Below, piece after piece: positions 1-64,000 of a stretch of DNA of 64,000 nucleotides. Source of the stretch: Aquisediminimonas profunda (lineage in GTDB: Bacteria > Pseudomonadota > Alphaproteobacteria > Sphingomonadales > Sphingomonadaceae); the NCBI RefSeq assembly GCF_019443285.1, contig NZ_CP080327.1:2476001-2540000 (forward strand). The letters are read 5' to 3'. Positions within the stretch are counted from its first letter, which is position 1. Each line of letters begins with the position of its first letter. The notes beneath the pieces were generated by a model. That model had not been told where the DNA came from, did not search any database, and saw only the letters and a list, made by a program, of their open reading frames with translations. Both the position numbers and the translations under genes were made by a program.

Positions 1-334
1 TGTCGTGTTTCGCGAACAGAATATCATTCTTGCCCCGGCGGGCGAGGAATCGATGCCGCGATTCCATGCGCCCAAGCTTTTCATGGGTGCCGCCGCTGTC
101 GGCCCTCATGGCGCGATGCAGGCTGACGTTGTGCTCGTTGCGGCGGAGCGTCGCCTGATTGATCGCGCCGAGCAGGTGATCCTGCTAGTCGATTCAACCA
201 AGTTCCAATCGACGTCCGGTGCAATTGTCTGCGACCTGGAGGAGATTGATTTGGTGATCACCGATGCCGGGATCGAACCAGCCGCGCGGGAGATGCTTGA
301 ACATGCGGGGATTCAGGTGATCGTGGCTCAATAG
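1..334 (+). CDS. DeoR-family transcriptional regulator, C-terminal fragment
   Basis: The reading frame is open from the left edge, so only the last ~110 residues are present and the DNA-binding domain lies outside the window. The sequence has the pattern of the DeoR-type sugar-phosphate sensor domain: an ADVVLVAAE stretch, then VDSTKF, then a C-terminal IDLVITDAGI segment before the last helix and strand. Family members usually repress sugar or polyol catabolic genes and are released by a phosphorylated sugar. The catabolic neighbourhood fits, but the target cannot be read from this fragment. The GTG at position 5 is internal and is not proposed as the start. Confidence 0.85.
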   Translation, partial: VVFREQNIILAPAGEESMPRFHAPKLFMGAAAVGPHGAMQADVVLVAAERRLIDRAEQVILLVDSTKFQSTSGAIVCDLEEIDLVITDAGIEPAAREMLEHAGIQVIVAQ

Positions 335-1467
335 GGTGCGTTCAAGCGCATGAGCGCGCCCTCGATCAAGCCGGCAATCTGGTCGGGCCGTCCATGCTCC
401 AGTTGGAGGTTGCCGATTGCAACGCTTGAGTCGATGACATCCTTGCAGCGGTCAAACCGTCGCTCCTGATATGCGAGCAGCGCCGAGGCGACGTCGTTGG
501 CGCGGGCCAGTTCCTCGGCCAGGACAATCCCGCTTTCCACGGCCATCCCCGCACCACTCGCAAGGTGCGGAGTGGTGGCGTGGACGGCATCGCCCAACAA
601 GACGATCCGTCCATTGTACCAGGGCTTTGGCTGGCACACGGCCGCCAGCGGGCGGTAGTTGATCCAGTTTTCGCGCGACATGTTGTCCCGAATCCAGCCG
701 GCATTTCCGCCAAATGGTGCCAGGTGCGATTTCATCCCCTCAAACAGTTCCGCATCATCCATGAACCGTTCGCCTTCGACGTGCCGGGTCAGAAGGAACA
801 GATAGACGGCGTCCGCGCCGCAAATCGTAATCCCGCAGGGACTTTCCGCGCCAAAATAGAATTCGCCCATATCCTGCTCCGGGGGCTTCCGGATCGATAT
901 CCGCCAGCAGCCCTGACCGGTTGGCTCAGGCATGCCCATGTGCGGAAAGGCAAGGTCGCGCACGGCTGAATTCACGCTGTCAGCGCCGATCACCAAATCA
1001 TAACGTCCGGTCGTGTCATTGGAGAATTTCGCGTCGACGGCGTCACCGCTGGTTTCGAGCGCCGTCACGGTCAGGCCGAGGCGCACGGAGATGTTCTGCG
1101 CTCGAACTTCATCCTGCATGATCCGATGAAGTACGGGGCGCATGATTCCGCCCGTCGCCGGCAGGCCTTCCTCGATTGCGGGCTCTTCAAGGACACGAAG
1201 CACGGTGCCGTCGAACAGGCGAACCCTGCTGGCGTTGGTCACGGCGCCTTCCGCCTTGATCCGGTCGATCAGACCAAGGTGGCGATAGGCCCGCAAGGTC
1301 GGCCCGGTGATGGTAATCCCGGCGCCATAGACGCGCCAATCAGGATCAAGGTCGATCAGGTCCACGGCAACGCCGGATCGGGCGAGGTTGATTGCCGCCG
1401 CCATGCCGCCAATTCCGCCGCCGACAATCAATGCGCTGCGGATGCTCTCGATCTTTGTCCCAGTCAT
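328..1467 (-). CDS. FAD-dependent monooxygenase (PHBH/salicylate hydroxylase-like)
   Basis: This is a flavoprotein aromatic hydroxylase-type enzyme of about 379 residues using NAD(P)H and O2; the substrate is unknown. The N-terminal Rossmann motif GGGIGG lies near residues 16-21. The second FAD/NADPH motif (DLVIGADSVNS) is near residue 158, and the GD motif (LLGDAVHATTPH) is in the last quarter, all in the usual order and spacing. The C-terminus ends soon after the last helix, as in short salicylate hydroxylase-like members. Start choice is uncertain: ATG at 1467 was preferred to a GTG at 1476, and neither has a clear Shine-Dalgarno. It converges with the DeoR gene and overlaps its end by 7 bases. 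Confidence 0.85.
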   Translation of the reverse strand: MTGTKIESIRSALIVGGGIGGMAAAINLARSGVAVDLIDLDPDWRVYGAGITITGPTLRAYRHLGLIDRIKAEGAVTNASRVRLFDGTVLRVLEEPAIEEGLPATGGIMRPVLHRIMQDEVRAQNISVRLGLTVTALETSGDAVDAKFSNDTTGRYDLVIGADSVNSAVRDLAFPHMGMPEPTGQGCWRISIRKPPEQDMGEFYFGAESPCGITICGADAVYLFLLTRHVEGERFMDDAELFEGMKSHLAPFGGNAGWIRDNMSRENWINYRPLAAVCQPKPWYNGRIVLLGDAVHATTPHLASGAGMAVESGIVLAEELARANDVASALLAYQERRFDRCKDVIDSSVAIGNLQLEHGRPDQIAGLIEGALMRLNAPY

Positions 1468-1574
1468 GATCTGCACTTAACCGCTGGGCGCAAGGGTGCA
1501 AATCGGAACGATGGATAGCTCTCCATCCAAATTATGAGAGAGACACGGCAAACCGAAAGGATCAGGATCCGACG

Positions 1575-2495
1575 ATGCGCATACTTGTTACCGGAGCGGG
1601 AGGGTTTGTCGGACGCGAGATTTCGACCCGGCTGGTTGCGCGCGGCGACACCGTGATCGCGCTCGATGCAGCCGCTATGGACGTCCAGGACGGTGTCGAG
1701 CCTGTTGCGGGGGACCTCGGCGATCGTTCCGTGCGCCGCGAAGCTCTCTCTCAAGGGATCGACGCTGTAATTCATCTTGCCACAGTTCCGGGCGGGGCTG
1801 CAGAGGCCGATCCAGCCACGGCCCGCCGGATCAATGTTGATGCGATGTATGACCTTTTGCTTGAAACGAGTGCCGTCAAGCCGGGACTCAGGTTTGTCTA
1901 TGCAAGCTCGATTGCCGTGTTCGGCGATGCGCTTCCGGACCGCGTCGATGACGCGACTCCGCTCAATCCCAAATTGATCTACGGAGGCCACAAAGCGATG
2001 ATGGAGGATGTCGTCGCGATGATGTCCAATCGCGGCATGATCGACGGTGTCACCGTTCGGCTGCCGGGCATCCTTGCGCGACCCAGGGCAGCCTCAGGGA
2101 TGAAGAGCGCATTCCTGTCGGATTTGTTTCATGCCTTGAAAGCAGGCGAACCTTTCATCTGCCCGGTCTCGTCTGCTGGACGGATCTGGGCGCAGTCTGT
2201 TGCATGCTGTGCGAACAATTTCGTCCATGCTGTTTCGCTGGATAGCGCGCTCATGCCGCCGAACCGTGCGGTGACATTGCCAGCGCTTGTCGTTGCGATT
2301 GGCGCCATGGCTCAGGAGATCGCCCGCCAAACCGGGGTCGATGCGGGATTGGTCGAATATCGGCCCGAGCCCGCGCTTGAAGCGATGTTTGCGGCCCAGC
2401 CTCCGCTTGTCACTCCGGCTGCCGAACACGCGGGGTTTGCCCATGACGGCGATCTTGCTACACTGGTCGCCAGCGCTCTCGCAACTTTGCAATAG
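1575..2495 (+). CDS. NAD-dependent epimerase/dehydratase, D-erythronate dehydrogenase (DenD)-like
   Basis: This is an extended short-chain dehydrogenase of 306 residues. The glycine motif TGAGGFVG starts the protein and YGGHK (Tyr136, Lys140) supplies the YxxxK catalytic pair. The middle part (VRLPGILARP, then a SAGRIWAQSV segment) resembles the DenD family, whose members oxidise D-erythronate to 2-oxo-tetronate. No kinase or aldolase partner of the classical tetronate pathway sits beside it, so the substrate remains a guess. The gene is followed at 16 bases by a LysR regulator on the same strand. Confidence 0.7.
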   Translation: MRILVTGAGGFVGREISTRLVARGDTVIALDAAAMDVQDGVEPVAGDLGDRSVRREALSQGIDAVIHLATVPGGAAEADPATARRINVDAMYDLLLETSAVKPGLRFVYASSIAVFGDALPDRVDDATPLNPKLIYGGHKAMMEDVVAMMSNRGMIDGVTVRLPGILARPRAASGMKSAFLSDLFHALKAGEPFICPVSSAGRIWAQSVACCANNFVHAVSLDSALMPPNRAVTLPALVVAIGAMAQEIARQTGVDAGLVEYRPEPALEAMFAAQPPLVTPAAEHAGFAHDGDLATLVASALATLQ

Positions 2496-2511
2496 ACGGG
2501 GGCGGGGAGAG

Positions 2512-3519
2512 ATGGCGATGCGGTTCGGACGACTGGACCTCAACCTGCTGGTGGCGCTCGATGCGCTCCTTACGGACAAGAGCGTTAGCTTGGCTGCGGA
2601 TCGGCTCTGCTTGTCGCAATCTGCAACGTCGAGTGCACTGGGCAGACTGCGCGAATATTTCGGTGACGATTTGCTGGTGGTGAAGGGCCGCCATATGATC
2701 CTGACAGCGCGTGCGGAAGAACTGATCGAACCGGTCCGAGCCGTCCTAGAACAAATTCGTAGCACCATTGCTATCGCACCGCCTTTCGATCCGGACACCG
2801 CCGATCGGCAGATACGGATCATGGCATCGGATTATACAACTCAGGTCCTTCTGGCAGATGCTCTGGCCCAGCTAGAAAGTGACGCGCCAAATTTGCGATT
2901 TGAAATTCAGCCGATGAGCACTAATCCCATCGAAGCGGTCGAGCGCGGATTTATTGATCTCTTGATTACCATCGATTTTGCTGTGACCGCCGATCATCCG
3001 AGCGAGTTCCTCTTCGAGGATGATTATGTCGTTGTCGGCGACGCCAACAATCTTGCACTGAAGGGTGAGATGACGCGGGAGAAATATTTTGAACTTGGCC
3101 ATGTAACTGCCCGCTTTGGCAGAGCCCAGATGCCTGCGTTCGAAGAATGGTTCACCCGCAGGCAAAAGCAAAAGCGGCGCATCGAAGTAGTCGCACCGAG
3201 TTTTCTGTCTTTACCGGGGCTCGTACTTGGGACGCGTCGCATTGTTACAATGCATCGGCGACTTGCGGAGCAGGTGGTCAACAGTTTCCCACTTGTCATG
3301 CGAGAGCTGCCTTTCGCCATGCCGCCAATCCGCGAAGTTGTGCAATGGCATATTACCAACAACAACGACCGGGCCTTGCGTTGGGTCATAGAGCGGCTGG
3401 CGCTCGTTGCGCAGAGTCGTGCGATATCTAGAAGTAATGTCATTCCATTGGGTGGGGAAGGCGAGATGCTGCGGGATGAGTTGGCCGTCCGCTTCCAGGC
3501 TGACTCTGGCACGCTCTAG
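2512..3519 (+). CDS. LysR-type transcriptional regulator
   Basis: This 335-residue LysR regulator has an N-terminal winged helix (LDLNLLVALDALL, then the SLAADRLCLSQSATSSALG recognition region, residues ~5-60). A periplasmic-binding-protein-like effector domain fills the rest. The closest resemblance I see is to NodD/PcpR-type members. The open frame extends upstream into the preceding gene, but the ATG at 2512 has a good GGGGAGAG ribosome-binding site, giving the normal family length. It probably controls the adjacent DenD-like gene or a nearby catabolic operon. LysR proteins usually respond to a pathway intermediate. Confidence 0.88.
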   Translation: MAMRFGRLDLNLLVALDALLTDKSVSLAADRLCLSQSATSSALGRLREYFGDDLLVVKGRHMILTARAEELIEPVRAVLEQIRSTIAIAPPFDPDTADRQIRIMASDYTTQVLLADALAQLESDAPNLRFEIQPMSTNPIEAVERGFIDLLITIDFAVTADHPSEFLFEDDYVVVGDANNLALKGEMTREKYFELGHVTARFGRAQMPAFEEWFTRRQKQKRRIEVVAPSFLSLPGLVLGTRRIVTMHRRLAEQVVNSFPLVMRELPFAMPPIREVVQWHITNNNDRALRWVIERLALVAQSRAISRSNVIPLGGEGEMLRDELAVRFQADSGTL

Positions 3520-3693
3520 CTGTTATTTCTCACCAAAAAACATTTTAAGATATATCTTGACTATTTCGTGAGGCATGATATCTGGCGGCCATTGGCCTCC
3601 GAAGGATCAGTGGATCCTGCACCGGCTTCGCAATGCGAAGCGCCAACACGCGAGATGCCGATCAATCAACCAAGAGACCGAAAGACTCTGAAC

Positions 3694-4014
3694 ATGAACC
3701 ACGTCAGCACTGCCATCGTCCCGACGGACAAAGGCAGCCGTTATCTCCAGCAATTGTGCAAGCATTGGGCGCACAACCTCACCGTCGAATTCGACACCCA
3801 ACAGGGGAAGGTGATCTTCCCGAAGGATTCTCGGGGAGCGGAGTGGCCCGGAGATGGGATCTTCACGATGACAGCTTCAGAAACGGCGCTGACATGCCGC
3901 ATCGAAGCGTCCGCTCAGGGCCAGCTTGACGGGCTTAAGGGCGCCGTCGAACGTCACCTCAACCGCTTTGCCTTCCGTGAAGGGGAGCTATTCTATCGGT
4001 GGCAGGATGGCTGA
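3694..4014 (+). CDS. DUF2218 domain protein
   Basis: This small protein of about 106 residues has the DUF2218 pattern: SRYLQQLCKHWAH near the N-terminus, a VEFD element, then acidic beta segments, and HLNRFAFRE before the end. The family has no firmly assigned function and often sits near metal-uptake or oxidoreductase genes. The frame is open further upstream to 3568, but the ATG at 3694 gives the family's normal length, so it was chosen. The stop lies 2 bases from the end of the convergent nucleoside hydrolase gene. Confidence 0.7.
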   Translation: MNHVSTAIVPTDKGSRYLQQLCKHWAHNLTVEFDTQQGKVIFPKDSRGAEWPGDGIFTMTASETALTCRIEASAQGQLDGLKGAVERHLNRFAFREGELFYRWQDG

Positions 4015-4016
4015 CG

Positions 4017-4988
4017 TCAGGCGGCCCCGCGCGCGTGCAGGTGCATGAGGGCAAAGAAGTCTTCGAACGCCAACCGCGCATCGAGGCGTTCGAACACCTT
4101 GATGCTGCGTCCGGCAATCGGATCGCCATAGGCCAGATCCGTCCCAATCCGGCGCGCCTCGCGATCGATGACATCGCTGCTGTCTGGCGTCAGCGCAGTG
4201 AGCAGAACCAACGGGCTGTCCCCCAATGGCCACGCGCCGCCGACGCTCACAAAATCCGGCGGGTTGGTGAACTGGTCGTAGAGCCAGGCTCCGAACGGCG
4301 ACATTGTCTGCAGCTTGTCGCGCAGGGCTGATACCGGATATTGCATCTGGCGATAGGCATTCACCGGAACCTGCCAAAGCGGTATCGTCGTCTCTTCGAT
4401 GACCTTGCGAGCAGCGCCCGGATCGCAGTCAAGATTATATTCCCACCCGCCCTTCGGCCAGGGGCCGCCGCCGATCCAGACCACGGTCATCCGGGACGCG
4501 ATACGTGGCTCAAGCGCTAGTGCCGCGGCCAGGTTGGTGAGCGGTCCGCCGCATGTGAAGAAAAGCGGCAACGGATCATCGCGCATTGCTTCTGCGACAA
4601 TCGCTCTTGCGGCATTGCTTGGCGCGAGTGAGCCGGGTTCCTCGGTTCCGGCCAACACCATTGGACGCATTGTGATGCCGGCCTTCGCAAGAAGCTCCAA
4701 CGCCTTCTCGCGCCCAAGTGCTGCGGATCGGGTCTTGAGTTCGCCCTGCGCGAATTTGGGGTCCAGCACCGAACTGGTAATCAGCACGGTCATGGTCGTT
4801 GGACTTAGTAGCTGGTGCGTAAGCGCTACCAGGCCATCGGGATCGCCAGCGAAATCATTGTCGATGATGATGCGCGCCGACGGCTTCTGCGGGATAGTGC
4901 GGAAGGGCAGGGCACGCGCTGGCCGCGCGAGGAGCCCTGTCACGACTGCTGCTCCGGCCGCCCCGAGCAATCCACGACGGGCGATCAT
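4017..4988 (-). CDS. Exported nucleoside hydrolase-like protein (Tat signal)
   Basis: This is an IunH-fold hydrolase that would cleave the N-glycosidic bond of a nucleoside or a related ribosyl/glycosyl compound. An N-terminal twin-arginine signal (ARRGLLGAAGAAVVTGLLA, ending near ARA-L) predicts periplasmic export. The metal-binding start of the mature domain reads DNDFAGDPDGLVAL; the usual signature is DxDPGxDD, so the aspartate cluster is kept but spaced slightly differently. FTCGGPLTNLAAAL matches the family's GPLTNLA segment. ATG 4988 forms an ATGA overlap with the stop of the upstream methyltransferase, which fixes the start and indicates translational coupling. It is the last gene of a five-gene leftward operon. 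Confidence 0.8.
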   Translation of the reverse strand: MIARRGLLGAAGAAVVTGLLARPARALPFRTIPQKPSARIIIDNDFAGDPDGLVALTHQLLSPTTMTVLITSSVLDPKFAQGELKTRSAALGREKALELLAKAGITMRPMVLAGTEEPGSLAPSNAARAIVAEAMRDDPLPLFFTCGGPLTNLAAALALEPRIASRMTVVWIGGGPWPKGGWEYNLDCDPGAARKVIEETTIPLWQVPVNAYRQMQYPVSALRDKLQTMSPFGAWLYDQFTNPPDFVSVGGAWPLGDSPLVLLTALTPDSSDVIDREARRIGTDLAYGDPIAGRSIKVFERLDARLAFEDFFALMHLHARGAA

Positions 4989-5629
4989 AGCTTCGGATTC
5001 CCGTCGCGCCACCTGACGGTCAGCTCGATACCCTGCCCAATCGGCAAGAGTGCGGTCTGAAGATCTGCCTTTTCCCGCACGGCGTTTCGATATTCGCGCA
5101 CTTCGGGTCGGGCGATCTCGGGCGAAATCATGTTGTCGGCGCAGATCACGCTTTCTTCATCCAGCTTTGGATACAGGGCATCAAAGCAGGGAAGGTAGAG
5201 TTCCTTCCATATGTCGAGCAACGCAAAATCGAAGCTTCCGCTATCCTCCCGGATCATGGCAACTGCGTCTCCCAATCGGAAATCGACCACATCGTCCAGC
5301 CCCGCCTCGGCCAATTGTGTCCGGGCATGGGCCTGTTTGTAATCGGCGATTTCAATCGTCACGACCTTGGCCCCGACCGATCGGGCCGCATCTGCGAGAA
5401 ACAGCGTTGAGTATCCATAGGATGTGCCCAGTTCGAGGATCCGTCGAGGACGCCGGGCGAGGATCAATGCGTGAAGGAAGGCCCCGACTTCCGGGCCGAC
5501 CGGCAACAGGAACTCATCGCGAATGGCGAATGCTGCGGGGCCAAGCTCCCGCATGCGTTGGCTGTCGGCCTGCTCGCGCCTGTCGTAGCGGGCGAAGACC
5601 GCAGCGACCTTCCGATCGGAAAAATGCAT
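4985..5629 (-). CDS. Class I SAM-dependent O-methyltransferase
   Basis: This 214-residue methyltransferase has the SAM-binding glycine loop ILELGTSYGYST, an acidic VTIEI strand, and FDFALLDIWKELY, as in the catechol/caffeoyl-CoA O-methyltransferase family. The open frame runs to 5806 inside the upstream cyclase gene, but the ATG at 5629 is preceded by GCAGGGA at good spacing, so this start is preferred. It lies between the cyclase and the nucleoside hydrolase in one operon. Transfer of a methyl group to a catechol-like intermediate is possible but not shown. Confidence 0.8.
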   Translation of the reverse strand: MHFSDRKVAAVFARYDRREQADSQRMRELGPAAFAIRDEFLLPVGPEVGAFLHALILARRPRRILELGTSYGYSTLFLADAARSVGAKVVTIEIADYKQAHARTQLAEAGLDDVVDFRLGDAVAMIREDSGSFDFALLDIWKELYLPCFDALYPKLDEESVICADNMISPEIARPEVREYRNAVREKADLQTALLPIGQGIELTVRWRDGNPKL

Positions 5630-5676
5630 TTTTCCCTGCCTTTCCAGTGCCATCGCGGGGCGAAGGCGCGACCCAA

Positions 5677-6477
5677 TCAATCCTCGAAGATGGCCACGGC
5701 TCGCGTCCAGCCAGCCGAAGCGCCCTGGATCTTGGCCGGGAAGCATGAGATCGTGAATCCGGTTGAAGGAATGGCTTCGAGGTTGTGCATCTTCTCGATG
5801 TGGCAATAGCCGATGTCATGGCCGGCGCGGTGGCCTTCCCAGATCAGCTTTGGATTGCTCGTTTCTTCGACCTTGGCCTTGGTGTGGACGAACGGCGCAT
5901 CCCATGACCAGGCGTCGGTTCCCGTCACGCGTACACCGCGTTCAAGCAGATACATTGTGCCTTCATACCCCACACCGGCGCCGCGGCTGACATAGGCCGG
6001 ATCGCGGTTCGCCAACGCCATGCCAGCGGCGGTGTTGACAACGACGATATCGAGCGGCTGCAAGTCATGTCCGATGCGTTCAAGTTCGGCCTCGATATCG
6101 TCGGCGGTCACGACATATCCGTCTTTCTTGTGGCGAAAATCGAGCTTCACGCCGGGGTTGAGAAACCATTCAAGCGGCATCTGGTCGATGGTCTGCGAAG
6201 CACGGGCGCCGCCGGGCAGACTTGCGTCCTGCTGGGCGTGATAATGCCAGGGTGCATCGACATGGGTGCCGCTGTGGGTCGTAAGCTTTACCCATTCGGA
6301 AGCGCAGAACGGATCGCCGCCGATGATCCCGTCGATATCCGCGCCGGGGAAGAAATTCTCCAGCTCGTGGCGGGTGTCCTTGTGGGTCTCATAGTCGATA
6401 TGAGGTTTCAGGAACGGCGGATCGCTGATCACGTCATTGGAAAGGGTCATCGAAAGATCAACATAACGGCGGGGCAT
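5677..6477 (-). CDS. Cyclase family protein (kynurenine formamidase-like hydrolase)
   Basis: This 266-residue metal hydrolase has the family signature HSGTHVDAPWHYH, an HxGTHxDxPxH-type site that binds zinc or manganese. Family members include kynurenine formamidase and isatin hydrolase, and many act on amides, lactones or cyclic intermediates of aromatic catabolism. A second histidine-rich stretch (GHRAGHDIGYCHIEK) near the C-terminus fits the active site. AGGGAGAA precedes the ATG at good distance. Third gene of the leftward operon, 21 bases after the SDR gene. Confidence 0.85.
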   Translation of the reverse strand: MPRRYVDLSMTLSNDVISDPPFLKPHIDYETHKDTRHELENFFPGADIDGIIGGDPFCASEWVKLTTHSGTHVDAPWHYHAQQDASLPGGARASQTIDQMPLEWFLNPGVKLDFRHKKDGYVVTADDIEAELERIGHDLQPLDIVVVNTAAGMALANRDPAYVSRGAGVGYEGTMYLLERGVRVTGTDAWSWDAPFVHTKAKVEETSNPKLIWEGHRAGHDIGYCHIEKMHNLEAIPSTGFTISCFPAKIQGASAGWTRAVAIFED

Positions 6478-6498
6478 TTCACATTCTCCCTAGGGTTT

Positions 6499-7260
6499 TC
6501 AGTCTGCGGTCCAGCCGCCATCCACGACAAGGCTGGTTCCGGTCACTAGTGCAGAAGCGTCAGTGGCAAGAAATAGCACTGCGCCCATCAAGTCTTCCAC
6601 TTTTCCAATACGCCCCAATTTGATTCTGGCCAGAACATTGGCCGTGAAGCCTTCGTCCTCGAACATCGGTCGGGTCAGGGGTGTTTCGATGAAAGTCGGC
6701 GCAATCGTGTTGGATCTTATGCCATGCTGGGCAAGATCCAGCGCGAAGGCCTTGTTCATGCCTTCAAGTCCCCATTTGCTGGCGCAATAGAGCGAACGGT
6801 TGGGTCCGCCGACATGGCCCATCTGCGATCCCATGTGGATCAGGCTGCCGGCCGTTTGTGTTTCGATCATGCGCCTGGCGGAGGCTTGGGCCACGAAGAA
6901 AGCACTTTTGAGGTTGAGGCTCAGAACCGCGTCATAATCTGCCTCGCTCACGTCCCACATTGGCATTGGGCGGTTTGTGCCCGCATTGTTGACCAGCACA
7001 TGAAATGGCTCTCGGCTTTCGAAGAATGCCGAGACTGCAGCAAGGTCGGACACATCGAGCGTAGCAGCAATTGCGTTCCTGCCAATTCGGGCAGCAGCAG
7101 CCTCTATTTCTGCAGCCGTGCGCGCGACAAGCGTAACCAGTGCACCCGCGTCGGCCAAGGCAGCCCCGGCCGCAAGCCCAATCCCGCGGCCGGCACCCGT
7201 CACAATACAGCGCTTGCCATCAAGCCGGAAACTTGGGGTCTGGGGCAGGCTTGCGGTCAC
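6499..7260 (-). CDS. SDR-family NAD(P)-dependent oxidoreductase
   Basis: This is a classical short-chain dehydrogenase of 253 residues. It has the cofactor motif TGAGRGIG near residue 21, NNAG around residue 90, a catalytic Ser (HMGSQMG), YCASK as YxxxK, and the C-terminal VVDGGW typical of the family. It starts with GTG at 7260, overlapping the TGA of the upstream HisD-like gene in a GTGA junction, so the two are translationally coupled. The HisD-like enzyme and this SDR may carry out sequential oxidations of one hydroxylated intermediate. That pairing is inferred from position only. Confidence 0.88.
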
Positions 7261-8588
7261 GCGCGCGTCAGCTCGCTTGGTTCGGCCTGTCCGGCATAGG
7301 GAACGTTGCGGCCGCCGAAACGGCGCACGCGTATGTTCGCCTGTTCACCGTGCCCTGCAAAACCTTCCAGCGCGCAGAGGCGGCTGCAATATTCGCCCAC
7401 CAATGTTGAGGCTTCGTCCGTCAATACCTTCTGGTAGGTGCAGGTCTTGAGGAATTTGCCGACCCACAGGCCACCGGTATAGCGCGCGGCCTTCTTCGTC
7501 GGCAGCGTGTGGTTGGTACCGATCACCTTGTCGCCATAGGACACGTTGGTGCGGTTTCCGAGGAAAAGCGCGCCGTAATTTGTCATGTTGGTCAGGAAGT
7601 AGTCCGGGTCCTGCGTCATGATCTGAACATGTTCGCTCGCGATCTGGTTGGCGATCTGCACCATTTCCTCGCAGCTGTCCGCCACAATCACTTCCCCGAA
7701 ATTATCCCAGGCCTTGCGGGCGTGCTCTGCAGTGGGGAGAATCTGTAGCAGGCGCTCAATTTCGCCCATCGTCTCGCGGGCGAATTTCTCACTGTTGGTC
7801 AGCAAGACGCCGGGGCTATCCGGTCCGTGCTCGACCTGGCCCAGGATGTCGGTCGCGGCCATTTCTGGGTCGCAGCCGATTTCGTCGGCGACTATCAGGG
7901 TTTCGGTCGGCCCGGCAAACAGGTCGATGCCGACCCGGCCAAAGAGCTGGCGCTTGGCTTCGGCGACAAAGGCATTGCCAGGGCCGACAAGAATATCGAC
8001 CGGAGCGATCAACTGGGTACCGATCGCCATTGCGCCCACGGCCTGAATTCCGCCAAGAGCGTAAATCGCATCGGCGCCTGCCATCGCCTGCGCGGCTACA
8101 ATCGCGCGCGCTGTCGTGCCCTGAAATGGCGGAGCGCAGGTAATCACACGCGGAACCCCGGCCACCTTGGCCGTGATGACGCTCATGTGCGCCGAGGCGA
8201 GAAGGGGGTATTTGCCACCGGGGACGTAGCATCCCGCCGCCTGGATCGGCACATTCTTGTGCCCAAGGATCACGCCCGGAATCGTCTCGACCTCGACGTC
8301 CTTCATCGAATCGCGCTGGATCTGGGCGAAGTTGCGGACTTGGCTCTGGGCAAACTCGATGTCCTTGCGCTCCTGCGGCGTGAGGCTGTCAACGCAACGG
8401 TCGATTTCGGCCTGGCTGAGCCGGTAATCCTCGCGATCCCATCCGTCGAACTTGTTCGACATTTCACGTACGGCTGCGTCGCCGCGCTTCTCGATGTCGG
8501 CAAGCGCAGCCTCGACGATATCGCGCACCTTGCGATCGGCATCCGCCTTCGCTTCCGCGGTTGCACCGCGCTTGAGCCAATTGGCCAT
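7257..8588 (-). CDS. Histidinol dehydrogenase-family catabolic alcohol dehydrogenase (HpsN-like)
   Basis: This 443-residue protein keeps the catalytic layout of HisD: zinc ligands in GQVEHGPDS, the catalytic Glu-His in SEHVQIM, the aspartate in [10 protein letters not shown], and a final histidine in the C-terminal [10 protein letters not shown] segment. The stretch after GTNHTLPT ([15 protein letters not shown]) differs from histidine-biosynthetic enzymes and resembles catabolic paralogs such as sulfopropanediol 3-dehydrogenase. The absence of other his genes and the catabolic operon also argue against histidine synthesis. ATG 8588 has GGGAG five bases upstream. First gene of the leftward operon; the true substrate is unknown. 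Confidence 0.82.
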
Positions 8589-8651
8589 AGGTCTCCCAAA
8601 CTTCAAAACTGATTTCGCGTCGCCACTTGCATCAGGGCGATCTGGCGAACC

Positions 8652-8681
8652 ATCAAATAGTATCGATGGATGTCTATTGAT
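8652..8681. promoter_or_regulatory. Inverted repeat in divergent promoter region
   Basis: In the 162-base gap between the divergent HisD-like and FAH genes, ATCAAATAG and CTATTGAT face each other across 13 bases, with one mismatch, centred on a near-palindromic TATCGATGGAT. The position suits an operator for both operons. The nearest candidate regulators are the DeoR and LysR genes, but no link is shown. Confidence 0.35.
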
Positions 8682-8750
8682 CGAATGCCTTTGTCCGTGG
8701 TCATAACGCTACCTATCGGGTTGGGCCTGACATTGGGGAGGAGTGCGACC

Positions 8751-9695
8751 ATGCGTCTGGCGACGGTAAATGACGGAACGAGGGATGGGCGGCTGGTCGT
8801 GGTTTCTCCCGATGGCGCAGCCTGCGCTGTATCGCCGGTCAAGACGTTGCAGGAGGCACTTGAGAATTGGGATGACGTTGCGCCTCGCCTGGCGTCCATT
8901 GTGGATTTTCCGGACCCGATCGCTCCCCTGCGCCTGATGGCGCCCTTGCCGCGCGCCTGGCAGTGGCTCGACGGTTCAGTGTTCGCAAGCCACGGGGCGC
9001 TGATGGACAAGGTGTTGGGCATCGACAAGCCGCCGGTGAGCTGGCCGTTGATGTATCAGGGTGTCTCTGACAAATTCTATGGCCCGAGCGAAGATGTCCG
9101 GATGCCGGATGAGGGGCTGCAGATCGACTTTGAGGGCGAATTCGGAATCATTGTCGATGCAGTGCCGATGGGCACATCTGCGTCCGACTGCATGAAGCAC
9201 ATCAAGCTCGTCGTGCAGATCAACGATTGGTCGCTCAGGGCGCTGGCGGGGCCCGAAATGAAGTCCGGTTTCGGCTGGGTGCAGGCCAAGCCGCCGTGCT
9301 CGATGGCGCCCTTTGCCGTGACGACGGACGAACTGGGTGATTCCTGGCGCAACGGGCGCGCCTGCCTTGACTTGCTGGTCGATTGGAACGGGCAACGCTT
9401 CGGCGCGGCCAATGGCGAGCCAATGGGATACGGCTTTCACGAACTGGTCGCGCACGCGTGCCGGACCCGCGATCTCGTCGCGGGAACCGTAATCGGATCC
9501 GGCACGGTCTCGAATGAAAACTTCCGCGAATGCGGCTCCTCGTGCATCGCAGAGCGGCGCGGGATCGAGATCGTCGATGAGGGCGCGCCCAGAACCGAGT
9601 TCATGCGGTTCGGGGACACAGTCCGGATGCAGGGGACACTGCCTGACGGTCATGCGCCATTTGGGGCGATCGAGGCCAAAGTCGTCAAGGCGTGA
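8751..9695 (+). CDS. Fumarylacetoacetate hydrolase (FAH) family protein
   Basis: This 314-residue protein has the FAH fold pattern: an N-terminal domain, then a FYGPSEDV segment, DFEGEFGIIV with the two metal-binding glutamates, NDWSLR, and GTVIGSGTVSNEN near the C-terminus. The family hydrolyses C-C bonds of beta-diketo acids or acts as hydratase, decarboxylase or isomerase in aromatic catabolism. The ATG at 8751 is preceded by GGGGAGGAG, which decides against the upstream in-frame start at 8670. Its neighbour overlaps by four bases, and the divergent operon adds a cyclase and two dehydrogenases, so a ring-cleavage-like route is plausible. Confidence 0.85.
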   Translation: MRLATVNDGTRDGRLVVVSPDGAACAVSPVKTLQEALENWDDVAPRLASIVDFPDPIAPLRLMAPLPRAWQWLDGSVFASHGALMDKVLGIDKPPVSWPLMYQGVSDKFYGPSEDVRMPDEGLQIDFEGEFGIIVDAVPMGTSASDCMKHIKLVVQINDWSLRALAGPEMKSGFGWVQAKPPCSMAPFAVTTDELGDSWRNGRACLDLLVDWNGQRFGAANGEPMGYGFHELVAHACRTRDLVAGTVIGSGTVSNENFRECGSSCIAERRGIEIVDEGAPRTEFMRFGDTVRMQGTLPDGHAPFGAIEAKVVKA

Positions 9696-10204
9696 GCGCG
9701 CGTTCCGACAGCGGCCTGCCTCCCGTCCATCGCGTGGTCACCGGGCACGACGCCAACGGTCGCGCTGTGTTCAACTCGGACGATGTCACACCGACCCGCA
9801 TGATCGCAACGGGCGACGCCAGCTTCCTGTTGCTCTGGACAACGCCAACGGTCCCCGCCGATAACAATGATGAAACCGATGGACGTGAGCGAGATGCGGG
9901 TCTTACCATCGATAAGGGATCGGTCATCCGCATCGTTGACATGCTGCCGGGCTGCGAAAGCCCTATGCATCGTACCAACTCGATCGACTACGGCATTGTA
10001 TTGGAAGGAGAGATCGAACTGGAACTCGATAGCGGCGCCAGGAAGACCGTTAGTCAAGGTGGCATTGTCATTCAGCGGGGAACAAACCATCTTTGGCGCA
10101 ACACAACGGACAAAGCAGCGCGGATTGGCTTCATCCTGATCGAGGCGCTCCCCTATCTCCACAACGGCCAGCCTCTGTGTGAGATGAAGCCTGACAGAAG
10201 ATAA
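9692..10204 (+). CDS. Cupin domain protein
   Basis: This protein of about 170 residues has a single conserved beta-barrel domain in its C-terminal half. It shows SPMHRTNSIDYGIVLEGEI as cupin motif 1, with a His and a Glu as possible metal ligands, and GGIVIQRGTNHLWRNT as motif 2, also with a His. The GTG start overlaps the TGA of the FAH gene (GTGA), so both are read as one operon. Many such cupins are dioxygenases, isomerases or sugar-binding sensors; I cannot choose between these from sequence alone. Confidence 0.75.
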   Translation: MSARSDSGLPPVHRVVTGHDANGRAVFNSDDVTPTRMIATGDASFLLLWTTPTVPADNNDETDGRERDAGLTIDKGSVIRIVDMLPGCESPMHRTNSIDYGIVLEGEIELELDSGARKTVSQGGIVIQRGTNHLWRNTTDKAARIGFILIEALPYLHNGQPLCEMKPDRR

Positions 10205-10584
10205 AACTAGTTTCGCAACACGAATGTTCAGTCAAGAATGGCAAGCGTTCGGGTAATGGCTAAACTTTCAAAAGTTCGACTTGCTGATTTATTGTTAGTT
10301 TGCATACAGGGAATGGGCAAAAATTACTGCATAAGCCTTGCACTTCGGTTCAAGCAGTAGCGCTCTGCTGCTTGGAGTTACAGTTTCCCCGGAAATATGC
10401 CGGCTTACAGAAGCCATGATCCCCCACCCTACGCGGGAAATCTCCCGGAAAAGCGCGTGGTACCCTTGTATAGAGTGAACCCTAAGCAAACATACCTGCT
10501 GAGCCTCGAAGCCAGTAGTGTTGGCGCATGAAGACGGTTTCCCCAACTCCCATCGGTTCCAATTCAAGGAGCAAGTATATGTAA
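10205..10584. other. Gene-poor stretch at left side of integrated element
   Basis: The roughly 380 bases after the cupin gene are AT-richer than the catabolic operon and contain no reading frame I can support. A 125-codon antisense frame has no ribosome-binding site and a composition unlike a protein. The stretch probably holds the left edge of the element whose recombinase lies at 13.2-14.3 kb, but I see no clear attachment repeat. Confidence 0.4.
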
Positions 10585-10785
10585 TCAGTCCACAATGTTC
10601 AGTGCCTGCCGCAGCAAGACCCGGATGCTCTCCGGGACGGAAGGTATGGGCTCGGGTTGAGCCAGTCGCCACGTCTCAATGGCGTCGGTCAAATCTGGAT
10701 AAAGGCGGAGTCCGATGCTTCGGCCGATCCCAGTTGGCGGACGACCCCGACCACGTTTTTTATTGCTATCAACTATTGTATTCAT
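10585..10785 (-). CDS. Small ribbon-helix-helix-like DNA-binding protein
   Basis: This is a 66-residue basic protein. A flexible RGRPPTGIGRS start is followed by IGLRLYPDLTDAIETWRL and a second helix (ESIRVLLRQAL). This strand-helix-helix order fits ribbon-helix-helix repressors, as in antitoxins and plasmid copy regulators. The ATG at 10785 was taken; a TTG lies at 10794. The Shine-Dalgarno is weak. No toxin-like partner is adjacent. It may be the regulator of the palindromes found 1.3-2.1 kb to the right, which is speculation. Confidence 0.5.
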   Translation of the reverse strand: MNTIVDSNKKRGRGRPPTGIGRSIGLRLYPDLTDAIETWRLAQPEPIPSVPESIRVLLRQALNIVD

Positions 10786-10875
10786 CGTTGCCAATACCCA
10801 TATAGAAGACGAGCCGAGGCGAGACTGCCATCCCGCACCCGGCTCTGATCATAACATTTCACCGAAGGAAATATC

Positions 10876-11184
10876 ATGACTAATCCCACCCCTAAAGCCG
10901 ACCCAGTTCTGTGGGAAGGCGCAGTTGCGACTTATAAGACGTCGCTCGACGCCTTCATGGCTCACATGGCAGCTCGCCCTGGGCGCATACCGGTCAAGCT
11001 GGGCCACGAATACTACAAGGCGCAGAACCGGATGATGAAGCTTGCAGCCCCTGATCTCGAAGGTATCTACGAGAAGCTTCACGCCATTTTCTTTGATGAT
11101 CTGGACTATGATACGCCCGAGAGCCAGTGGAAGTGCATGCTGATGGGCGATGTTCGGCGGCTCATCCTCGAATCCCAAAGCTGA
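10876..11184 (+). CDS. Hypothetical protein, paralog of the next gene
   Basis: This 102-residue acidic helical protein has no family I recognise. AAGGA lies upstream of the ATG at good spacing. The middle (RMMKLAAPDLEGIYEKL, then SQWKCMLMGDVRRL) matches the next gene's AMMGLAAPDIDGIMQKL and SRWKWKIIDDLHII, so the two are tandem duplicates that have diverged. It sits inside the integrated element and may be cargo or a regulatory accessory protein. Confidence 0.6.
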   Translation: MTNPTPKADPVLWEGAVATYKTSLDAFMAHMAARPGRIPVKLGHEYYKAQNRMMKLAAPDLEGIYEKLHAIFFDDLDYDTPESQWKCMLMGDVRRLILESQS

Positions 11185-11315
11185 AGCGAAGAAGGGCAGG
11201 GGCCGCGTCGCCGCAACCTTTCAGGCCCGCACCCAATTGGTCACAGCCACTCGCCCTGAGCTTTTGGTTATGTTCGTGGGCTTTTCTAATTTCATCAATT
11301 CAAAGGACATTATCG

Positions 11316-11612
11316 ATGGATAATCCAGTTGCGCACATCGTGCCTGCCAACCCCGACGCCTGGAAGAATGCGCTGACCATCTATCAAAGAGAACTTGCCG
11401 CTTTTGTCGATCAACGCGGAAACGAGACCAGCTTTGCAAAAGCCAAAATGGCGATGATGGGCCTGGCAGCGCCCGATATCGATGGCATCATGCAGAAGCT
11501 TCTCTGTCTTTGGCGCCTTGATCTTGACGAGCAAGGTCTCGACAGCCGCTGGAAGTGGAAGATCATCGATGATCTGCACATCATTCGCAACGCTTCGCTG
11601 CGTAAGGACTGA
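11316..11612 (+). CDS. Hypothetical protein, paralog of the preceding gene
   Basis: This 98-residue protein of unknown function shares the order of conserved helices with the upstream small protein. AAAGGAC precedes the ATG at 11316, which is why this start was chosen over the longer frame beginning at 11127. Its N-terminal part (PDAWKNALTIYQRELAAFVDQ) aligns with PVLWEGAVATYKTSLDAFMAH of the first copy. The stop lies 28 bases before the next candidate gene. No membrane segment, cysteine cluster or catalytic motif is visible. Confidence 0.6.
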   Translation: MDNPVAHIVPANPDAWKNALTIYQRELAAFVDQRGNETSFAKAKMAMMGLAAPDIDGIMQKLLCLWRLDLDEQGLDSRWKWKIIDDLHIIRNASLRKD

Positions 11613-11640
11613 AAATGGCAACGTGTGCGGGCGGTTAAAA

Positions 11641-12036
11641 ATGCCGTCGCCTCCGCCACCGCCCATGTCCATGCCCTTGGCAAGGGCGGAGGAATTCGAC
11701 ATCGTGATGGCCACGCCGGGGTTCACACCCCGGTTCTGGGCGGATTGCTTCGGCTGGGCCGAGGTTCCCGACCAGAAGCCCGCCCACGCCGAAGCGATTG
11801 CCAATTTGGTATCTGTCACCGAGGCAGATGCAGAAAGGTTACTCGCCAAGTTGCTCCAGCGACGGCCACGGTTCTCGGGCGATGTCCCGATGCCCGTGAC
11901 CATGATGCTTCGGAGCAAGGGCGAGGGCATGGACGGTGCCGAGCTCGGCAGCCACTTCGGGGTTCCGCCACGGAACATTTACAAATGGCGGAATTCCGAC
12001 GTTTTCGATCCACTCACCGGTCAGGTTTTGCGGTGA
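11641..12036 (+). CDS. Hypothetical helix-turn-helix-like protein
   Basis: This protein of about 131 residues begins with a proline-rich segment (PSPPPPPMSMP). It ends with a possible helix-turn-helix (GAELGSHFGVPPRNIYKWRNS), which looks like a DNA-binding segment of the Cro or terminase-small-subunit kind. The frame is open upstream; ATG 11641 was chosen by position after the previous gene, although no strong Shine-Dalgarno is visible. Its stop codon lies at the outer end of the left arm of the large inverted repeat, so the repeat forms its 3' boundary. Confidence 0.5.
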   Translation: MPSPPPPPMSMPLARAEEFDIVMATPGFTPRFWADCFGWAEVPDQKPAHAEAIANLVSVTEADAERLLAKLLQRRPRFSGDVPMPVTMMLRSKGEGMDGAELGSHFGVPPRNIYKWRNSDVFDPLTGQVLR

Positions 12037-12086
12037 ACCGAGTGGAGGGCCAACTTACTTGATATACTGCATTTCGTTTTTTTGCT

Positions 12087-12101
12087 GATTACCTGGTAAT
12101 C
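12087..12101. promoter_or_regulatory. Palindromic site P1 (GATTAC-CTG-GTAATC)
   Basis: A perfect 6-3-6 palindrome with a TAC-NNN-GTA core at the inner end of the left arm of the inverted-repeat element. Three similar sites follow within 0.8 kb, which suggests binding sites for a dimeric protein encoded by the element. Confidence 0.5.
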
Positions 12102-12123
12102 GCTTTGTCCTTTTTACCGATGG

Positions 12124-12140
12124 TGTTTACGGAGTAAACA
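12124..12140. promoter_or_regulatory. Palindromic site P2 (TGTTTAC-GGA-GTAAACA)
   Basis: A perfect 7-3-7 palindrome with the same TAC-NNN-GTA core as P1, P3 and P4, in the AT-rich centre of the inverted-repeat element. Confidence 0.5.
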
Positions 12141-12232
12141 TTATTTCCTCAATAGTCTTTCTCTTATATATATTACTATTCATCTGGCTTAGAAGAAGAA
12201 GAAGTAAATAAATAAAGGGATACTGGACTACT

Positions 12233-12247
12233 GATTACAAGGTAATC
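12233..12247. promoter_or_regulatory. Palindromic site P3 (GATTAC-AAG-GTAATC)
   Basis: A perfect 6-3-6 palindrome at the inner end of the right arm, the mirror copy of P1 with a changed centre. It lies 110 bases before the ATG of the DUF6197-like gene at 12357, where it could act as an operator. Confidence 0.5.
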
Positions 12248-12356
12248 AGCTAAAAAACGAATTGTAGTATATCAAGTAAGTTGGACCGCCACTCGGTTCG
12301 TCGCACTTTCACCCGCACCACTGGCTATTCCGCCCCTTTGAAGGGAACCCTTCGTC

Positions 12357-12665
12357 ATGTCTGTTTCGCATACTCGCCAGATACTGATCGACGCTCGCGC
12401 TTTGATCTCCGACCCCGCCCATTGGGCAACAGGCACAATGGCGAAGGACGATTACGGCGACAACGTCCCCGGCATGGCTCAGGACGCCTGCAGGTTCTGC
12501 GCGACGGGTGCCGTCCGCCGCGCGTTATTGGCTTCGAGGCCAATCACTTTGACGTTGGAACAGCCCGAGCAAGCATGTCGCCGGAATGCTGCAAAGATAT
12601 TTGGACATGTATTGACCAGCCTGCGCTCAAAAGACTCTGCAGAGTCCACCAGACCACCAAGATAA
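12357..12665 (+). CDS. DUF6197-like protein, possibly 3'-truncated
   Basis: This 102-residue product has the start of the DUF6197 pattern: LIDARALISDPAHWATGTMAKD, then a cysteine-containing ACRFCATGAVRRAL helix. GGGA lies about ten bases before the ATG. The C-terminal AFND...DVLxLxDRAI segment, seen in the second copy at 14356-14784, is missing, so this one may be truncated or have diverged. The family has no assigned function and is common in prophage-like or actinobacterial contexts. Its presence on both sides of the recombinase marks the element. Confidence 0.55.
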   Translation: MSVSHTRQILIDARALISDPAHWATGTMAKDDYGDNVPGMAQDACRFCATGAVRRALLASRPITLTLEQPEQACRRNAAKIFGHVLTSLRSKDSAESTRPPR

Positions 12666-12974
12666 GCTTTAGCTACCCCACTGGCTCCTGGACCCCATTT
12701 CGAGTCTGGCGGCCCCTCCGAGTCCGTTTAACGCTACATTCGATGTCCAGCAGCGTGGCTCGACAATCAAGCAGCTGCTTTTCGGGGAGGAGCAAGCACA
12801 AGGCCAGGACGGCAAGTTGACCAAGTAACTTGAGTGACTACCTTGTAGTCGCGCCGCAAAACCCTTGGTTTTCCAAGCAAAAGAGCGGACATCGTTCTCA
12901 TCGCCAGGCTCACCGCTTGGTGACGAAAAGACAAACTCCGCCACGCCCCCCGTCAATATCAGAGAGTTTCGAAC
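12666..12974. other. Gene-free gap with palindromes before the AlpA-like gene
   Basis: I see no supportable reading frame here. The stretch holds palindrome P4, a CAAGTT/AACTTG inverted pair just left of P4 (12813-12832), and a probable promoter region for the AlpA-like and recombinase genes. A 149-codon antisense frame crosses it but has no start signal or family pattern. Confidence 0.4.
12836..12850. promoter_or_regulatory. Palindromic site P4 (GACTAC-CTT-GTAGTC)
   Basis: A perfect 6-3-6 palindrome with the TAC-NNN-GTA core shared by P1-P3, located about 125 bases upstream of the AlpA-like gene. That position suits control of excision or integration functions. Confidence 0.5.
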
Positions 12975-13241
12975 ATGATCGTTCAAACAAGCGGCGCTCA
13001 TGCCGCAAACGCAGACCGAAGCCATGTTACAGCGCCCAGGCTGCTGACAGAGATGCAGGCCGCCAAGTACATGGGCAGAAGTCAGACCAGCTTTCGAAAG
13101 CAGGTCGCGCTTCACGTCCTGCCGCAGCCCAGTACGGCGAACGGCAACCGCAGACTTTGGGATCGAGCCGTGCTCGATCGGTACATCGACATTTGTTCAG
13201 GCCTCAACGCAGGGAACGATAACTCATGGGACGACTTATGA
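12975..13241 (+). CDS. AlpA/excisionase-like helix-turn-helix protein
   Basis: This 88-residue product has a winged-helix excisionase pattern: LLTEMQAAKYMGRSQTSFRKQV, then a basic GNRRLWDRAVLDRYID segment near the C-terminus. Such proteins bend DNA at attachment sites or switch on the integrase gene. The stop overlaps the start of the recombinase by 16 bases, so both are probably translated together. The N-terminal ~20 residues look unstructured and the start could be slightly further in. Confidence 0.7.
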   Translation: MIVQTSGAHAANADRSHVTAPRLLTEMQAAKYMGRSQTSFRKQVALHVLPQPSTANGNRRLWDRAVLDRYIDICSGLNAGNDNSWDDL

Positions 13242-14263
13242 TCCGGGGCGTCGTCGAGAAGAACGGCAGTTTCTACCGCCGGTTCAAGGTCAAGATCGGT
13301 GACAAGTGGAAAGACCACTACGTAAAGCTTCCGCACCCAACCGATCCGCGGTTTGCCGAGGAACTTGCTCGCATCAACGGCAAGCCGCCAGAGCGGGCAA
13401 AAGTGGGGAGGGGGACAATCCGCGCCCTGGTGATCGAACAGCGCACCATGCTCGCCAAGACCGACATGGCCAAGACGACGCGCACCAACTGGGCTTATTA
13501 CTTGGGTCTGATCGAGGAAGAGCATGGCCATCGCCTGGTCTCCGAGCTCCGCAAGGCCCATGTCTACAAGATCAGGGACGCAATGGCCGAGACACCTGGC
13601 AAGGCCAACAGCTATATCTCGAAGATGCGGGCGATGCTCGACTTCGCATGTGAGCGCGACTGGATCTCGGCAAACCCCGCGTCAGGCGTGCCGAGCCTCC
13701 CGATGGGCGAGCACGATCCCTGGCCGGCCCATGTGCTGGAGGCAGCACTTGATGCAGCCGACCCGATGCTGCGCCTCGCTATCGTCACCGGCCTGTGCTC
13801 GGGCCAACGGCTGAGCGATGTCATCCGGATGGAGCACGGCTGGCGCAACGGCAAGATCATGGAAGTCCGCAGCAAGAAGACCGAGACCGATGCGGCCGTG
13901 CCGATGCACCCGATCTGGCTAGCCGAAATCGCCAAGGTCCCCAAGAAGTCGGTGACCCTGCTCTACGACCGGTTCGGCAAGCCCTTCTCGGGCACAGACA
14001 GGGTCCAGGAGCGTTTGCGCAGACTCATGCACAGCCTCGGCTTCATCGATGACGAGAAGCAGCTCCTCTACACCTTCCACGGCCTCGGGAAGAACGCCTG
14101 CTGCTATCTGACTGAGTTGGGCCTGAGTGATACCGAGATCAGCGCCATTGTGGGTAAGACCGCGGAGACCGTCAGACACTACGCCAAGAAGGCAAGGGTG
14201 CTGATGGTCGCTCAAGGAGCATCGGAACGGGTCTTCGCCGGGCGGATCTCTGGGTTGAATTGA
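13226..14263 (+). CDS. Tyrosine recombinase (integrase) with altered catalytic boxes
   Basis: This 345-residue phage-type integrase has a core-binding SAM-like domain (~65-150) and a catalytic domain (~165-325). Arg I is present in CSGQRLSDV (Arg195), a lysine in the beta-hairpin (SKK, 217-218), and the nucleophile Tyr319 in VRHYAKKA. Box II reads HGLGKN (His285 to Asn290) where active enzymes have HxLR, so the second catalytic arginine is a glycine (288). The usual His/Trp before the tyrosine is Lys311 in VGKTAET. The rest looks intact, so this is either a divergent active subfamily or an impaired enzyme. It likely mobilised the 10.2-15.0 kb element. Confidence 0.85.
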   Translation: MGRLMIRGVVEKNGSFYRRFKVKIGDKWKDHYVKLPHPTDPRFAEELARINGKPPERAKVGRGTIRALVIEQRTMLAKTDMAKTTRTNWAYYLGLIEEEHGHRLVSELRKAHVYKIRDAMAETPGKANSYISKMRAMLDFACERDWISANPASGVPSLPMGEHDPWPAHVLEAALDAADPMLRLAIVTGLCSGQRLSDVIRMEHGWRNGKIMEVRSKKTETDAAVPMHPIWLAEIAKVPKKSVTLLYDRFGKPFSGTDRVQERLRRLMHSLGFIDDEKQLLYTFHGLGKNACCYLTELGLSDTEISAIVGKTAETVRHYAKKARVLMVAQGASERVFAGRISGLN

Positions 14264-14355
14264 GCGCCCTATTCCAGGGAAGAAGAGCCCGGGCAGTCTG
14301 CGGCTCGAAACTGAAAGGGGGCAAGTACCTCACAAAGTCACTATCCCAACCAGAA

Positions 14356-14784
14356 ATGACTCAATCGATGATAAGAACCCCAAGCGAAGTCTACGCCGGT
14401 CTCGTGTTTGTTCGCAGCCTCCTGTCACATCCATCACGCTGGACGAGGGGCGCAATGGCCCGAAACCTGAGAGGTGAACCCGTCAAGCCGTTAGACTGGA
14501 ATGCCGTTTCCTGGAGTCTGGAAGGTGCAGTCAGGCAAGCGGCGGAATGGCATCGGAACTCACAGAAATCGGCGTTGCACCCCGATCGCCGGGACTGCGG
14601 TTCCGTCAATCTTTCCCGCGCGCTGATCAGCTCCCAGCGGGTGCTGGGTGTCCCCCTCGTCGCATTCAACGACAGAGATCATACAACTTATTTCGACGTG
14701 CTCGACCTTATTGATCGAGCTATTGGCAAATTCGATCCTGCGACCCATTCCAGAAAGACTGTCACACGAAGCACTTGGTGTTGA
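14356..14784 (+). CDS. DUF6197-like protein, second copy
   Basis: This protein of about 142 residues matches the DUF6197 layout: VRSLLSHPSRWTRGAMARN, a helix (SLEGAVRQAAEWH), then VAFND and FDVLDLIDRAIGKFD near the C-terminus. It lies directly after the recombinase. The frame is open back to 14260, where a TTG overlaps the recombinase stop, so the start is uncertain; ATG 14356 gives the likely family length. Compared with the copy at 12357 this one is complete. Function unknown. Confidence 0.6.
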   Translation: MTQSMIRTPSEVYAGLVFVRSLLSHPSRWTRGAMARNLRGEPVKPLDWNAVSWSLEGAVRQAAEWHRNSQKSALHPDRRDCGSVNLSRALISSQRVLGVPLVAFNDRDHTTYFDVLDLIDRAIGKFDPATHSRKTVTRSTWC

Positions 14785-15231
14785 TGCGACCGACAATGCG
14801 GGTGAGCGGGCTCATATCGCCTGGGTGGCCCGATAACACATGGCAAGTAAGAGATTCGCCATGGGGCGCTTTGTTATCCGGTTAAGTCTGCTTTGTTGGA
14901 CGATCCGGAACGGCGGCTTTAGGGAGCAAAATTGCAAAAAGCGGTCATTCGATCCGATCGACGATGGCGTCAGCAACGCGCCTCCATTTTGGACATAAAG
15001 TTGCGTGGATGCGTTGCCCATAAGCAGACATATGGACGCTACATGCTGTCGTGCCCCCCTTGCCCTAACATCGTTACCGGCTGGCGCGATTAATCTGTCA
15101 GTACGCTAGCGCCAGCTCGTGGGACACGAAAGACTTGCAACAAATCTAATCATCGATCAGATAGGATTGAATTGTGCGATTCGAATTGATCTGGAGTCAG
15201 CTCGAAAGTTTGGACACATTGGGAGCTAAAA
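14785..15231. other. Intergenic region: right edge of element and promoter region of deglycosidase operon
   Basis: The 447 bases hold no supportable gene. The left part should contain the right boundary of the integrated element, but no attachment repeat is obvious. The right part carries a variant of the catabolic operator (15146-15160) and the ribosome-binding site GGGAGC before the ATG at 15232, so it is the control region of the operon that follows. Confidence 0.45.
15146..15160. promoter_or_regulatory. Operator-like site O1 (CTAATC-ATC-GATCAG)
   Basis: This differs by one base from the YTAATC-NNN-GATTAR palindrome seen five more times in the locus. It lies 72-86 bases upstream of the deglycosidase alpha-subunit gene, a position suited to control by the TetR-family regulator at 23350. 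Confidence 0.5.
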
Positions 15232-16140
15232 ATGGCAAGCGCGTTTAAATACGGCGTCTCAACGTACAGCTACGTTGACGACTATGGATCGATCATGACT
15301 CTTGAGGACGCGTTCGATCATATCTCGGATACAGGGGCGACGGGCATTGAGATCCTCGGCGAGGGGCAGATTGAGGGGTATCCAGAGCCGAGCAGCGCGT
15401 GGCTCGATAACTGGTTCAGCCTGCTTAACCGGTACAATCTTGAACCGACAAATATGTGTTCTTGGGTCGATATGCGGTTGACACTAAGCCACAACCTGAC
15501 CGTCGAGGAAGGCACGGCCGAACTTGAGCGCGACCTGCGGCTTGCGCACAAGCTTGGGTTCAAGTTCCTCCGCCCCAAGTTCGGTGTGACCTCGTTCGAT
15601 CTAATTCCCGAGACAAACTGGGAGGCCTATGTCGAGCGCAACCTTGATCTGGCGCACAAGCTTGACGTCATCATGTGCCCCGAAATCCATGCGCCAACGC
15701 CGATCAAGCACCAGGTCGTCGATGGCTATATCAATTTCATTGAGCGTACCGGCACCAAGAATTTCGGCCTGATGGTCGACACTGGAATTTTCCAGGACCG
15801 GCCGCTGACCCATTGGGGCTCTCATCAGATCAACGAAGAAGCGCGCAAGCACATGGAATTCCTCAACGGCATCGCCGTCAACCCGGAGGAGTTCCTCGAC
15901 ATCGCCAAGTATGTTGTCTTCATCCAGGCGAAGTTCCATGACATCGACGACAATCTTCACGACCTGAACATTCCTTGGAAGCCGGTGATTTCGGCGATCA
16001 AACGCTCAGGCTACTCAGGGTATCTTTCCAGCGAATATGAGGGGCTGCGGGCGCCGTGGCGGGCGATCGACCAGGTCCGGCGCCAGCACGTGCTGTTGCG
16101 TCAGCTTGAACGCGAATACGACGAAGGCAAGTTCGCCTGA
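15232..16140 (+). CDS. C-glycoside deglycosidase alpha subunit-like TIM-barrel protein
   Basis: This 302-residue protein of the sugar phosphate isomerase/epimerase (AP-endonuclease 2) fold has a likely metal site formed by Glu151 (CPEIHAP), Asp183 (GLMVDTG), His236 (KFHDID) and Glu268 (SSEYEG). Right after it comes a small protein matching the deglycosidase beta subunit. In characterised systems (DgpB/C, CarB/C, CGD) the alpha/beta heteromer uses a divalent metal to cleave the C-C bond of a 3-oxo-C-glycoside. That role is inferred here from fold, partner and cluster. GGGAGC precedes the ATG. The simple alternative is a sugar epimerase of unknown substrate. Confidence 0.8.
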   Translation: MASAFKYGVSTYSYVDDYGSIMTLEDAFDHISDTGATGIEILGEGQIEGYPEPSSAWLDNWFSLLNRYNLEPTNMCSWVDMRLTLSHNLTVEEGTAELERDLRLAHKLGFKFLRPKFGVTSFDLIPETNWEAYVERNLDLAHKLDVIMCPEIHAPTPIKHQVVDGYINFIERTGTKNFGLMVDTGIFQDRPLTHWGSHQINEEARKHMEFLNGIAVNPEEFLDIAKYVVFIQAKFHDIDDNLHDLNIPWKPVISAIKRSGYSGYLSSEYEGLRAPWRAIDQVRRQHVLLRQLEREYDEGKFA

Positions 16141-16173
16141 GCCGGCCGGACAAACAGAGGATTTGCGATTACC

Positions 16174-16578
16174 ATGCTTGAACATCAACTCATCCAGAGT
16201 ACCGGATTCCGCAATTTCGGTCCCGCAGGCGCGCGCCAGGGCTTTGCCGTCCGTATCCGCATCCCGAACTACCATGGCACCCGCCTGTCGCAGCTCGACG
16301 GGTTCGATGTTACGCTCGACGGTGAACATTTCGACCATGAAGTCAACCGTTTCGGAATTCGCGACGAGGTCTATACCATGGCTCAGATGCGCGAAGAGAC
16401 CGTCGCGCGCTGGGGCCTGCTCGAATGGGGCGAGATCCTCGTCGACAAGCCCGGCGGACTCTTGCCTGGGGTCCACAAGGTCGAGGTCCTGGCCCGGATT
16501 CGCTACTCCTATTTTCCGCCCGACGTGCACATCTTCCCGATGCGTGCCGAGAGATTTGCCACAATCTGCATCGCCTAG
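16174..16578 (+). CDS. C-glycoside deglycosidase beta subunit-like protein (DUF6379)
   Basis: This 134-residue beta-sandwich-type protein has the pattern of the small CGD subunit: TGFRNFG, a RIPNYHGTRL strand, LDGFDVTLDGE, VYTMAQM, then DKPGGLLPGVHKVEV and RIRYSYFPP. In known complexes this subunit packs on the alpha subunit and helps form the active site. It lies 33 bases downstream of the alpha gene on the same strand. Stand-alone DUF6379 genes are unusual, so the pairing strongly supports a deglycosidase complex. The aglycone acted on cannot be told. Confidence 0.82.
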   Translation: MLEHQLIQSTGFRNFGPAGARQGFAVRIRIPNYHGTRLSQLDGFDVTLDGEHFDHEVNRFGIRDEVYTMAQMREETVARWGLLEWGEILVDKPGGLLPGVHKVEVLARIRYSYFPPDVHIFPMRAERFATICIA

Positions 16579-16615
16579 GCTCGCCTAAGCCAAACCCCGG
16601 GGAAGGACAGCAGTC

Positions 16616-17698
16616 ATGACGACGGACCTCGAAGCTATTCTGGATGTCGCCGAGTTTCGCGCGGTTGCCGAGCGGGAGATGCCGGAAAACTACAAGGCCT
16701 TCGTGAACAATGTGGGCATGGAGCAGACGCTGGAGGACGACCTTCGCGCCTGGAGCAGCATGCATTTGCGCCCGCGCGCGCTCGTCGACGTCACGCATGT
16801 TGACACGTCCGTCACCGTGCTGGGCGAGCGCATTTCCATGCCGATCATCACTGCGCCCTTTGTCGGTTCGACGTTCGTCCATCCGGACGGAGAGATCGCC
16901 ACGGCAAGCGGCGCAACGGCAGCCGGGACTGTCAGCACGCTGAGCATGATGGGCTCACGCCCGCCAGAGAAGGTCGGGGCGGCGGCGGGACGATATTGGC
17001 AGCAATTGTATTGGGTCCGCGATCGCGGCGTGCTGCGCGACATTGTCGCGCGCGCTGTTGTAGCCGGTGCCTCTGCCCTGTGCCTGACGGTCGACCTGCC
17101 GGTCATGCCTTCATTTCCAAGGCCGATGCGGGAAGCGTGGCAAGCACTCTTCCCCCATTGGGAGAACGGCGAGCATGCGATGTATGCCGTGCGTGACTAT
17201 CGCGACAAGCCGTTCGGAGCGACCTTTCCCGACCCGGGCGTCACCTGGGCGGATCTTGAGTGGCTGAAGGGCCTGTCCGGCTTGCCTCTCATCCTCAAAG
17301 GCATCATATGTCCGGAAGATGCCATTCTGGCGCGCGATCACGGCGCGGCCGCGGTGATCGTGTCCAACCATGCCGGTCAGGGCCTCAAATCATCACAGCC
17401 GGTCGCACACGCGCTCCCAGGCATCGTTGATGCGGTGGGAAGTGATCTGGAGGTCTATGCCGACAGCGGCATCCGCAGCGGTGCGGACGTGCTTCGGGCC
17501 CTCGCGCTTGGCGCGAAAAGCGTCCTCATCGGTCGGCCCACCATCTGGGGACTCGCCGCCGGCGGCGCGGCAGGTGTCGAGCGCGTTCTGCAGCTTCTAC
17601 AAACTGAACTTGAAGAGGTCATGGCCATTACCGGTGCCTGCCGTGTCGAAGACATCAATAGGTCTGTGCTGGGGTTCCCGCCAGCTTATGCGCGCTAA
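16616..17698 (+). CDS. FMN-dependent alpha-hydroxy-acid oxidase/dehydrogenase-family protein
   Basis: This 360-residue beta/alpha-barrel flavoprotein resembles lactate or glycolate oxidases and mandelate dehydrogenase. The FMN-contacting lysine (LILKGI, Lys228), catalytic His252 (SNHAGQG), Tyr132 (QLYW), Asp160 (LTVDLP) and phosphate-binding DSGIRSG, Asp283-Arg287, are present. The usual signature is SNHGGRQ, but here the substrate-carboxylate arginine is Gln255. The N-terminal tyrosine of the YxxxA-type segment also seems lost (YKAFVNN). The natural substrate may thus lack a carboxylate. It is the third gene of the deglycosidase operon, 37 bases after the beta subunit; a role in oxidising the sugar or aglycone is plausible. 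Confidence 0.85.
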   Translation: MTTDLEAILDVAEFRAVAEREMPENYKAFVNNVGMEQTLEDDLRAWSSMHLRPRALVDVTHVDTSVTVLGERISMPIITAPFVGSTFVHPDGEIATASGATAAGTVSTLSMMGSRPPEKVGAAAGRYWQQLYWVRDRGVLRDIVARAVVAGASALCLTVDLPVMPSFPRPMREAWQALFPHWENGEHAMYAVRDYRDKPFGATFPDPGVTWADLEWLKGLSGLPLILKGIICPEDAILARDHGAAAVIVSNHAGQGLKSSQPVAHALPGIVDAVGSDLEVYADSGIRSGADVLRALALGAKSVLIGRPTIWGLAAGGAAGVERVLQLLQTELEEVMAITGACRVEDINRSVLGFPPAYAR

Positions 17699-17733
17699 AC
17701 TCTGCACCACACAGCAGCGGCAAACCGGCGCTT

Positions 17734-18603
17734 CTAACGAATGGTAGATGCCTGAAGACGCATCTCCGCGACCATTGCGTCGTTTGGTTGCAGGACAGAT
17801 ATAGCTCCGCTCACTTCCTGGCGGTTCACCGCACCGGTCATATGGCTGACGGGTTCAACGCAAAACCAGTCGGCAGAGTGCGGCACATAGACGGAGGTCA
17901 ACGAGAGGTTCTCCGAACAATCAATCTGGACCGCCAGATTGCGATCCGGCCAGAAAAGCTGCAACGCACCTATGCGACCAGCGTAGACCGTATCGACGTT
18001 GCGTGTGCCGACCGCCGCGCCATTCCACCAATCGATCGCACGGTCCCGCTCATCCAAAGTGGTCGGAAGTCCGCTGGCGTCGCTTTGCCACTCGCCGTAG
18101 TGCAGGCCAAGGTAACGGGTCGCACTCGTGCGCGGGAAATAGGGATGGAAGCCCAGCCCGGCGGGCATTGCCTCGTCGGCAAGGTTCGAGAGCGCAAGGC
18201 GCGAGGTCAGCCCCCCGTCATCTAGCGCGTAAACCAGCTCGGCGCGGTAAGGCCAAGGCCATTCCTTGCCAAGATACAATTGGTGAAGTCGCAATGTATC
18301 GTATGTCACCTCACTCACAATCCATTCGGAAAGCCAGCCATAGCCATGAAGGGGATTGTACGGATCGACTGCCGGCAAGTTCGGCGACAGTGAGACAGGG
18401 CGGCCCTGCCAATCAAAGCGTCCACTGACGATCCGGTTTGAGAAGGGCACGAGCGGGAAACAAGCCACATCAAGAATCTCTGGCCCCGCTGCTTCGCGCA
18501 TCAGCTGCTGACCGCGCCATTCGAAAGCCAGGATCGAGCCGCCGCGCGATGGCGCGACAGTCAAGCGATAGTCGCCTGATGCAATCTCGATCCTCGCTTC
18601 CAC
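17734..18603 (-). CDS. Aldose 1-epimerase family protein
   Basis: This 289-residue galactose-mutarotase-like protein has family histidines in NPLHGYGW (near residue 85) and GFHPYF (near residue 150), and a glutamate in FCVEPVSHMTGAVN near the C-terminus. Such enzymes interconvert anomers or related sugar forms, which fits a cluster releasing free sugars or keto sugars. It lies 9 bases after the PhyH-like gene and is last in the leftward operon. It converges with the FMN enzyme gene. Confidence 0.85.
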   Translation of the reverse strand: MEARIEIASGDYRLTVAPSRGGSILAFEWRGQQLMREAAGPEILDVACFPLVPFSNRIVSGRFDWQGRPVSLSPNLPAVDPYNPLHGYGWLSEWIVSEVTYDTLRLHQLYLGKEWPWPYRAELVYALDDGGLTSRLALSNLADEAMPAGLGFHPYFPRTSATRYLGLHYGEWQSDASGLPTTLDERDRAIDWWNGAAVGTRNVDTVYAGRIGALQLFWPDRNLAVQIDCSENLSLTSVYVPHSADWFCVEPVSHMTGAVNRQEVSGAISVLQPNDAMVAEMRLQASTIR

Positions 18604-18612
18604 GGCCTGGTC

Positions 18613-19440
18613 TCAGGCCGTCAGCGCGCCCAGGTGGGTTTCCCAGTTGATCGTATCATTGTGCGAGTGGGTAAATCCGATCGACCGTTCGAAATCGACG
18701 CAAGCCTCTCTCCGGAACGCGGCGATATAGGTCCGCCGCCAGCGGTTGGGTGAACTGTTGCCGCCCGAACCGTGGATAATCATCTCGTCATGCACGGTTA
18801 TATCGCCTCGCTTGAGCGGCAGTTCAACGATTGGATCGTCAGCGGTCAGTTCCACGCTGAGGATATGCGACTTCTCACGATCCTCGCCCATCAGTGGACA
18901 ATGTGGGCGCAGCCCCTTCTTTTGCGAGCCGGGAACAACCTTGAGGCAGCCGTTTTCGCTGTCTGCGTCGTCGAGCGCCAGGCTGCAAGTGGCGGTCAGC
19001 GGCTCAGGGGTGCCGGTCGGCCAGTAGCCAAGGTCCTGGTGCCAGGTGAACACTGCGTCGGGCTTGGCCGGGCGCTTGGCGAGAAACTGATCATAATCGA
19101 GCGTCGCGGTCTCACCGATCAGTTGGCGCGAAATCGACGCAGCGCGCTTCTCGTAGATGTTGCCCTGGAGGTCGGGCCGATACTTCCGCGGCAACACCGC
19201 GTTGACCAGGCTGAAATCCTCGAATTTGCGATCGTAGGGGCCCGACATGTCGCAGAAGTCCCGCCCCATCTCGGGGACTTCGCCGCGGATGAACCGCTCG
19301 AACTCGGGCTCGATTGCGGCAAGCTCTTCTTCAGTCAACACATCGCGAAGCGTGACGTAGCCGTCGCGATGGAACTGTGCGATCTGCTCTGCCGAGAGGA
19401 TATAGTCGTCGCCTTGCCGGCCCAGTCTCTGTTCGGTCAT
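18613..19440 (-). CDS. Phytanoyl-CoA dioxygenase (PhyH) family protein
   Basis: This 275-residue Fe(II)/2-oxoglutarate-type oxygenase has the facial triad in TWHQDLGYW (His-x-Asp) and MIIHGSGGNSS (distal His), followed by the 2-oxoglutarate-binding arginine in NRWRRTYIAAF. The family hydroxylates acyl-CoAs and many small molecules. Here it could hydroxylate or demethylate an aglycone, which is only a guess. The start lies 2 bases from the stop of the DUF1080 gene, so they share a transcript. Confidence 0.85.
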   Translation of the reverse strand: MTEQRLGRQGDDYILSAEQIAQFHRDGYVTLRDVLTEEELAAIEPEFERFIRGEVPEMGRDFCDMSGPYDRKFEDFSLVNAVLPRKYRPDLQGNIYEKRAASISRQLIGETATLDYDQFLAKRPAKPDAVFTWHQDLGYWPTGTPEPLTATCSLALDDADSENGCLKVVPGSQKKGLRPHCPLMGEDREKSHILSVELTADDPIVELPLKRGDITVHDEMIIHGSGGNSSPNRWRRTYIAAFRREACVDFERSIGFTHSHNDTINWETHLGALTA

Positions 19441-19442
19441 TT

Positions 19443-20432
19443 CTAGCCTCCAATGATTGCAATTTGGGGAAGCCGCGAGATCGGCGTGATGGTGATGTCG
19501 CGGAAATAGGTTTCGGCGCCTTCCGACTGAAGCTGGATTCGGCCTTCCAAAAGGGGACGCTTCGCGCCCTTTTCATCCGTGGTGGTAAAGCCGCTGGCGG
19601 CCATTACGGGAATACCATTGACGACGTGTATCGCGCGGTCCCCCAGCACATAGATGTCGAGCGTATTCCACTCACCAAGTGGACGTTCGGCATCGATACC
19701 CGCATCGACATTGAAGGCGGGCATCTGGATCGGGCCGAGACGGCCACCCAGCATGAAGCGGCGAAACGGATAAGCGATCGATGGATCGCGCCCGACTTCG
19801 ACATTGGCGCCGACCCGCCAGTCGACCGTCCGGAACGAATGGGTGCCCTTCGAATCGCCAACCGTAAGCAGCATGCCAACCGATTTTGGTACGATCTCGA
19901 ACTCCAGCGCCGACATCCAGGTACCGAAGAAGGCGCCATAGGCACCGTGAGAATGGTACAGCACCCCATTGTTGCGCGGCATCGGGAACCAGGCGTTCTG
20001 GCCCCATTTGAACTGCAGGTGCAGGTGATAGTCGCGATAGCTCCTCTTGGTGATCAGCCCGCCCCAAATTCTCCCGCTCGCGTAAATTGCCGGGCGGCCC
20101 TCTTCCTTTACGACGCCAAACACGCCGGTCGTATCATGGTTCAGTCCAATCGGTTTGGCGGTGGGCTGGCCATAGGTGTCGCGCGGATCGGTATAGCCAA
20201 GCCAGCTGTCCCAGCCGTCGAGATTGCGGTTGTTGAACAAGCGCACGGGAGCACGGTGCCCCTTCGGCAGATTGGCGAGCTTCAGGTTCTGCACCTTGTA
20301 CGGCGGATCACTGGCAATGACGGCCTGCTCATCCGGGGTCGAGCCATCTGGCGGTCCTTCCTGGGCGGTCGCAATTGCCGGAAACGCCAGCAGCATGAGA
20401 GCCAGGAGTGCGGGGCGGTGGGGTCCGAACAT
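19443..20432 (-). CDS. Exported DUF1080 protein (3-keto-glycoside hydrolase family)
   Basis: This 329-residue protein has an N-terminal signal peptide (PALLALMLLAFPAIATAQ) and one DUF1080 beta-jelly-roll domain: RLFNNRNLDGWDSW, DYHLHLQFKWG, NNGVLYHSHG, EFEIVP, and the ending LQSEGAETYFRDITI. Members characterised in 3-keto-glycoside pathways cleave 3-oxo-glycosides or hydrate the resulting keto-glucal. The catalytic details are not readable here. GAGGAG six bases before ATG 20432 decides the start. It follows the Gfo/Idh/MocA gene by 49 bases and probably acts in the periplasm. Confidence 0.85.
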   Translation of the reverse strand: MFGPHRPALLALMLLAFPAIATAQEGPPDGSTPDEQAVIASDPPYKVQNLKLANLPKGHRAPVRLFNNRNLDGWDSWLGYTDPRDTYGQPTAKPIGLNHDTTGVFGVVKEEGRPAIYASGRIWGGLITKRSYRDYHLHLQFKWGQNAWFPMPRNNGVLYHSHGAYGAFFGTWMSALEFEIVPKSVGMLLTVGDSKGTHSFRTVDWRVGANVEVGRDPSIAYPFRRFMLGGRLGPIQMPAFNVDAGIDAERPLGEWNTLDIYVLGDRAIHVVNGIPVMAASGFTTTDEKGAKRPLLEGRIQLQSEGAETYFRDITITPISRLPQIAIIGG

Positions 20433-20481
20433 GTTGATCTCCTCGGGCTGCATGCCGACGCAGCCCTTCCATATTTTGAGG

Positions 20482-21654
20482 TCAGGGGGCTGGGTCGAAG
20501 TCGAATGGCGAAGGCGTGAGCGCGATCAGGTCCGCATCGGCAACCGGATCGAGTACCTCCGGGCGCACGCAGGTGGTCTTGAGGACAATCGGCTGGTGGG
20601 TGCGCGCGGCGATCGCGATCGCTTCCATCACTTCGACCGAATGAACGATGAAGTCCGCGGCCGTCCGATGCCGCTTGCCGTTGCGGATTGCGAGCGCCAG
20701 GTCGATCAGGCCGACACCGCGATAGTCTGCGACCGGCTCGCCAACATGATTGCGGCTGTTCGCTCTGGAAAAGGCGAGCCCTTCGCTGTCAAGCGATTGT
20801 CGTCCCGCACCAGGGGTGGTCAGGGCCGCTTCGCCGCTGAAGAACATCGGGTCGGCCAGTGCAAGAATGCCGTCGGAGCCGTAAAGCTCGCCGGGCCGTA
20901 GCATCGGCGTAATCACATCGAGCGAGAGGACCAAACTGACCGAGGCGGTCTCGAACTCCAGGATCGCGTTGAACGTGCTGTCGACCTCAACCGCGAAGCT
21001 TTGACCAGCAAGGGGACCGCGGCGGATAACGCGCTCGGCCTGGCCCGATCCCGAGGCCGCATAAACCCGGCGGACCGGCCCAAGCAGGTTGATCCACATC
21101 GCGATGTAATAGGGTCCCACATCAAATGGCGGCTCGCCTCCCGCCCGGTAAAACGCCGCCGGATTGGGGTGAAACATCTCCAGGCCCGGCAGCCCGATGA
21201 ATGATGTGCCGAATACCACGCGGCCGATCGCGCCGTCATCCAAGGCTCGGCGCGCAGCCTGGTGCACGCTGCCATAGAGCGTATCGGGAGCTGAGCCGAT
21301 CATCACCATTGCACGCGCCGCATTGGCGGCAAGTTCGCTGGCGACCTTCGCTGAAAGCGCGAAGGGTTTTTCGGAATAGACGTGTTTGCCTGCTGCAATG
21401 ATGGCTGCGTTCAGGGCGTCATGGGCAATGGCCGGGGTGAGATTGACCACCATCTCGATCGAATCGTCGGCAAGCAGGGTGGCAATGTCCGATCCGGTCG
21501 CGCCATATCCCGCCGCGACCTGCTCCGCCTTGACGGCGCTCCGCGAGGCAATCCGATGCAGCGCGACGGCCGGTGAGCGCGAGATAGCACTTAGATAGAC
21601 CGGACTGATATCGCCGATCCCGATCACGCCAACCCGTACCGGCTCCATCGCCAT
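20482..21654 (-). CDS. Gfo/Idh/MocA-family oxidoreductase
   Basis: This 390-residue NAD(P)-dependent sugar oxidoreductase has a Rossmann start (VGVIGIGDISPVYL), the SEKPFALS motif with the family Lys-Pro, and an FDVGPYYIAMW segment equal to the catalytic Asp region. The family includes DgpA, which oxidises C3 of puerarin before C-deglycosylation, and the C3 oxidases of 3-keto-glycoside pathways. It is the first gene of the leftward operon. A perfect 17-bp operator palindrome lies 20 bases upstream of its ATG. The best candidate for making the 3-oxo glycoside in this locus. Confidence 0.85.
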   Translation of the reverse strand: MAMEPVRVGVIGIGDISPVYLSAISRSPAVALHRIASRSAVKAEQVAAGYGATGSDIATLLADDSIEMVVNLTPAIAHDALNAAIIAAGKHVYSEKPFALSAKVASELAANAARAMVMIGSAPDTLYGSVHQAARRALDDGAIGRVVFGTSFIGLPGLEMFHPNPAAFYRAGGEPPFDVGPYYIAMWINLLGPVRRVYAASGSGQAERVIRRGPLAGQSFAVEVDSTFNAILEFETASVSLVLSLDVITPMLRPGELYGSDGILALADPMFFSGEAALTTPGAGRQSLDSEGLAFSRANSRNHVGEPVADYRGVGLIDLALAIRNGKRHRTAADFIVHSVEVMEAIAIAARTHQPIVLKTTCVRPEVLDPVADADLIALTPSPFDFDPAP

Positions 21655-21673
21655 CCCACTCCGCTTGATCCAA

Positions 21674-21690
21674 TTTAATCGCTGATTAAA
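21674..21690. promoter_or_regulatory. Operator O2 (TTTAATC-GCT-GATTAAA)
   Basis: A perfect 7-3-7 palindrome 20 bases upstream of the Gfo/Idh/MocA start, where it would block transcription or translation initiation. It matches the other YTAATC-NNN-GATTAR sites in the locus. Confidence 0.65.
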
Positions 21691-21707
21691 TCAAGCCTGC
21701 TTCGGAG

Positions 21708-22764
21708 TCAACTGCCAGGCAGTGGCGGCCGAGGCAATGGTGGCTTCACCGTCTCCGATTCAGCAAGCCAGCGGTCCAGCGAACGCGCGTTCGCGAGACT
21801 GTCAGCTTCGCTCATGCCTGGATAAGCGAAACAGGCGTGGCCGGCGCGGATCGACTCGTTGGCGGCTTCAAACTGAAAGCTGTAGACATTGCGCTCTTCG
21901 GTAAATCGAATGATCTCCGGCTCGCCATGCGGCGGCAAAAAGCGGATCTGGGCAGTGCCGCCATACTTGCCGGAGCCGAACCAAAACGCATCGACTTCCA
22001 GCCGGCCTCCCGTGCCCATCAAGTGCAGAAAATTGTCCTGATGGAGCGCCAATGAGATCGACATCTGCGCGATTATGCCATTGGCGAATGTTGCCGTCGC
22101 CACCGCGATCTCCTCCACCCCGGTCGGGCCGTGGCGCGCATAACTGCTGAGTTCGACGCTCGAGATCGTCGCGCGCGCCGGCGTGCCCTGCCATCAGCCG
22201 GGCCATCGACATTGGATAGCCACCCAGATCAAGGATCGCTCCGCCGCCGAGCTCCGGCTTGAACAGACGATGCTCGGGCAGGAACACCGGGATCGCAAAG
22301 CCGAACGAAGATCGGATCAATCGAAGTTCGCCAATCTTGCCCTTATTTACCAGTTCGAGAAGGAAGGCAGTCATGGGATGGAGCCTGTACATGAAGGCTT
22401 CTCCCATGAAGGTGCCAGCCTCGGTCGCGGCGGTAAACATGGCTTAGACTTCTGCCGCATTCATTGCTGCCGGTTTTTCGCTCAGCACGTGCTTGCCTGC
22501 TTCGGCTGCCTTGATTGCCCATTCGGCGTGGAACGGATGCGGTGTCGCGATGTAGATCGCGTCGATTTTCGGATCGGCAATCAGTGCTTCGTAGCTGCGG
22601 TGGACTTTCATTCCTGGAAAATGCTCGGCAAGCTCGGGCCGATCCGGATTGCGCGTGCCAATTGCCACAACCGTGCCGGTAGCCGACCCTTCCGTCCCGC
22701 GCAGGAATTCGCGCGCGATCCCACCTGGTCCCAGTATTCCCCAACGCACCAGATCTTCAGCCAT
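21708..22764 (-). pseudogene. Gfo/Idh/MocA-family oxidoreductase, disrupted twice
   Basis: Three pieces read in order as one dehydrogenase of about 350 residues. The first (22764-22444) has the Rossmann motif GILGPGGIA and HVLSEKPAAMNAAEV, then an in-frame TAA. The same frame resumes at once with AMFTAATEAG and continues through GGGAILDLGGYPMSMARLMAG. Near 22185-22200 the reading shifts by one base into the frame that carries ATISSVELSSYA, VEEIAVATATFANG and the C-terminus to 21708. One nonsense change (probably GAA to TAA) plus one frameshift mark it as a pseudogene, unless the assembly is wrong. Its upstream operator is still perfect. Confidence 0.8.
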
Positions 22765-22783
22765 CGGCCCGCATCCTTGCTAT

Positions 22784-22798
22784 TTAATCACCGATTAA
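22784..22798. promoter_or_regulatory. Operator O3 (TTAATC-ACC-GATTAA)
   Basis: A perfect 6-3-6 palindrome between the disrupted Gfo/Idh/MocA gene (leftward) and the DoxX-TetR pair (rightward). It could regulate both directions and give autoregulation of the TetR gene. Confidence 0.65.
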
Positions 22799-22876
22799 TT
22801 AAGGCACCTCTATCGCCGGGTCAATTCCTGATGATGCCCTGTGCAGACCTACTCCTTTGGTTTGAGGATGGATGTG

Positions 22877-23293
22877 ATGAAGATTTCGCGCGAAGGCTTG
22901 CAGAAGTTCTCGGTCTGGCTGGCGCAGATTATGATCGCGGTCCCTTTCACCGGCATAGCAATCATGAAACTGACCAAACCGCTGGTCGAACTTGCCGCGG
23001 GCGTCCCATGGGCGCTGGAATACCCGATAATGGTGCGTGTGATGGGCGCCATTGACCTGCTCGGCGCAATCGGCATGGTATTGCCGGCACTGACCCGCCT
23101 CCTGCCCGGCTTGACGGTATGGGCGGCGATCGGCTGCGTTGCATTAATGGTATGCGCCATCATCTTCCATCTCACGCGTGGCGAAGCATGGGCGACATCC
23201 ATAAATATGATCTATCTGTTGCTGGCGGCCTACGTTTGGTGGGGTCGCGCCAAGCGCTTTCCTATCGTTCCGCGCAGCTTGAAAAAGATTTGA
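22877..23293 (+). CDS. DoxX-like integral membrane protein
   Basis: This protein of about 138 residues has four predicted membrane helices (IMIAVPFTGIAIMKL; IDLLGAIGMVLPAL; LTVWAAIGCVALMVCAIIF; INMIYLLLAAYVWW), the DoxX/DUF4870-type layout. Such proteins accompany redox or quinone-linked systems, but this one has no assigned role. GAGG at suitable distance supports ATG 22877; a longer start exists at 22841. It lies upstream of the TetR gene and probably shares its promoter, controlled by operator O3. Confidence 0.7.
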   Translation: MKISREGLQKFSVWLAQIMIAVPFTGIAIMKLTKPLVELAAGVPWALEYPIMVRVMGAIDLLGAIGMVLPALTRLLPGLTVWAAIGCVALMVCAIIFHLTRGEAWATSINMIYLLLAAYVWWGRAKRFPIVPRSLKKI

Positions 23294-23349
23294 TGGCTGG
23301 CATGGCAGCGTAATGATGTTAGGGCGATCGCCTCACCTGGAAGGTATTC

Positions 23350-23955
23350 ATGAGCGTCAAGAAGCCATACCATAAAGAGAATCTGCGTCGTGACCTGTTA
23401 GACGCGGGCCGAAAATATGTACGCGACAATGGCCATCAGGGCCTGTCGATCCGTATGCTTGCCCAGCAGGTTGGGGTTTCGCCAGGGGCTCCCTATCATC
23501 ACTTCCCGGATCGGCGCTCGTTCCTCCTGGCTTTGGCCGTGGACCAGTTCGACGCGCTCTTGCAGGAGGCCTCACAAGACACTGAAGACGGCCTTTCGTC
23601 GACTGACGTTGTCAAGTTGAGGGCGATGAAGTTTGTTCGCTTCGCCCTTGATAATCCGCATATGCTGGAGCTTATGTATGAGAGCGACCTGACGCGTCCC
23701 GATGTAGCTCCGCAGCTTCAGCAATATCAGGAGAAGAGCCATCAATCGGGTGCCGACTCTATCCTGCGTTGCCTGCCGGATATTAGCGAAAAGGAAGCAG
23801 GCATGCGTAACATAGGACTGTGGACTTCCATCTATGGTCTGGTCTCGATGATCAACAAGGGCATCATTCGTCCCTTTGGTGATGGCGAATATAGTATCGA
23901 CGAAATCTGCGACTGGGTTGTAGATCGCGCCGTGAGATCGGCTCTAGCGCCCTAG
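23350..23955 (+). CDS. TetR/AcrR-family transcriptional regulator
   Basis: This 201-residue regulator has an N-terminal helix-turn-helix (GLSIRMLAQQVGVSPGAPYHHFPDRRS, in the typical YxHFxxR form) and a C-terminal ligand domain of the WHG/TetR_C type. GAAGG precedes the ATG. It is the only full regulator inside the glycoside locus. It is thus the best candidate to bind the repeated YTAATC-NNN-GATTAR palindromes, which have the 15-17 bp size usual for TetR operators. The inducer may be the glycoside, its aglycone or a keto sugar. Confidence 0.85.
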   Translation: MSVKKPYHKENLRRDLLDAGRKYVRDNGHQGLSIRMLAQQVGVSPGAPYHHFPDRRSFLLALAVDQFDALLQEASQDTEDGLSSTDVVKLRAMKFVRFALDNPHMLELMYESDLTRPDVAPQLQQYQEKSHQSGADSILRCLPDISEKEAGMRNIGLWTSIYGLVSMINKGIIRPFGDGEYSIDEICDWVVDRAVRSALAP

Positions 23956-24068
23956 CAGCGGCAGGCAAATTGCGGACCTAACCAACTTGCCCTTCAAATC
24001 ATTGGCCTAAAATCCCGAAAACCGGCCCGGAGCAGCAACCGCCGTCATCAATTTCGCGCAATTTCAAT

Positions 24069-24083
24069 CTAATCGATGATTAG
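24069..24083. promoter_or_regulatory. Operator O4 (CTAATC-GAT-GATTAG)
   Basis: A perfect 6-3-6 palindrome. It stands with O5 in a stretch that now runs into the broken end of the MFS gene, with no gene directly downstream on either strand. It was probably moved by the same rearrangement that cut the transporter. Confidence 0.6.
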
Positions 24084-24107
24084 GGTTGACGATTCGCAAT
24101 CGTGAAT

Positions 24108-24122
24108 TTAATCGCCGATTAG
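24108..24122. promoter_or_regulatory. Operator O5 (TTAATC-GCC-GATTAG)
   Basis: A near-perfect 6-3-6 palindrome 24 bases right of O4. A TTGACG hexamer (24086-24091) lies between the two operators, so the pair may frame a former rightward promoter whose gene has been lost. Confidence 0.6.
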
Positions 24123-24144
24123 ATTCTCTCGCTGGAACTCCGGT

Positions 24145-24351
24145 TCCGAGCCCCGGCGCGGTGACCATCAGCGGCACCTTTGCGGCGGCATGGGGGTCAG
24201 CGGAAAAATGCTGGATCATCGATGCAACGACCGGGAACATCGTCACGATCGCGAAAATCGGCAGAAACCCCGCCACGACAAGTGTAAAGCCTTGCGGACG
24301 CAGAGTAAGGTTGTTGAGGAAGCGCGACACCGGACTCATTTGAGTCTCCAT
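24145..24351 (-). pseudogene. MFS transporter, N-terminal fragment only
   Basis: About 70 residues of a major facilitator transporter remain: METQMSPVSRFLNN, then GFTLVVAGFLPIFAIVTMFPVVASMI as the first membrane helix, and HAAAKVPLMVTAPGL entering the second. After this the frame continues only 28 unrelated codons, through the O4-O5 region, before a stop. Complete members have about 400 residues and 12 helices. AGAGG precedes ATG 24351 and operator O6 lies 71-85 bases upstream, so expression signals are intact while the gene is not. It would have imported the substrate of this pathway. Confidence 0.75.
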
Positions 24352-24421
24352 CGGCACCTCTTGGTCGAAGCGATTGCTTTATGAGTAAGCCGGCCAGTTT
24401 CGATCAGTCGTTTGTTGCAAT

Positions 24422-24436
24422 TTAATCACTGATTAG
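24422..24436. promoter_or_regulatory. Operator O6 (TTAATC-ACT-GATTAG)
   Basis: A near-perfect 6-3-6 palindrome between the truncated MFS gene (leftward) and the hydroxypyruvate isomerase-like gene (rightward), placed to control either or both. Confidence 0.6.
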
Positions 24437-24445
24437 ACTATACGT

Positions 24446-24484
24446 GATCGACGAGGCAAGCAAAACTTGTTTGCCTCGTCGATC
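24446..24484. repeat. 39-base hairpin, 18-bp stem
   Basis: GATCGACGAGGCAAGCAA and TTGTTTGCCTCGTCGATC pair across a 3-base loop (AAC), with one G-T wobble. No T-run follows on either strand, so it is not a normal intrinsic terminator. It lies between operator O6 and the gene at 24582 and may affect the leader of that gene or mark a rearrangement point. Confidence 0.6.
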
Positions 24485-24581
24485 AGCCATTGCGGATCCG
24501 CGATCTTGCCCATGTCCGGTGGCACTGGTTGGAGGAATCCGGTTGCGCTTTTCGAATGGCGCGTATGCAAGGGATATTTAG

Positions 24582-25361
24582 ATGAAGTACGAGATTTCGG
24601 TGAATCTTGAATACGCATTTCAGGACGCGGGAGAGACGATTCAAGAACGTATTGCTGCCGCCGCCGCAGCCGGGTTCTCCAAGGTCGAGATATTCCTGAC
24701 CAAGGGTCGAGACCTTCCCGCCATAAAACGGGCGCTCGACGAGAACGGCGTCGAATTGATAACGACAGTGGCCGATTACCAGACGCAGCTCGTCGACCCA
24801 GGCACACACCATGGCTTCTGCGCCACCTTTCGCCAGGCAGCAGAAGAGGCGCTATTCCTCGGATGCCGCAATATCGTCGTGACCTCGGGGCGCGGCGTGC
24901 CCTGGCTGAAGCGCCCGGTTCAGCACCGCAACCTCGCCGATGCGCTCGTCCGGCTTCTGCCGATCGCCGAGGAGCTTGACGTGACCATACTGCTCGAATC
25001 CGCCAACACGCGGTATGATCATCCTGGTGTTCTCTGCTCAACCACGGCCGACAGCGTTGACGTGGCGGAAATGGTCGGATCGCCGCGCGTCAGGCTGATC
25101 TATGATCTCTACCAATCCGTCGTTGAGGGTGAAGATCCTGAAGTGGTCCTGCCTCGGGCGATCCACCTGGTAGATCATGTACAAGTTGGAGATGTTCCCG
25201 GGCGCGGCGAGCCAGGCTCAGGCACGCTTGACTGGCCAGCGCAGCTAGGTCTGCTCAAACGTCTGGGGTACCGGGGACTGATCGGTCTCGAACTCATGCC
25301 CACCCGCAGCCCTACTGGTGATGCGCTGGCCTATATCAAGCAGCTCTGCACGGAAGTTTAA
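24582..25361 (+). CDS. Hydroxypyruvate isomerase-like TIM-barrel protein
   Basis: This 259-residue sugar phosphate isomerase/epimerase-family protein has a hydroxypyruvate isomerase (Hyi)-like pattern. Likely metal ligands are the glutamate of ILLESANT, the aspartate of LIYDLYQ, the histidine or glutamine of VDHVQVGD, and the glutamate of GLELMP. In 3-keto-glycoside clusters such proteins isomerise or epimerise keto sugars. It differs clearly from the deglycosidase alpha-like protein at 15232, which belongs to the same fold. AAGGG lies about ten bases before the ATG. Operator O6 lies upstream, so it appears to belong to the same regulon. Confidence 0.75.
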   Translation: MKYEISVNLEYAFQDAGETIQERIAAAAAAGFSKVEIFLTKGRDLPAIKRALDENGVELITTVADYQTQLVDPGTHHGFCATFRQAAEEALFLGCRNIVVTSGRGVPWLKRPVQHRNLADALVRLLPIAEELDVTILLESANTRYDHPGVLCSTTADSVDVAEMVGSPRVRLIYDLYQSVVEGEDPEVVLPRAIHLVDHVQVGDVPGRGEPGSGTLDWPAQLGLLKRLGYRGLIGLELMPTRSPTGDALAYIKQLCTEV

Positions 25362-25627
25362 GCCATTCGCGTACGGCAAATGTCCGCTTTCTTGATTGCT
25401 AAGCCGCAAACGGACAGTCCGCTAACGGCCGCGTTTGTGACGTCCCGGTGCTCTTAACAAACGGCAGCTATTAGCGAGTCCGCCTGAACTCCTGAATGTC
25501 CGAAATGTTCGCGAAAGCCGACGTGAAGCTCTCAACAATAGCATACGGGGTCCACCGGTTCTCACGCCCGCAAACAGATCAGTTGTGCACTCGGTGATTC
25601 ATCCAAGTCGCAGTAATTGCAGCAGTT
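25362..25627. other. Intergenic stretch after the glycoside locus
   Basis: No gene or clear signal is visible. The sequence has the mixed composition common between sphingomonad operons, with a CCGCTTTC...AACGGACAG half-palindrome that may belong to a short intergenic repeat. Confidence 0.3.
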
Positions 25628-25837
25628 CTAAACCAGTCGCGTCACAAGCTTCTCTAAGCCACAGATGCTACATTGCCCCTTTCGCCGTTCAAAGCCGTCC
25701 GAGCCCGCGAGGTCACGTGCTTTGCGGCGGGCATTTTGTCGGGCAGCCAATTCGAGCTTCTCGGCCACGCAACCGTCGCAAATCGGTTCGGGTGAGAGGC
25801 GAGCAACCAGCGCACGAACTTTGTCTAGGACCGTCAT
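25628..25837 (-). CDS. Small CxxC zinc-ribbon-like protein
   Basis: This 69-residue product has two paired-cysteine motifs (ICDGC near residue 20 and CSIC near residue 58) around a basic helix (LAARQNARRKARDL). This pattern suggests one zinc site. The frame is open upstream to 26020, but ATG 25837 gives a compact domain and was chosen; the ribosome-binding site is weak. Function unknown. It lies between the glycoside locus and tRNA-Glu. Confidence 0.5.
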   Translation of the reverse strand: MTVLDKVRALVARLSPEPICDGCVAEKLELAARQNARRKARDLAGSDGFERRKGQCSICGLEKLVTRLV

Positions 25838-26043
25838 AATTGTCTCATCACATGTGCGGCGCGTGATAGCAATTACCAGGTTGTCGGGTTGGTGTATGGC
25901 CTGCTGGAAACTGGCAAAGCCTAGGCTGAGACGGCTCAAACACTCCCAAAATTGGGGGCTATTTTTGACCTTGTGGGAAACATTTTGAAATTTGTGGGAA
26001 ACTTCGAATTCCAGCTGCACCAGAAACGCCCGACTTCTGCGGC

Positions 26044-26118
26044 TGGTGACCCCTACGGGAATCGAACCCGTGTTTCAGCCGTGAAAGGGCCGCGTCCTAA
26101 CCGCTAGACGAAGGGGCC
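26044..26118 (-). tRNA. tRNA-Glu (anticodon TTC)
   Basis: The reverse complement folds as a full cloverleaf. The acceptor stem is GGCCCCT/AGGGGTC with encoded CCA, the D-arm has GTCTAGCGGTTAGGAC, and the anticodon loop is CCCTTTCACGG giving TTC. The T-arm is CGGGTTCGATTCCCG. Length is 75 bases including CCA. Confidence 0.95.
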
Positions 26119-26158
26119 GTCAAAGCGAGCCGCGCGCTTACCAGAAAAGCAGCGTGGG

Positions 26159-26542
26159 TCAACCATGTTTGGAGTGGCAGACGGCCTGCAGCTTGTTTCC
26201 ATCGGGATCGCGCACATAGGCGCCGTAATAGTGCGGATGGTAATGCGGCCTCAAACCGGGGGCACCTTCATCGGTTCCTCCATGTTGCAGCGCCGTTGCA
26301 TGAAAGGCATCGACGGTCGCCCTGCTTTTCGCGTGAAAGGCAACGTGCGTGCCGTTGCCATGTGTCGCTTCAAGCCCGTCAAACGCGGGGCCAATGAAGA
26401 TCTTGGGGCCGGTTGCCTCTCCAAAGGCAATGCCCTGCTCATGCTCGAACAGGATCGGATGCCCGAGTACGGACATCACAGCGTGCCAGAAGGGTCTCGC
26501 ACGCTGCCAGTCATTGGTGCCGAGCGTGACATGACTGAACAT
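26159..26542 (-). CDS. VOC-family (glyoxalase/dioxygenase-fold) protein
   Basis: This 127-residue single-domain vicinal-oxygen-chelate protein opens with FSHVTLGTNDWQRARPFW. It has a GTHVAFHAKSR strand and ends with YYGAYVRDPDGNKLQAVCH, the usual glyoxalase-like ending with a possible metal-binding His and Glu positions. GGAGGAGG upstream fixes ATG 26542. It follows recJ and precedes tRNA-Glu. Substrate unknown. Confidence 0.85.
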   Translation of the reverse strand: MFSHVTLGTNDWQRARPFWHAVMSVLGHPILFEHEQGIAFGEATGPKIFIGPAFDGLEATHGNGTHVAFHAKSRATVDAFHATALQHGGTDEGAPGLRPHYHPHYYGAYVRDPDGNKLQAVCHSKHG

Positions 26543-26556
26543 AAGAGCCTCCTCCT

Positions 26557-28299
26557 TCAATCCAGAAATGCGACGTCGTCTATATGCAGCTCTGCTGCTG
26601 CGCGCGCACCCCAGTCATCGATCTTTGCCCGACCGGCAACCCAAAGCCGCCGGTCGCGGCCTGCCCCAAGCAGCGCTTGGCCAAGCGGGGTTTCGGACTG
26701 ACGAAACGCGACCGTCTTCAAGGAACGGCCGTCATCGCCTGCCATGACGGCACGAACATGATTGGTGCCCACGATATCGGCCTTGATGACACGCATTGGT
26801 CCAGCGGCAATACGGGGGGCAGGCCAGCCCATGCCATAAGGGCCACCCGCCTCAAGCGCCTCGACGAAGGTCGGCGTAACTCCGCCCGTTGCGACCACGG
26901 CATCGAGCAGCAGACTGGCGTCCTCTCCTGAGCGTGCAACATCGGCGGCAAGCCGGTCTTCCAGAAAATCTGCCAAGGCGTCGATTCGATTTGCCTCGAC
27001 CGTAAGGCCAGCGGCCATTGCATGGCCGCCGCCGGCAACAAGCAGGCCAGCGTCCTTCGCAGCGAGAATTGCTGCGCCAAGATCCACCCCGGTGATCGAG
27101 CGCCCCGATCCCTTCCCAAGCCCATCGTCATCGAACGCAATGACAATTGCGGGTCGATTGAATTTTTCCTTCAGCCGCCCGGCTACAATTCCGATGACAC
27201 CGGGATGCCAGCCGTTGCCGCAGACAAGAGCAACAGCACGATTGCCCTGGCCCAGCGCCATGGCTTCCGCAGCCTCCTGTACTCCGGCCTCGATGGCGCG
27301 GCGCTCCGTGTTGAGGCGATCAAGCTCCTCGGCAATCTCGCGGGCTTCGATCGGGTCATTCGTCGTGAGCAGCCTGACCCCGAGGTCCGATTTTCCGACC
27401 CGTCCGCCAGCGTTGATCCTTGGCCCCAACGCAAAACCGAGATCAGAACAGATCGGTGCGCGCTTGAGGCGTGATGCCGTGATGAGCGCATCCAGACCGA
27501 TATTGCGCCGCCCAGCCATGATCTTAAGCCCTTGGGACACAAAGGCGCGATTCAATCCGCGCAAGGAGGCAACATCGGCAACGGTGCCAAGTGCAACGAT
27601 ATCCAGCAGTTCAAGCAACTTGGGCTCTGGGCGATCCGCGAAATGCCCGACAGTCCTCAGGTGCCGAATGAGCGCCGCTCCGAGCAGCCACGCGACGCCA
27701 ACAGCGGCAAGATGGCCAAAGGCCGCGCCATCATCCTCATCCAACCGATTCGGATTGACCAGCGCAAAGGCTGCGGGGAGGTCCGTCGCACATTTGTGGT
27801 GATCAACGACGATTACATCCACGCCAGCGTCGCGTGCCATGGCCAATGCATCGAAGGCCTGCGCCCCGCAATCGACCGTAACGATCAGGGTCGATCCGGC
27901 CTGTTTCAGCCTGACCAGCGCTTCGCCCGATGGACCATAGCCCTCCATCAGCCGGTCCGGGATATAGGCATCCGCTTCCAGGCCGAGGTCCCGCAGCAGG
28001 CGAATCAACAAGGCGGCTGACGTTGCGCCATCGACGTCATAGTCGCCAAAGATCGTTACCTTTTCGCCCGACCGAACGGCCTGCGCGATCCGCTCCGCAG
28101 CCTTGTCCATGTCGCGGAAAATGGACGGATCGGGCATGAAATCCCGAATGGTCGGACTTCTGTGCGCCGCAATCGTCTCAGGCGAGCACCCGCGGGCGAG
28201 AAGCAACTGGTCTACAAGGTCATCACACTCCCCGGCGGTGCCGCGCCAGGTCCAGAGGCGGCCTGTTACGGAACGGGGAAAGGAGAGGGGCAACGACAT
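26557..28299 (-). CDS. recJ: Single-stranded-DNA-specific exonuclease RecJ
   Basis: This 5'-3' ssDNA exonuclease of 580 residues acts in recombination and mismatch repair. The DHH domain carries IFGDYDVDGATSAALL (motif I), VTVDCGA, and VVDHHKC (motif III). The DHHA1 domain has GGGHAMAAGLTV near residue 410. A C-terminal RecJ OB-type region follows. The ATG at 28299 is in frame and a TTG at 28305 is the alternative. It lies downstream of the PBP and glpX genes, an order I associate with sphingomonads. Confidence 0.93.
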   Translation of the reverse strand: MSLPLSFPRSVTGRLWTWRGTAGECDDLVDQLLLARGCSPETIAAHRSPTIRDFMPDPSIFRDMDKAAERIAQAVRSGEKVTIFGDYDVDGATSAALLIRLLRDLGLEADAYIPDRLMEGYGPSGEALVRLKQAGSTLIVTVDCGAQAFDALAMARDAGVDVIVVDHHKCATDLPAAFALVNPNRLDEDDGAAFGHLAAVGVAWLLGAALIRHLRTVGHFADRPEPKLLELLDIVALGTVADVASLRGLNRAFVSQGLKIMAGRRNIGLDALITASRLKRAPICSDLGFALGPRINAGGRVGKSDLGVRLLTTNDPIEAREIAEELDRLNTERRAIEAGVQEAAEAMALGQGNRAVALVCGNGWHPGVIGIVAGRLKEKFNRPAIVIAFDDDGLGKGSGRSITGVDLGAAILAAKDAGLLVAGGGHAMAAGLTVEANRIDALADFLEDRLAADVARSGEDASLLLDAVVATGGVTPTFVEALEAGGPYGMGWPAPRIAAGPMRVIKADIVGTNHVRAVMAGDDGRSLKTVAFRQSETPLGQALLGAGRDRRLWVAGRAKIDDWGARAAAELHIDDVAFLD

Positions 28300-28335
28300 G
28301 AGCAAGGCTTAAGCTTAAGGCGGCGAAAGCCGCAA

Positions 28336-30372
28336 TCATTTAGTTGGCGGCTGGGCTTTGTCGGGCGGAGGCTTTGCATCGATTGAGAGGCCGTCACGGT
28401 CAAGCTTCAGGTTGATGCCCACGTCTCCGACGTTCGTGTCGACCGAAATACTGCTGTCATTGCCAATGCTGATCACACTGTCGTTTCCGAGCTCTATCGG
28501 CACCAAGTCGGACAAATTCCCTGTCACGTCCTCTTCAGGCTTGGTTGGCGGGGGCAGGGCGGCCCCACTGACGGCCGCCTCCATGAAAGTCCGCCAGATC
28601 TGTGCCGGGACGCTGCCGCCATGGATGCCGCCGAGCGGCGCATTGTCATCATTGCCGACCCACACACCAACCACGAGATCGCCTGCAAAGCCGATGAACA
28701 AGGCGTCGCGATTGTCCTGGCTGGTACCGGTCTTGCCATAGGCCTTGACGCGCAGCGCAGCAGCGTGACCCGTGCCCTGACTGATCGGGGCAGCCAGCAG
28801 TTCAAGCAGCATGTCATGCGTGTCAGAGCCGAAAGTTCGCTGCGATGAAAGCAGCTTGCCCAACAGGCCCGGTTCTTCTTTCGGAATTCCGTGCGGGGTT
28901 ACGGGGTACCGGTCGGCCGCCACGGCTGCAAAGGCCGATGTCAGTTCGAGCAAGGTGACGCCGGAGGTTCCAAGCGCAAGGCTGGGATCGTCCGAAAGCG
29001 GACTTTTGATGCCCAGGTCACGCGCTGCCTTGATCACGGCAGCGCCTCCGAGTTTCTGATAGAGCCTGACGGCAGCAACATTGCTGGAACGGGCAAAGGC
29101 TTGTTTGAGAGTGATTTCCCCGCGATAGCGCTCGCCACTGTTTTTCGGTCGATAGCCTCCTGTGGTGATCGGGCTGTCGTCGATCTTGCTTTCCGGTGTC
29201 ATGCCGGCCCGCAATGCCGCCAGATAAACGAACAACTTGAAGGTTGATCCCGGCTGGCGCAGCGCTTGTGTCGCGCGATTGAAGGGCGACTTGTCGTAGG
29301 AACGACCGCCGATCATCGCGACGACTTCACCGTTGGGCCTCATTGCAACAAGGGCCACCTGAGCCCTGCCAAGCGGAGCCCCGCTGATCGCAGACCGTGC
29401 GATCCTTTGCAGGCGGGCATCAAGTGTGGTCTTGATCTCCTGCGCGCCATAAGAATCTTCCGCGATGGCGCGTGCTTGCGGCATCGCCCAATCTGCAAAA
29501 TAGGTGCCTGTCGGCAAGCCGCTCTCGATCCCTCGGGTGATCGTCGCGGCGGGGGCTGACCTGGCCTTGGCTTCGGAAATGAATCCGGCAGCAGCCATCG
29601 CATCGAGCACCAAGCGCGCCCGCTTTTGTGCGGCCTTGGGATTTTTGGTCGGAGCAAGGCGGGACGGGGCCTGCACAAGGCCTGCAAGCAGAGCTGCCTG
29701 CGAGAGTGTGAGGCGCTCGGGCTGGCGATTGAAATAATGGTGCGACGCTGCTCTCAGCCCATAGACATTGTCGCCAAAATAAACGTTTGAAAGATATCGC
29801 TCGAGGATCTCGTCCTTTGTCAGCCAAGCCTCAAGCCAGAAGGCGATCAGCATTTCCCGCGCCTTGCGGCTCAGGCTGCGTTCGGGAGTCAGGAAGGTTA
29901 TCTTGGCGAGCTGCTGTGTAATCGTGCTCCCGCCCTGGGTTCCGCCACTGCCCAAATTGTTCACGGCCGCACGGGCCAATCCGCGCGGATCGATTCCCCA
30001 GTGGGAATAGAAGCGCCGGTCTTCGATAGCGATAAAGGCTTGGGTGACATGCTTTGGCAGTTTGGCGATCTTCACCGGTTCGGAAATAATGGCACCATTT
30101 TGGGCAAAGGCTTGCCCATCGGCGGCCAGCAGCGTCAGTCTTGGAGGGGCAATGGGCTGCAGCGACTTTGATAACGGTGCCGTAAACACGAGCCACAGGA
30201 AAATGATCATAAAGAGGGCCGCAAATGCAGCGAGCCCACGCCTTATCCATTTCCACCGGCTCGTCCATTTTGATTGAGCCGGGCCGAGGGGAAACTCGGG
30301 ATCTTCTTCATAGGGCGCAATCCAGTCGCGACCGTAGTCTGGATCGTCAGCATTGAGCATCGGGCTGGACAT
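28336..30372 (-). CDS. Class A penicillin-binding protein (PBP1-type)
   Basis: This 678-residue bifunctional peptidoglycan synthase has a cytoplasmic tail, one membrane helix (residues ~44-66), then a GT51 glycosyltransferase domain (IEDRRFYSHWG with catalytic Glu117; GGSTITQQLAK). A transpeptidase domain follows with SxxK at Ser376-Lys379 (GSTFK), SSN at 429-431 and KTGTS further on. A ~60-residue tail after the transpeptidase is acidic and low in complexity. Length is typical of short PBP1A/PBP1C-like proteins. It lies between glpX and recJ on the same strand. Confidence 0.92.
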   Translation of the reverse strand: MSSPMLNADDPDYGRDWIAPYEEDPEFPLGPAQSKWTSRWKWIRRGLAAFAALFMIIFLWLVFTAPLSKSLQPIAPPRLTLLAADGQAFAQNGAIISEPVKIAKLPKHVTQAFIAIEDRRFYSHWGIDPRGLARAAVNNLGSGGTQGGSTITQQLAKITFLTPERSLSRKAREMLIAFWLEAWLTKDEILERYLSNVYFGDNVYGLRAASHHYFNRQPERLTLSQAALLAGLVQAPSRLAPTKNPKAAQKRARLVLDAMAAAGFISEAKARSAPAATITRGIESGLPTGTYFADWAMPQARAIAEDSYGAQEIKTTLDARLQRIARSAISGAPLGRAQVALVAMRPNGEVVAMIGGRSYDKSPFNRATQALRQPGSTFKLFVYLAALRAGMTPESKIDDSPITTGGYRPKNSGERYRGEITLKQAFARSSNVAAVRLYQKLGGAAVIKAARDLGIKSPLSDDPSLALGTSGVTLLELTSAFAAVAADRYPVTPHGIPKEEPGLLGKLLSSQRTFGSDTHDMLLELLAAPISQGTGHAAALRVKAYGKTGTSQDNRDALFIGFAGDLVVGVWVGNDDNAPLGGIHGGSVPAQIWRTFMEAAVSGAALPPPTKPEEDVTGNLSDLVPIELGNDSVISIGNDSSISVDTNVGDVGINLKLDRDGLSIDAKPPPDKAQPPTK

Positions 30373-30416
30373 TAATGCTGTATTATCGGGCTATGACAGC
30401 GCTGGCGAGTGAAAAT

Positions 30417-31397
30417 TTATGCGCGCGCGCCCTTGTGGTGTTCGCCCCTGACCCAGCGAACAGTGCCCGAGCTTGCCCGCATGACAACGCTCTCGGTCGT
30501 CATCGTGCCATTTTTGAGCCGTTTGACCCCTTCAAGGAGCGAGCCATCGGTCACGCCGGTTGCCGCGAATATGCAATCGCCCTTGGCGAGTTCCTCGAGG
30601 TCGTAAATATGATCAAGGTCCTGGATGCCCCATTTGCGGGCCCGGCTCTTTTCATCGTCATTGCGGAAAAGCAGGCGACCCTTGAACTGACCGCCAACGC
30701 AACGCAATGCAGCCGCCGCAAGCACGCCTTCCGGAGCGCCGCCAGAGCCCATGTACATGTCGATTGTTGTATCCGGATCGGTCACAGCAATGACACCCGC
30801 CACGTCGCCATCCGGAATAAGCATGATCCCGCATCCGATGCTCCGCAATTCGGCAATCAGCTTCTCGTGACGCGGACGATCGAGAACGCAGACGATGATT
30901 TCATTGGGCTCGACGCCCTTGGCCTTGGCGACCGCTTCCACGTTTTCGGTCGGGGTCTTGGCAAGATCGATAATGCCGTCCGGGTAACCCGGTCCCACAG
31001 CAAGTTTGTCCATATAGACATCGGGGGCATTGAGAAGATTGCCTTCTTCCGCGACTGCAAGCACCGCCAACGCATTCGGTCCGGCCTTGGCCGTAATCGT
31101 CGTGCCCTCAAGAGGATCGAGCGCAATGTCGATCTTCGGGCCGGTGCCGATGGCACTGCCGACCTTTTCGCCGATGAACAGCATCGGCGCTTCATCGCGT
31201 TCGCCTTCGCCAATCACAACAGTTCCATCCATTGCCAGTTCGTTGAGTGCGGCGCGCATTGCCTCCACCGCAGCAGCGTCGGCGGCCTTTTCGTCGCCGC
31301 GGCCAATCATCTTTGAGGCAGAGATAGCGGCGGCCTCGGTGACGCGCACCATTTCGAGGACGAGGACGCGATCGAGAACTTTGGAAGCTATAACCAT
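30417..31397 (-). CDS. glpX: Class II fructose-1,6-bisphosphatase
   Basis: This 326-residue GlpX-type phosphatase converts fructose-1,6-bisphosphate to fructose-6-phosphate in gluconeogenesis. Its metal and phosphate sites show as GDEKAAD, VIGEGERDEAPML, DPLEGTT, and GSGGAPEGVLAAAALRC. It follows homoserine dehydrogenase by 50 bases on the same strand, as in other sphingomonads. Confidence 0.94.
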   Translation of the reverse strand: MVIASKVLDRVLVLEMVRVTEAAAISASKMIGRGDEKAADAAAVEAMRAALNELAMDGTVVIGEGERDEAPMLFIGEKVGSAIGTGPKIDIALDPLEGTTITAKAGPNALAVLAVAEEGNLLNAPDVYMDKLAVGPGYPDGIIDLAKTPTENVEAVAKAKGVEPNEIIVCVLDRPRHEKLIAELRSIGCGIMLIPDGDVAGVIAVTDPDTTIDMYMGSGGAPEGVLAAAALRCVGGQFKGRLLFRNDDEKSRARKWGIQDLDHIYDLEELAKGDCIFAATGVTDGSLLEGVKRLKNGTMTTESVVMRASSGTVRWVRGEHHKGARA

Positions 31398-31447
31398 GAT
31401 TTTGAAGTTTCCCGTGAAGACTTGAGAGGCCGATAAGCGGAGATAGG

Positions 31448-32740
31448 TTAAAAATCCAGAATAGGCATCATCATTGGTGCCGCGACCAGGCTGGGCGATC
31501 CCGACAATGCCGAAAGCGCATCGGTTACGGCGCTTTCCGGTCCCTCATGTGTCGTCATGACAACAAGGACGCCACCGCCCGGAGCTTCGCCGCGCTGGAT
31601 CATGCTTTCGATCGAGACGCCCGCGTCGCGCATTGCGGCCGTGATTTCGGCGAGCACACCGGTTCGGTCGGCAACGATGAAGCGCAGATAGGCTCGTCCG
31701 ACGCGCATGCCGGCGTCGGCCTTTGGAGCTTTTGCAAGACTGCTCACCGGCATCGCAAAGGCCGGACCATATTCGCCACGAGCGACATCGATCAGATCGG
31801 CAACAACGGCAGATGCTGTCGGGCCTTCGCCTGCACCACGTCCCTCGAAGAACAGCCTGCCAACGAAATTCCCTTCTGCGACAACCGCATTCATCGAGCC
31901 CGCAACATGTGCAAGGGGGTGGCTCGCTGGAACAAGACAGGGATGAACGCGCTGGAACAGTCCGTCCGGACCTGCGGCGGCCAACCCCACCAGCCGGACG
32001 CGAAAACCGAGGGCTCGGGCCTGTGCAATGTCTCCCGCCAGCACGTTGCGGATACCCGTGATGCTGACCGCGTCGAAGTCCAGTCGCGTGCCGAACGACA
32101 GTGTCGCCAGGATGGACAGTTTGTGGGCTGCATCGATGCCATCAATGTCGAAGCTGGGATCGGATTCTGCGTAACCGAGCGCCTGCGCGTCAGCGAGGAC
32201 TTCGGCAAAGTCGCGGCCCTCGCTTTCCATCGTCGTCAGGATATAGTTGCAGGTCCCGTTCAATATTCCATAGACGTGCGTGATTTCGTTCGCGGCCGCC
32301 CCTTCGCGCAGGCCCTTGATGACCGGAATTCCACCAGCCACAGCCGCTTCATATTTGAGGGCAACATTGGCAGCCTCGGCAGCCTGGGCCAGTTCGACGC
32401 CATGATGCGCAATCATGGCCTTGTTGGCAGTGACAAAAGCCTTGCCGGCACCAATGCTTGCCCGGGAGAGCGCGAGCGCCGGGCCATCCGATCCGCCGAT
32501 CAGTTCGACAACAACGTCTACGTCCACACGCCCCGCAAGCGTGACCGGATCGTCGCTCCAGGCAAAGCGGGAGAGATCGATCCCCCGCTCGCGGTGCCGG
32601 TCGCGCGCTGAAACCGCAACCACCTCGATGGGACGGCTGGCGCGGCGCGTGATCAGGTCGCGGTTGGCATCCAGCAGCTTGATGACGCCGCCACCGACTG
32701 TACCCAGACCTGCCAATGCAACGCGAAGTGGCTGACTCAT
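31448..32740 (-). CDS. hom: Homoserine dehydrogenase
   Basis: This 430-residue enzyme reduces aspartate semialdehyde to homoserine for threonine and methionine synthesis. The NAD(P) motif GLGTVGGGV is at the N-terminus. The catalytic region has KYEAAVAGGIPVIKGL and FDIDGIDAAHKLSILA, and a C-terminal ACT domain starts near residue 350 (YLRFIVADRTGVLAEITAAM), for feedback by threonine. It appears to head the hom-glpX transcript. Confidence 0.95.
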   Translation of the reverse strand: MSQPLRVALAGLGTVGGGVIKLLDANRDLITRRASRPIEVVAVSARDRHRERGIDLSRFAWSDDPVTLAGRVDVDVVVELIGGSDGPALALSRASIGAGKAFVTANKAMIAHHGVELAQAAEAANVALKYEAAVAGGIPVIKGLREGAAANEITHVYGILNGTCNYILTTMESEGRDFAEVLADAQALGYAESDPSFDIDGIDAAHKLSILATLSFGTRLDFDAVSITGIRNVLAGDIAQARALGFRVRLVGLAAAGPDGLFQRVHPCLVPASHPLAHVAGSMNAVVAEGNFVGRLFFEGRGAGEGPTASAVVADLIDVARGEYGPAFAMPVSSLAKAPKADAGMRVGRAYLRFIVADRTGVLAEITAAMRDAGVSIESMIQRGEAPGGGVLVVMTTHEGPESAVTDALSALSGSPSLVAAPMMMPILDF

Positions 32741-32810
32741 GCCCCAAACCCTTTAAATTTGGTGGCTCTCTAGGCGGCGCCAGCGATGAAGAAAAGGGCA
32801 GCGACCAAGA

Positions 32811-32842
32811 AAAAAGGGGCCGTGCCCACAGCACGACCCCTT
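32811..32842 (-). terminator. Intrinsic terminator of the UrcA-family gene
   Basis: Read on the minus strand, AAGGGGTCGTGC and GCACGGCCCCTT form a stem around a TGTGG loop with one bulged base, followed by a run of T. It starts 25 bases after the stop of the gene at 32867. Confidence 0.75.
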
Positions 32843-32866
32843 AAACGGGTTGCGATTGTCAATCGA

Positions 32867-33163
32867 TCAGTAGCTCGCAAGGGCAACATTGCCAGACATC
32901 GCGGCAGCCTTGGTGTGTGCTTCGCGCACGGCCTGATCATAGCAGGCCTTGCCCAGCGCAAAGGACGAAAGGCTGCGATCACCTTCGACATAGCAGACCT
33001 GCTCGGCTGCCGTGGAAATGCGGCGCGTGAGCTTTGCACGGCCTTCGGCGCTGGTCAGGTTGAGATCAGCCGTGCGTACGGACGTTGACGAAGGGGCTGC
33101 AAAAGCAGGGACGGATGCGGCTGTGCTGATCAATGCGGCCAATACAAGAATGGACTTTTTCAT
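32867..33163 (-). CDS. UrcA-family exported protein
   Basis: This 98-residue protein has a signal peptide (MKKSILVLAALISTAASVPAFA) and the UrcA pattern: a VRTADLNLTSAEGRAKLTRR strand-helix, then two cysteines (EQVCYV, KACYDQAV) that could form a disulfide. The family is common in sphingomonads and Caulobacter; function unknown. GAGGAG at good spacing marks ATG 33163, against the longer open frame. An intrinsic terminator follows. Confidence 0.85.
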   Translation of the reverse strand: MKKSILVLAALISTAASVPAFAAPSSTSVRTADLNLTSAEGRAKLTRRISTAAEQVCYVEGDRSLSSFALGKACYDQAVREAHTKAAAMSGNVALASY

Positions 33164-33409
33164 GGGGTGTCTCCTCAAAACTTCGATGTGCCGCAACGGA
33201 GTAAGGGATGGGGGACGCTGCGGCACAACCTTGGAATAGGGGAAATGCGAGACGGCTGCTCTGTGTCTTCGACCAATTTGCCCCCGTATTAGACAAATAA
33301 CACGCATGACCGACAGTTGGCGGAAATCCGGGGACAAGCAGCCGATCCGCTTCGACGAACGACGGGGCTTTTATCCAGCGAACGGGCCGCGCACCCACTT
33401 GCGTCAACT

Positions 33410-33424
33410 GAACATATATGGAAC
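33410..33424 (+). promoter_or_regulatory. LexA (SOS) box upstream of uvrA
   Basis: GAAC-ATATATG-GAAC, the reverse complement of GTTC-N7-GTTC, is an exact match to the alphaproteobacterial LexA-binding consensus. It ends 9 bases before the uvrA ATG. Damage-induced derepression of uvrA is expected. Confidence 0.8.
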
Positions 33425-33433
33425 AGGTTGATC

Positions 33434-36358
33434 ATGTTGACTCACATATCTGTGCGCGGTGCGCGCGAGCACAATCTCAAGGGCGTGGACGTTGATATTC
33501 CGCGCGATACTCTGACCGTGATCACCGGACTCTCCGGATCCGGCAAATCGAGCCTGGCCTTCGATACCATCTATGCCGAGGGGCAGCGACGCTATGTCGA
33601 GAGCCTGTCCGCCTATGCGCGGCAGTTCCTCGAAATGATGCAGAAGCCTGATGTCGATCATATCGAGGGCCTCTCGCCCGCGATCAGCATCGAGCAGAAG
33701 ACGACCAGCCGGAACCCGCGCTCCACCGTCGCGACCGTGACAGAAATCTATGATTACATGCGGCTCCTCTGGGCCCGGGTCGGCATTCCCTATTCCCCGG
33801 CAACCGGCCTGCCGATCACGGCGCAGACGGTCAGCCAGATGGTCGACCGGGTGATGGCGCTGCCGGAAGGGACGCGAGCGTACCTGCTTGCACCGGCGGT
33901 GCGGGGCCGCAAGGGCGAATACAGGAAGGAACTGGCCGAATGGCAGAAGGCGGGCTTCACGCGCGTCCGCGTCGACGGCCTGTTCTTCGATATCGAGGAC
34001 GCACCCGCGCTCGACAAGAAATACAAGCATGACATCGAGATTGTGGTGGACCGGATCGTCGTCCGCGAAGGGATCGAGACGCGGCTGGCAGATTCGTTCG
34101 AAACCGCGCTGAAGCTGGCGGACGGGCTGGCCTATCTCGATCTGGCCGATGCCCCGGCAGAGCCGGTCGAAGCCAAGGCCGTTCTGGGGAACAATGCCCC
34201 GCCGGGCCGCATCGTCTTTTCGGAGAAATTCGCTTGTCCGGTCTCCGGCTTCACAATTCCGGAAATCGAGCCGCGGCTGTTCAGCTTCAATGCCCCGCAA
34301 GGGGCCTGCCCCTCGTGCGACGGGCTGGGGGAGAAGCTCTATTTCGATCCCGAACTCATCGTCCCGAACGAATCCCTCTCGATCAAGGCCGGGGCGATCG
34401 TGCCCTGGGCCAAGTCCAACCCGCCCAGCCCCTATTACATGCAGGTGCTGGCGAGCCTTGCGCGGCATTATGATTTCTCGCTCGACACGCCCTGGAAGGA
34501 CCTGCCCGAGGCAATCCGCGATGTGATCCTCAACGGCTCGGGCGGGACGGTCATTCGCCTGACCTTTCAGGACGGGCGCAAATCCTATGATGTGAACAAG
34601 AGCTTCAACGGCGTTGTCGGCAATCTCAACCGCCGCCTGCTCCAGACGGAGAGCGCCTGGATGCGCGAGGAGCTGGCGAAATACCAGGCCTCTGCGCCGT
34701 GCGAGACGTGCGGCGGCGCCCGGCTCAAGCCCGAGGCACGTGCGGTCAAGATCGCGGGAGAGGATATCAGCATCTCAACCCGCCGCAGCGTGGTCGATGC
34801 GCTTCATTGGTTCGGCAGCCTCAACGAAAAGCTGAATGACCAGCAGCAGCAGATTGCCAAGGCGATCTTGAAGGAAATCAACGAACGGCTCGGCTTCCTC
34901 AACAATGTCGGGCTGGACTATCTCAACCTCAACCGCACATCGGGCACGCTGTCCGGCGGGGAGAGCCAGCGCATCCGCCTTGCGAGCCAGATCGGCTCCG
35001 GCCTGTCGGGCGTGCTCTATGTCCTTGATGAGCCAAGCATCGGGCTCCACCAGCGGGATAATGACCGGCTCCTCGAAACGCTGAAGCGCCTGCGCGATCT
35101 CGGCAATACGGTCATCGTTGTCGAGCATGACGAGGATGCCATTCGCCACGCCGACTATATCATCGACATGGGGCCCGGCGCGGGCGTCCACGGTGGCGAA
35201 GTCGTGGCGCGCGGGTCGCTCGCCGATATCGAGGCCGCCGAAGGCAGCCTGACGGCGGACTATCTGGCCGGGCGGCGCGAGATCCTCGTCCCCAAGAAGC
35301 GCCGCAAGGGCACCGGCAAGAAGCTGACGGTCAAGGGCGCGCGCGAGAACAATCTGCGCGACGTGACGGCCTCGATCCCGCTTGGCACCTTCACCTGCGT
35401 GACCGGGGTCAGCGGCTCGGGCAAGTCCAGCTTCACGATCGACACGCTCTATGCCGCCTCCGCCCGCGCCTTGAACGGCGCGCGGATCATCGCGGGCAAG
35501 CATGACAAGATCGAGGGGCTGCAATATCTCGACAAGGTCATCGATATCGACCAGTCCCCGATTGGCCGCACCCCGCGATCCAACCCCGCCACCTATACCG
35601 GCGCCTTCACCAACATCCGGGACTGGTTCGCCGGCCTGCCCGAAAGCGGCGCGCGCGGATACAAGCCCGGGCGCTTCAGCTTCAACGTGAAGGGCGGGCG
35701 GTGCGAGGCGTGCCAGGGCGATGGCGTCATCAAGATCGAGATGCACTTCCTGCCGGACGTCTATGTCCAGTGCGACGTGTGCCACGGCAAACGCTACAAT
35801 CGTGAAACGCTGGAAGTGAAGTTCAAGGGCAAGTCGATTGCCGATGTGCTGGACATGACGGTTGAGGACGCGGTCGAATTCTTCAAGGCCGTCCCCTCGA
35901 TCCGCGACAAGATGGCAATGCTGGCGGAAGTCGGCCTCGGCTATGTCACCGTCGGCCAGCAGGCAACGACCCTGTCAGGCGGCGAAGCGCAGCGCGTGAA
36001 GCTCGCCAAGGAACTCAGCAGGCGGGCGACCGGCCAGACGCTCTACATCCTCGATGAACCCACGACCGGCCTGCATTTCGAGGATGTGCGCAAACTCCTC
36101 GAAGTCCTCCACGCACTTGTCGAGCAGGGCAACACTGTGGTCGTGATCGAACACAATCTGGACGTGATCAAGACCGCCGACTGGATCCTCGACCTCGGCC
36201 CCGAAGGCGGCGTGAAAGGCGGCGAAGTGATCGCCGAAGGCACGCCGGAGCAAGTCGCGGAAAACCCGCGGAGCTATACCGGCGGGTATTTGAAGCCGCT
36301 GTTGGCCAAGGGGAAGCGGGCCGCGCCGACGGAACTGGAGCTGGATGCGGCGGAGTAG
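33434..36358 (+). CDS. uvrA: Excinuclease ABC subunit A
   Basis: This 974-residue ABC-type damage sensor belongs to nucleotide excision repair. The first Walker A ([13 protein letters not shown]) is near residue 35 and the second ([13 protein letters not shown]) near residue 660. Zinc fingers ([25 protein letters not shown]...CDVCHGKRY) and two signature motifs ([11 protein letters not shown] and [11 protein letters not shown]) are in normal order. The in-frame start at 33317 was rejected because ATG 33434 gives the standard N-terminus. The SOS box lies just upstream. The last codons are followed by an AT-rich gene group that appears foreign. Confidence 0.97.
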
Positions 36359-36384
36359 GGGCCGCTAACCAAAAAAAGTTCCTT

Positions 36385-37467
36385 TTAAATGAGGGCGCGA
36401 TTCAACCCTATCAATCCGACGCGCTCTGCGCGGAGTGCTCGCTTCATGGGACTTGTTAGATAAGCTCGGGTTTTTAGTTCGGATTCACTCAATTGAGTAA
36501 GAGCAGACAGTAACTCGTCGACTTCTGCTTTAAGCGATTCCGCAAGTGGAACTCGTTCCGAAAATAAGTCCCCACCATTCCAATTCAAAATTGGTTTACC
36601 CGATCTAAAGCTCACATCTACAGATTCGAATTTTTTGTACCAACGTGAACCAAGTTCTACGCAATATGGTCCATCTTTCTGACGTATATAGAAAAAGTCT
36701 GTTAGTTTACTATCATGATCTTTAAGATATCTATAGTCCAATAAATACATAATCTTATGTAACTTAAACAGGCTCAATACCTGCATTTCCGACAACACAT
36801 ATCGGACTATCTCCCATCCAGCTCGAGGCGGTATTACCGAAGCAGTTTTTGCGCGCTTTGAAAACAGGCGCCGATAACTTTCGCCAACAAAATAGTAGTC
36901 GGCTGTTTGAGCTGCAAAATTGCGGTGAATCATCGCACGCGCGCCGGGATGATATAGTGGAATAAGCTTACGTCCATTCCAGTCGTGCATTGTTCGCACG
37001 CTCTCCGAGACCGTGAGCGTGTGCGGACAGACTAATGTGAGAGCATTTAGTGCTGCGGCACCAAGAGTGACAATGATGTCTGGATTAATGACCTCGATCT
37101 GATCGCGTAGCAGATTCGAGCAATGGCGGATCGCTCGCTTACTTGGTGGAGCATTGTTACCTTTATCGTCAGTCGGGTTGCACAGGATGGAATTTGTAAC
37201 AAACACTTCGGATCTGCTAAGGCCCGCTAAGCTAAGAAGGCGTTCAAAATTGTCGCCTGCGACATCTCCGTGAAAAGGAATTGCGGTGCGCTCGGCACCC
37301 AAACGGCCAGGAGCTTCGCCAATAAACATTATTCGAGCATTTGAAGGCCCGTTCGTATCTGACAAAACTCGATTACATCCTGCCATCTCCGGGCAAAGCT
37401 CGCAGGCGTGCGCCCTAGCTATGAGGTCAGCAAAACTTTTGTTCTCAAACTGCTGCGAGATAAGCAT
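36385..37467 (-). CDS. Fe-S uracil-DNA glycosylase fused to a Panacea/SocA-like domain
   Basis: The protein has 360 residues in two parts. Residues ~1-200 match family 4/5-type uracil-DNA glycosylases: CELC (Cys22, Cys25) with Cys96 and Cys116 as the likely 4Fe-4S ligands, GEAPGRLGAE (50-60), and LYHPGARAM (171-179) as the C-terminal motif. Residues ~215-330 (LFKLHKIMYLLDYRYL, QKDGPYCVEL) resemble Panacea (DUF4065/SocA) domains, known in antitoxins and defence-linked proteins. The gene is AT-rich and overlaps the previous gene by 23 bases. Its expected role is removing uracil or a modified pyrimidine from DNA, with the extra domain as control or partner-binding part. Confidence 0.8.
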   Translation of the reverse strand: MLISQQFENKSFADLIARAHACELCPEMAGCNRVLSDTNGPSNARIMFIGEAPGRLGAERTAIPFHGDVAGDNFERLLSLAGLSRSEVFVTNSILCNPTDDKGNNAPPSKRAIRHCSNLLRDQIEVINPDIIVTLGAAALNALTLVCPHTLTVSESVRTMHDWNGRKLIPLYHPGARAMIHRNFAAQTADYYFVGESYRRLFSKRAKTASVIPPRAGWEIVRYVLSEMQVLSLFKLHKIMYLLDYRYLKDHDSKLTDFFYIRQKDGPYCVELGSRWYKKFESVDVSFRSGKPILNWNGGDLFSERVPLAESLKAEVDELLSALTQLSESELKTRAYLTSPMKRALRAERVGLIGLNRALI

Positions 37468-38185
37468 TTGCTTGTGATTTTCTTTCTACAAATGGATGTA
37501 GTGAAACCACATCACACCCGGTAAATGTTCGCCCCGTTTTGTCAGCTATAAAATGCCCAAGATCATTCAGCCCAATAAAATTGCCCAGAGCCTTCTCAAC
37601 GTAGTCATGTGCTCTATATAGTCCAACTATTGATAGCAATTTGTCTCCATATAATCTCAACTGAACATATTGAAGACAAGGACTCCCTAAAGGTTTGAAT
37701 GATTCCGTTAAAAGATTAGTATGAATATAAAACGCAGCTTCATAGTTTTTATCCCACTCAACAATTTTTTCGATCGCTTTTAAAAGCTTATTTTGACTAA
37801 TTGATTCTCTATCCCCATTTTTATCTATCCATGATCCAGTCAATCGTTCAAAATAAGTATGAGACCAACCGCTATATTTAAGACCTCGGCTCCTCCCACG
37901 CCCCATCATAATTTGGCCAGACTCTATTGCCTCAGCTGCCGACTGTTTAGACATGCGCACCGACTTCGGTAACAGCATCGAGGCAACGCTTGATGGCGAA
38001 TCAGCCTTAACCTCCCGCGCTGCCTTGTCTAAGGCTTGCCGCTGTTCGTTGGAACCCTGCCAAGCGTTGCCAAAGCTCACTACTAGCACATATCCGACTG
38101 ATTTTTGGTTGGCCACAAGATCACAAGCAGCTTTCCACGCTAGCACCAGATCACTGTCGTAAATTGCTGATGCTAACCCCGTCAT
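37445..38185 (-). CDS. Thymidylate synthase-like protein
   Basis: This 246-residue protein has a C-terminal half resembling ThyA/dCMP hydroxymethylase. GSPCLQYVQLRLYGDKL aligns with the catalytic PC of ThyA (Cys170 here), YRAHDYVEKALGNF with YQRS-x-D-x-x-LGxPFN (Arg191, Asp194), and LGHFIAD with the following helix. The N-terminal half also fits loosely (YERLTGSW-type helix near 111). It is too divergent and short for normal dTMP synthesis. It overlaps its neighbours by 4 bases (ATGA) and 23 bases. Possible roles are methylation or hydroxymethylation of a pyrimidine nucleotide, or nucleotide sensing. Confidence 0.65.
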   Translation of the reverse strand: MTGLASAIYDSDLVLAWKAACDLVANQKSVGYVLVVSFGNAWQGSNEQRQALDKAAREVKADSPSSVASMLLPKSVRMSKQSAAEAIESGQIMMGRGRSRGLKYSGWSHTYFERLTGSWIDKNGDRESISQNKLLKAIEKIVEWDKNYEAAFYIHTNLLTESFKPLGSPCLQYVQLRLYGDKLLSIVGLYRAHDYVEKALGNFIGLNDLGHFIADKTGRTFTGCDVVSLHPFVERKSQANAYLAAV

Positions 38186-39027
38186 CTGGCATCAAATTTC
38201 ATTTTTTTAGTGACCATATCACACGATACACGGCCCCCGTTGTTAGACATCAGCTTGTCGAAATTCTGAAAACCCATCGCAATCGCATCGCGCCATGCTG
38301 TAATGTCACGATTTCGCACTTCGAGACCTTTCGTCATAACTTTTATAGCGGACAGGACGGAGAATGGAATATTGCGGCGGTCGCTAAACGCCGAAACTCC
38401 CTCGGCGGTGCAGGTATTCTGATTGAACACAAAAACTGAAATGCCTTCCTCCAAAAACACCGATCTGGCGCCATCTTCAATGCGATCGATATCAGTGTTA
38501 TATTTTCGCTTAAGGCCCAATTGCTGCCGCGCTACAGGAGACCAACCCAATCTAGTCATATAGGCAAAATGAAACACGTCATGAAAACGATAGCCGTCGT
38601 CATTGTGGGCGTTATCATCAAGCTCATCCCCAAATGGAACGCCATTGACCCGGATGTGCACTTTAGCGCCGCTAGGCTCAAACGTTAGGCTGAATTTTTC
38701 AGGAAAGCGCTGATCTTTAGGAGCCTTGGCATCTAGCTGTTCATCATTCCCATTAAAAAGGTATCTCGACTTCTCTAAATTTTTCTCTGCAATTTCAGAG
38801 AGCTGGATATCGTAATGCGTGGCAATTTCTGCGACATACCAAAGAACATCTCCTAGCTCAGTTGCAATTTCGTCCTTCACGACTTTCGCGGCGGTATTCT
38901 CGCGTTTAAGCTTCTTAATTGAGCTTGCGACACTTCCAGCTTCACCGAATAGTCCAAGTGTAAATACTTCAATATCGCGCGACTTTGCTGTCTTATGAGC
39001 TTGTCGCTGGTATTCGTCGATTTTCAT
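38182..39027 (-). CDS. MazG-like nucleotide pyrophosphohydrolase with long C-terminal domain
   Basis: This 281-residue protein has an N-terminal all-alpha NTP pyrophosphatase domain (residues 1-90). GLFGEAG (Glu29) and ATELGDVLWY (Glu57, Asp60) give the metal-binding ExxE/ExxD pattern, though the second Glu of the first pair is Ser32. The C-terminal ~180 residues (FHDVFHFAYMTRLGW, DGARSVFLEEG) form a domain seen with some MazG-like proteins whose function I cannot name. AGGAGAG precedes the ATG. It heads the AT-rich three-gene operon and probably hydrolyses or senses (d)NTPs. Confidence 0.75.
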   Translation of the reverse strand: MKIDEYQRQAHKTAKSRDIEVFTLGLFGEAGSVASSIKKLKRENTAAKVVKDEIATELGDVLWYVAEIATHYDIQLSEIAEKNLEKSRYLFNGNDEQLDAKAPKDQRFPEKFSLTFEPSGAKVHIRVNGVPFGDELDDNAHNDDGYRFHDVFHFAYMTRLGWSPVARQQLGLKRKYNTDIDRIEDGARSVFLEEGISVFVFNQNTCTAEGVSAFSDRRNIPFSVLSAIKVMTKGLEVRNRDITAWRDAIAMGFQNFDKLMSNNGGRVSCDMVTKKMKFDAR

Positions 39028-39053
39028 AGTTCTCTCCTACGAATATCGAGAAG

Positions 39054-39059
39054 ATTATA
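39054..39059 (-). promoter_or_regulatory. Probable -10 element of the MazG/ThyA-like/UDG operon
   Basis: TATAAT on the minus strand lies 27 bases before the first ATG; CTATTG at 17-base spacing could serve as a weak -35. This fits a vegetative promoter, but no transcript start is known. Confidence 0.4.
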
Positions 39060-39122
39060 TGAAATTGTCAAACTGCCAATAGATAAATTCTGATATAGAA
39101 TAAGTGTTGGAGATGACAAACT

Positions 39123-39341
39123 TTACTCGAACCCCACCACCACCACCTCCCGAATATCAAAGTCATTAAACCCCACCCGTATCCCCGTCGCGCGGATGCG
39201 GTGGTTGAGGAGTTTGCGGGTCTTGCGGTTGAGGGAGGTCAGCCAATATCCTTCGCCGTCCATTTCGATGATCGCGCCGAGATTGCCTGAAAGTTTCAGC
39301 ACACCCTCCACGGTGAAGGGCTTGTCCGAATAACGCCGCAT
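39123..39341 (-). CDS. DUF5818-like small protein
   Basis: This 72-residue protein has the short beta-strand pattern of DUF5818: FTVEGVLKLSGNLGAIIEMDGEG, then YWLTSLNRKTRKLLNHRIRATG and a final FDIREVVVVGFE. GGAGGAGAG upstream fixes ATG 39341, so the longer open frame to 39476 is not used. Function unknown. The return to GC-rich composition here marks the end of the AT-rich island. Confidence 0.7.
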   Translation of the reverse strand: MRRYSDKPFTVEGVLKLSGNLGAIIEMDGEGYWLTSLNRKTRKLLNHRIRATGIRVGFNDFDIREVVVVGFE

Positions 39342-39660
39342 GTAACTCTCCTCCCGGAAGGGCCGGTCGCGGTGCGCCCCCGCTATGGCCTGTCCAGATC
39401 GATCCAGTGATCGGGGAGTTCGAAAACCGACGTTAGTACGGCTCCTGTAACCTTTAGGCCCGAGGACCCTGGACATGCGTCACAGGCTCCCCGACCGAGT
39501 AAGGATCAGGGTCTTGGTAAGAGTTCGGTCCTACCATCCGACTAACGAGGGGTTTCGACACCCCGGGGCCGCGCGTACGGCCCTGTGGCGCAAGATGTCG
39601 GCAAAGCGCGCACGAGGCAAGGGGGGCTGCTTTGGGGTGTGTGCAAAATTGGCGTTGCCC

Positions 39661-39740
39661 TTGCGGAGGCAGGGGGCTGTTTGACGCTTTCATATTGCCG
39701 TCGCCCCTGCGCAGGCAGGGGCCTGTTTGACGCTTTGGCA
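39661..39740. repeat. Direct repeat of a ~30-bp unit
   Basis: TGCGGAGGCAGGGGGCTG followed by TTTGACGCTTT recurs 46 bases on as TGCGCAGGCAGGGGCCTG followed by TTTGACGCTTT. The two copies differ at two positions. The unit looks like a dispersed sphingomonad intergenic repeat that has duplicated here. Confidence 0.65.
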
Positions 39741-39780
39741 CCCGACTCCCGTAGTGGCCCCTGCCTGCGCAGGGGCGACG
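39699..39780. repeat. REP-like perfect inverted repeat, 25-bp arms
   Basis: Arm 39699-39723 (CGTCGCCCCTGCGCAGGCAG...) is the exact reverse complement of 39756-39780, separated by 32 bases. The long GC-rich stem may end transcription or stabilise mRNA, or be a mobile REP/REPIN unit. Confidence 0.8.
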
Positions 39781-39973
39781 TTCGGTTCCCGGATCGTCGA
39801 AAAAAAGTCTTTCCTATTCGGTTCCGCTCTGCTTCATCCTGTTCGATGACGCGCGCAGCCTCTCTTCCGCCGATTTCTGCCAGCCGCGGCGATGCCCATA
39901 AGACTGTGGCGGGTATTATTCTACCGGAAGGGAATGACAAGTTTGACAAGTTCCGCGCGCGCGGCTGAGGCGG

Positions 39974-40336
39974 TCAGCTCCGCCCGTCGACCTTGTGCAC
40001 CGCGACTCGGGCCAGCACATCCTCCCCGAACATGCGCAAATTGACGCCCATTCGGTCAAGGTCCCGCTCCGGCAGCGGCGACCAATGCGTCGTGCAGCCG
40101 CAGCGGGTGCAGTGATGAGTGGAGAGCCAGGTTTCGTCGAGATCAGAGCGGACATAGGCCGCAAGCGCGCCGGGTTCCGCCTCGATCTGCACCGTGTCCG
40201 GCGGGAAATAGCACCAGAGCCCGGCCACCCTGGTGCACAGGGTGCAGTTGCACTGGTTCACAAAGTCCGGCGTGCGGGGCAGGGTGATGCGAATGGCGCC
40301 GCAATGGCAGGTGCCGGTGATCGCCGTGTCGGTCAT
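39974..40336 (-). CDS. GFA/CENP-V family zinc protein
   Basis: This 120-residue protein has the GFA zinc-site pattern: CHCGAI at residue 10, CNCTLC near 29, and CTRCGC near 76. The family was named for glutathione-dependent formaldehyde-activating enzyme, although most members have no proven activity. GAGT/AAGG-like start signals are weak but the length is normal. It lies 37 bases downstream of the next small gene. Confidence 0.85.
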   Translation of the reverse strand: MTDTAITGTCHCGAIRITLPRTPDFVNQCNCTLCTRVAGLWCYFPPDTVQIEAEPGALAAYVRSDLDETWLSTHHCTRCGCTTHWSPLPERDLDRMGVNLRMFGEDVLARVAVHKVDGRS

Positions 40337-40354
40337 GCTGCGCCTTTCCGCCGT

Positions 40355-40555
40355 TCAGAACAATCCAAGCTGGTGCCCGCCCGGATCCTCCGCAAATTCC
40401 AGCCGCACCTTGCGCGCTGCATCCACGGCGTTCCTGTAATGCACCGATCCGTATCGTTCCGCATCCTCAAAGGGCAGGGGGGCCCATTCCTCGCCGGGAT
40501 AAACGGTATTGTAGATTGCACGGGCTGCGTCGCGGAGCTTGGTATCGTGGTGCAT
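40355..40555 (-). CDS. Small conserved hypothetical protein
   Basis: This 66-residue product has two short helices (LRDAARAIYNTVYPGEEW and YRNAVDAARKVRLEF) with an ending EDPGGHQLGLF. GGGAGG seven bases before ATG 40555 supports the start against an open frame reaching 40600. I do not recognise a family. It probably shares a transcript with the GFA-family gene that follows. Confidence 0.6.
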   Translation of the reverse strand: MHHDTKLRDAARAIYNTVYPGEEWAPLPFEDAERYGSVHYRNAVDAARKVRLEFAEDPGGHQLGLF

Positions 40556-40784
40556 GTCGGCCTCCCTCGCCGGGTTTGCGGGTTGGGGCTGCAGGCACAA
40601 GGGGGCGCGTCTCGAAAGGCGGGGTGCCGTTCGAATGCCTCTTTCCTGCAGCCGGGTCAGGCCGTTTTGATCCCTCTTTGTTCTCCCGTCAAGGATGTTT
40701 GTGCGGGCCGGGATTGTACTGGCGCCGCCATGTTGCCCCCGCTAGTCTCCGCGCTCCAGGACAGGAAGAGAGAGGCCAAGGGCA

Positions 40785-41225
40785 ATGCGCGGCGAGAAAA
40801 TCTACGAATATGATGTCGACATGACCGGCACGATCGATTTCGGCGTGGAACTCGCGCACATTCTGGAGGGCAAGGCGTCCATACCGCCACAGGGCGCGCG
40901 GTTTGACGTCGGTTTTGACGGACGTTCCACCGGGCGCATCGCGGGGCGGCTCAGCGGCACCGACTTTGCCTATATGCGACCAGATGGCTGTATCGAGCTC
41001 AATATTCGTGGCGTAATCGAGACGGATGACGGCAAACGGATTGCGCTGCAGGCTGGAGGCGTAGGGGTCTTGCGCAGCGATGCGCCGATCCTCGATCTGA
41101 CGGAAACAGTCCGCTTGCTGACCGCCGCGCCAGATTATGACTGGGTCAATGCGCGGCAAATTCTTGCGGTCGGGACGGCAGATCTGGCGACTGGCAAGAT
41201 CCACCTCGAAGGGTTCCTGCAGTAA
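40785..41225 (+). CDS. DUF3237 family protein
   Basis: This 146-residue beta-rich protein has the DUF3237 pattern (GRIAGRLSGTDFAYMRPDG, IELNIRGVIETDDGKRIAL, and WVNARQILAVGTADLATGKI near the end). The function is unknown; lipocalin-like ligand binding has been suggested for similar folds. AGGAAGAGAGAGG lies upstream of the ATG. Confidence 0.75.
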   Translation: MRGEKIYEYDVDMTGTIDFGVELAHILEGKASIPPQGARFDVGFDGRSTGRIAGRLSGTDFAYMRPDGCIELNIRGVIETDDGKRIALQAGGVGVLRSDAPILDLTETVRLLTAAPDYDWVNARQILAVGTADLATGKIHLEGFLQ

Positions 41226-41241
41226 CGCAGCAGGGGGCCGC

Positions 41242-41460
41242 CTAGCCCTCCTGCCGCTTGCGCGGGCTGCTGGCGATGGCCATGATTGCAGCAGCGGCGA
41301 TCTCGGTCGCGAGCAGACCCTTGAGCGCGTCGATCAGGCCATTGCCTTCGCGGCGCAATTCCTTGGGGATCTTGATGTTGCCAACCTTCTTGGGGATCTT
41401 CAGCTTCTTGGGCTTTGATGCCTTCTCAGCCTTGCGCGCCTTTTTTCCGTCTTTTGCCAT
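41242..41460 (-). CDS. Small lysine-rich hypothetical protein
   Basis: This 72-residue protein has a very basic N-terminal half (KDGKKARKAEKASKPKKL, then KKVGNIKIPKELR) and a hydrophobic alanine-rich helix (ATEIAAAAIMAIAS) near the end. The composition suggests nucleic-acid or membrane contact. ATG 41460 was preferred to an upstream start at 41505. The family is common in sphingomonads but unnamed to my knowledge. Confidence 0.5.
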   Translation of the reverse strand: MAKDGKKARKAEKASKPKKLKIPKKVGNIKIPKELRREGNGLIDALKGLLATEIAAAAIMAIASSPRKRQEG

Positions 41461-41527
41461 ATCCAAATCCACGCCTCGATCTTGTGTATTATTCACATAA
41501 TACACATCGCGCCGGATTTCAAGTCGG

Positions 41528-42037
41528 CTAGTTGTTTTGGGCGGGTTGTGGAGCGGTAGCCGCAGCTACGGGCGCGACGTGGCGCGACGGGAAGGACGGG
41601 TTGTGCGTCTGCACCGCTGGCTGGGCCGCCGGGGCTGTCTCGCTCGCCGGAGCCTTGGCTGCGGGGGCAGGGGCAGCAACCACGGCAGGTGGGGCCGCAG
41701 GAGCAGCAGCGGCTGTGGCAGCGGCAGCCTGTTCGGCCGCAAAGGGCGTGTCGGCATTCGCCTGTTCCGGGTTCGCCGGGTCCGTCGCGGTCATTGCGGT
41801 CGGGTCGGGCTGAGTCACGGCGGGCAGTGGCGTTGGTGCCGGTGCCGGTGCTGATTCAAAGCCGGGTTGCGGCGCCGTAACCTCGGGCTGGGCCGCTGGC
41901 TGTGTCTTGAGACCCGTCACCGTACCGATCGCCATTGCCAAACCGAACAGGGCAAAGGCGGTCACGATGATGAATGCCGCAAATGAGACACTCACCTGGC
42001 GGGTTTCGGTTTCCGGCGTGGGACCTTCGAATTTCAT
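41528..42037 (-). CDS. Membrane-anchored Ala/Pro-rich protein
   Basis: This 169-residue protein has one N-terminal membrane helix (VSFAAFIIVTAFALFGLAMAIG, residues ~17-38). A long low-complexity segment of Ala, Pro, Thr and Gln follows, with no domain I recognise. It resembles periplasmic spacer proteins or TonB-like linkers. The start at 42037 was chosen because it places the helix near the N-terminus; a longer frame reaches 42184. The divergent acyl-CoA dehydrogenase gene begins 114 bases away. Confidence 0.55.
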   Translation of the reverse strand: MKFEGPTPETETRQVSVSFAAFIIVTAFALFGLAMAIGTVTGLKTQPAAQPEVTAPQPGFESAPAPAPTPLPAVTQPDPTAMTATDPANPEQANADTPFAAEQAAAATAAAAPAAPPAVVAAPAPAAKAPASETAPAAQPAVQTHNPSFPSRHVAPVAAATAPQPAQNN

Positions 42038-42150
42038 GCACAAAATGATTAGCGGCAAAGGCTTAATGATCGGTTGCGCTGACAGCAATGTCAGTTGAAC
42101 CGGCTTCAGCACTGTGCCATCGCAATTTGCGAAATCGATAGGAGAAAGCG

Positions 42151-43275
42151 ATGAACTTCCAGTTTTCGGAAGAAGCTGAGGCACTGCGCGATGAAGCGCG
42201 CAAGTTTCTTGCAGCGGAATCGGGTCGGGAAAAAGCCCGCGCCGTCATGAATGGCGATGCCACGCATGATGCAGCCCTGTGGTCCCGGATTGCAGAGCTT
42301 GGCTGGACGGGCCTGCGCATTCCCGAAGCGCATGGCGGGTTGGGGCTTTCGGTTCTCGAACTCTGCGTGCTCGCTGAAGAAGTCGGCCGCGCCCTTTCGC
42401 CCGTGCCGTTCACCTCCTCTGTGCTGATGGCTACCGAATTGCTCATGGCCAGCGGTCACGACTCTGCGCAGGCGGCCTGGCTGCCCAAACTGGCTGACGG
42501 ATCTGCAATAGGCACTGTCGCCTGGATGGAAGGCAATGCGACGCGGCCCGACGGCTCGCCAAAGCTTGCCTGTTCCGGCGATCGGCTGACGGGTGCGAAA
42601 CTGCCAGTGGCCGACGGGCTCGCCGCGGACTTTGCCATTGTCACGGCGCGTGACGAGGCGGGCGCTTTGGTCATTGCTCTTGTTGACCTGTCCGCAACGG
42701 GTGTTTCCCGTTCCGCCTGCGAGACTGTCGACCTGGTTCGCAAGTCGGCAAAAATCGTCTTTTCCGATGCTGCTTGTACGGTTCTGGCCCGCGCTGACGA
42801 AGCCGAGCGATTGCGCGCCCGGCACCTGCAGGGAACGGCCGTCCTGCTCGCCTTTGAAGGGCTGGGCAGTGCCGATGCTGCAATGGAAATGGCGGTGGAC
42901 TATGCGAAGGAGCGCGTCGCTTTCGGCCGTCGCATTGGCGGCTATCAGGCCGTGAAGCATCGCTGCGCCGATATGTACATCAAGAACCAGCTGGCCCGCA
43001 GCCACGCCTATTACGGCGCATGGGCTTTGCTGACCGGCGCTCCGGAACTGGCACTTGCGGCTGCAGGCGCGCGCGTTGCGGCGATTGATGCCCTCCAGTT
43101 TGCTGCGGAAGAGAATGTCCAGCTGCACGGCGGCATCGGCTTTACCTGGGAGAGCGATTGCCAGTTCTTCTATCGACGAGGGCGGCTTCTTGCCCTCAAT
43201 CTCGGATCGCGAACATTCTGGTCCGATCAGCTTGTTCGGGCGCTCGAACAGCGCAACACAGATCTCGCGGCTTAA
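42151..43275 (+). CDS. Acyl-CoA dehydrogenase family protein (first of pair)
   Basis: This 374-residue flavoprotein has the N-terminal alpha domain (FQFSEEAEALRDEARKFL, AELGWTGLRIPEAHGG), a middle domain, and the C-terminal segment with RVAFGRRIGGYQAVKH and ENVQLHGGIGFTWE. No clear catalytic base Glu is visible at the usual place. Paired acyl-CoA dehydrogenases of this type often form heteromers acting on bulky acyl-CoA, such as steroid or terpenoid side chains. The next gene starts 11 bases later. Confidence 0.85.
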   Translation: MNFQFSEEAEALRDEARKFLAAESGREKARAVMNGDATHDAALWSRIAELGWTGLRIPEAHGGLGLSVLELCVLAEEVGRALSPVPFTSSVLMATELLMASGHDSAQAAWLPKLADGSAIGTVAWMEGNATRPDGSPKLACSGDRLTGAKLPVADGLAADFAIVTARDEAGALVIALVDLSATGVSRSACETVDLVRKSAKIVFSDAACTVLARADEAERLRARHLQGTAVLLAFEGLGSADAAMEMAVDYAKERVAFGRRIGGYQAVKHRCADMYIKNQLARSHAYYGAWALLTGAPELALAAAGARVAAIDALQFAAEENVQLHGGIGFTWESDCQFFYRRGRLLALNLGSRTFWSDQLVRALEQRNTDLAA

Positions 43276-43286
43276 GGAGAGAGACT

Positions 43287-44513
43287 ATGGATTTCGAAGA
43301 TACCGCCGAAGAAGCCGCCTATCGCGCCAAAGTTCGCGAATGGCTTGCCGCCAATGCAGCCGAGTACAAGACTCCCTACGAAGGCGATGTTGATCTGGTT
43401 GTGCGGGGCAAGGCCTGGCAGGCAAAGAAATATGATGCGGGCTATGTCGGCATCACCTGGCCCAAGGCGCTTGGCGGTCAAGGCGGAACGCCGATGCAGC
43501 AGATCATCTTCAACCAGGAAGAGAGCAAATACTGGGTGCCGGCGGGCATCTATGCGATCGGCCTTGGCATGTGCATTCCGACGGTCTTCACCCACGGTCG
43601 TCCGGAAATCATCCAGCGCTATGTGCCTGTTGCGATGAAGGGCGAGGAAATCTGGTGCCAGCTCTTTTCAGAGCCTGCTGCCGGGTCAGACCTTGCCGGC
43701 ATCCGGACCAAAGCAGAACGGGACGGCGATGGCTGGGTGATCAATGGCCAGAAAGTGTGGACCTCGGGTGCGCATCGCGCGGACTATGGCATCATCGTCA
43801 CACGGACAGACCCGACCCAGCCCAAGCACAAGGGGCTGACGATGTTCATCATCAACATGCGCGCGCCTGGTGTGGAGGTGCGTCCGATCAAGCAAATGGC
43901 CGGAGCGAGTGAGTTCAACGAAGTCTTTTTCACGGATGTGCGCATTGCAGACGATCACCGGCTTGGCGATGTCGGCGACGGTTGGCGCGTCTCGCTGACC
44001 ACGTTGATGAACGAGCGTCTGGCGGTTGGTGGCAAACCGACAAATTCGCCCGATGCGCATTCGCTTATCGAATTGGCGCGCGCGATTGATGCGGAAGAAG
44101 GCAATATGCTCGAACAGAGCCATGTCCGGCAAAAGATTGCGGACGTCTATATACAGGATCGCGGGATTTCGCTGACGCGGATGCGCACGATGTCGGCCAT
44201 ATCGTCTGGTCGGACCCCGGGACCTGAGTCCAGCATTTCGAAGGTGGTGGTGGCCAAACTCATGCAGGATATGGGGAGTTTTGCCGGTGATATGGCAGAA
44301 AGCGCAGGGCTGCTGATGGGCGACGATGCGTCTTCGCTTCCGCATCTCGAAGCGCTGAGACAGGGCTATTTCTGGTCAGCCGGGCTTCGTATCGCTGGCG
44401 GAACGGATGAAATCCTTCGCAACATCATAGCAGAACGCGTTCTGGGACTGCCCGGCGACATCCGCCCGGACAAGACCGTTCCCTTCAATGAATTGCACAA
44501 GGTTGTGAGCTAG
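43287..44513 (+). CDS. Acyl-CoA dehydrogenase family protein (second of pair)
   Basis: This 408-residue acyl-CoA dehydrogenase has WCQLFSEPAAGSDLAGIRT (FAD/substrate loop), GWVINGQKVWTSGA, and the C-terminal RIAGGTDEILRNIIAERVLGLP. AAGGAGAGAG precedes ATG 43287. It belongs to the group that acts with a partner subunit, here the gene just upstream. Substrate unknown. Confidence 0.9.
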   Translation: MDFEDTAEEAAYRAKVREWLAANAAEYKTPYEGDVDLVVRGKAWQAKKYDAGYVGITWPKALGGQGGTPMQQIIFNQEESKYWVPAGIYAIGLGMCIPTVFTHGRPEIIQRYVPVAMKGEEIWCQLFSEPAAGSDLAGIRTKAERDGDGWVINGQKVWTSGAHRADYGIIVTRTDPTQPKHKGLTMFIINMRAPGVEVRPIKQMAGASEFNEVFFTDVRIADDHRLGDVGDGWRVSLTTLMNERLAVGGKPTNSPDAHSLIELARAIDAEEGNMLEQSHVRQKIADVYIQDRGISLTRMRTMSAISSGRTPGPESSISKVVVAKLMQDMGSFAGDMAESAGLLMGDDASSLPHLEALRQGYFWSAGLRIAGGTDEILRNIIAERVLGLPGDIRPDKTVPFNELHKVVS

Positions 44514-46474
44514 GGCGTCACGATATTGAACACATTGGGCGGCGTTTCGATCGCCGCCTGAAGTGCTTCAATCGCAGTTCTATCCCCCTCGATCTTCAGG
44601 CCGGCTGCTTCAAGCTGTGCAAGGGGCAACTTGAGGAAGAACAGACCAAGGAAGAATTGGCGGGGCCCAGTAAGGGTGACTGCGGGTTTTGCATGCGCTT
44701 CGCCCATTTCGCTGATCATGACGGCATTTTCGACCGTCACTCTGGCCTTCTCGTTGCGGTCGGAAAAGTTGAAATTGAGGGCCAGTGCTGCGCTTCCAAT
44801 AACCGCGGGATCGAGCCTCGTCGCAATGGAGTCGAGCAAGAGGTCAGTTGGAATGGCAGAAATCATGTCGAGGCTGGTCGTAGACGACCCCGGTTTGGGC
44901 CCCTCGCGCAAATCATGCGCTGCAGACAGGAACATGTTGCGCCATGTTGCAGCTTCGGATTGATACCCTTGCTGCTCATATGAATCTGCAAGCAAGGCTC
45001 GCGCATTCGCATTTTGCGGATCGGCGAAAACGAGTTGGTTGAGAATATCCGATGACCAGCGGTAGTCGCCTTTAGTCATTGCTGCCTGCGCAATTGCCAT
45101 TACCCGCTCAGCCCCACCCATTGCCTCGACATAGAGTCTTGCCCTTTCGGCAGGCGGATGCGGATTGAGGTTGGCCGGATTGGCGTCGTACCATCCGAGA
45201 TAGCGCTGATATATGGCTTTCGAATTGTGGCTGTAAGTGCCGTAATAGCCACGGTTGGTCCATTCGTTGGTCAGCGCGGGCGGAGGCACAAGGGCCTCTG
45301 CAATCTCGGCTTGGGTCAAACCCTTGTTCATAAGCCTGACGGTCTGGTCATGGAGATATTTGTAATTGTCGCGCTGAAGCGTCAGGTAATTGCGCACTTC
45401 ACTCTTTCCGAAGTGCGGCCAGCAGTGGCTTGCAGCCACTGTATCGGTCCTGTCCGCGTAAAGCCGGATGGCTTCAGTAAGATAGCCCGCCCACGCCAGC
45501 GCATCTCGAACCTGCGCACCACGCGGGGTGAGAATGTTGTGAAGCGAACACGTTGCGATTTCGCCAATCACCAGAGTTTTCCGGTCCGGAAACATCACAT
45601 TGAGTTCCGCGGGCGCCTCCGTCTGGGGAACCATTTGGAATTCCATCGAAACGCCGTCGATCGTCCGCTGTTCACCGGTCTTGGTGATTGTATCCGTCGG
45701 CGCGATGAGCGTGATCTCGCCGGCAGCAACCGCCGAACCGATGCCCGAACCCATCTGGCCGCTTGGTCCGGGAGCAAGAGCGGCCCCAAACTGGAATGTC
45801 GCCCGCCGCCCCATTGCGGGCCCGGCGATCACATTTTCCGATGCGGTTTCCTTTATAAAATGCTCCGGCGCCAGAATCGTGACCTTGCCAGTTTTGATTT
45901 CTTCAGGGGACACGATTCCCCGAATGCCGCCGAAATGGTCGGCATGGCTGTGGGTATATATCACGGCCACAATCGGCCTTGTGCCCAATTGCTGATTGAC
46001 GAGCTCAAGTGCGGCTGCTGACGTTTCCCGGTTGGTCAGCGGATCGATCAGGATCCAGCCTGTCTTTCCCGCAATTACGGTCATGTTCGAGACATCAAAT
46101 CCCCGGACTTGCCACATGCCGTCAGCAAGTTTGAACAAGCCATTCTTGCGCAGGATGCTCATGTGTCGCCAGAGGCTTGGATTGACTGTCGCGGGAGCGT
46201 CGCCCTTCATCCAGTCATAAGCGGCGAGATTCCAGACTGGCTTTCCATCCTTGTTACGGATGATTGGATCCGCTCGTGTCGCGACGAATCCTTGTGCCGC
46301 AAACCCTGCATCCTTGCCGTTTTCCCTTGGGAGCGCTGCACGTTCAGCGGCCTGAGCAGCGATGGTTGCAGCACTTGCGGGCTTGGTCGAAAGATCCGGG
46401 GTTTGTCCCATTGCCGTCGTGGACATCAGCCCAATAAATGCAGCTGTGATCCTGCAAATGCGCGCCAAAGTCAT
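44510..46474 (-). CDS. SdsA-like alkyl sulfatase (metallo-beta-lactamase fold)
   Basis: This 654-residue exported protein has a signal peptide (ITAAFIGLMSTTAMG) and a metallo-beta-lactamase domain with THSHADHFGG as the zinc motif, plus further His/Glu (PEHFI, IATCSLHN, SHCWPHFGK). A dimerisation domain and a C-terminal sterol-carrier-like domain follow. Family members hydrolyse primary alkyl sulfates such as SDS. ATG 46474 was preferred to the ATG at 46477 because GGGGAG has better spacing. It converges with the acyl-CoA dehydrogenase pair; together they could handle fatty-alcohol products, as a guess. Confidence 0.85.
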   Translation of the reverse strand: MTLARICRITAAFIGLMSTTAMGQTPDLSTKPASAATIAAQAAERAALPRENGKDAGFAAQGFVATRADPIIRNKDGKPVWNLAAYDWMKGDAPATVNPSLWRHMSILRKNGLFKLADGMWQVRGFDVSNMTVIAGKTGWILIDPLTNRETSAAALELVNQQLGTRPIVAVIYTHSHADHFGGIRGIVSPEEIKTGKVTILAPEHFIKETASENVIAGPAMGRRATFQFGAALAPGPSGQMGSGIGSAVAAGEITLIAPTDTITKTGEQRTIDGVSMEFQMVPQTEAPAELNVMFPDRKTLVIGEIATCSLHNILTPRGAQVRDALAWAGYLTEAIRLYADRTDTVAASHCWPHFGKSEVRNYLTLQRDNYKYLHDQTVRLMNKGLTQAEIAEALVPPPALTNEWTNRGYYGTYSHNSKAIYQRYLGWYDANPANLNPHPPAERARLYVEAMGGAERVMAIAQAAMTKGDYRWSSDILNQLVFADPQNANARALLADSYEQQGYQSEAATWRNMFLSAAHDLREGPKPGSSTTSLDMISAIPTDLLLDSIATRLDPAVIGSAALALNFNFSDRNEKARVTVENAVMISEMGEAHAKPAVTLTGPRQFFLGLFFLKLPLAQLEAAGLKIEGDRTAIEALQAAIETPPNVFNIVTP

Positions 46475-46664
46475 CATCCTCTCCCCGGATTCTTGGTCTG
46501 TAGGAATGTTGATCGAATGAGAATGGAATGAAAAGGAAAATCTCCATCACAAAATCGTTTAGATCGATCAGTGTGAACTGATTAATCGGTTTTCTTTATA
46601 AGCGGGAAGACTCTAGCGAAGTTTCAGGCGCATTCGCGCTCATTCAAGAAAAATGGAGTTTCCG

Positions 46665-47219
46665 ATGTTGAACCGACTTGTACCCAATGTGACGTTCAAG
46701 ACCCGTGTGCGCGATAACAGCTTGGGCGGACCCAATCCGTTTCGCTGGCAGGATCTCACCAGCAGAGAGATATTTGCCGGTCGGCGGGTTGTGGTTTTTG
46801 CCTTGCCTGGAGCTTTCACGCCTACGTGCACAAGCGAACAGTGCCCCGCCTATGAAGCGAATTACGACGCGCTGAAGAAGGCAGGTGCTGACGAGGTCTA
46901 CTGCCTGTCAGTGAATGATGCATTTGTCATGTTTCAGTGGGGCAAGATGTTAGGCCTTGAGAAGGTAAAGCTTCTGCCTGATGGATCAGGTAATTTTACC
47001 CGCCGTATGGGAATGCTCATCAACAAGGATCACCTTGGCTTCGGTCATCGTTCCTGGCGCTATTCTATGGTTGTAGAAGATGGAAACATCGTCGCATTGT
47101 TCGAAGAACCGGGCATCAATGACGATGGATCGGACGAGGATCCGTACGGTGAAAGTGCGCCCGACAAAGTGTTGGAATGGCTCGTGGCAAATGTCGCTCC
47201 TGCGAAGGTAGCAGCCTGA
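46665..47219 (+). CDS. Peroxiredoxin, Prx5-type
   Basis: This 184-residue peroxiredoxin has the active-site motif PGAFTPTCTSEQCP, in which the first Cys is the peroxidatic one. GKMLGLEKVKLLPDGSGNFTRRMGM and RSWRYSMVV follow, as in Prx5/AhpE-like redoxins. A Cys of SEQCP or DEVYC could resolve the disulfide. GGAG seven bases upstream supports ATG 46665 over the in-frame ATG at 46653. It protects against peroxides. Confidence 0.88.
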   Translation: MLNRLVPNVTFKTRVRDNSLGGPNPFRWQDLTSREIFAGRRVVVFALPGAFTPTCTSEQCPAYEANYDALKKAGADEVYCLSVNDAFVMFQWGKMLGLEKVKLLPDGSGNFTRRMGMLINKDHLGFGHRSWRYSMVVEDGNIVALFEEPGINDDGSDEDPYGESAPDKVLEWLVANVAPAKVAA

Positions 47220-47223
47220 GGAT

Positions 47224-48153
47224 CTAAAGGCGGAGGCCTGCGGTCTCCGCCAAATCCGACATGATGTTGAGCGTTTGGACAGCCGCGCCAGCCGCGCCTT
47301 TGCCGAGGTTGTCGAGAGCGGCAACCAGTCTGACCTGAGATCCCGAAGAATTGGCAAAGACAAACAATTCCAGCCGATCGGTATTGGCAGCTTGTTCAAT
47401 CGTCAGATCGGCCTCGGTAAAGTCCGAAACGACCGACACGATCGGGCTGCCGGTATAGTGCTCAGAGAGGACCGTCCGGATGGCTTCCGGGGTCGGTCGG
47501 CCAGGAATTAGAGCGGCCTGAAGTGGCACATCGACAATCATACCGCGATAGGTTTGTGCGACTGATGGCGCAAAAAGGGGTGCATGTACCAATCCCGCAT
47601 GACGCTGCATTTCTGGTACGTGCTTGTGCGCAAGTCCAAGCGCATAGGTCCGCCATGCGGTCGGCGGCCCGCCGCTTTCGAACTCCGCGATCATGGCCTT
47701 TCCGCCTCCGGAATACCCAGACACGGCATTCACTGTTAATGGCCAGTCCGCGGGAATCAGACCGGCGTTCACCAGCGGCTTCACCAACGCGAGGAAGCCT
47801 GTAGAGTAGCAGCCCGGGTTAGAAACCCGTTTGGCGGACCTGAGAGATTCGATGCCAAGATCATCGATCTCATGAAATCCAAATGTCCAATCCGGAGCTG
47901 TGCGAAATGCCGTCGAAGCATCGATGATCCGGGTGCGGCTATTGTTGATCAGGCCGACCGCTTCGCGCGCCGCTTCATCGGGAAGGCACAGGACCACTAT
48001 ATCTGCATCGTTGAGGGCTTCTCGGCGGCTCTCTGGTTCCTTCCTAACGGTCTCGTCCAGTTCGAGCAGATCAATGTCCTTTCTACCCGCCAGACGCTGA
48101 CGGATTTCAAGACCGGTCGTGCCATGTCCGCCATCGATAAAGATACTGGTCAT
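47224..48153 (-). CDS. argC: N-acetyl-gamma-glutamyl-phosphate reductase (type 2)
   Basis: This 309-residue NADPH-dependent enzyme catalyses the third step of arginine synthesis. It has an NAD(P) start (IFIDGGHGTTG), the catalytic SNPGCYSTGF motif, and VSGYSGGGKAMI. Length matches the short ArgC form. It overlaps the NlpC/P60 gene by four bases (ATGA). Confidence 0.92.
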   Translation of the reverse strand: MTSIFIDGGHGTTGLEIRQRLAGRKDIDLLELDETVRKEPESRREALNDADIVVLCLPDEAAREAVGLINNSRTRIIDASTAFRTAPDWTFGFHEIDDLGIESLRSAKRVSNPGCYSTGFLALVKPLVNAGLIPADWPLTVNAVSGYSGGGKAMIAEFESGGPPTAWRTYALGLAHKHVPEMQRHAGLVHAPLFAPSVAQTYRGMIVDVPLQAALIPGRPTPEAIRTVLSEHYTGSPIVSVVSDFTEADLTIEQAANTDRLELFVFANSSGSQVRLVAALDNLGKGAAGAAVQTLNIMSDLAETAGLRL

Positions 48154-48863
48154 GAGTCAATACGCCGACGAACCAAGACACCAGAATCATGATCTTCGTC
48201 GCTCCGGCCAATCACGTCCGCAAGCGGCTCAATCAATGTACGCCCGAAATGCATCGTTGCGTGGATCAGATTTGCTGGATCGACCATCATTCCCACATGG
48301 CCGGGAAAGAAAACAAGATCGCAAGCTCTTAAGGGGACATCATCGGCAAGCGCGACGCCCAGTGCCGCCATCTGCATGTCGCTGTCTCGCGGCGCCGCGA
48401 TCCCGATTGCTGCCAGGCTGCGCTGGACTAGGCCGGAGCAGTCTATCCCGGCTCCACCGCGCCCGCCCCACACATAGGGCATGTCCAGAAAATGCCTTGC
48501 CGCGGCCAAGAGATCTGGCGGGAGAGGCTCCGCAATAGGCTGCATGTCAGCGGTCAAGGCGTCAGCCCGGATATAGCCAACATAATGATCATGCTTGCAA
48601 TAACCCCAGCCCCAGCCGCCTGAGACATCGAGAAGCATGAAGGACTCACCCGCGAGCAACTCTGAAACCTGGCGCCCCTCTGGCCGATCAAATATTGGCA
48701 CATGAAGAGTAGAGCAAAAATGCTCGACTGCGCGCGCATAATGTGGCGAAAAATGCTTCCCTGCGAGCGCAACGTCAGCAAGGTCGCCGCGCATGGCATT
48801 GATGCGCGGATCAAGGGCACGGGATGGCCCGCTAAGCGAAAATCTGTTGCGCGATTGCGGCAT
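48150..48863 (-). CDS. NlpC/P60 family cell-wall peptidase
   Basis: This 237-residue protein has an N-terminal SH3-like bacterial domain (VSELLAGESFMLLDV, GWGWGYCKHDHYVGYI), then a C40 peptidase domain with catalytic Cys in GIDCSGLVQRSL and His in FFPGHVGMMV, followed by ATMHFG. It should cleave peptidoglycan peptides. No signal peptide is obvious. It lies between leucyl aminopeptidase and argC on the same strand. Confidence 0.88.
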   Translation of the reverse strand: MPQSRNRFSLSGPSRALDPRINAMRGDLADVALAGKHFSPHYARAVEHFCSTLHVPIFDRPEGRQVSELLAGESFMLLDVSGGWGWGYCKHDHYVGYIRADALTADMQPIAEPLPPDLLAAARHFLDMPYVWGGRGGAGIDCSGLVQRSLAAIGIAAPRDSDMQMAALGVALADDVPLRACDLVFFPGHVGMMVDPANLIHATMHFGRTLIEPLADVIGRSDEDHDSGVLVRRRIDS

Positions 48864-48945
48864 AATGGCGCGGCATGTAGACGAGGCCGAGCAATAAACG
48901 CAATGCCGGCAATGGCCACACCCGTCGTACGTGGGTGTTGCAGCC

Positions 48946-50334
48946 TCAGATAGCTGGATATCTCGCCTTCAAAACAGCCCAAGCCGCACGAAGGCCAAGA
49001 GCTTCGCCTCCCTTTGGCCGACCAGGCTTGGGGCTTGCGCGCCACGCCCAGGTATCGAAATGAGCCCACGGAGTGCCGGCTGGAACAAACTTTCGCAGGA
49101 ATAGTGCAGCCGTTATTGCGCCAGCCATTCCGCCTTCGGAGGAATTGACGATATCCGCGATATCCGACTTGAGCATATCGTCATAACCCGACCAAAGCGG
49201 CAATCGCCATACGGGATCATGCTCGACGAGGGCTGCATTGTTCAATTCATCAGCCAACGCCTCGTCGTTGCAGAATAGTGCTGGCAAGTCAGGGCCGAGA
49301 GCTACACGAGCGGCTCCTGTAAGGGTTGCAAAATCAATGATGAGTTCCGGTTCGCCTTCTCCGGCCTTCGTTAATGCGTCGGCCAGAATGAGCCGCCCCT
49401 CAGCGTCAGTGTTGTCGATCTCGACAGTCATGCCGTTCCGAGACTTCAGAATATCGCCTGGCCGAAATGCATTGCCCGCGATGGCGTTTTCCGCTGCAGG
49501 CACGATCATGTGCAAGCGCACAGGAAGGCGAGCATCCATGATCAGGCGGGCGAGTGCCAAGGCGTGCGCTGCGCCGCCCATGTCCTTTTTCATGATCCGC
49601 ATGCCGCTGGCAGGCTTTATGTCGAGACCGCCTGAGTCGAATGTGACGCCCTTGCCGATAATGGCAACGCGTGGGTGAGCCGGATTGCCCCATTCAATTT
49701 CGATGAGGCGCGGCGCGTTGCGCTTCTCTGCTGCCTGCCCGACTGCGTGAACCATCGGATAGCCGACTTCGAGATCGTGACCTTTGGTCAACAGGACAGC
49801 CGCACCAAATTGTTTGGCGATTGCTTCGGCTTCATGCTGCAAGTCAGCGGGCCCCATGTCGGCCGCAGGAACATTGACGAGATCTCGCACAAGGCTGGTC
49901 GCCTGGGCAACACGCACATGCTCGGAAATTGACGCGAGGTCGCTTGTCAACAGAACGCGGGACGGAGATGGATCTGGCTTCGAGAGGTAACGCCCGAAAC
50001 GGTAGTGAGCCAAGAGCCAGCCAAGGGCCAATTCCCCTGGGCTTTCATTCGCAAGCCGATAATGACCTTCAGGCAAACGCGTCGCAGCGCTTGCCAGCGT
50101 CCAGATGCTCCGATCCTCTGAATCACCCAAAATTACGGACCATTCAGCCGTTGTGTCACCCGGGGCAATCAGCATGTCTCCGGGGTTCCCCTCAAATCGA
50201 GAGGCCAGGGCTGCTGTGCGGGTCCTTTCTGGCTGGGCCGAGAGCCATTCCGTGAAGTCGGCCTTTCTTACAATTGAGATTGTTTTGGCGGATTGGCCTT
50301 GGTCTGGCTGAAGCAGGGCTGCAAAGTCTGTCAT
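48946..50334 (-). CDS. Leucyl aminopeptidase family protein (M17)
   Basis: This 462-residue metallopeptidase has the M17 signature NTDAEGRLILADAL, a KGVTFDSGGLDIKP metal segment, and a MKKDMGGAA lysine motif. ATG 50334 with GGAGGAAAC is supported; the open frame continues further upstream. It follows the usual domain order, N-terminal domain then catalytic domain. It frees N-terminal residues from peptides. Confidence 0.92.
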   Translation of the reverse strand: MTDFAALLQPDQGQSAKTISIVRKADFTEWLSAQPERTRTAALASRFEGNPGDMLIAPGDTTAEWSVILGDSEDRSIWTLASAATRLPEGHYRLANESPGELALGWLLAHYRFGRYLSKPDPSPSRVLLTSDLASISEHVRVAQATSLVRDLVNVPAADMGPADLQHEAEAIAKQFGAAVLLTKGHDLEVGYPMVHAVGQAAEKRNAPRLIEIEWGNPAHPRVAIIGKGVTFDSGGLDIKPASGMRIMKKDMGGAAHALALARLIMDARLPVRLHMIVPAAENAIAGNAFRPGDILKSRNGMTVEIDNTDAEGRLILADALTKAGEGEPELIIDFATLTGAARVALGPDLPALFCNDEALADELNNAALVEHDPVWRLPLWSGYDDMLKSDIADIVNSSEGGMAGAITAALFLRKFVPAGTPWAHFDTWAWRASPKPGRPKGGEALGLRAAWAVLKARYPAI

Positions 50335-50409
50335 GTTTCCTCCATGCCAAGCTCTCTTTGCTTCGTCGAGCCGTTTGATTGCTGGCATACACTGAGCTAA
50401 CGCCCCGCC

Positions 50410-51540
50410 ATGGCACTCGACAAGGCGACACAAGTAGCAGCACTCCCCTATCGCACAAACGCGCAGGGGCAGGTCGAAGTGATGTTGATCACTTCGCGCG
50501 AGACCAGGCGCTGGGTCGTGCCGAAAGGCAACCGTATAAAAGGGCTAAAGCCTCACGAAGCTGCGGCTGAAGAAGCTTTTGAAGAAGCAGGGCTGACAGG
50601 CATCGGCTGCCCGACTGCCCTAGGTTCGTTTGAGTACGACAAGAGACTTTCACGGGGAGGCTTGCGGCCAACGACCGTACAAGTGTTTCCACTGGCCGTC
50701 ATTCGGCAAGCCGAGGTTTGGCCGGAGCTTGGTGAACGCGAATGTCGCTGGTTCGGTATTCCGGAGGCCGCCGCTGCCGTCGATGAGCCCGAACTGAAAG
50801 CCATGATATCCGAATTTCGGATGCCGACACCTTCTGTTGTGCAAAACAACGCGTGGCTGCTAAACGGTCGAGAACATAACGGGGAAGGGTTGGCGATCGT
50901 GCGCTGGTTTCAAGCGTTGATGCCCAAAAAGGGGCGGTTTTTCGAACAATTTGAGGCTCATGCAGCGACCTTGGTTGCCGGTGCGGATTCACTGGGCAAG
51001 CTGCTCCAAGGCGGAGGCGACATTGCCACTTATTGCGCGGAAATTGAAGCGCATGAGCACGAGGCCGACGAAATCATTCGAGAAGTGCTCCGGGATGTGC
51101 ACCGTACTTTTATTACCCCATTTGACCGAACCGCGATCACCGACCTCATCGGTTCGATGGACGATGCGATTGACCAGATGAATGCGACAGCGAAGACGAT
51201 AACGCTTTATGGTGTCGACAAGTTTGACCCGCACATGCGGGATATGGGCGGTATCATTGTTGAAGCTGCGCGCCTGACCGAAGAAGCGGTTCCGCTGCTG
51301 CGTGAAATCAGTCGCAACGGCCCCCGACTTATCACGCTTACCGGTCGCCTTGTTCAGATTGAAGGGCACGCGGATGAAATTCACGAAGCTGGCCTCAAGC
51401 TTCTCTTTGCCGAAAAAGGCAAGACCGACCCGATGGCATTTATCATTGGGCGAGAAATTTACGGGAATCTGGAAAAGGTCGTCGACAAGTTCGAGGATGT
51501 CGCGAACGAGATTCAAGGTCTCGTGCTTGATCACGCCTGA
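50410..51540 (+). CDS. Nudix hydrolase fused to a DUF47 (PhoU-like) domain
   Basis: The protein has 376 residues. Residues ~1-145 form a Nudix domain with the box GNRIKGLKPHEAAAEEAFEEAG (40-61); the usual REUxEE arginine is Glu, as in several DIPP-like enzymes. From ~168 (LMPKKGRFFEQFEAH) to the end it is a full-length DUF47 domain, the helical PhoU-like protein that accompanies low-affinity phosphate transporters. The Pit gene starts 14 bases downstream. A split or re-initiation product from Met171 is possible. A link between phosphate transport and hydrolysis of polyphosphate or pyrophosphorylated inositol is a reasonable idea, not shown. Confidence 0.88.
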   Translation: MALDKATQVAALPYRTNAQGQVEVMLITSRETRRWVVPKGNRIKGLKPHEAAAEEAFEEAGLTGIGCPTALGSFEYDKRLSRGGLRPTTVQVFPLAVIRQAEVWPELGERECRWFGIPEAAAAVDEPELKAMISEFRMPTPSVVQNNAWLLNGREHNGEGLAIVRWFQALMPKKGRFFEQFEAHAATLVAGADSLGKLLQGGGDIATYCAEIEAHEHEADEIIREVLRDVHRTFITPFDRTAITDLIGSMDDAIDQMNATAKTITLYGVDKFDPHMRDMGGIIVEAARLTEEAVPLLREISRNGPRLITLTGRLVQIEGHADEIHEAGLKLLFAEKGKTDPMAFIIGREIYGNLEKVVDKFEDVANEIQGLVLDHA

Positions 51541-51554
51541 AAAGGGGATGGTGG

Positions 51555-52568
51555 ATGCATGAGCTTGCACTTCCCCTTCTTATCGGATTGATTGCTGTTG
51601 CACTGGCTTTCGATTTTCTGAACGGTTTGCATGATGCAGCGAATTCCATCGCTACGGTCGTCGCAACTCGCTTGTTGAGCCCATTGAAGGCCGTTGCCTT
51701 TGCAGCTTTCTTCAATTTTACAGCCTATTTCCTCTCGATCATTTTTCCAAGTCTGCACAAGGTAGCCGAAACGATCGGCAAAGGCATTATCGACAAGGAC
51801 CTCGTAACGCCTTCAGTCGTCTTTGGTGCCTTGATCGGGGCAATGTTCTGGAACGTCGTAACATGGTGGCGCGGAATCCCGTCCTCGTCGAGCCATGCTC
51901 TTGTTGGCGGGCTTGTGGGGGCAGGCGTCGCACACTCAGGTCTTAGCGGCATACAATGGGCTGGGCTTAACAAGACAGTTATCGCGATTTTTCTGTCGCC
52001 GATGCTCGGCATGCTATTGTCATTGTTGATCATGCTGGCTTCAAGCTGGACCTTCAACAATGCAACACCGCGCAGCGCTGAGGGGAGTTTCAAGTTTCTG
52101 CACATTGCCTCGTCTGCAACCTATTCAATAAGTCACGGCCTGAATGATGCTCAGAAGACAATGGGGATCATCACAGTCCTTCTATATTCCACCGGTTACC
52201 TGAAGGGCGACTTCCATGTCCCGCATTGGGTGGCGATAAGCTGCTATGTCGCCATTTCGCTTGGGACCTTGTCGGGTGGATGGAAAATCATTCAGACAAT
52301 GGGAACGCGCATCACGAAATTGTCGCAACATCAAGGTTTCAGTGCGTCACTTGGCGGATCGGTGATGGTCTTCACGGCATCAGCATTGGGGATTCCGGTT
52401 TCGACGACACATACCATAACAGGTTGTATCATCGGGGCGGGAACGGCGCGGCGGACTTCATCGGTGCGTTGGGGTGTGGCAGGCAACGTGGTTATTGCGT
52501 GGATCATTACAATCCCAGCTTCAGCCTTGGTTGGTGCTCTATTCTATTGGCTAACAACACTTTTTTAG
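51555..52568 (+). CDS. pit: Inorganic phosphate transporter, Pit family
   Basis: This 337-residue integral membrane protein has about ten helices. The two Pit signature repeats are [18 protein letters not shown] near the N-terminus and [17 protein letters not shown] in the second half; STTHTITG belongs to the last helices. It mediates proton-coupled low-affinity phosphate uptake. It forms an operon with the Nudix-DUF47 gene and converges with rimO (overlap of 4 bases). Confidence 0.93.
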
Positions 52569-53899
52569 AGGCTGACAGGAACGCCAAACAGATCGTGCTC
52601 GTCGGCGTCCTCGATCTCTACCGAGGCAATTTCACCCGGCTTAAGGTGGCCGGCGTCTCGCAGGAAGACTGAACCATCGATCTCGGGCGCATCAGCTTTT
52701 GAACGACCCGTAGCGCCTCCGCTTTCATCGACTTCATCGATGATCACGTCCAGCCGCTTGCCAATCTTAGCGGCAAGTTTTGCCGCTGAAATCGCAGCAG
52801 TCTTTTCCATGATGCGCGCGTAACGCTCTTCCTTGAGGGCCTCTGGAACGGGATTGGGCAGGGCGTTGGCCGCGGCGCCCGAGACTGGCTCGAACCGAAA
52901 TGCCCCGACTCGATCCAGTTGCGCCTCATCGAGCCAATCGAGCAGATATTGAAAGTCGTCTTCGGTCTCGCCCGGAAAGCCAACTACAAAGGTCGAGCGG
53001 ATAGCAATGTCAGGACAGATTTCGCGCCAGCGCCTGACACGCTCGAGCACCCTTGCCTCATTTGCGGGACGCTTCATTGCCTTCAGAACGGCAGGTGCTG
53101 CATGTTGGAATGGTATATCCAGATACGGAAGCACAAGCCCTTCTGCCATCAGGGGAATAACCTGATCCACATGAGGGTAAGGGTAGACATAGTGCAGCCT
53201 CACCCATGCGCCAAGTTTGCCCAACTCCCGCGCCAGATCAGTCATGTGTGCTCTGACTTGCTGGCCTTTCCATTCTCTTGGCTGATGGCGAATGTCGACG
53301 CCATAGGCCGACGTGTCTTGAGAAATGACCAAAAGTTCGCGCGTACCTGCAGCAACGAGCTTTTCCGCCTCACGCAAGATCGCATCAGGTCTTCTGGAGA
53401 CGAGGGCACCGCGGATGCTCGGAATGATGCAGAATGCGCAGGCGTGGTTACAGCCTTCCGAGATTTTCAGGTAGCTGTAATGCCGCGGAGTCAGTTTGAG
53501 ACCGGCTTCAGGAACGAGGTCGACAAATGCATTCGGGACAGGCGGCGCTGCTTCATGCACAGCCTCAACAACGGCCTCATATTGATGCGGGCCACTGATC
53601 GCGAGGACTTCGGGGAAGCGGGCCCGGATCACGTCTGCTTCATTGCCCATGCACCCGGTCACAATAACGCGACCATTTTCCGCCATGGCCTCGCCGATTG
53701 CTTCCAGGCTTTCTTCCTTGGCTGAATCCAGAAAGCCACACGTGTTTACGAGAACAACGTCAGCGCCTGCATAATCAGGCGACAATCCGTAACCTTCAGC
53801 GCGCAGTTTCGTCAGTATCCTCTCGCTATCAACGAGAGCCTTGGGGCAGCCAAGCGAAACCATGCCGACTTTCGGCGGGGAGGGGAATGTTATTGCCAT
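52565..53899 (-). CDS. rimO: Ribosomal protein S12 methylthiotransferase
   Basis: This 444-residue radical-SAM enzyme methylthiolates Asp89 of S12. The UPF0004 N-terminal domain has [18 protein letters not shown] and TGCMGN cysteines for the second cluster. The radical-SAM cluster motif is [10 protein letters not shown]-terminal TRAM domain ends the protein. The DxE-type S12 specificity is inferred from overall similarity to RimO rather than MiaB. Confidence 0.95.
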
Positions 53900-53949
53900 G
53901 ATCGGGGGCGCCCATAAGCGCCATTTGCCGGAAAGTCACGAGTTGCTGT

Positions 53950-55227
53950 TTATGCAGCTGTAATTCGTTCCAAACCGCCCATATAAGGCTGCAGAACAGT
54001 TGGGACCGAAATACTGCCATCTGCTTTTTGGTAATTCTCGATCACTGCAACAAGGGCGCGGCCGACGGCAAGGCCCGACCCGTTTAATGTGTGGACAAAA
54101 ACAGTTCCCTTCTCGCCCTCCCGGCGGAACCGGGCGTTCATTCGGCGCGCTTGGAAATCACCACAATTTGAGCAGCTTGAAATCTCGCGATACCGCTGTT
54201 GTCCCGGCAGCCAAACTTCAAGATCAAACGTCTTCTGCGCGGAAAAGCCCATATCTCCAGTGCACAGGAGCATGCGGCGGAAGGGAAGTTCGAGCTTTTC
54301 AAGAACAGCCTCCGCACATGACGTCATGCGTTCATGTTCTGCATCAGAATCCTCAGGCCGGACGATTGAAACAAGCTCCACTTTTTCAAACTGGTGCTGC
54401 CGGATCATACCTCGCGTGTCGCGTCCGGCGGCTCCGGCTTCCGAACGAAAACAGGGCGTAAGCGCCGTCAACCGGATCGGTAGCTCGCTTTCGACAAGGA
54501 TCATGTCACGAACCATGTTGGTTAGGCTGACTTCAGCAGTAGGTATGAGCCACCGGCCATCGGTCGTCCGGAACTGGTCTTCGGCAAACTTCGGCAGTTG
54601 GCCTGTGCCATAAAGAGCCTCGTCACGGACCAGAACCGGCGGTGCCACCTCCTGATACCCAAACTCTCCTGTATGAAGATCGAGCATGAACTGCCCTAAT
54701 GCCCGAGACAGCCGTGCAATGCCGCCGCGGAGGTATGCAAATCGGGCGCCGGCAACTTTTTGTGCTGTTTCGAAATCCAGGCCAAGCGCAGGGCCAATTT
54801 CGTGATGCTCACGGGGCTCGAACCCCTGTTCAATAATATCTCCCCGAACATGGATGACCACATTCTCGTTTTCGTCCGCGCCGATCGGCACAGAAATATC
54901 GGCAAGATTGGGTATCGATGCGAGCAGATCGTTCAGTCTTGACAGAGCCAAGCGCTCTTCCGCCTCAAGCGCGGGGATTTTGGCTTTGTACTCACTGACT
55001 TCAGCCATGAGCCGGTTGGCCTCTTCGTCGTCCTGCTGGGCCTTGGCCGCTCCGATGGCCTTGGATGCATCATTACGTGCGGCAAGCGAAGTCTGGAGTG
55101 CCTGAGTCAATTCCCGCCAATTCTCGTCTACGGCAAGAATTTCATTGGCCCGCGGTGAAAGGCCTCGCCGCGCAAGTGCCGTATCAAAGGCGGCAGGGTT
55201 ATCACGAATTTGACGAATATCATGCAT
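53950..55227 (-). CDS. serS: Serine-tRNA ligase
   Basis: This 425-residue class II aminoacyl-tRNA synthetase has an N-terminal coiled-coil arm (~30-100), then the catalytic domain. Motif 2 is [19 protein letters not shown] and motif 3 is [17 protein letters not shown], with PTAEVSLTN in the substrate site. The length is normal. No T-box or leader structure is visible upstream. Confidence 0.96.
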
Positions 55228-55273
55228 GAGACAGCGCTATGGCGGCAGGAATTGTCAGTCGCAAGCGCAATGC

Positions 55274-55750
55274 TCAATCAGGGTCGACGGGAACGCCGGG
55301 AATATGTTTGGACGTGCGAATAGTGAGCGATGTCTTTACGCCAGCCACGTTGGGAGCAGTCGTAAGTGACGACGTCAGGAACGATTGAAATTCCTGCAAG
55401 TCCCGCGCGACGATCTTTAGGATAAAGTCAATTTCTCCATTCAGCATGTGGCATTCCCGCACCGGCGCCAGCTTGGCAATATGGTCTTCAAAGGCACGCA
55501 AATCAGACTCGGCTTGGCTCTTGAGACTCACCATTGCGAACACAGTGATCGTGTATCCGAGTCGCGATGCGTTAAGCGAAGCATGATACCCTTCGATAAT
55601 CCCGCTTTCCTCAAGTGCACGCACACGACGCAGGCAAGGAGGTGCCGTCAGCCCCACGTGTTCCGCCAGTTCGACGTTGGTCATCCGTCCATTCGCCTGA
55701 AGTTCTGCGAGAATTCGACGGTCGATCCTATCGAATGAAACTTGCGTCAT
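55274..55750 (-). CDS. Lrp/AsnC-family transcriptional regulator
   Basis: This 158-residue regulator has an N-terminal winged helix (FDRIDRRILAELQANGRMTNVELAEHVGLTAPPCLRRV) and a C-terminal RAM ligand domain (LNASRLGYTITVFAMVSLKS). Such proteins sense amino acids or related carboxylates. Its own target is not clear; the ALDH7 gene nearby suggests lysine or aminoadipate catabolism as one candidate. Confidence 0.92.
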   Translation of the reverse strand: MTQVSFDRIDRRILAELQANGRMTNVELAEHVGLTAPPCLRRVRALEESGIIEGYHASLNASRLGYTITVFAMVSLKSQAESDLRAFEDHIAKLAPVRECHMLNGEIDFILKIVARDLQEFQSFLTSSLTTAPNVAGVKTSLTIRTSKHIPGVPVDPD

Positions 55751-55903
55751 TCGCCACTTATCCTTTCATCTAGCACCTCTTCGCTGTAATTTTCTTACAA
55801 TGCAAGGCCATTGTGCCACTTTGCTACGCTTGAGTTTCGGTGCTTCCCGAGTGCCCCGCAAAGCGCTATCGAACAGTAACGGGGATAGAGACTGAGAGAG
55901 GTC

Positions 55904-57511
55904 GTGCTTTCGGTGCGTTTTGACGACCGCCTTAATACCATGCTGACGCAATCTGCCCCTGATGGAGCAGCAAGGGCCGCGCTTTGGGTACAAATTGCAG
56001 ACATTGTTGCTCAGGAACGGATTCGAATCTCGCCCGAGAAAATGGCGGCGGCATTTGAACGGCTGCTTGCCTGGCGGGAGGACGTGCCAGTTTCTCGGCG
56101 CCGGGCAACGGCGCTTGCACTGTCTGACCATCCTGTTTCGCCAGAGATGGTCGACCTATTTGCAAAGGATTCGCCACAGGTCGCAGCACCCCTCCTGCTC
56201 CATGTGAAGCTGGATGATCAGGACTGGGTTCGCCTGATACCTGGTTGGCCGTCAACCAGCCGCGCTCTGGTGCGCGAAAGGCGTGACCTGCCTGATGAAA
56301 CCCGCAGACTTCTTGGCGTTTATGGCAACGTAGATTTTGTGCTTCCCGGAGGAAGCGAGACCGCGGACTCCCATGAGTCTGCCATTCAGATTCGCGATCT
56401 GGTTGCACGGATCGAGGCTTACCGCCGAGATCATCGTCCTGCAGCAAGGAGCAGCCAGGAGCCGGAACGTCTCGAATTTTTCCGTTTCGAGGCAGGCGGT
56501 GATGGGATCATCAACTGGGTTGAAGGTGCGCCGCGCGGTCCTTTGATTGGTATCTCGCTTGCTGATATGGCCGAGCCCGGTGGCTATGGCGTTGATGGCC
56601 AGGCAGCTGGAGCTTGTCGACAGCGAGCTCAGTTTCGCGACGCACACCTTACAGTGGCTGGAGCCGGTGAAGCATCGGGGGCATGGCTTTTGTCTGCCAA
56701 TCCACTTTTCAATAGGGAAGACGGTCGCTTTATTGGATATCGGGGATTCGCGAAACGCCCAGGACCAAGCTTGGCTGCGCCTTCAAAGCTGCTTGGCGAT
56801 GGTCTTTCGCCTGATTCCATAAGGCAACTCACCCACGAACTAAGAACGCCACTGAATGCCATTCGCGGATTCGGCGAGATGATTGAGTCACGGCTATTGG
56901 GCCCCGTGGCTCAGCACTATCGTGAAATGGCCCGCAGTATTGTGAGTGATGCTTCAAGACTGATGGCTGTGATCGATGATCTCGATTCAGCCGCACGACT
57001 GGAAACGGGAGACTGGCCAGTTGAAGCATTGCCTGCGGAAGGCATCAGTCTGTCGACTGTCCTAGAGAGTATTGCGAGTGAGTTGGGCCCGCTCAGCGAT
57101 GATCACGGAGCCAGAATCCGTATCGTTCTTGTGCGTCCAGTTCCCAATGCTCGAGCAGATCTGGTGACATGTCGTCGCCTTGTGGGCAGATTGTTGACTG
57201 CGGCGATTGAACTGGCCGTAAACGGCGAAGAATTGATCGCCAGACTCGATGTTGCGGGCACAGGCGTTACGCTTCAGGTTGACAGGCCATCGCGCATACA
57301 AGGGCTCACGCCCGAACAGATTTTGGCAACGGCAGCTGTCGGCGATGCAAGCTCTGCGGGAGATATCGCTTTAGGGCTAGGATTTACGATGCGCCTTATA
57401 GAAGCGATGGCGAAGCGGGCAGGGGGCTCCCTGGAAATTGGCCGAGAACGCATTAGCCTCGTCTTGCCGAGCGTCACTGCGGGTGCGGAAGAGAACAAGG
57501 AAAGCGGCTGA
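55904..57511 (+). CDS. Sensor histidine kinase
   Basis: This 535-residue protein has an N-terminal ~150-residue helical domain of unknown type, a middle region, then HisKA with LTHELRTPLNAIRGF (phospho-accepting His311) and an HATPase_c domain whose G-box (GDIALGLGFTMRLIEAMAKRAGGSLEI) is near the C-terminus. The N-box is poorly conserved, so ATP binding may be weak. No transmembrane helix is seen, so the kinase is likely cytoplasmic. It starts with GTG 55904. No response regulator lies beside it. Confidence 0.85.
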   Translation: MLSVRFDDRLNTMLTQSAPDGAARAALWVQIADIVAQERIRISPEKMAAAFERLLAWREDVPVSRRRATALALSDHPVSPEMVDLFAKDSPQVAAPLLLHVKLDDQDWVRLIPGWPSTSRALVRERRDLPDETRRLLGVYGNVDFVLPGGSETADSHESAIQIRDLVARIEAYRRDHRPAARSSQEPERLEFFRFEAGGDGIINWVEGAPRGPLIGISLADMAEPGGYGVDGQAAGACRQRAQFRDAHLTVAGAGEASGAWLLSANPLFNREDGRFIGYRGFAKRPGPSLAAPSKLLGDGLSPDSIRQLTHELRTPLNAIRGFGEMIESRLLGPVAQHYREMARSIVSDASRLMAVIDDLDSAARLETGDWPVEALPAEGISLSTVLESIASELGPLSDDHGARIRIVLVRPVPNARADLVTCRRLVGRLLTAAIELAVNGEELIARLDVAGTGVTLQVDRPSRIQGLTPEQILATAAVGDASSAGDIALGLGFTMRLIEAMAKRAGGSLEIGRERISLVLPSVTAGAEENKESG

Positions 57512-57605
57512 ATTCTGCCCGCCGTGCAGAGCTTGTTTGGCAAATTGCGAAGCACGCTTGCGCGACTTGCCTTTGCTCAGCTATCGAACGCGTCGCAACG
57601 GGTAT

Positions 57606-57680
57606 GGGCCTGTAGCTCAATGGTAGAGCCGGCCGCTCATAACGGCTTGGTTGGGGGTTCGAATCCCTCCGGGCCCACCA
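57606..57680 (+). tRNA. tRNA with CAT anticodon, probably tRNA-Ile2
   Basis: This is a full cloverleaf with encoded CCA: acceptor GGGCCTG/CGGGCCC, D-arm AGCTCAATGGTAGAGC, anticodon arm CCGCTCATAACGG giving CAT, and T-arm GGTTCGAATCC. CAT can mean Met or lysidine-modified Ile2. CTTGGTTG after the anticodon arm resembles tRNA-Ile2, so that is preferred, with elongator Met as alternative. Confidence 0.85.
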
Positions 57681-57824
57681 AATTTCGGCGTAAGTCCAAA
57701 CAAAGCCGGTATCAATTTGAATATGCTTGCCTCGCTTTGCGCGCGGAGCGCGGAGGCAATCGTTACGGAGAGGTCGATTTCACTTGCGCCGCAAAGCGGC
57801 CATAAACTAAGGGCCGCTTCGGTC

Positions 57825-57901
<77 letters not shown>

Positions 57902-57966
57902 ATCATGCATTTCAAGCTTTGCGGAGCTGCCCGGCATGCAGTCTCCTGTGTCTTGCGAGGGTAGGG

Positions 57967-59082
57967 ATGACAAAGGCAGGCCTGCGAAAGCTCTGGCTGC
58001 AGATGCATAAATGGATCGGCATCTGTTTGGCCGTACTGTTTGCCCCGCTTGCGTTCAGCGGATCAATGTTGGTCTGGCATGATGCGCTGGACTCTGCGCT
58101 CAACCCTCAACGGGAAATATCAGGCAATGGGCATGCGTCAAAGCCTGTATCTGCATATCTTGTCGCCGTGCAGGAGCAGATGGATGAAGGCTTTCAGGTT
58201 ACCTCGGTAAGGTTTGAAGATGGCCGAGCGATGCTTGTCGTGGCGACCGACATGAAATTGCCTGACAGTACTTATAGCCCCCTTAACCGTACAAACTATT
58301 GGCTTGATCCGGCCGATGGCCGAATTCTCGAAAAGCGTGACCGTAGTGCCGGGTTCATGCCAGTCATGGAACGCCTCCACGACGGCCTTTTTATTCCGAT
58401 GTATGGACGTCCCATAGTGGGTTTTCTGGGGCTGGCAATGTTCCTGTCTTGTGCGACCGGTCTCTGGCTCTGGTGGCCGGTATCCGGCAGCCCTGCCAAG
58501 GGCCTGAGGTGGCGCCGAAGCAATGACACATTCGGAAACGTCCATCATGTCGCCGGTTTCTGGATAAGCCTACCGTTGGCCATGTTGGCACTCACGGGCG
58601 CTTGGATAGCCTTTCCCGAGATTGCAGCGACACTCTCCGGCAGAACTGCACCCAGCTTGGAGGAACGGATGGCCCAAATGCGGGCGTTGCCGCTGCGGAA
58701 AACCAATCTTTGGCCGGATGCAGTTGTCGCAAAGGCGCTCGAAAAGCAGCCCGGGCCGTTGGCATCCATTTCTTGGCCTACTGAACTTGATCCGGCGTGG
58801 AAGGTTGGCATTAAAACGGCCGAAAAACCTGTTCAGGTCTGGGTCGATGACAAAACGGGAATCGCAAATACGGGGGGAGGCATGCGTTCCGGTCGGATCG
58901 GGCAGATGCTCAGAAGGATGCATGAAGGCGCCGAAATGGGCACCGTTTGGCAAGCAATGATATTCTTGGCAGGCCTCGTTCCTACAATATTGGGCGTCAC
59001 CGGAATCGTGATGTGGTGGCGGTCAAGACAGTGGCGTGCAGACGTTGCCGAGAGAAGCAAGTCCGTTAAAGCTCAAATCTGA
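57967..59082 (+). CDS. PepSY-associated membrane protein
   Basis: This 371-residue protein has four or more membrane helices, with [24 protein letters not shown] at the start, a periplasmic PepSY-like segment, and [40 protein letters not shown] and a final helix near 340. The histidines fit the PepSY_TM family seen in siderophore or iron-reductase systems. GAGGGTAGGG precedes ATG 57967. It converges with the ALDH gene, overlapping by 17 bases. Confidence 0.85.
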
Positions 59083-60559
59083 CGCCCTGTGCAAGTGGCA
59101 GATCGCTCGAATAGTTTATCGTGCTGGTCTGGCGCCGCATGTAGGCCCGCCAACTGTCGGAGCCGGACTCCCGACCGCCGCCGGTTTCCTTTTCCCCGCC
59201 GAATGCTCCGCCAATCTCGGCACCTGACGTCCCAATGTTGACATTGGCAATACCGCAGTCGCTGCCGGTTGCTGACGTAAAGAGTTCCGCTTCGCGCACA
59301 TCATTTGTAAAGACGCTGGAAGACAAACCCTGCGGCACGCCGTTGACCAGGGCTATCGCTTCCTCGAATTCAGAATAGCTGAAAAGATAGAGGATTGGCG
59401 CAAATGTTTCGATCATCGCTGGGCCAGCCTGAGCCTGAAGTTCGACAATTGCAGGGCGCACATAAACACCCTCGCACACGATCCGTTCGCCTCCCGTCAC
59501 TTTGCCGCCCGCGATACGCGCATCTGCCAGCGCAGCTTCCATTGTTGCAAAAGCCGATTCGTCAATAAGAGGTCCCACAAGCATTGTCGGATCTCTTGGA
59601 TCGCCTATCCAGATGGAAGCAGCAGCAGAGCGCAGTCGGGCGACGAAGCTATCATACAGGCTTTCATGAACGATAAGTCGTCTGAGAGATGTGCAACGCT
59701 GACCTGTCGTTCCCATGAAGCCAAAGGCACATGCGCGCAGTGCAAGATCGAGGTCAGCTGAAGGTGCTACTATTGACGCATTGTTACCGCCAAGCTCCAG
59801 CAGAGAACGACCGAATCGTTGCGCAACTCGTGCTCCAACACTTCGTCCCATCGCAGTGCTGCCTGTTGCGGAGACAAGGGCAATTGCTGGATGGTCGGCC
59901 AGCATTTGTCCAAGATCTGCACCGCCAATAAGGACCGAGGAGAGGCCTTCAGGTGCATCCTTGCCGAACTCTTCGATAGCCAGTGCCAGGATCGCCTGAA
60001 CTGCAAGCGAGACCAAAGGCGTCTTTTCAGAGGGCTTCCAGATAATTGGGTCGCCGCACACGAGCGCAAGCGTGGCGTTCCATGCCCAAACGGCGACTGG
60101 AAAATTGAAGGCTGAAATGATGCCGACAACGCCCAGCGGGTGCCAGCTTTCCATCATCCGGTGTCCGGGGCGTTCACTGGCAATTGTCAATCCGTAGAGC
60201 TGCCGAGACAGACCCACGGCGAAATCGCATATATCTATCATTTCCTGGACTTCTCCGAGTCCTTCGGAAATCGGCTTTCCACATTCCAGCGTTACAAGCT
60301 GCGCCAAGGGTTCCTTGTGTTCACGAAGCAATTGTCCAAATACCCTGACAAGCTCGCCCCGACGCGGCGCCGGAACCTTGCGCCAGTGCAGAAAGGCACT
60401 CCTGGCCAATTCAATCATTGCGGCAGCTTCTTTGAGGGTCGTCCCGACCACTGAACCGGCAGTACGACCGTCAATCGGGCTCACAATGGGTAAATCACCA
60501 CCCAGAGAGAAGCTGAAAATTCGCGCGAGATCTTCGATGTCTTCGGCAGGACTTTTCAC
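59066..60559 (-). CDS. ALDH7-type aldehyde dehydrogenase (aminoadipate semialdehyde/P6C dehydrogenase-like)
   Basis: This 497-residue enzyme has the cofactor loop SATGSTAMGR, LELGGNNA (catalytic Glu), TTGQRCTSLR (catalytic Cys), and the ALDH7 ending SGAEIGGAFGGEKETGGGRE, DSWRAYMRRQTSTINYS. This ending is characteristic of AmaB/antiquitin-type enzymes, which oxidise L-2-aminoadipate 6-semialdehyde in lysine breakdown. The start overlaps the lipoprotein gene's stop (ATGA). The Lrp regulator at 55274 could be linked. Confidence 0.85.
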   Translation of the reverse strand: MKSPAEDIEDLARIFSFSLGGDLPIVSPIDGRTAGSVVGTTLKEAAAMIELARSAFLHWRKVPAPRRGELVRVFGQLLREHKEPLAQLVTLECGKPISEGLGEVQEMIDICDFAVGLSRQLYGLTIASERPGHRMMESWHPLGVVGIISAFNFPVAVWAWNATLALVCGDPIIWKPSEKTPLVSLAVQAILALAIEEFGKDAPEGLSSVLIGGADLGQMLADHPAIALVSATGSTAMGRSVGARVAQRFGRSLLELGGNNASIVAPSADLDLALRACAFGFMGTTGQRCTSLRRLIVHESLYDSFVARLRSAAASIWIGDPRDPTMLVGPLIDESAFATMEAALADARIAGGKVTGGERIVCEGVYVRPAIVELQAQAGPAMIETFAPILYLFSYSEFEEAIALVNGVPQGLSSSVFTNDVREAELFTSATGSDCGIANVNIGTSGAEIGGAFGGEKETGGGRESGSDSWRAYMRRQTSTINYSSDLPLAQGVRFEL

Positions 60560-60840
60560 TTTTCTTCCGCACCTTTTTCAGCCGGACGAGCTCTGGCCAT
60601 GGCCGCCGCCGCTTCATCCTTTTTGGCGCCTTCCTCGATTTGCTTGATCAGCTGGTCGGTTGTGGCATTGGCTGCCTTTTCGAGCGATTCCGCCTGATTT
60701 TCTATCGCTGCCTCATTGGATTCCTGAACCTGACTTCCGCATGCAGAGAGCAGTATGCACAAGACAAACAGGGGCGGCATCCTATTGAGGCCGGCAAGGC
60801 GTCCGAAGTTTGAATACTGGTCAAGGCTCACTTTTTCCAT
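60556..60840 (-). CDS. Small lipoprotein
   Basis: This 94-residue product carries a hydrophobic stretch (MPPLFVLCILLSAC) ending in a lipobox-like LSAC, then a charged, alanine- and lysine-rich coiled-coil-prone tail (EKAANATTDQLIKQIEEG). The start is unsure: Met1 (60840) gives a long N-region and Met21 (60780) a very short one. It overlaps the aldehyde dehydrogenase start. Function unknown. Confidence 0.6.
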   Translation of the reverse strand: MEKVSLDQYSNFGRLAGLNRMPPLFVLCILLSACGSQVQESNEAAIENQAESLEKAANATTDQLIKQIEEGAKKDEAAAAMARARPAEKGAEEK

Positions 60841-60937
60841 TCCTGCTGGCTAACGCCTTGGCGGGCGTTTGCCAATGCCATGGCACTTCGCTAGTGAGCC
60901 GCCAAATCCACTATTCCTCGTCCTGAAAGACCGACCA

Positions 60938-62617
60938 ATGGCCGTCCAATACTCCTATGTCATGAAAGGCCTGACCAAGACCTTCCCCGGCGCGCCCAAG
61001 CCAGTGCTCAACAATATCCACCTGCAGTTCTTGCCGGGCACCAAGATCGCGATCATTGGTGTCAATGGCGCGGGCAAGTCCACCCTCATGAAAATCATGG
61101 CGGGGATCGACAAGGACTATTCAGGCGAGGCTTGGGCAGGTGAGGGTATTCGTGTCGGCTACCTGGCGCAGGAACCACAATTGGATCCGAGCAAGACGGT
61201 CAAGGAAAACGTCATGGACGGCGTGCGCGAAGTCGCCGACATGATGGATCGCTTCAACGAAATTTCGATGATCATGGGTGATCCGCCTGAGGATGCGGAT
61301 TTTGACGCCTTGATGGAAGAAATGGGCACTCTTCAGGAAAAGATCGATGCAGTAGACGGGTGGACGCTCGACAACCAGCTCGAGATCGCGATGGAAGCCT
61401 TGCGTTGCCCACCCGGCGAGGCTGGAGTGGAAAATCTTTCTGGCGGTGAGCGCCGCCGTGTGGCCCTGTGCAGGCTGCTCTTGGAAAAGCCGGAAATTCT
61501 GCTTCTCGATGAACCGACCAACCATCTTGATGCTGAAAGCGTGCAATGGCTTGAAAAGCATCTGATCGACTATGCGGGTAACGTCATCCTCGTCACCCAT
61601 GATCGCTACTTTCTCGACAATGTCGTGGGCTGGGTCCTTGAAATCGATCGAGGCCGAGGCATCCCGTTTGAAGGCAATTATTCGGCTTGGCTTGAAGCGC
61701 AGGGCAAGCGCCTTGAACAGGAAGATCGCGAGGATCAGAGTCGACAAAAGGCAATTCAGGAAGAACTCAAGTGGATTCGGCAATCGCCCAAGGCTCGGCA
61801 AACTAAATCAAAAGCTCGTATTCGGGCATTCGATGAACTCGTGGAACGACAGGCGGATCGCCGACCTGGCGCTGCGCAAATCCTGATCCAGATTCCGGAA
61901 CGGCTTGGTGGAAAGGTCATCGAAGCGAAGAATCTCACCAAGGCTTATGGTGATAAGCTCTTGTTCGAAGACCTGAGCTTCACTTTGCCTCCGGGCGGCA
62001 TTGTAGGTGTGATCGGTCCAAACGGGGCGGGCAAATCGACTCTTTTCAAACTTATCACCGGCCAGGAACAACCCGACGGCGGCACAATCGATATCGGAGA
62101 AACAGTGCGTTTGGGCTACGTCGACCAATCGCGTGACGCCCTGGACCCGAAAAAGAACGTCTGGGAGGAAGTCTCCGGCGGTAACGAGCGTTTCTACTTC
62201 GGCAAGCACGAAGTGAACACCCGTGCCTATGTCGGTGCATTCAATTTCAAGGGCACCGATCAGCAAAAGAAAGTCGGTCAGCTTTCGGGCGGTGAACGCA
62301 ATCGTGTCCATATGGCCAAGATGCTGGCGGCTGGTGGCAATGTCCTTTTGCTCGACGAACCCACCAATGACCTCGACGTCGAAACGCTACGTGCCCTGGA
62401 AGAGGCATTGGAAGAATTCGCCGGGTGCGCAGTTGTGATCAGCCATGATCGCTTCTTCCTCGACCGTCTTGCAACGCACATTCTTGCGTTTGAAGGGGAC
62501 AGCCATGTCGAATGGTTCGAAGGAAATTTTGACAGCTATGAGGAAGACAAGCGGCGCAGACTGGGCGACGCCGCGGATCGACCGACAAGACTGGCTTACA
62601 AGAAGCTGACTCGCTAG
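60938..62617 (+). CDS. ettA: Energy-dependent translational throttle protein EttA
   Basis: This 559-residue ABC-F ATPase has two nucleotide-binding domains: Walker A IGVNGAGKSTLMK near residue 39 and VIGPNGAGKSTLFK near residue 358, with signatures LSGGERRR and LSGGERNR. The interdomain linker has the arm insertion in the first domain (DNQLEIAMEALRC region) typical of EttA. Such proteins bind the ribosomal E site and control the first peptide bond under low energy. ATG 60938 was chosen over 60869 as it gives the family's MAVQYSYVMKGL start. It converges with DUF1365. Confidence 0.93.
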   Translation: MAVQYSYVMKGLTKTFPGAPKPVLNNIHLQFLPGTKIAIIGVNGAGKSTLMKIMAGIDKDYSGEAWAGEGIRVGYLAQEPQLDPSKTVKENVMDGVREVADMMDRFNEISMIMGDPPEDADFDALMEEMGTLQEKIDAVDGWTLDNQLEIAMEALRCPPGEAGVENLSGGERRRVALCRLLLEKPEILLLDEPTNHLDAESVQWLEKHLIDYAGNVILVTHDRYFLDNVVGWVLEIDRGRGIPFEGNYSAWLEAQGKRLEQEDREDQSRQKAIQEELKWIRQSPKARQTKSKARIRAFDELVERQADRRPGAAQILIQIPERLGGKVIEAKNLTKAYGDKLLFEDLSFTLPPGGIVGVIGPNGAGKSTLFKLITGQEQPDGGTIDIGETVRLGYVDQSRDALDPKKNVWEEVSGGNERFYFGKHEVNTRAYVGAFNFKGTDQQKKVGQLSGGERNRVHMAKMLAAGGNVLLLDEPTNDLDVETLRALEEALEEFAGCAVVISHDRFFLDRLATHILAFEGDSHVEWFEGNFDSYEEDKRRRLGDAADRPTRLAYKKLTR

Positions 62618-63378
62618 CGCCCAAGCGTGACGGTCGTTTGAGGCGGTTCTGGGTGCCGCCTCACCTTAACGCCCTTAAGCCAGAGTTTGAGGGCCTCCAA
62701 ATGGATGCCTGCCACGACGCGCAGCGTAAGCAGAGGCAAACCAAGCAAGAGGCCAAGCAGTGCACTGTCATCAAGGGGTCGGCGCTTGCCGACGAAACTT
62801 GCGACGATCAGTTTGCTGCCTTGGTCACTTCCGGTCACAGTGAGGCTCACTGCATTGCCAGGAGGCCTCAGTGCAAATTCGTAGTGCATGTCCATGTCCA
62901 TGAAGGGTGAGACGTAGAGTGCCTTGTGGCAGCTTTGGTGTACGACACCGGCGTCCATATCCGCGCGGATCACATAAAAATGTCGTTCTCCGAAAGTATT
63001 GGTCACTTCATAGATCGTTGCCCTGAGGCCGCCATTGCGTGCATAGCAGAACCAAGTCGAAATCGGGTTGAAAACATGGCCCAGAATGCGCGGCATGGTC
63101 AGCAGGCGTACCGGGCCGCCATCAAAATCGATCCCCGTCTTCAAGAGCAGCGCCTCCACCTGTTCGCGCAGGTCGCGACCTGTGCGATCGCCATAGTCGT
63201 GGTCATGAAATGCAATAAGGTTGAATCGGTTGCGCGAGAACAGCCGCATCCGGCCAGCGAGTCCATCCAGTTCATCCACGTCGAAAAACAGTTGTGCCAT
63301 ACGGTAGCGGAGTCGGTGCGGCTTTGGCCGAAACCGCTGGTGCACAACGATGCCCGTATAGAGGGCCGAACCGATCAA
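62614..63378 (-). CDS. DUF1365 family protein
   Basis: This 254-residue protein has the DUF1365 pattern: GIVVHQRFRPKPHRLRYRM at the start, NRFNLIAFHDHDYGDRTG, FNPISTWFCYARNG, and YVSPFMDMDMHYEFAL. Such genes sit with a FAD-dependent desaturase-like oxidoreductase and a cyclopropane-fatty-acid-synthase-like gene and may act in unusual lipid modification. It overlaps the next gene by four bases (ATGA). Confidence 0.9.
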   Translation of the reverse strand: MIGSALYTGIVVHQRFRPKPHRLRYRMAQLFFDVDELDGLAGRMRLFSRNRFNLIAFHDHDYGDRTGRDLREQVEALLLKTGIDFDGGPVRLLTMPRILGHVFNPISTWFCYARNGGLRATIYEVTNTFGERHFYVIRADMDAGVVHQSCHKALYVSPFMDMDMHYEFALRPPGNAVSLTVTGSDQGSKLIVASFVGKRRPLDDSALLGLLLGLPLLTLRVVAGIHLEALKLWLKGVKVRRHPEPPQTTVTLGR

Positions 63379-64000
63379 GCGGCCAAACCCAGCGGCGCCA
63401 TTGAAATGTGAAGCCGGTCCGAAGGGTTGGCGAGCAACCAGGGCCGCCGCGCACCCAGCGCTTCTGCAACGGCTAGCCCTGCCTGCAAGCCGTCTTCATG
63501 AAAACCTGCTCCGAAATATGCCCCGCAATACCAGGTGTTGCGATCACCCTGGAGTGGCCAGAGAGCCTTTTGCGCGGCGAGGGCGGCATTGTCGAAGATG
63601 GGATGGTCGAAGGCAACGCTGTCGATGACTCTACCTGCCCGCACGGGCTGACGCGGATTGAGCGTGACGATCAACGGGCGGGGATGGTCTATTCCCTGCA
63701 GTCGGTTCATCCAGTAGCTGACACAAAGATCGTTCGTTGCGCCGTCCGGTCTGCGGCGACCGAGATAATTCCAGCTCGACCAGGTCTGCCGGCGTTTGGG
63801 CATCAGTGCCGGGTCATCATGCAAGACTGCCACATTGCGGCTGTAGCGGAATGCAGACAGGAGCCGACGTTCTGCGTCCGATGAATCGCCAAGCATCGCA
63901 AGCGCCTGGTCGGCATGGGTTGCGATGACGACGTGATCAAATAGCTCGGTATGACCGGAAAGATCAGTGACCTGAGCCTGTCCGTGCATGCGAACAATCC
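63375..64000 (-). CDS. FAD-dependent amine oxidase-like oxidoreductase, C-terminal part
   Basis: The frame runs beyond the right edge, so the N-terminus with the FAD-binding GxGxxG is outside the window. The visible ~205 residues show HVVIATHADQALAML (FAD-binding strand), AFRYSRNVAVLHDD, and WYCGAYFGAGFHEDGLQAGLAVAEAL as the final FAD-contacting segment. With DUF1365 directly downstream it forms the known pair of the lipid-modification cluster type. The specific reaction is not known. Confidence 0.85.
   Translation of the reverse strand, partial: IVRMHGQAQVTDLSGHTELFDHVVIATHADQALAMLGDSSDAERRLLSAFRYSRNVAVLHDDPALMPKRRQTWSSWNYLGRRRPDGATNDLCVSYWMNRLQGIDHPRPLIVTLNPRQPVRAGRVIDSVAFDHPIFDNAALAAQKALWPLQGDRNTWYCGAYFGAGFHEDGLQAGLAVAEALGARRPWLLANPSDRLHISMAPLGLAA

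Follow-up and report, generated by a model that had tools for sequence, protein, structure and literature searches.

Two members of the uracil-DNA glycosylase (UDG) superfamily, Brig1 and Brig3, are reported to be anti-phage glycosylases (PMC11078745, PMC13160076), and as far as the passages of these reports considered here go, Brig1 gives immunity by itself and Brig3 has a glucosyl-hydrolase partner. Brig1 is encoded close to other defence genes and has been compared with the S. tokodaii UDG, a family-4 enzyme; it reads alpha-glucosyl-hmC via Glu147, at a position that is often Asn in such UDGs (passages of PMC11078745). Panacea domains are described as hyperpromiscuous antitoxin domains, and in PanAT (DUF4065) a Panacea antitoxin lies beside its toxin (passages of PMC8832971); neither "glycosylase" nor "thymidylate" occurs in the main text of that report. 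DefensePredictor (2026; PMC13092281) lists thymidylate synthase and 5-hydroxymethyluracil kinase domains in systems that protect E. coli, and MazG and MazG-C in unvalidated candidate systems of a figure (6F) whose legend also mentions UDG; its text gives no mechanism for the thymidylate synthase or kinase systems, and "Panacea" does not occur in its main text. By comparison of text and legends, the domain set of the locus described here is partly anticipated by DefensePredictor (PMC13092281). In contrast to Brig1, Brig3 and PanAT, this locus has MazG and thymidylate synthase-like (ThyA-like) proteins as the partners of a DNA glycosylase to which the Panacea domain itself is fused.

The window (the whole stretch of DNA that was analysed, 64,000 nucleotides) contains the three open reading frames on the minus strand: gene 1 (MazG and MazG_C; 38182..39027, 281 aa), gene 2 (thymidylate synthase superfamily, ThyA-like; 37445..38185, 246 aa), and gene 3 (UDG and SocA/Panacea fusion; 36385..37467, 360 aa). 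The ORF coordinates gave successive overlaps of 4 bp and 23 bp, and the GC content was 45.4% for the trio, 63.3% for the adjoining uvrA, and 57.8% for the window; the first-pass annotation had described the same strand, the same overlaps, and the AT-richness relative to uvrA, and was right on each. Just upstream of gene 1, a consensus scan found a promoter-like TTGACA-18-GATATT site (39042..39071, minus strand; 10/12 matches), which is weak because six such sites were seen in the region versus 4.2 expected, and direct reading of the sequence found an AGGAG motif resembling a ribosome site (39034-39038, minus strand). No match to the three proteins was listed at E <= 10 with PADLOC 2.0.0, and the trio was not found in the literature searched, in agreement with the earlier remark that it is not recognised as a named system.

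We tentatively favour a mobile cassette, acquired by horizontal transfer, that would act against invaders (most likely phages) through deoxyuridine-type chemistry, with Panacea as its regulator; the trio probably guards against foreign DNA via uracil-type bases. In such a cassette, MazG would hydrolyse dUTP, or a dUTP with a 5-substituent, to its monophosphate form, the ThyA-like protein would bind this dUMP-type product at its conserved Cys/Arg/Asp/Asn site and then modify or sequester it, and the UDG domain would cut uracil or 5-substituted uracil out of DNA, preferentially out of fast-replicating foreign DNA with an abnormal pool or bases. The abasic sites left by the UDG would block the invader, and the fused Panacea domain would restrain or couple the activity until infection. 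The defence role, the substrates, the excision from invader DNA, and Panacea as a lock are what we infer. If true, bacteria would employ a leashed UDG, along with dUMP- and dNTP-handling enzymes of their own, as an immune effector, the reported glycosylase immunity (Brig1, Brig3) would extend from cytosine-derived to uracil-derived bases, and it would be linked to nucleotide-pool defence.

In gene 3, the UDG domain (about 36919-37350, minus strand; PF03167) scored 92.9 bits, and the Pfam part of the C-terminal SocA/Panacea domain (about 36658-36762, minus strand; PF13274) scored 20.9 bits in the window protein, under the cut-off of 25.7; in the alignment of the window protein with 10 homologues, Panacea was found at E <= 0.01 in 11/11 members (best E 2.7e-8), each of which also had the UDG domain. 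C22, C25, C96, and C116, invariant in 11/11 and aligned with cysteines of family-4 structures, are Fe-S-type cysteines. The GE[AG]PG motif (G50-E51-A52-P53-G54), F65, N92, and H173-P174 were also invariant in all 11, and we take the GE[AG]PG and His-Pro motifs to be hallmarks of type-4 UDGs. Since the scores with the curated type-4 UDG NCBIfam models were below the cut-offs (86.6 bits, cut-off 250; 84.2 bits, cut-off 125.3), gene 3 is a divergent UDG and was not classed as type 4. In the S. tokodaii UDG, the residues aligned with F65 and N92 are F55 and N82, described as base-stacking and base-reading, respectively (in the relevant passage of PMC11078745). The Glu with which Brig1-type glycosylases read a cytosine-derived base on its Watson-Crick face is absent from gene 3, with Asn (N92) in 11/11 members.

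Gene 2 alone gave a weak match (TIGR03283, 34 bits versus a cut-off of 174.55), and the same model matched 51/51 aligned ThyA-like members, window included, at E <= 0.01. The ThyA model PF00303 was not matched by gene 2 and was matched solely by the ordinary ThyA of the host (344472-345257). With the AF2 model of gene 2 (pLDDT 87.9), Foldseek matched 328 PDB entries at E <= 0.001; the 50 of these that were listed are thymidylate synthases (one a DHFR fusion) or CMP/dCMP-modifying relatives. In an hhalign alignment with E. coli ThyA that was weak overall (probability 0.7%, E 0.082), C170 (codon 37676-37678, minus strand), R191, D194, and N202 (codon 37580-37582, minus strand) were aligned with C146, R166, D169, and N177, which we take to be the catalytic Cys and dUMP-binding residues. 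The four residues were kept in 11/11 ThyA-like proteins of the UDG-Panacea type, and His230 in 9/11. By its modelled fold, its catalytic Cys, and its dUMP-binding residues, gene 2 is a member of the thymidylate synthase superfamily, and the catalytic and base-reading residues of the trio point to uracil-type pyrimidine chemistry.

In gene 1, the MazG-type NTP pyrophosphohydrolase domain (about 38767-38961, minus strand; PF03819) scored 29.0 bits, above the cut-off of 22, and the MazG_C domain (about 38191-38742, minus strand; PF18722) 184.9 bits. The AF2 model (pLDDT 93.9) gave convincing Foldseek matches of the MazG/dCTPase type that spanned only about 70-110 residues, none with E <= 0.001, and no solved structure convincingly matched the MazG_C fold outside the MazG half. 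The metal ligands of MazG lie in an ExxE...ExxD motif. At these positions the window protein has E29, E57, and D60, and S32 replaces the Glu of ExxE (E in 9/39 and D in 6/39 members there); because S32, S36 (E in 23/39), and T56 (E in 37/39) are non-acidic at the acidic positions of the family, the activity of the window MazG is uncertain.

Recurrence of the trio was examined in the best 80 of at least 401 MazG_C loci, which are those closest to the window MazG and thus not a fair sample; partners were called with profile HMMs from hand-picked seeds, within the flanks examined. The exact trio, in the same order and on the same strand, was found in 10 of these 80 loci, so the search for co-occurring homologs in order that the first-pass annotation had proposed came out in favour of a unit. 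The hosts belong to three proteobacterial classes (including Beta- and Gammaproteobacteria) and to Bacteroidota, the gene gaps were -23 to +32 bp, and the GC content of the trio was below that of the flanks in 10/10 loci, in L062 by 0.02 only. For the 10 exact relatives, one flank covers 5.8-8.0 kb and the opposite flank 0.3-6.2 kb. The distance matrices of the three proteins over 12 trios were correlated (r 0.92, 0.89, and 0.84); with 9,999 permutations, in which the loci were treated as independent, all three values reached the floor of 1e-4. The trio is a conserved, recurrent gene set in distant bacteria.

Among the same 80 of at least 401 loci, a ThyA-like gene was present in 61, and the third partner was HMUDK_hel (by its Pfam name, a domain of 5-hmdU DNA kinases) in 63, UDG in 12, and both in none, for which the chance is 1e-10 if the loci are independent; neither was seen in the flanks of five, and ThyA-like and HMUDK occurred together in 47. 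HMUDK_hel was found in 0/10 UDG-Panacea loci within the flanks examined. MazG trees were built with 52 rows and, after seven long or partial rows were dropped, with 45; the UDG-or-HMUDK label changed three times on the careful tree. The trees indicate that the MazG genes exchanged partners, and the trio is therefore not one old indivisible unit. The ThyA-like/HMUDK_hel/MazG_C loci resemble the trio in their homologous ThyA-like and MazG_C proteins and their tight neighbourhood; they differ in having a 5-hmdU-kinase-type helical protein in place of UDG and, in most of them, HTH and ImmA/IrrE, the latter in place of Panacea. This interchange of UDG and 5-hmdU-kinase-type protein would give a testable rule for a family of uncharacterised loci. 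A plasmid cassette (L010-L014) likewise combines MazG_C, ThyA-like, and UDG-superfamily proteins; it differs in that its UDG was found by a different profile and is without Panacea (L010), and in that extra proteases, chagasin, and an ACP-like protein are encoded, with the genes on two strands (ACP-like/HTH/ImmA-chagasin/C1 peptidase/ThyA-like, and convergent UDG/MazG_C; members vary). A link to the validated E. coli thymidylate synthase system was dropped, since a single Colwellia locus used as a blastn query had no match in E. coli genomes.

The kinase-type partner of these relatives bears on an alternative in which the ThyA-like protein would make a 5-modified dUMP (e.g. 5-hydroxymethyl-dUMP) that is built into invader DNA and excised by the UDG, MazG keeping the modified triphosphate low at rest. 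The ThyA-like site, intact in the UDG-Panacea type, has mostly lost its Arg and Asp in the other-type rows (n=33, 30 with HMUDK), where Arg191 is kept in 6/33 and lost in 27/33 and Asp194 is kept in 1/33 and lost in 32/33, and the nearest folds of gene 2 include CMP/dCMP hydroxymethylases besides ThyA; both are consistent with this alternative, as is the Pfam name of HMUDK_hel. However, the trio is without a dedicated kinase for a modified dUMP, and the ThyA glutamate, which we take to be E58, has no clear conserved counterpart. We consider this poisoning unlikely, although it is the strongest of the alternatives. Worded as immunity, with a dUMP enzyme loading a uracil-type mark into invader DNA and a Panacea-leashed glycosylase excising it, the idea also seems rather unlikely to us; if true, base-excision repair would become a weapon. 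The corresponding slot of the sister systems holds the 5-hmdU-kinase-type protein.

UDG-Panacea (10 loci) and ImmA/IrrE (48 loci) never occurred together in the best 80 of at least 401 loci (P 3.9e-5 if independent), as if one regulator had taken the place of the other. This exclusion, with the presence of the hyperpromiscuous antitoxin domain (as characterised in passages of PMC8832971) in 11/11 aligned fusions, would fit an addiction or abortive module resembling toxin-antitoxin pairs, with the UDG or the ThyA-like and MazG proteins as the toxic part and Panacea neutralising it. However, Panacea is here fused to the enzyme and not separate, the order comprises three genes, and a search of 72,556 plasmids gave no UDG-Panacea match at E 1e-20; such a module is in our view decidedly unlikely.

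Under a further alternative, the trio would serve DNA quality and pool sanitation, MazG clearing dUTP, the ThyA-like protein converting or buffering dUMP, and the UDG repairing host uracil, and the three folds all fit uracil exclusion. Its distribution was searched in four draws that partly share genomes: 199 from the family, 13 from the genus, 398 from the phylum, and 385 from the class, with G000 counted in every draw. At E <= 1e-40 the UDG gave two other matches, a full trio (G524) and a lone UDG (G803); the latter is free-standing, was found with the same profile, is without Panacea, and has no partner within the 2.1 kb examined (L198), so a UDG of such a sort can be ordinary repair. By contrast, UDG-Panacea was present in 1/198 other genomes of the family and 0/397 others of the phylum draw, and the low GC and patchy occurrence of the trio, the Panacea fusion, and the defence neighbours (see below) are unexpected for sanitation. 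Weak ThyA-like matches were found in 4/189 other class genomes and MazG_C matches in 2/298 other phylum genomes, none of these six having the window-type trio within the stretch examined. Since the host already has its own ordinary ThyA, and two further UDG-superfamily genes, a housekeeping reading is unlikely; housekeeping thymidylate synthesis was rejected as the main reading, and sanitation we regard as improbable.

As for the favoured anti-invader cassette, clear genes of defence or candidate defence were found close to four of the 10 exact relatives, and a weak one close to a fifth; this is an unblinded count, uncorrected for background, from 40 hand-chosen of 123 neighbour proteins given to PADLOC. 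The neighbours are GajA and GajB (L021), DruA (L062), PDC-S21/DUF4917 (L082), and a ThsB-type TIR, a dCTP-deaminase-like protein, and Nmad2 (L093); a metallophosphoesterase (L022) matched over part of its length and was counted as weak, and an 882-aa protein (L055), matched non-specifically by several PADLOC models, was not counted. Matches to HEPN beside L093 and SIR2_2 beside L082 were under the Pfam cut-offs, and dCTP deaminase genes also adjoin related systems. In the window, none of the 10 proteins scanned (seven adjoining the trio, three farther) matched PADLOC. The suggestion of an anti-phage or DNA-quality module watching for abnormal pyrimidines is partly supported, by a gene unit that travels in distant bacteria, residues that point to uracil-type chemistry, and the defence neighbours of some relatives. 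Self-marking, in which the ThyA-like protein would make a modified base for host DNA and the UDG would police its absence or presence, is very improbable, as the trio has no transferase or kinase and a UDG removes bases rather than decorating them, even though the wider family includes relatives of the 5-hmdU-kinase type and Nmad2 lies next to L093.

The first-pass annotation had further described what looks like an insertion, flanked by uvrA and by small core genes, and this is only right in part. UDG-Panacea is missing at E <= 1e-40 from 12 other genomes of the genus, some incomplete, and in the nine genus loci compared the similarity does not extend past the end of uvrA; the next genes, however, are not conserved core neighbours. 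The sole match of the 39.1-kb gene in other genus genomes was 40 bases in 1/12, the acyl-CoA dehydrogenase gene (42.2 kb) is separate from uvrA in relatives (e.g. contig C3 versus C2 in G514), and a response-regulator gene, presumably ctrA-like, follows uvrA in 5/6 genus loci examined. One further copy, in G524 of another genus, also occupies this uvrA site, and its MazG is interrupted by an insert; a conserved insertion site was rejected, as G524 alone shares it and the gene order of the window outside the trio is not conserved. No convincing flanking repeats were found in 36200-39600. A viral or plasmid origin was also rejected, given the absence of UDG-Panacea matches from the plasmid collection at E 1e-20, no phage match to the ThyA-like protein at E 0.01, and the partial viral matches: among the 80 listed of 104 relatives on viral contigs, none extended past residue 217 of 360. 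MazG by itself is common among phages, with 283 records matched, none spanning 80% of the query. The UDG-Panacea protein matched 16 phage records, and among the 10 listed, two reach the Panacea region (to residues 275 and 269), but their E values are 6e-7 and 6e-8 and their identities 23-26%.

The three genes of the trio lie on the minus strand, namely gene 1 (38182-39027; MazG and MazG_C domains), gene 2 (37445-38185; ThyA-like) and gene 3 (36385-37467; UDG fused to Panacea). As the first-pass annotation had described them, they overlap (by 4 bp and 23 bp between successive ORFs) and are AT-richer than uvrA (GC, 45.4% vs 63.3%; 57.8% for the window). Gene 3 ends 26 bp from the uvrA stop, and the two genes therefore converge. 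A promoter-like site was found upstream of gene 1, but the region holds 6 sites of this kind against 4.2 expected, which is no excess.

Contigs from 84,980 species (genome_contigs) were scanned with MazG proteins, which gave at least 591 stretches and at least 401 confirmed relatives; the best 80 of the latter, a set biased towards the window, were kept, and partner genes were called by means of profile HMMs whose seeds had been picked by hand. The exact trio, in the same order and on the same strand, was present in 10 of these 80 loci (best 80 of at least 401); co-occurrence of all three homologues in order is what the first-pass annotation had proposed to look for. The loci belong to Herbaspirillum, Variovorax, Paraburkholderia (two), a Burkholderiaceae MAG, an alphaproteobacterial MAG, Pelomonas and a Nevskia MAG among proteobacteria, and to a Bacteroidetes MAG and Fibrella among others (names as given in the sequence records; the class was checked for 3 of the 10). 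Intergenic gaps ranged from -23 to +32 bp, and the GC content of the trio was below that of the flank in all 10, narrowly so in L062 (0.654 vs 0.672). Pairwise distances of the three proteins were correlated over 12 trios (r = 0.92, 0.89 and 0.84; permutation floor, 1e-4, with permutations that treat related loci as independent, which they are not). In one of the relatives (L055:7980-9164), the MazG part of gene 1 is apparently duplicated, as seen by eye in translation.

UDG-Panacea was not found at E <= 1e-40 in 12 other genomes of the genus, some of which are incomplete, and was found in 1 of 198 other genomes of the family. In that genome, from outside the genus (L110:9556-12945), the trio is likewise located 3' of uvrA, and MazG is split by a stretch with an ORF that by eye is transposase-like; identity with the window was 59% for UDG-Panacea, 52% for ThyA-like, 77% for each MazG piece and 80% for UvrA. 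Of six loci compared within the genus, five have a ctrA-like response-regulator gene after uvrA; the window has none there. Elsewhere in the window, a 345-aa ORF (13226-14263) looks by eye like a tyrosine recombinase, with no Pfam match at E 0.001.

What the analysis shows of the trio is its folds, residues and linkage. Gene 1 matched MazG (29.0 bits; cut-off, 22) and MazG_C (184.9 bits). Its predicted structure (pLDDT 93.9) had no structural match at E <= 0.001; the convincing matches were MazG- and dCTPase-type chains, and because these cover the MazG half alone, no solved relative of MazG_C was found in the structure comparison. Gene 2 scored 34 against the methanogen-type thymidylate synthase model, far under the cut-off (174.55), and all 51 aligned members matched this model. 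Their profile, compared with solved structures, hit CMP 5-hydroxymethylase at E 0.00045 and, at E 0.012 or weaker, thymidylate synthases; the predicted structure (pLDDT 87.9) has the thymidylate synthase fold (328 matches at E <= 0.001). Gene 3 scored 92.9 bits for UDG and 20.9 bits for Panacea, the latter below the cut-off (25.7); Panacea was matched in 11 of 11 aligned members including the window (best E, 2.7e-8).

In the ThyA-like proteins of trio loci, Cys170, Arg191, Asp194 and Asn202 were conserved in 11/11, His230 in 9/11, and Tyr or Phe at 232 in 11/11; the first four correspond to C146, R166, D169 and N177 of the E. coli enzyme (hhalign; overall probability, 0.7%; E 0.082). The 33 rows of the other type (30 with HMUDK, the helical domain of 5-hmdU DNA kinases) all retained Cys and Asn, whereas Arg was retained in 6 of them and Asp in 1. 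N177 of ThyA reads uracil; CMP hydroxymethylase has Asp at the position aligned with the ThyA-like Asn in the profile comparison. In the UDG domain, four Fe-S-type cysteines, F65, N92 and H173 were invariant in 11/11, F65 and N92 aligning with F55 and N82 in the UDG of S. tokodaii. We infer that both pockets would read the uracil face, one in a free nucleotide and the other in DNA. The window MazG retains E29, E57 and D60; its activity as an enzyme is uncertain, because S32, S36 and T56 replace acids that relatives often or mostly carry. A free-standing UDG (L198:21-680) with a similar APGRxGA / GDxSGxNFE loop has neither Panacea nor partner genes within the 2.1 kb of sequence covered.

The trio is best read as a mobile anti-invader cassette built on deoxyuridine chemistry, of which we infer the substrates, direction and role against phages. 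MazG would yield a dUMP-type monophosphate, this would be the substrate of the ThyA-like enzyme, and UDG, controlled by Panacea, would cut a uracil-type base out of the invader's DNA; in its boldest form, the reading becomes write-and-excise poisoning. The rival readings would make the trio a sanitation module, a toxin-antitoxin or a self-marking system. As for the anti-invader cassette, the flanks that were covered contain a clear defence gene, known or candidate, at 4 of the 10 loci with the exact trio (a raw count over 40 hand-chosen proteins out of 123 neighbours): GajA (1e-204) and GajB (1e-167) adjoin L021, DruA is near L062, PDC-S21 (DUF4917) adjoins L082, and a ThsB-type TIR, a dCTP-deaminase-like protein, Nmad2 and a HEPN-like protein (below cut-off) lie next to the Fibrella trio (L093, 10652-13348). 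A metallophosphoesterase that matches PADLOC over part of its length lies at a fifth relative, L022. Neither the three trio proteins nor the 10 window proteins scanned gave a listed match in PADLOC, a collection of defence-system models. In the DefensePredictor paper (PMC13092281), the domains given for E. coli-protecting systems include thymidylate synthase and 5-hydroxymethyluracil kinase; MazG and MazG-C are named within unvalidated candidates, and the legend of the figure concerned also names UDG. Brig1 and Brig3, reported anti-phage glycosylases, show that UDG-superfamily proteins can be antiviral; no paper naming the trio was found in searches of open-licence literature.

Among the same best 80 of at least 401 loci, a ThyA-like gene was present in 61, an HMUDK_hel protein in 63, and UDG in 12 (10 UDG-Panacea, and 2 that a different UDG profile detected); 5 loci had neither HMUDK_hel nor UDG. 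HMUDK_hel and UDG were together in 0/80 (chance, 1e-10 if loci were independent), and ImmA/IrrE was present in 48/80, never with UDG-Panacea (chance, 3.9e-5 on the same assumption). When the UDG-or-HMUDK label was mapped onto the MazG tree, 3 changes were required (careful tree, 45 rows) or 4 (quick tree, 52 rows); on the careful tree, UDG-Panacea required 5 changes (5-6 over bootstraps), 3 forced by well-supported branches, and HMUDK 4, 2 of them forced. These changes indicate that partners have been swapped among MazG genes; UDG and HMUDK appear to be alternative occupants of a single slot. In L019, a thymidylate-kinase domain precedes HMUDK_hel.

On alphaproteobacterial plasmids, the family occurs in a version that includes a short ACP-like protein, chagasin and a papain-type peptidase. 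The conserved plasmid cassette of L010-L014 comprises ACP-like, HTH, ImmA/IrrE with a chagasin domain, C1 peptidase and ThyA-like genes, with a UDG / MazG_C pair convergent to the rest; the records differ among themselves, and some genes are split or unannotated. The L010 ACP-like protein had no Pfam match; that of a Streptomyces plasmid (L015) matched PP-binding (1.2e-7). An annotated holo-ACP synthase gene adjoins related systems (L012:4120-4506 and L117:7997-8371), which suggests that small ACP-like proteins in these systems could be loaded. dCTP deaminase genes also adjoin related systems (L010 and L117) and could supply dUTP. The Sinorhizobium plasmid L117 (683-17628) carries a related ThyA-like / kinase-type / MazG system; beside it lie a second thymidylate synthase gene, the dCTP deaminase gene and genes whose annotation is that of an ABC-three component system.
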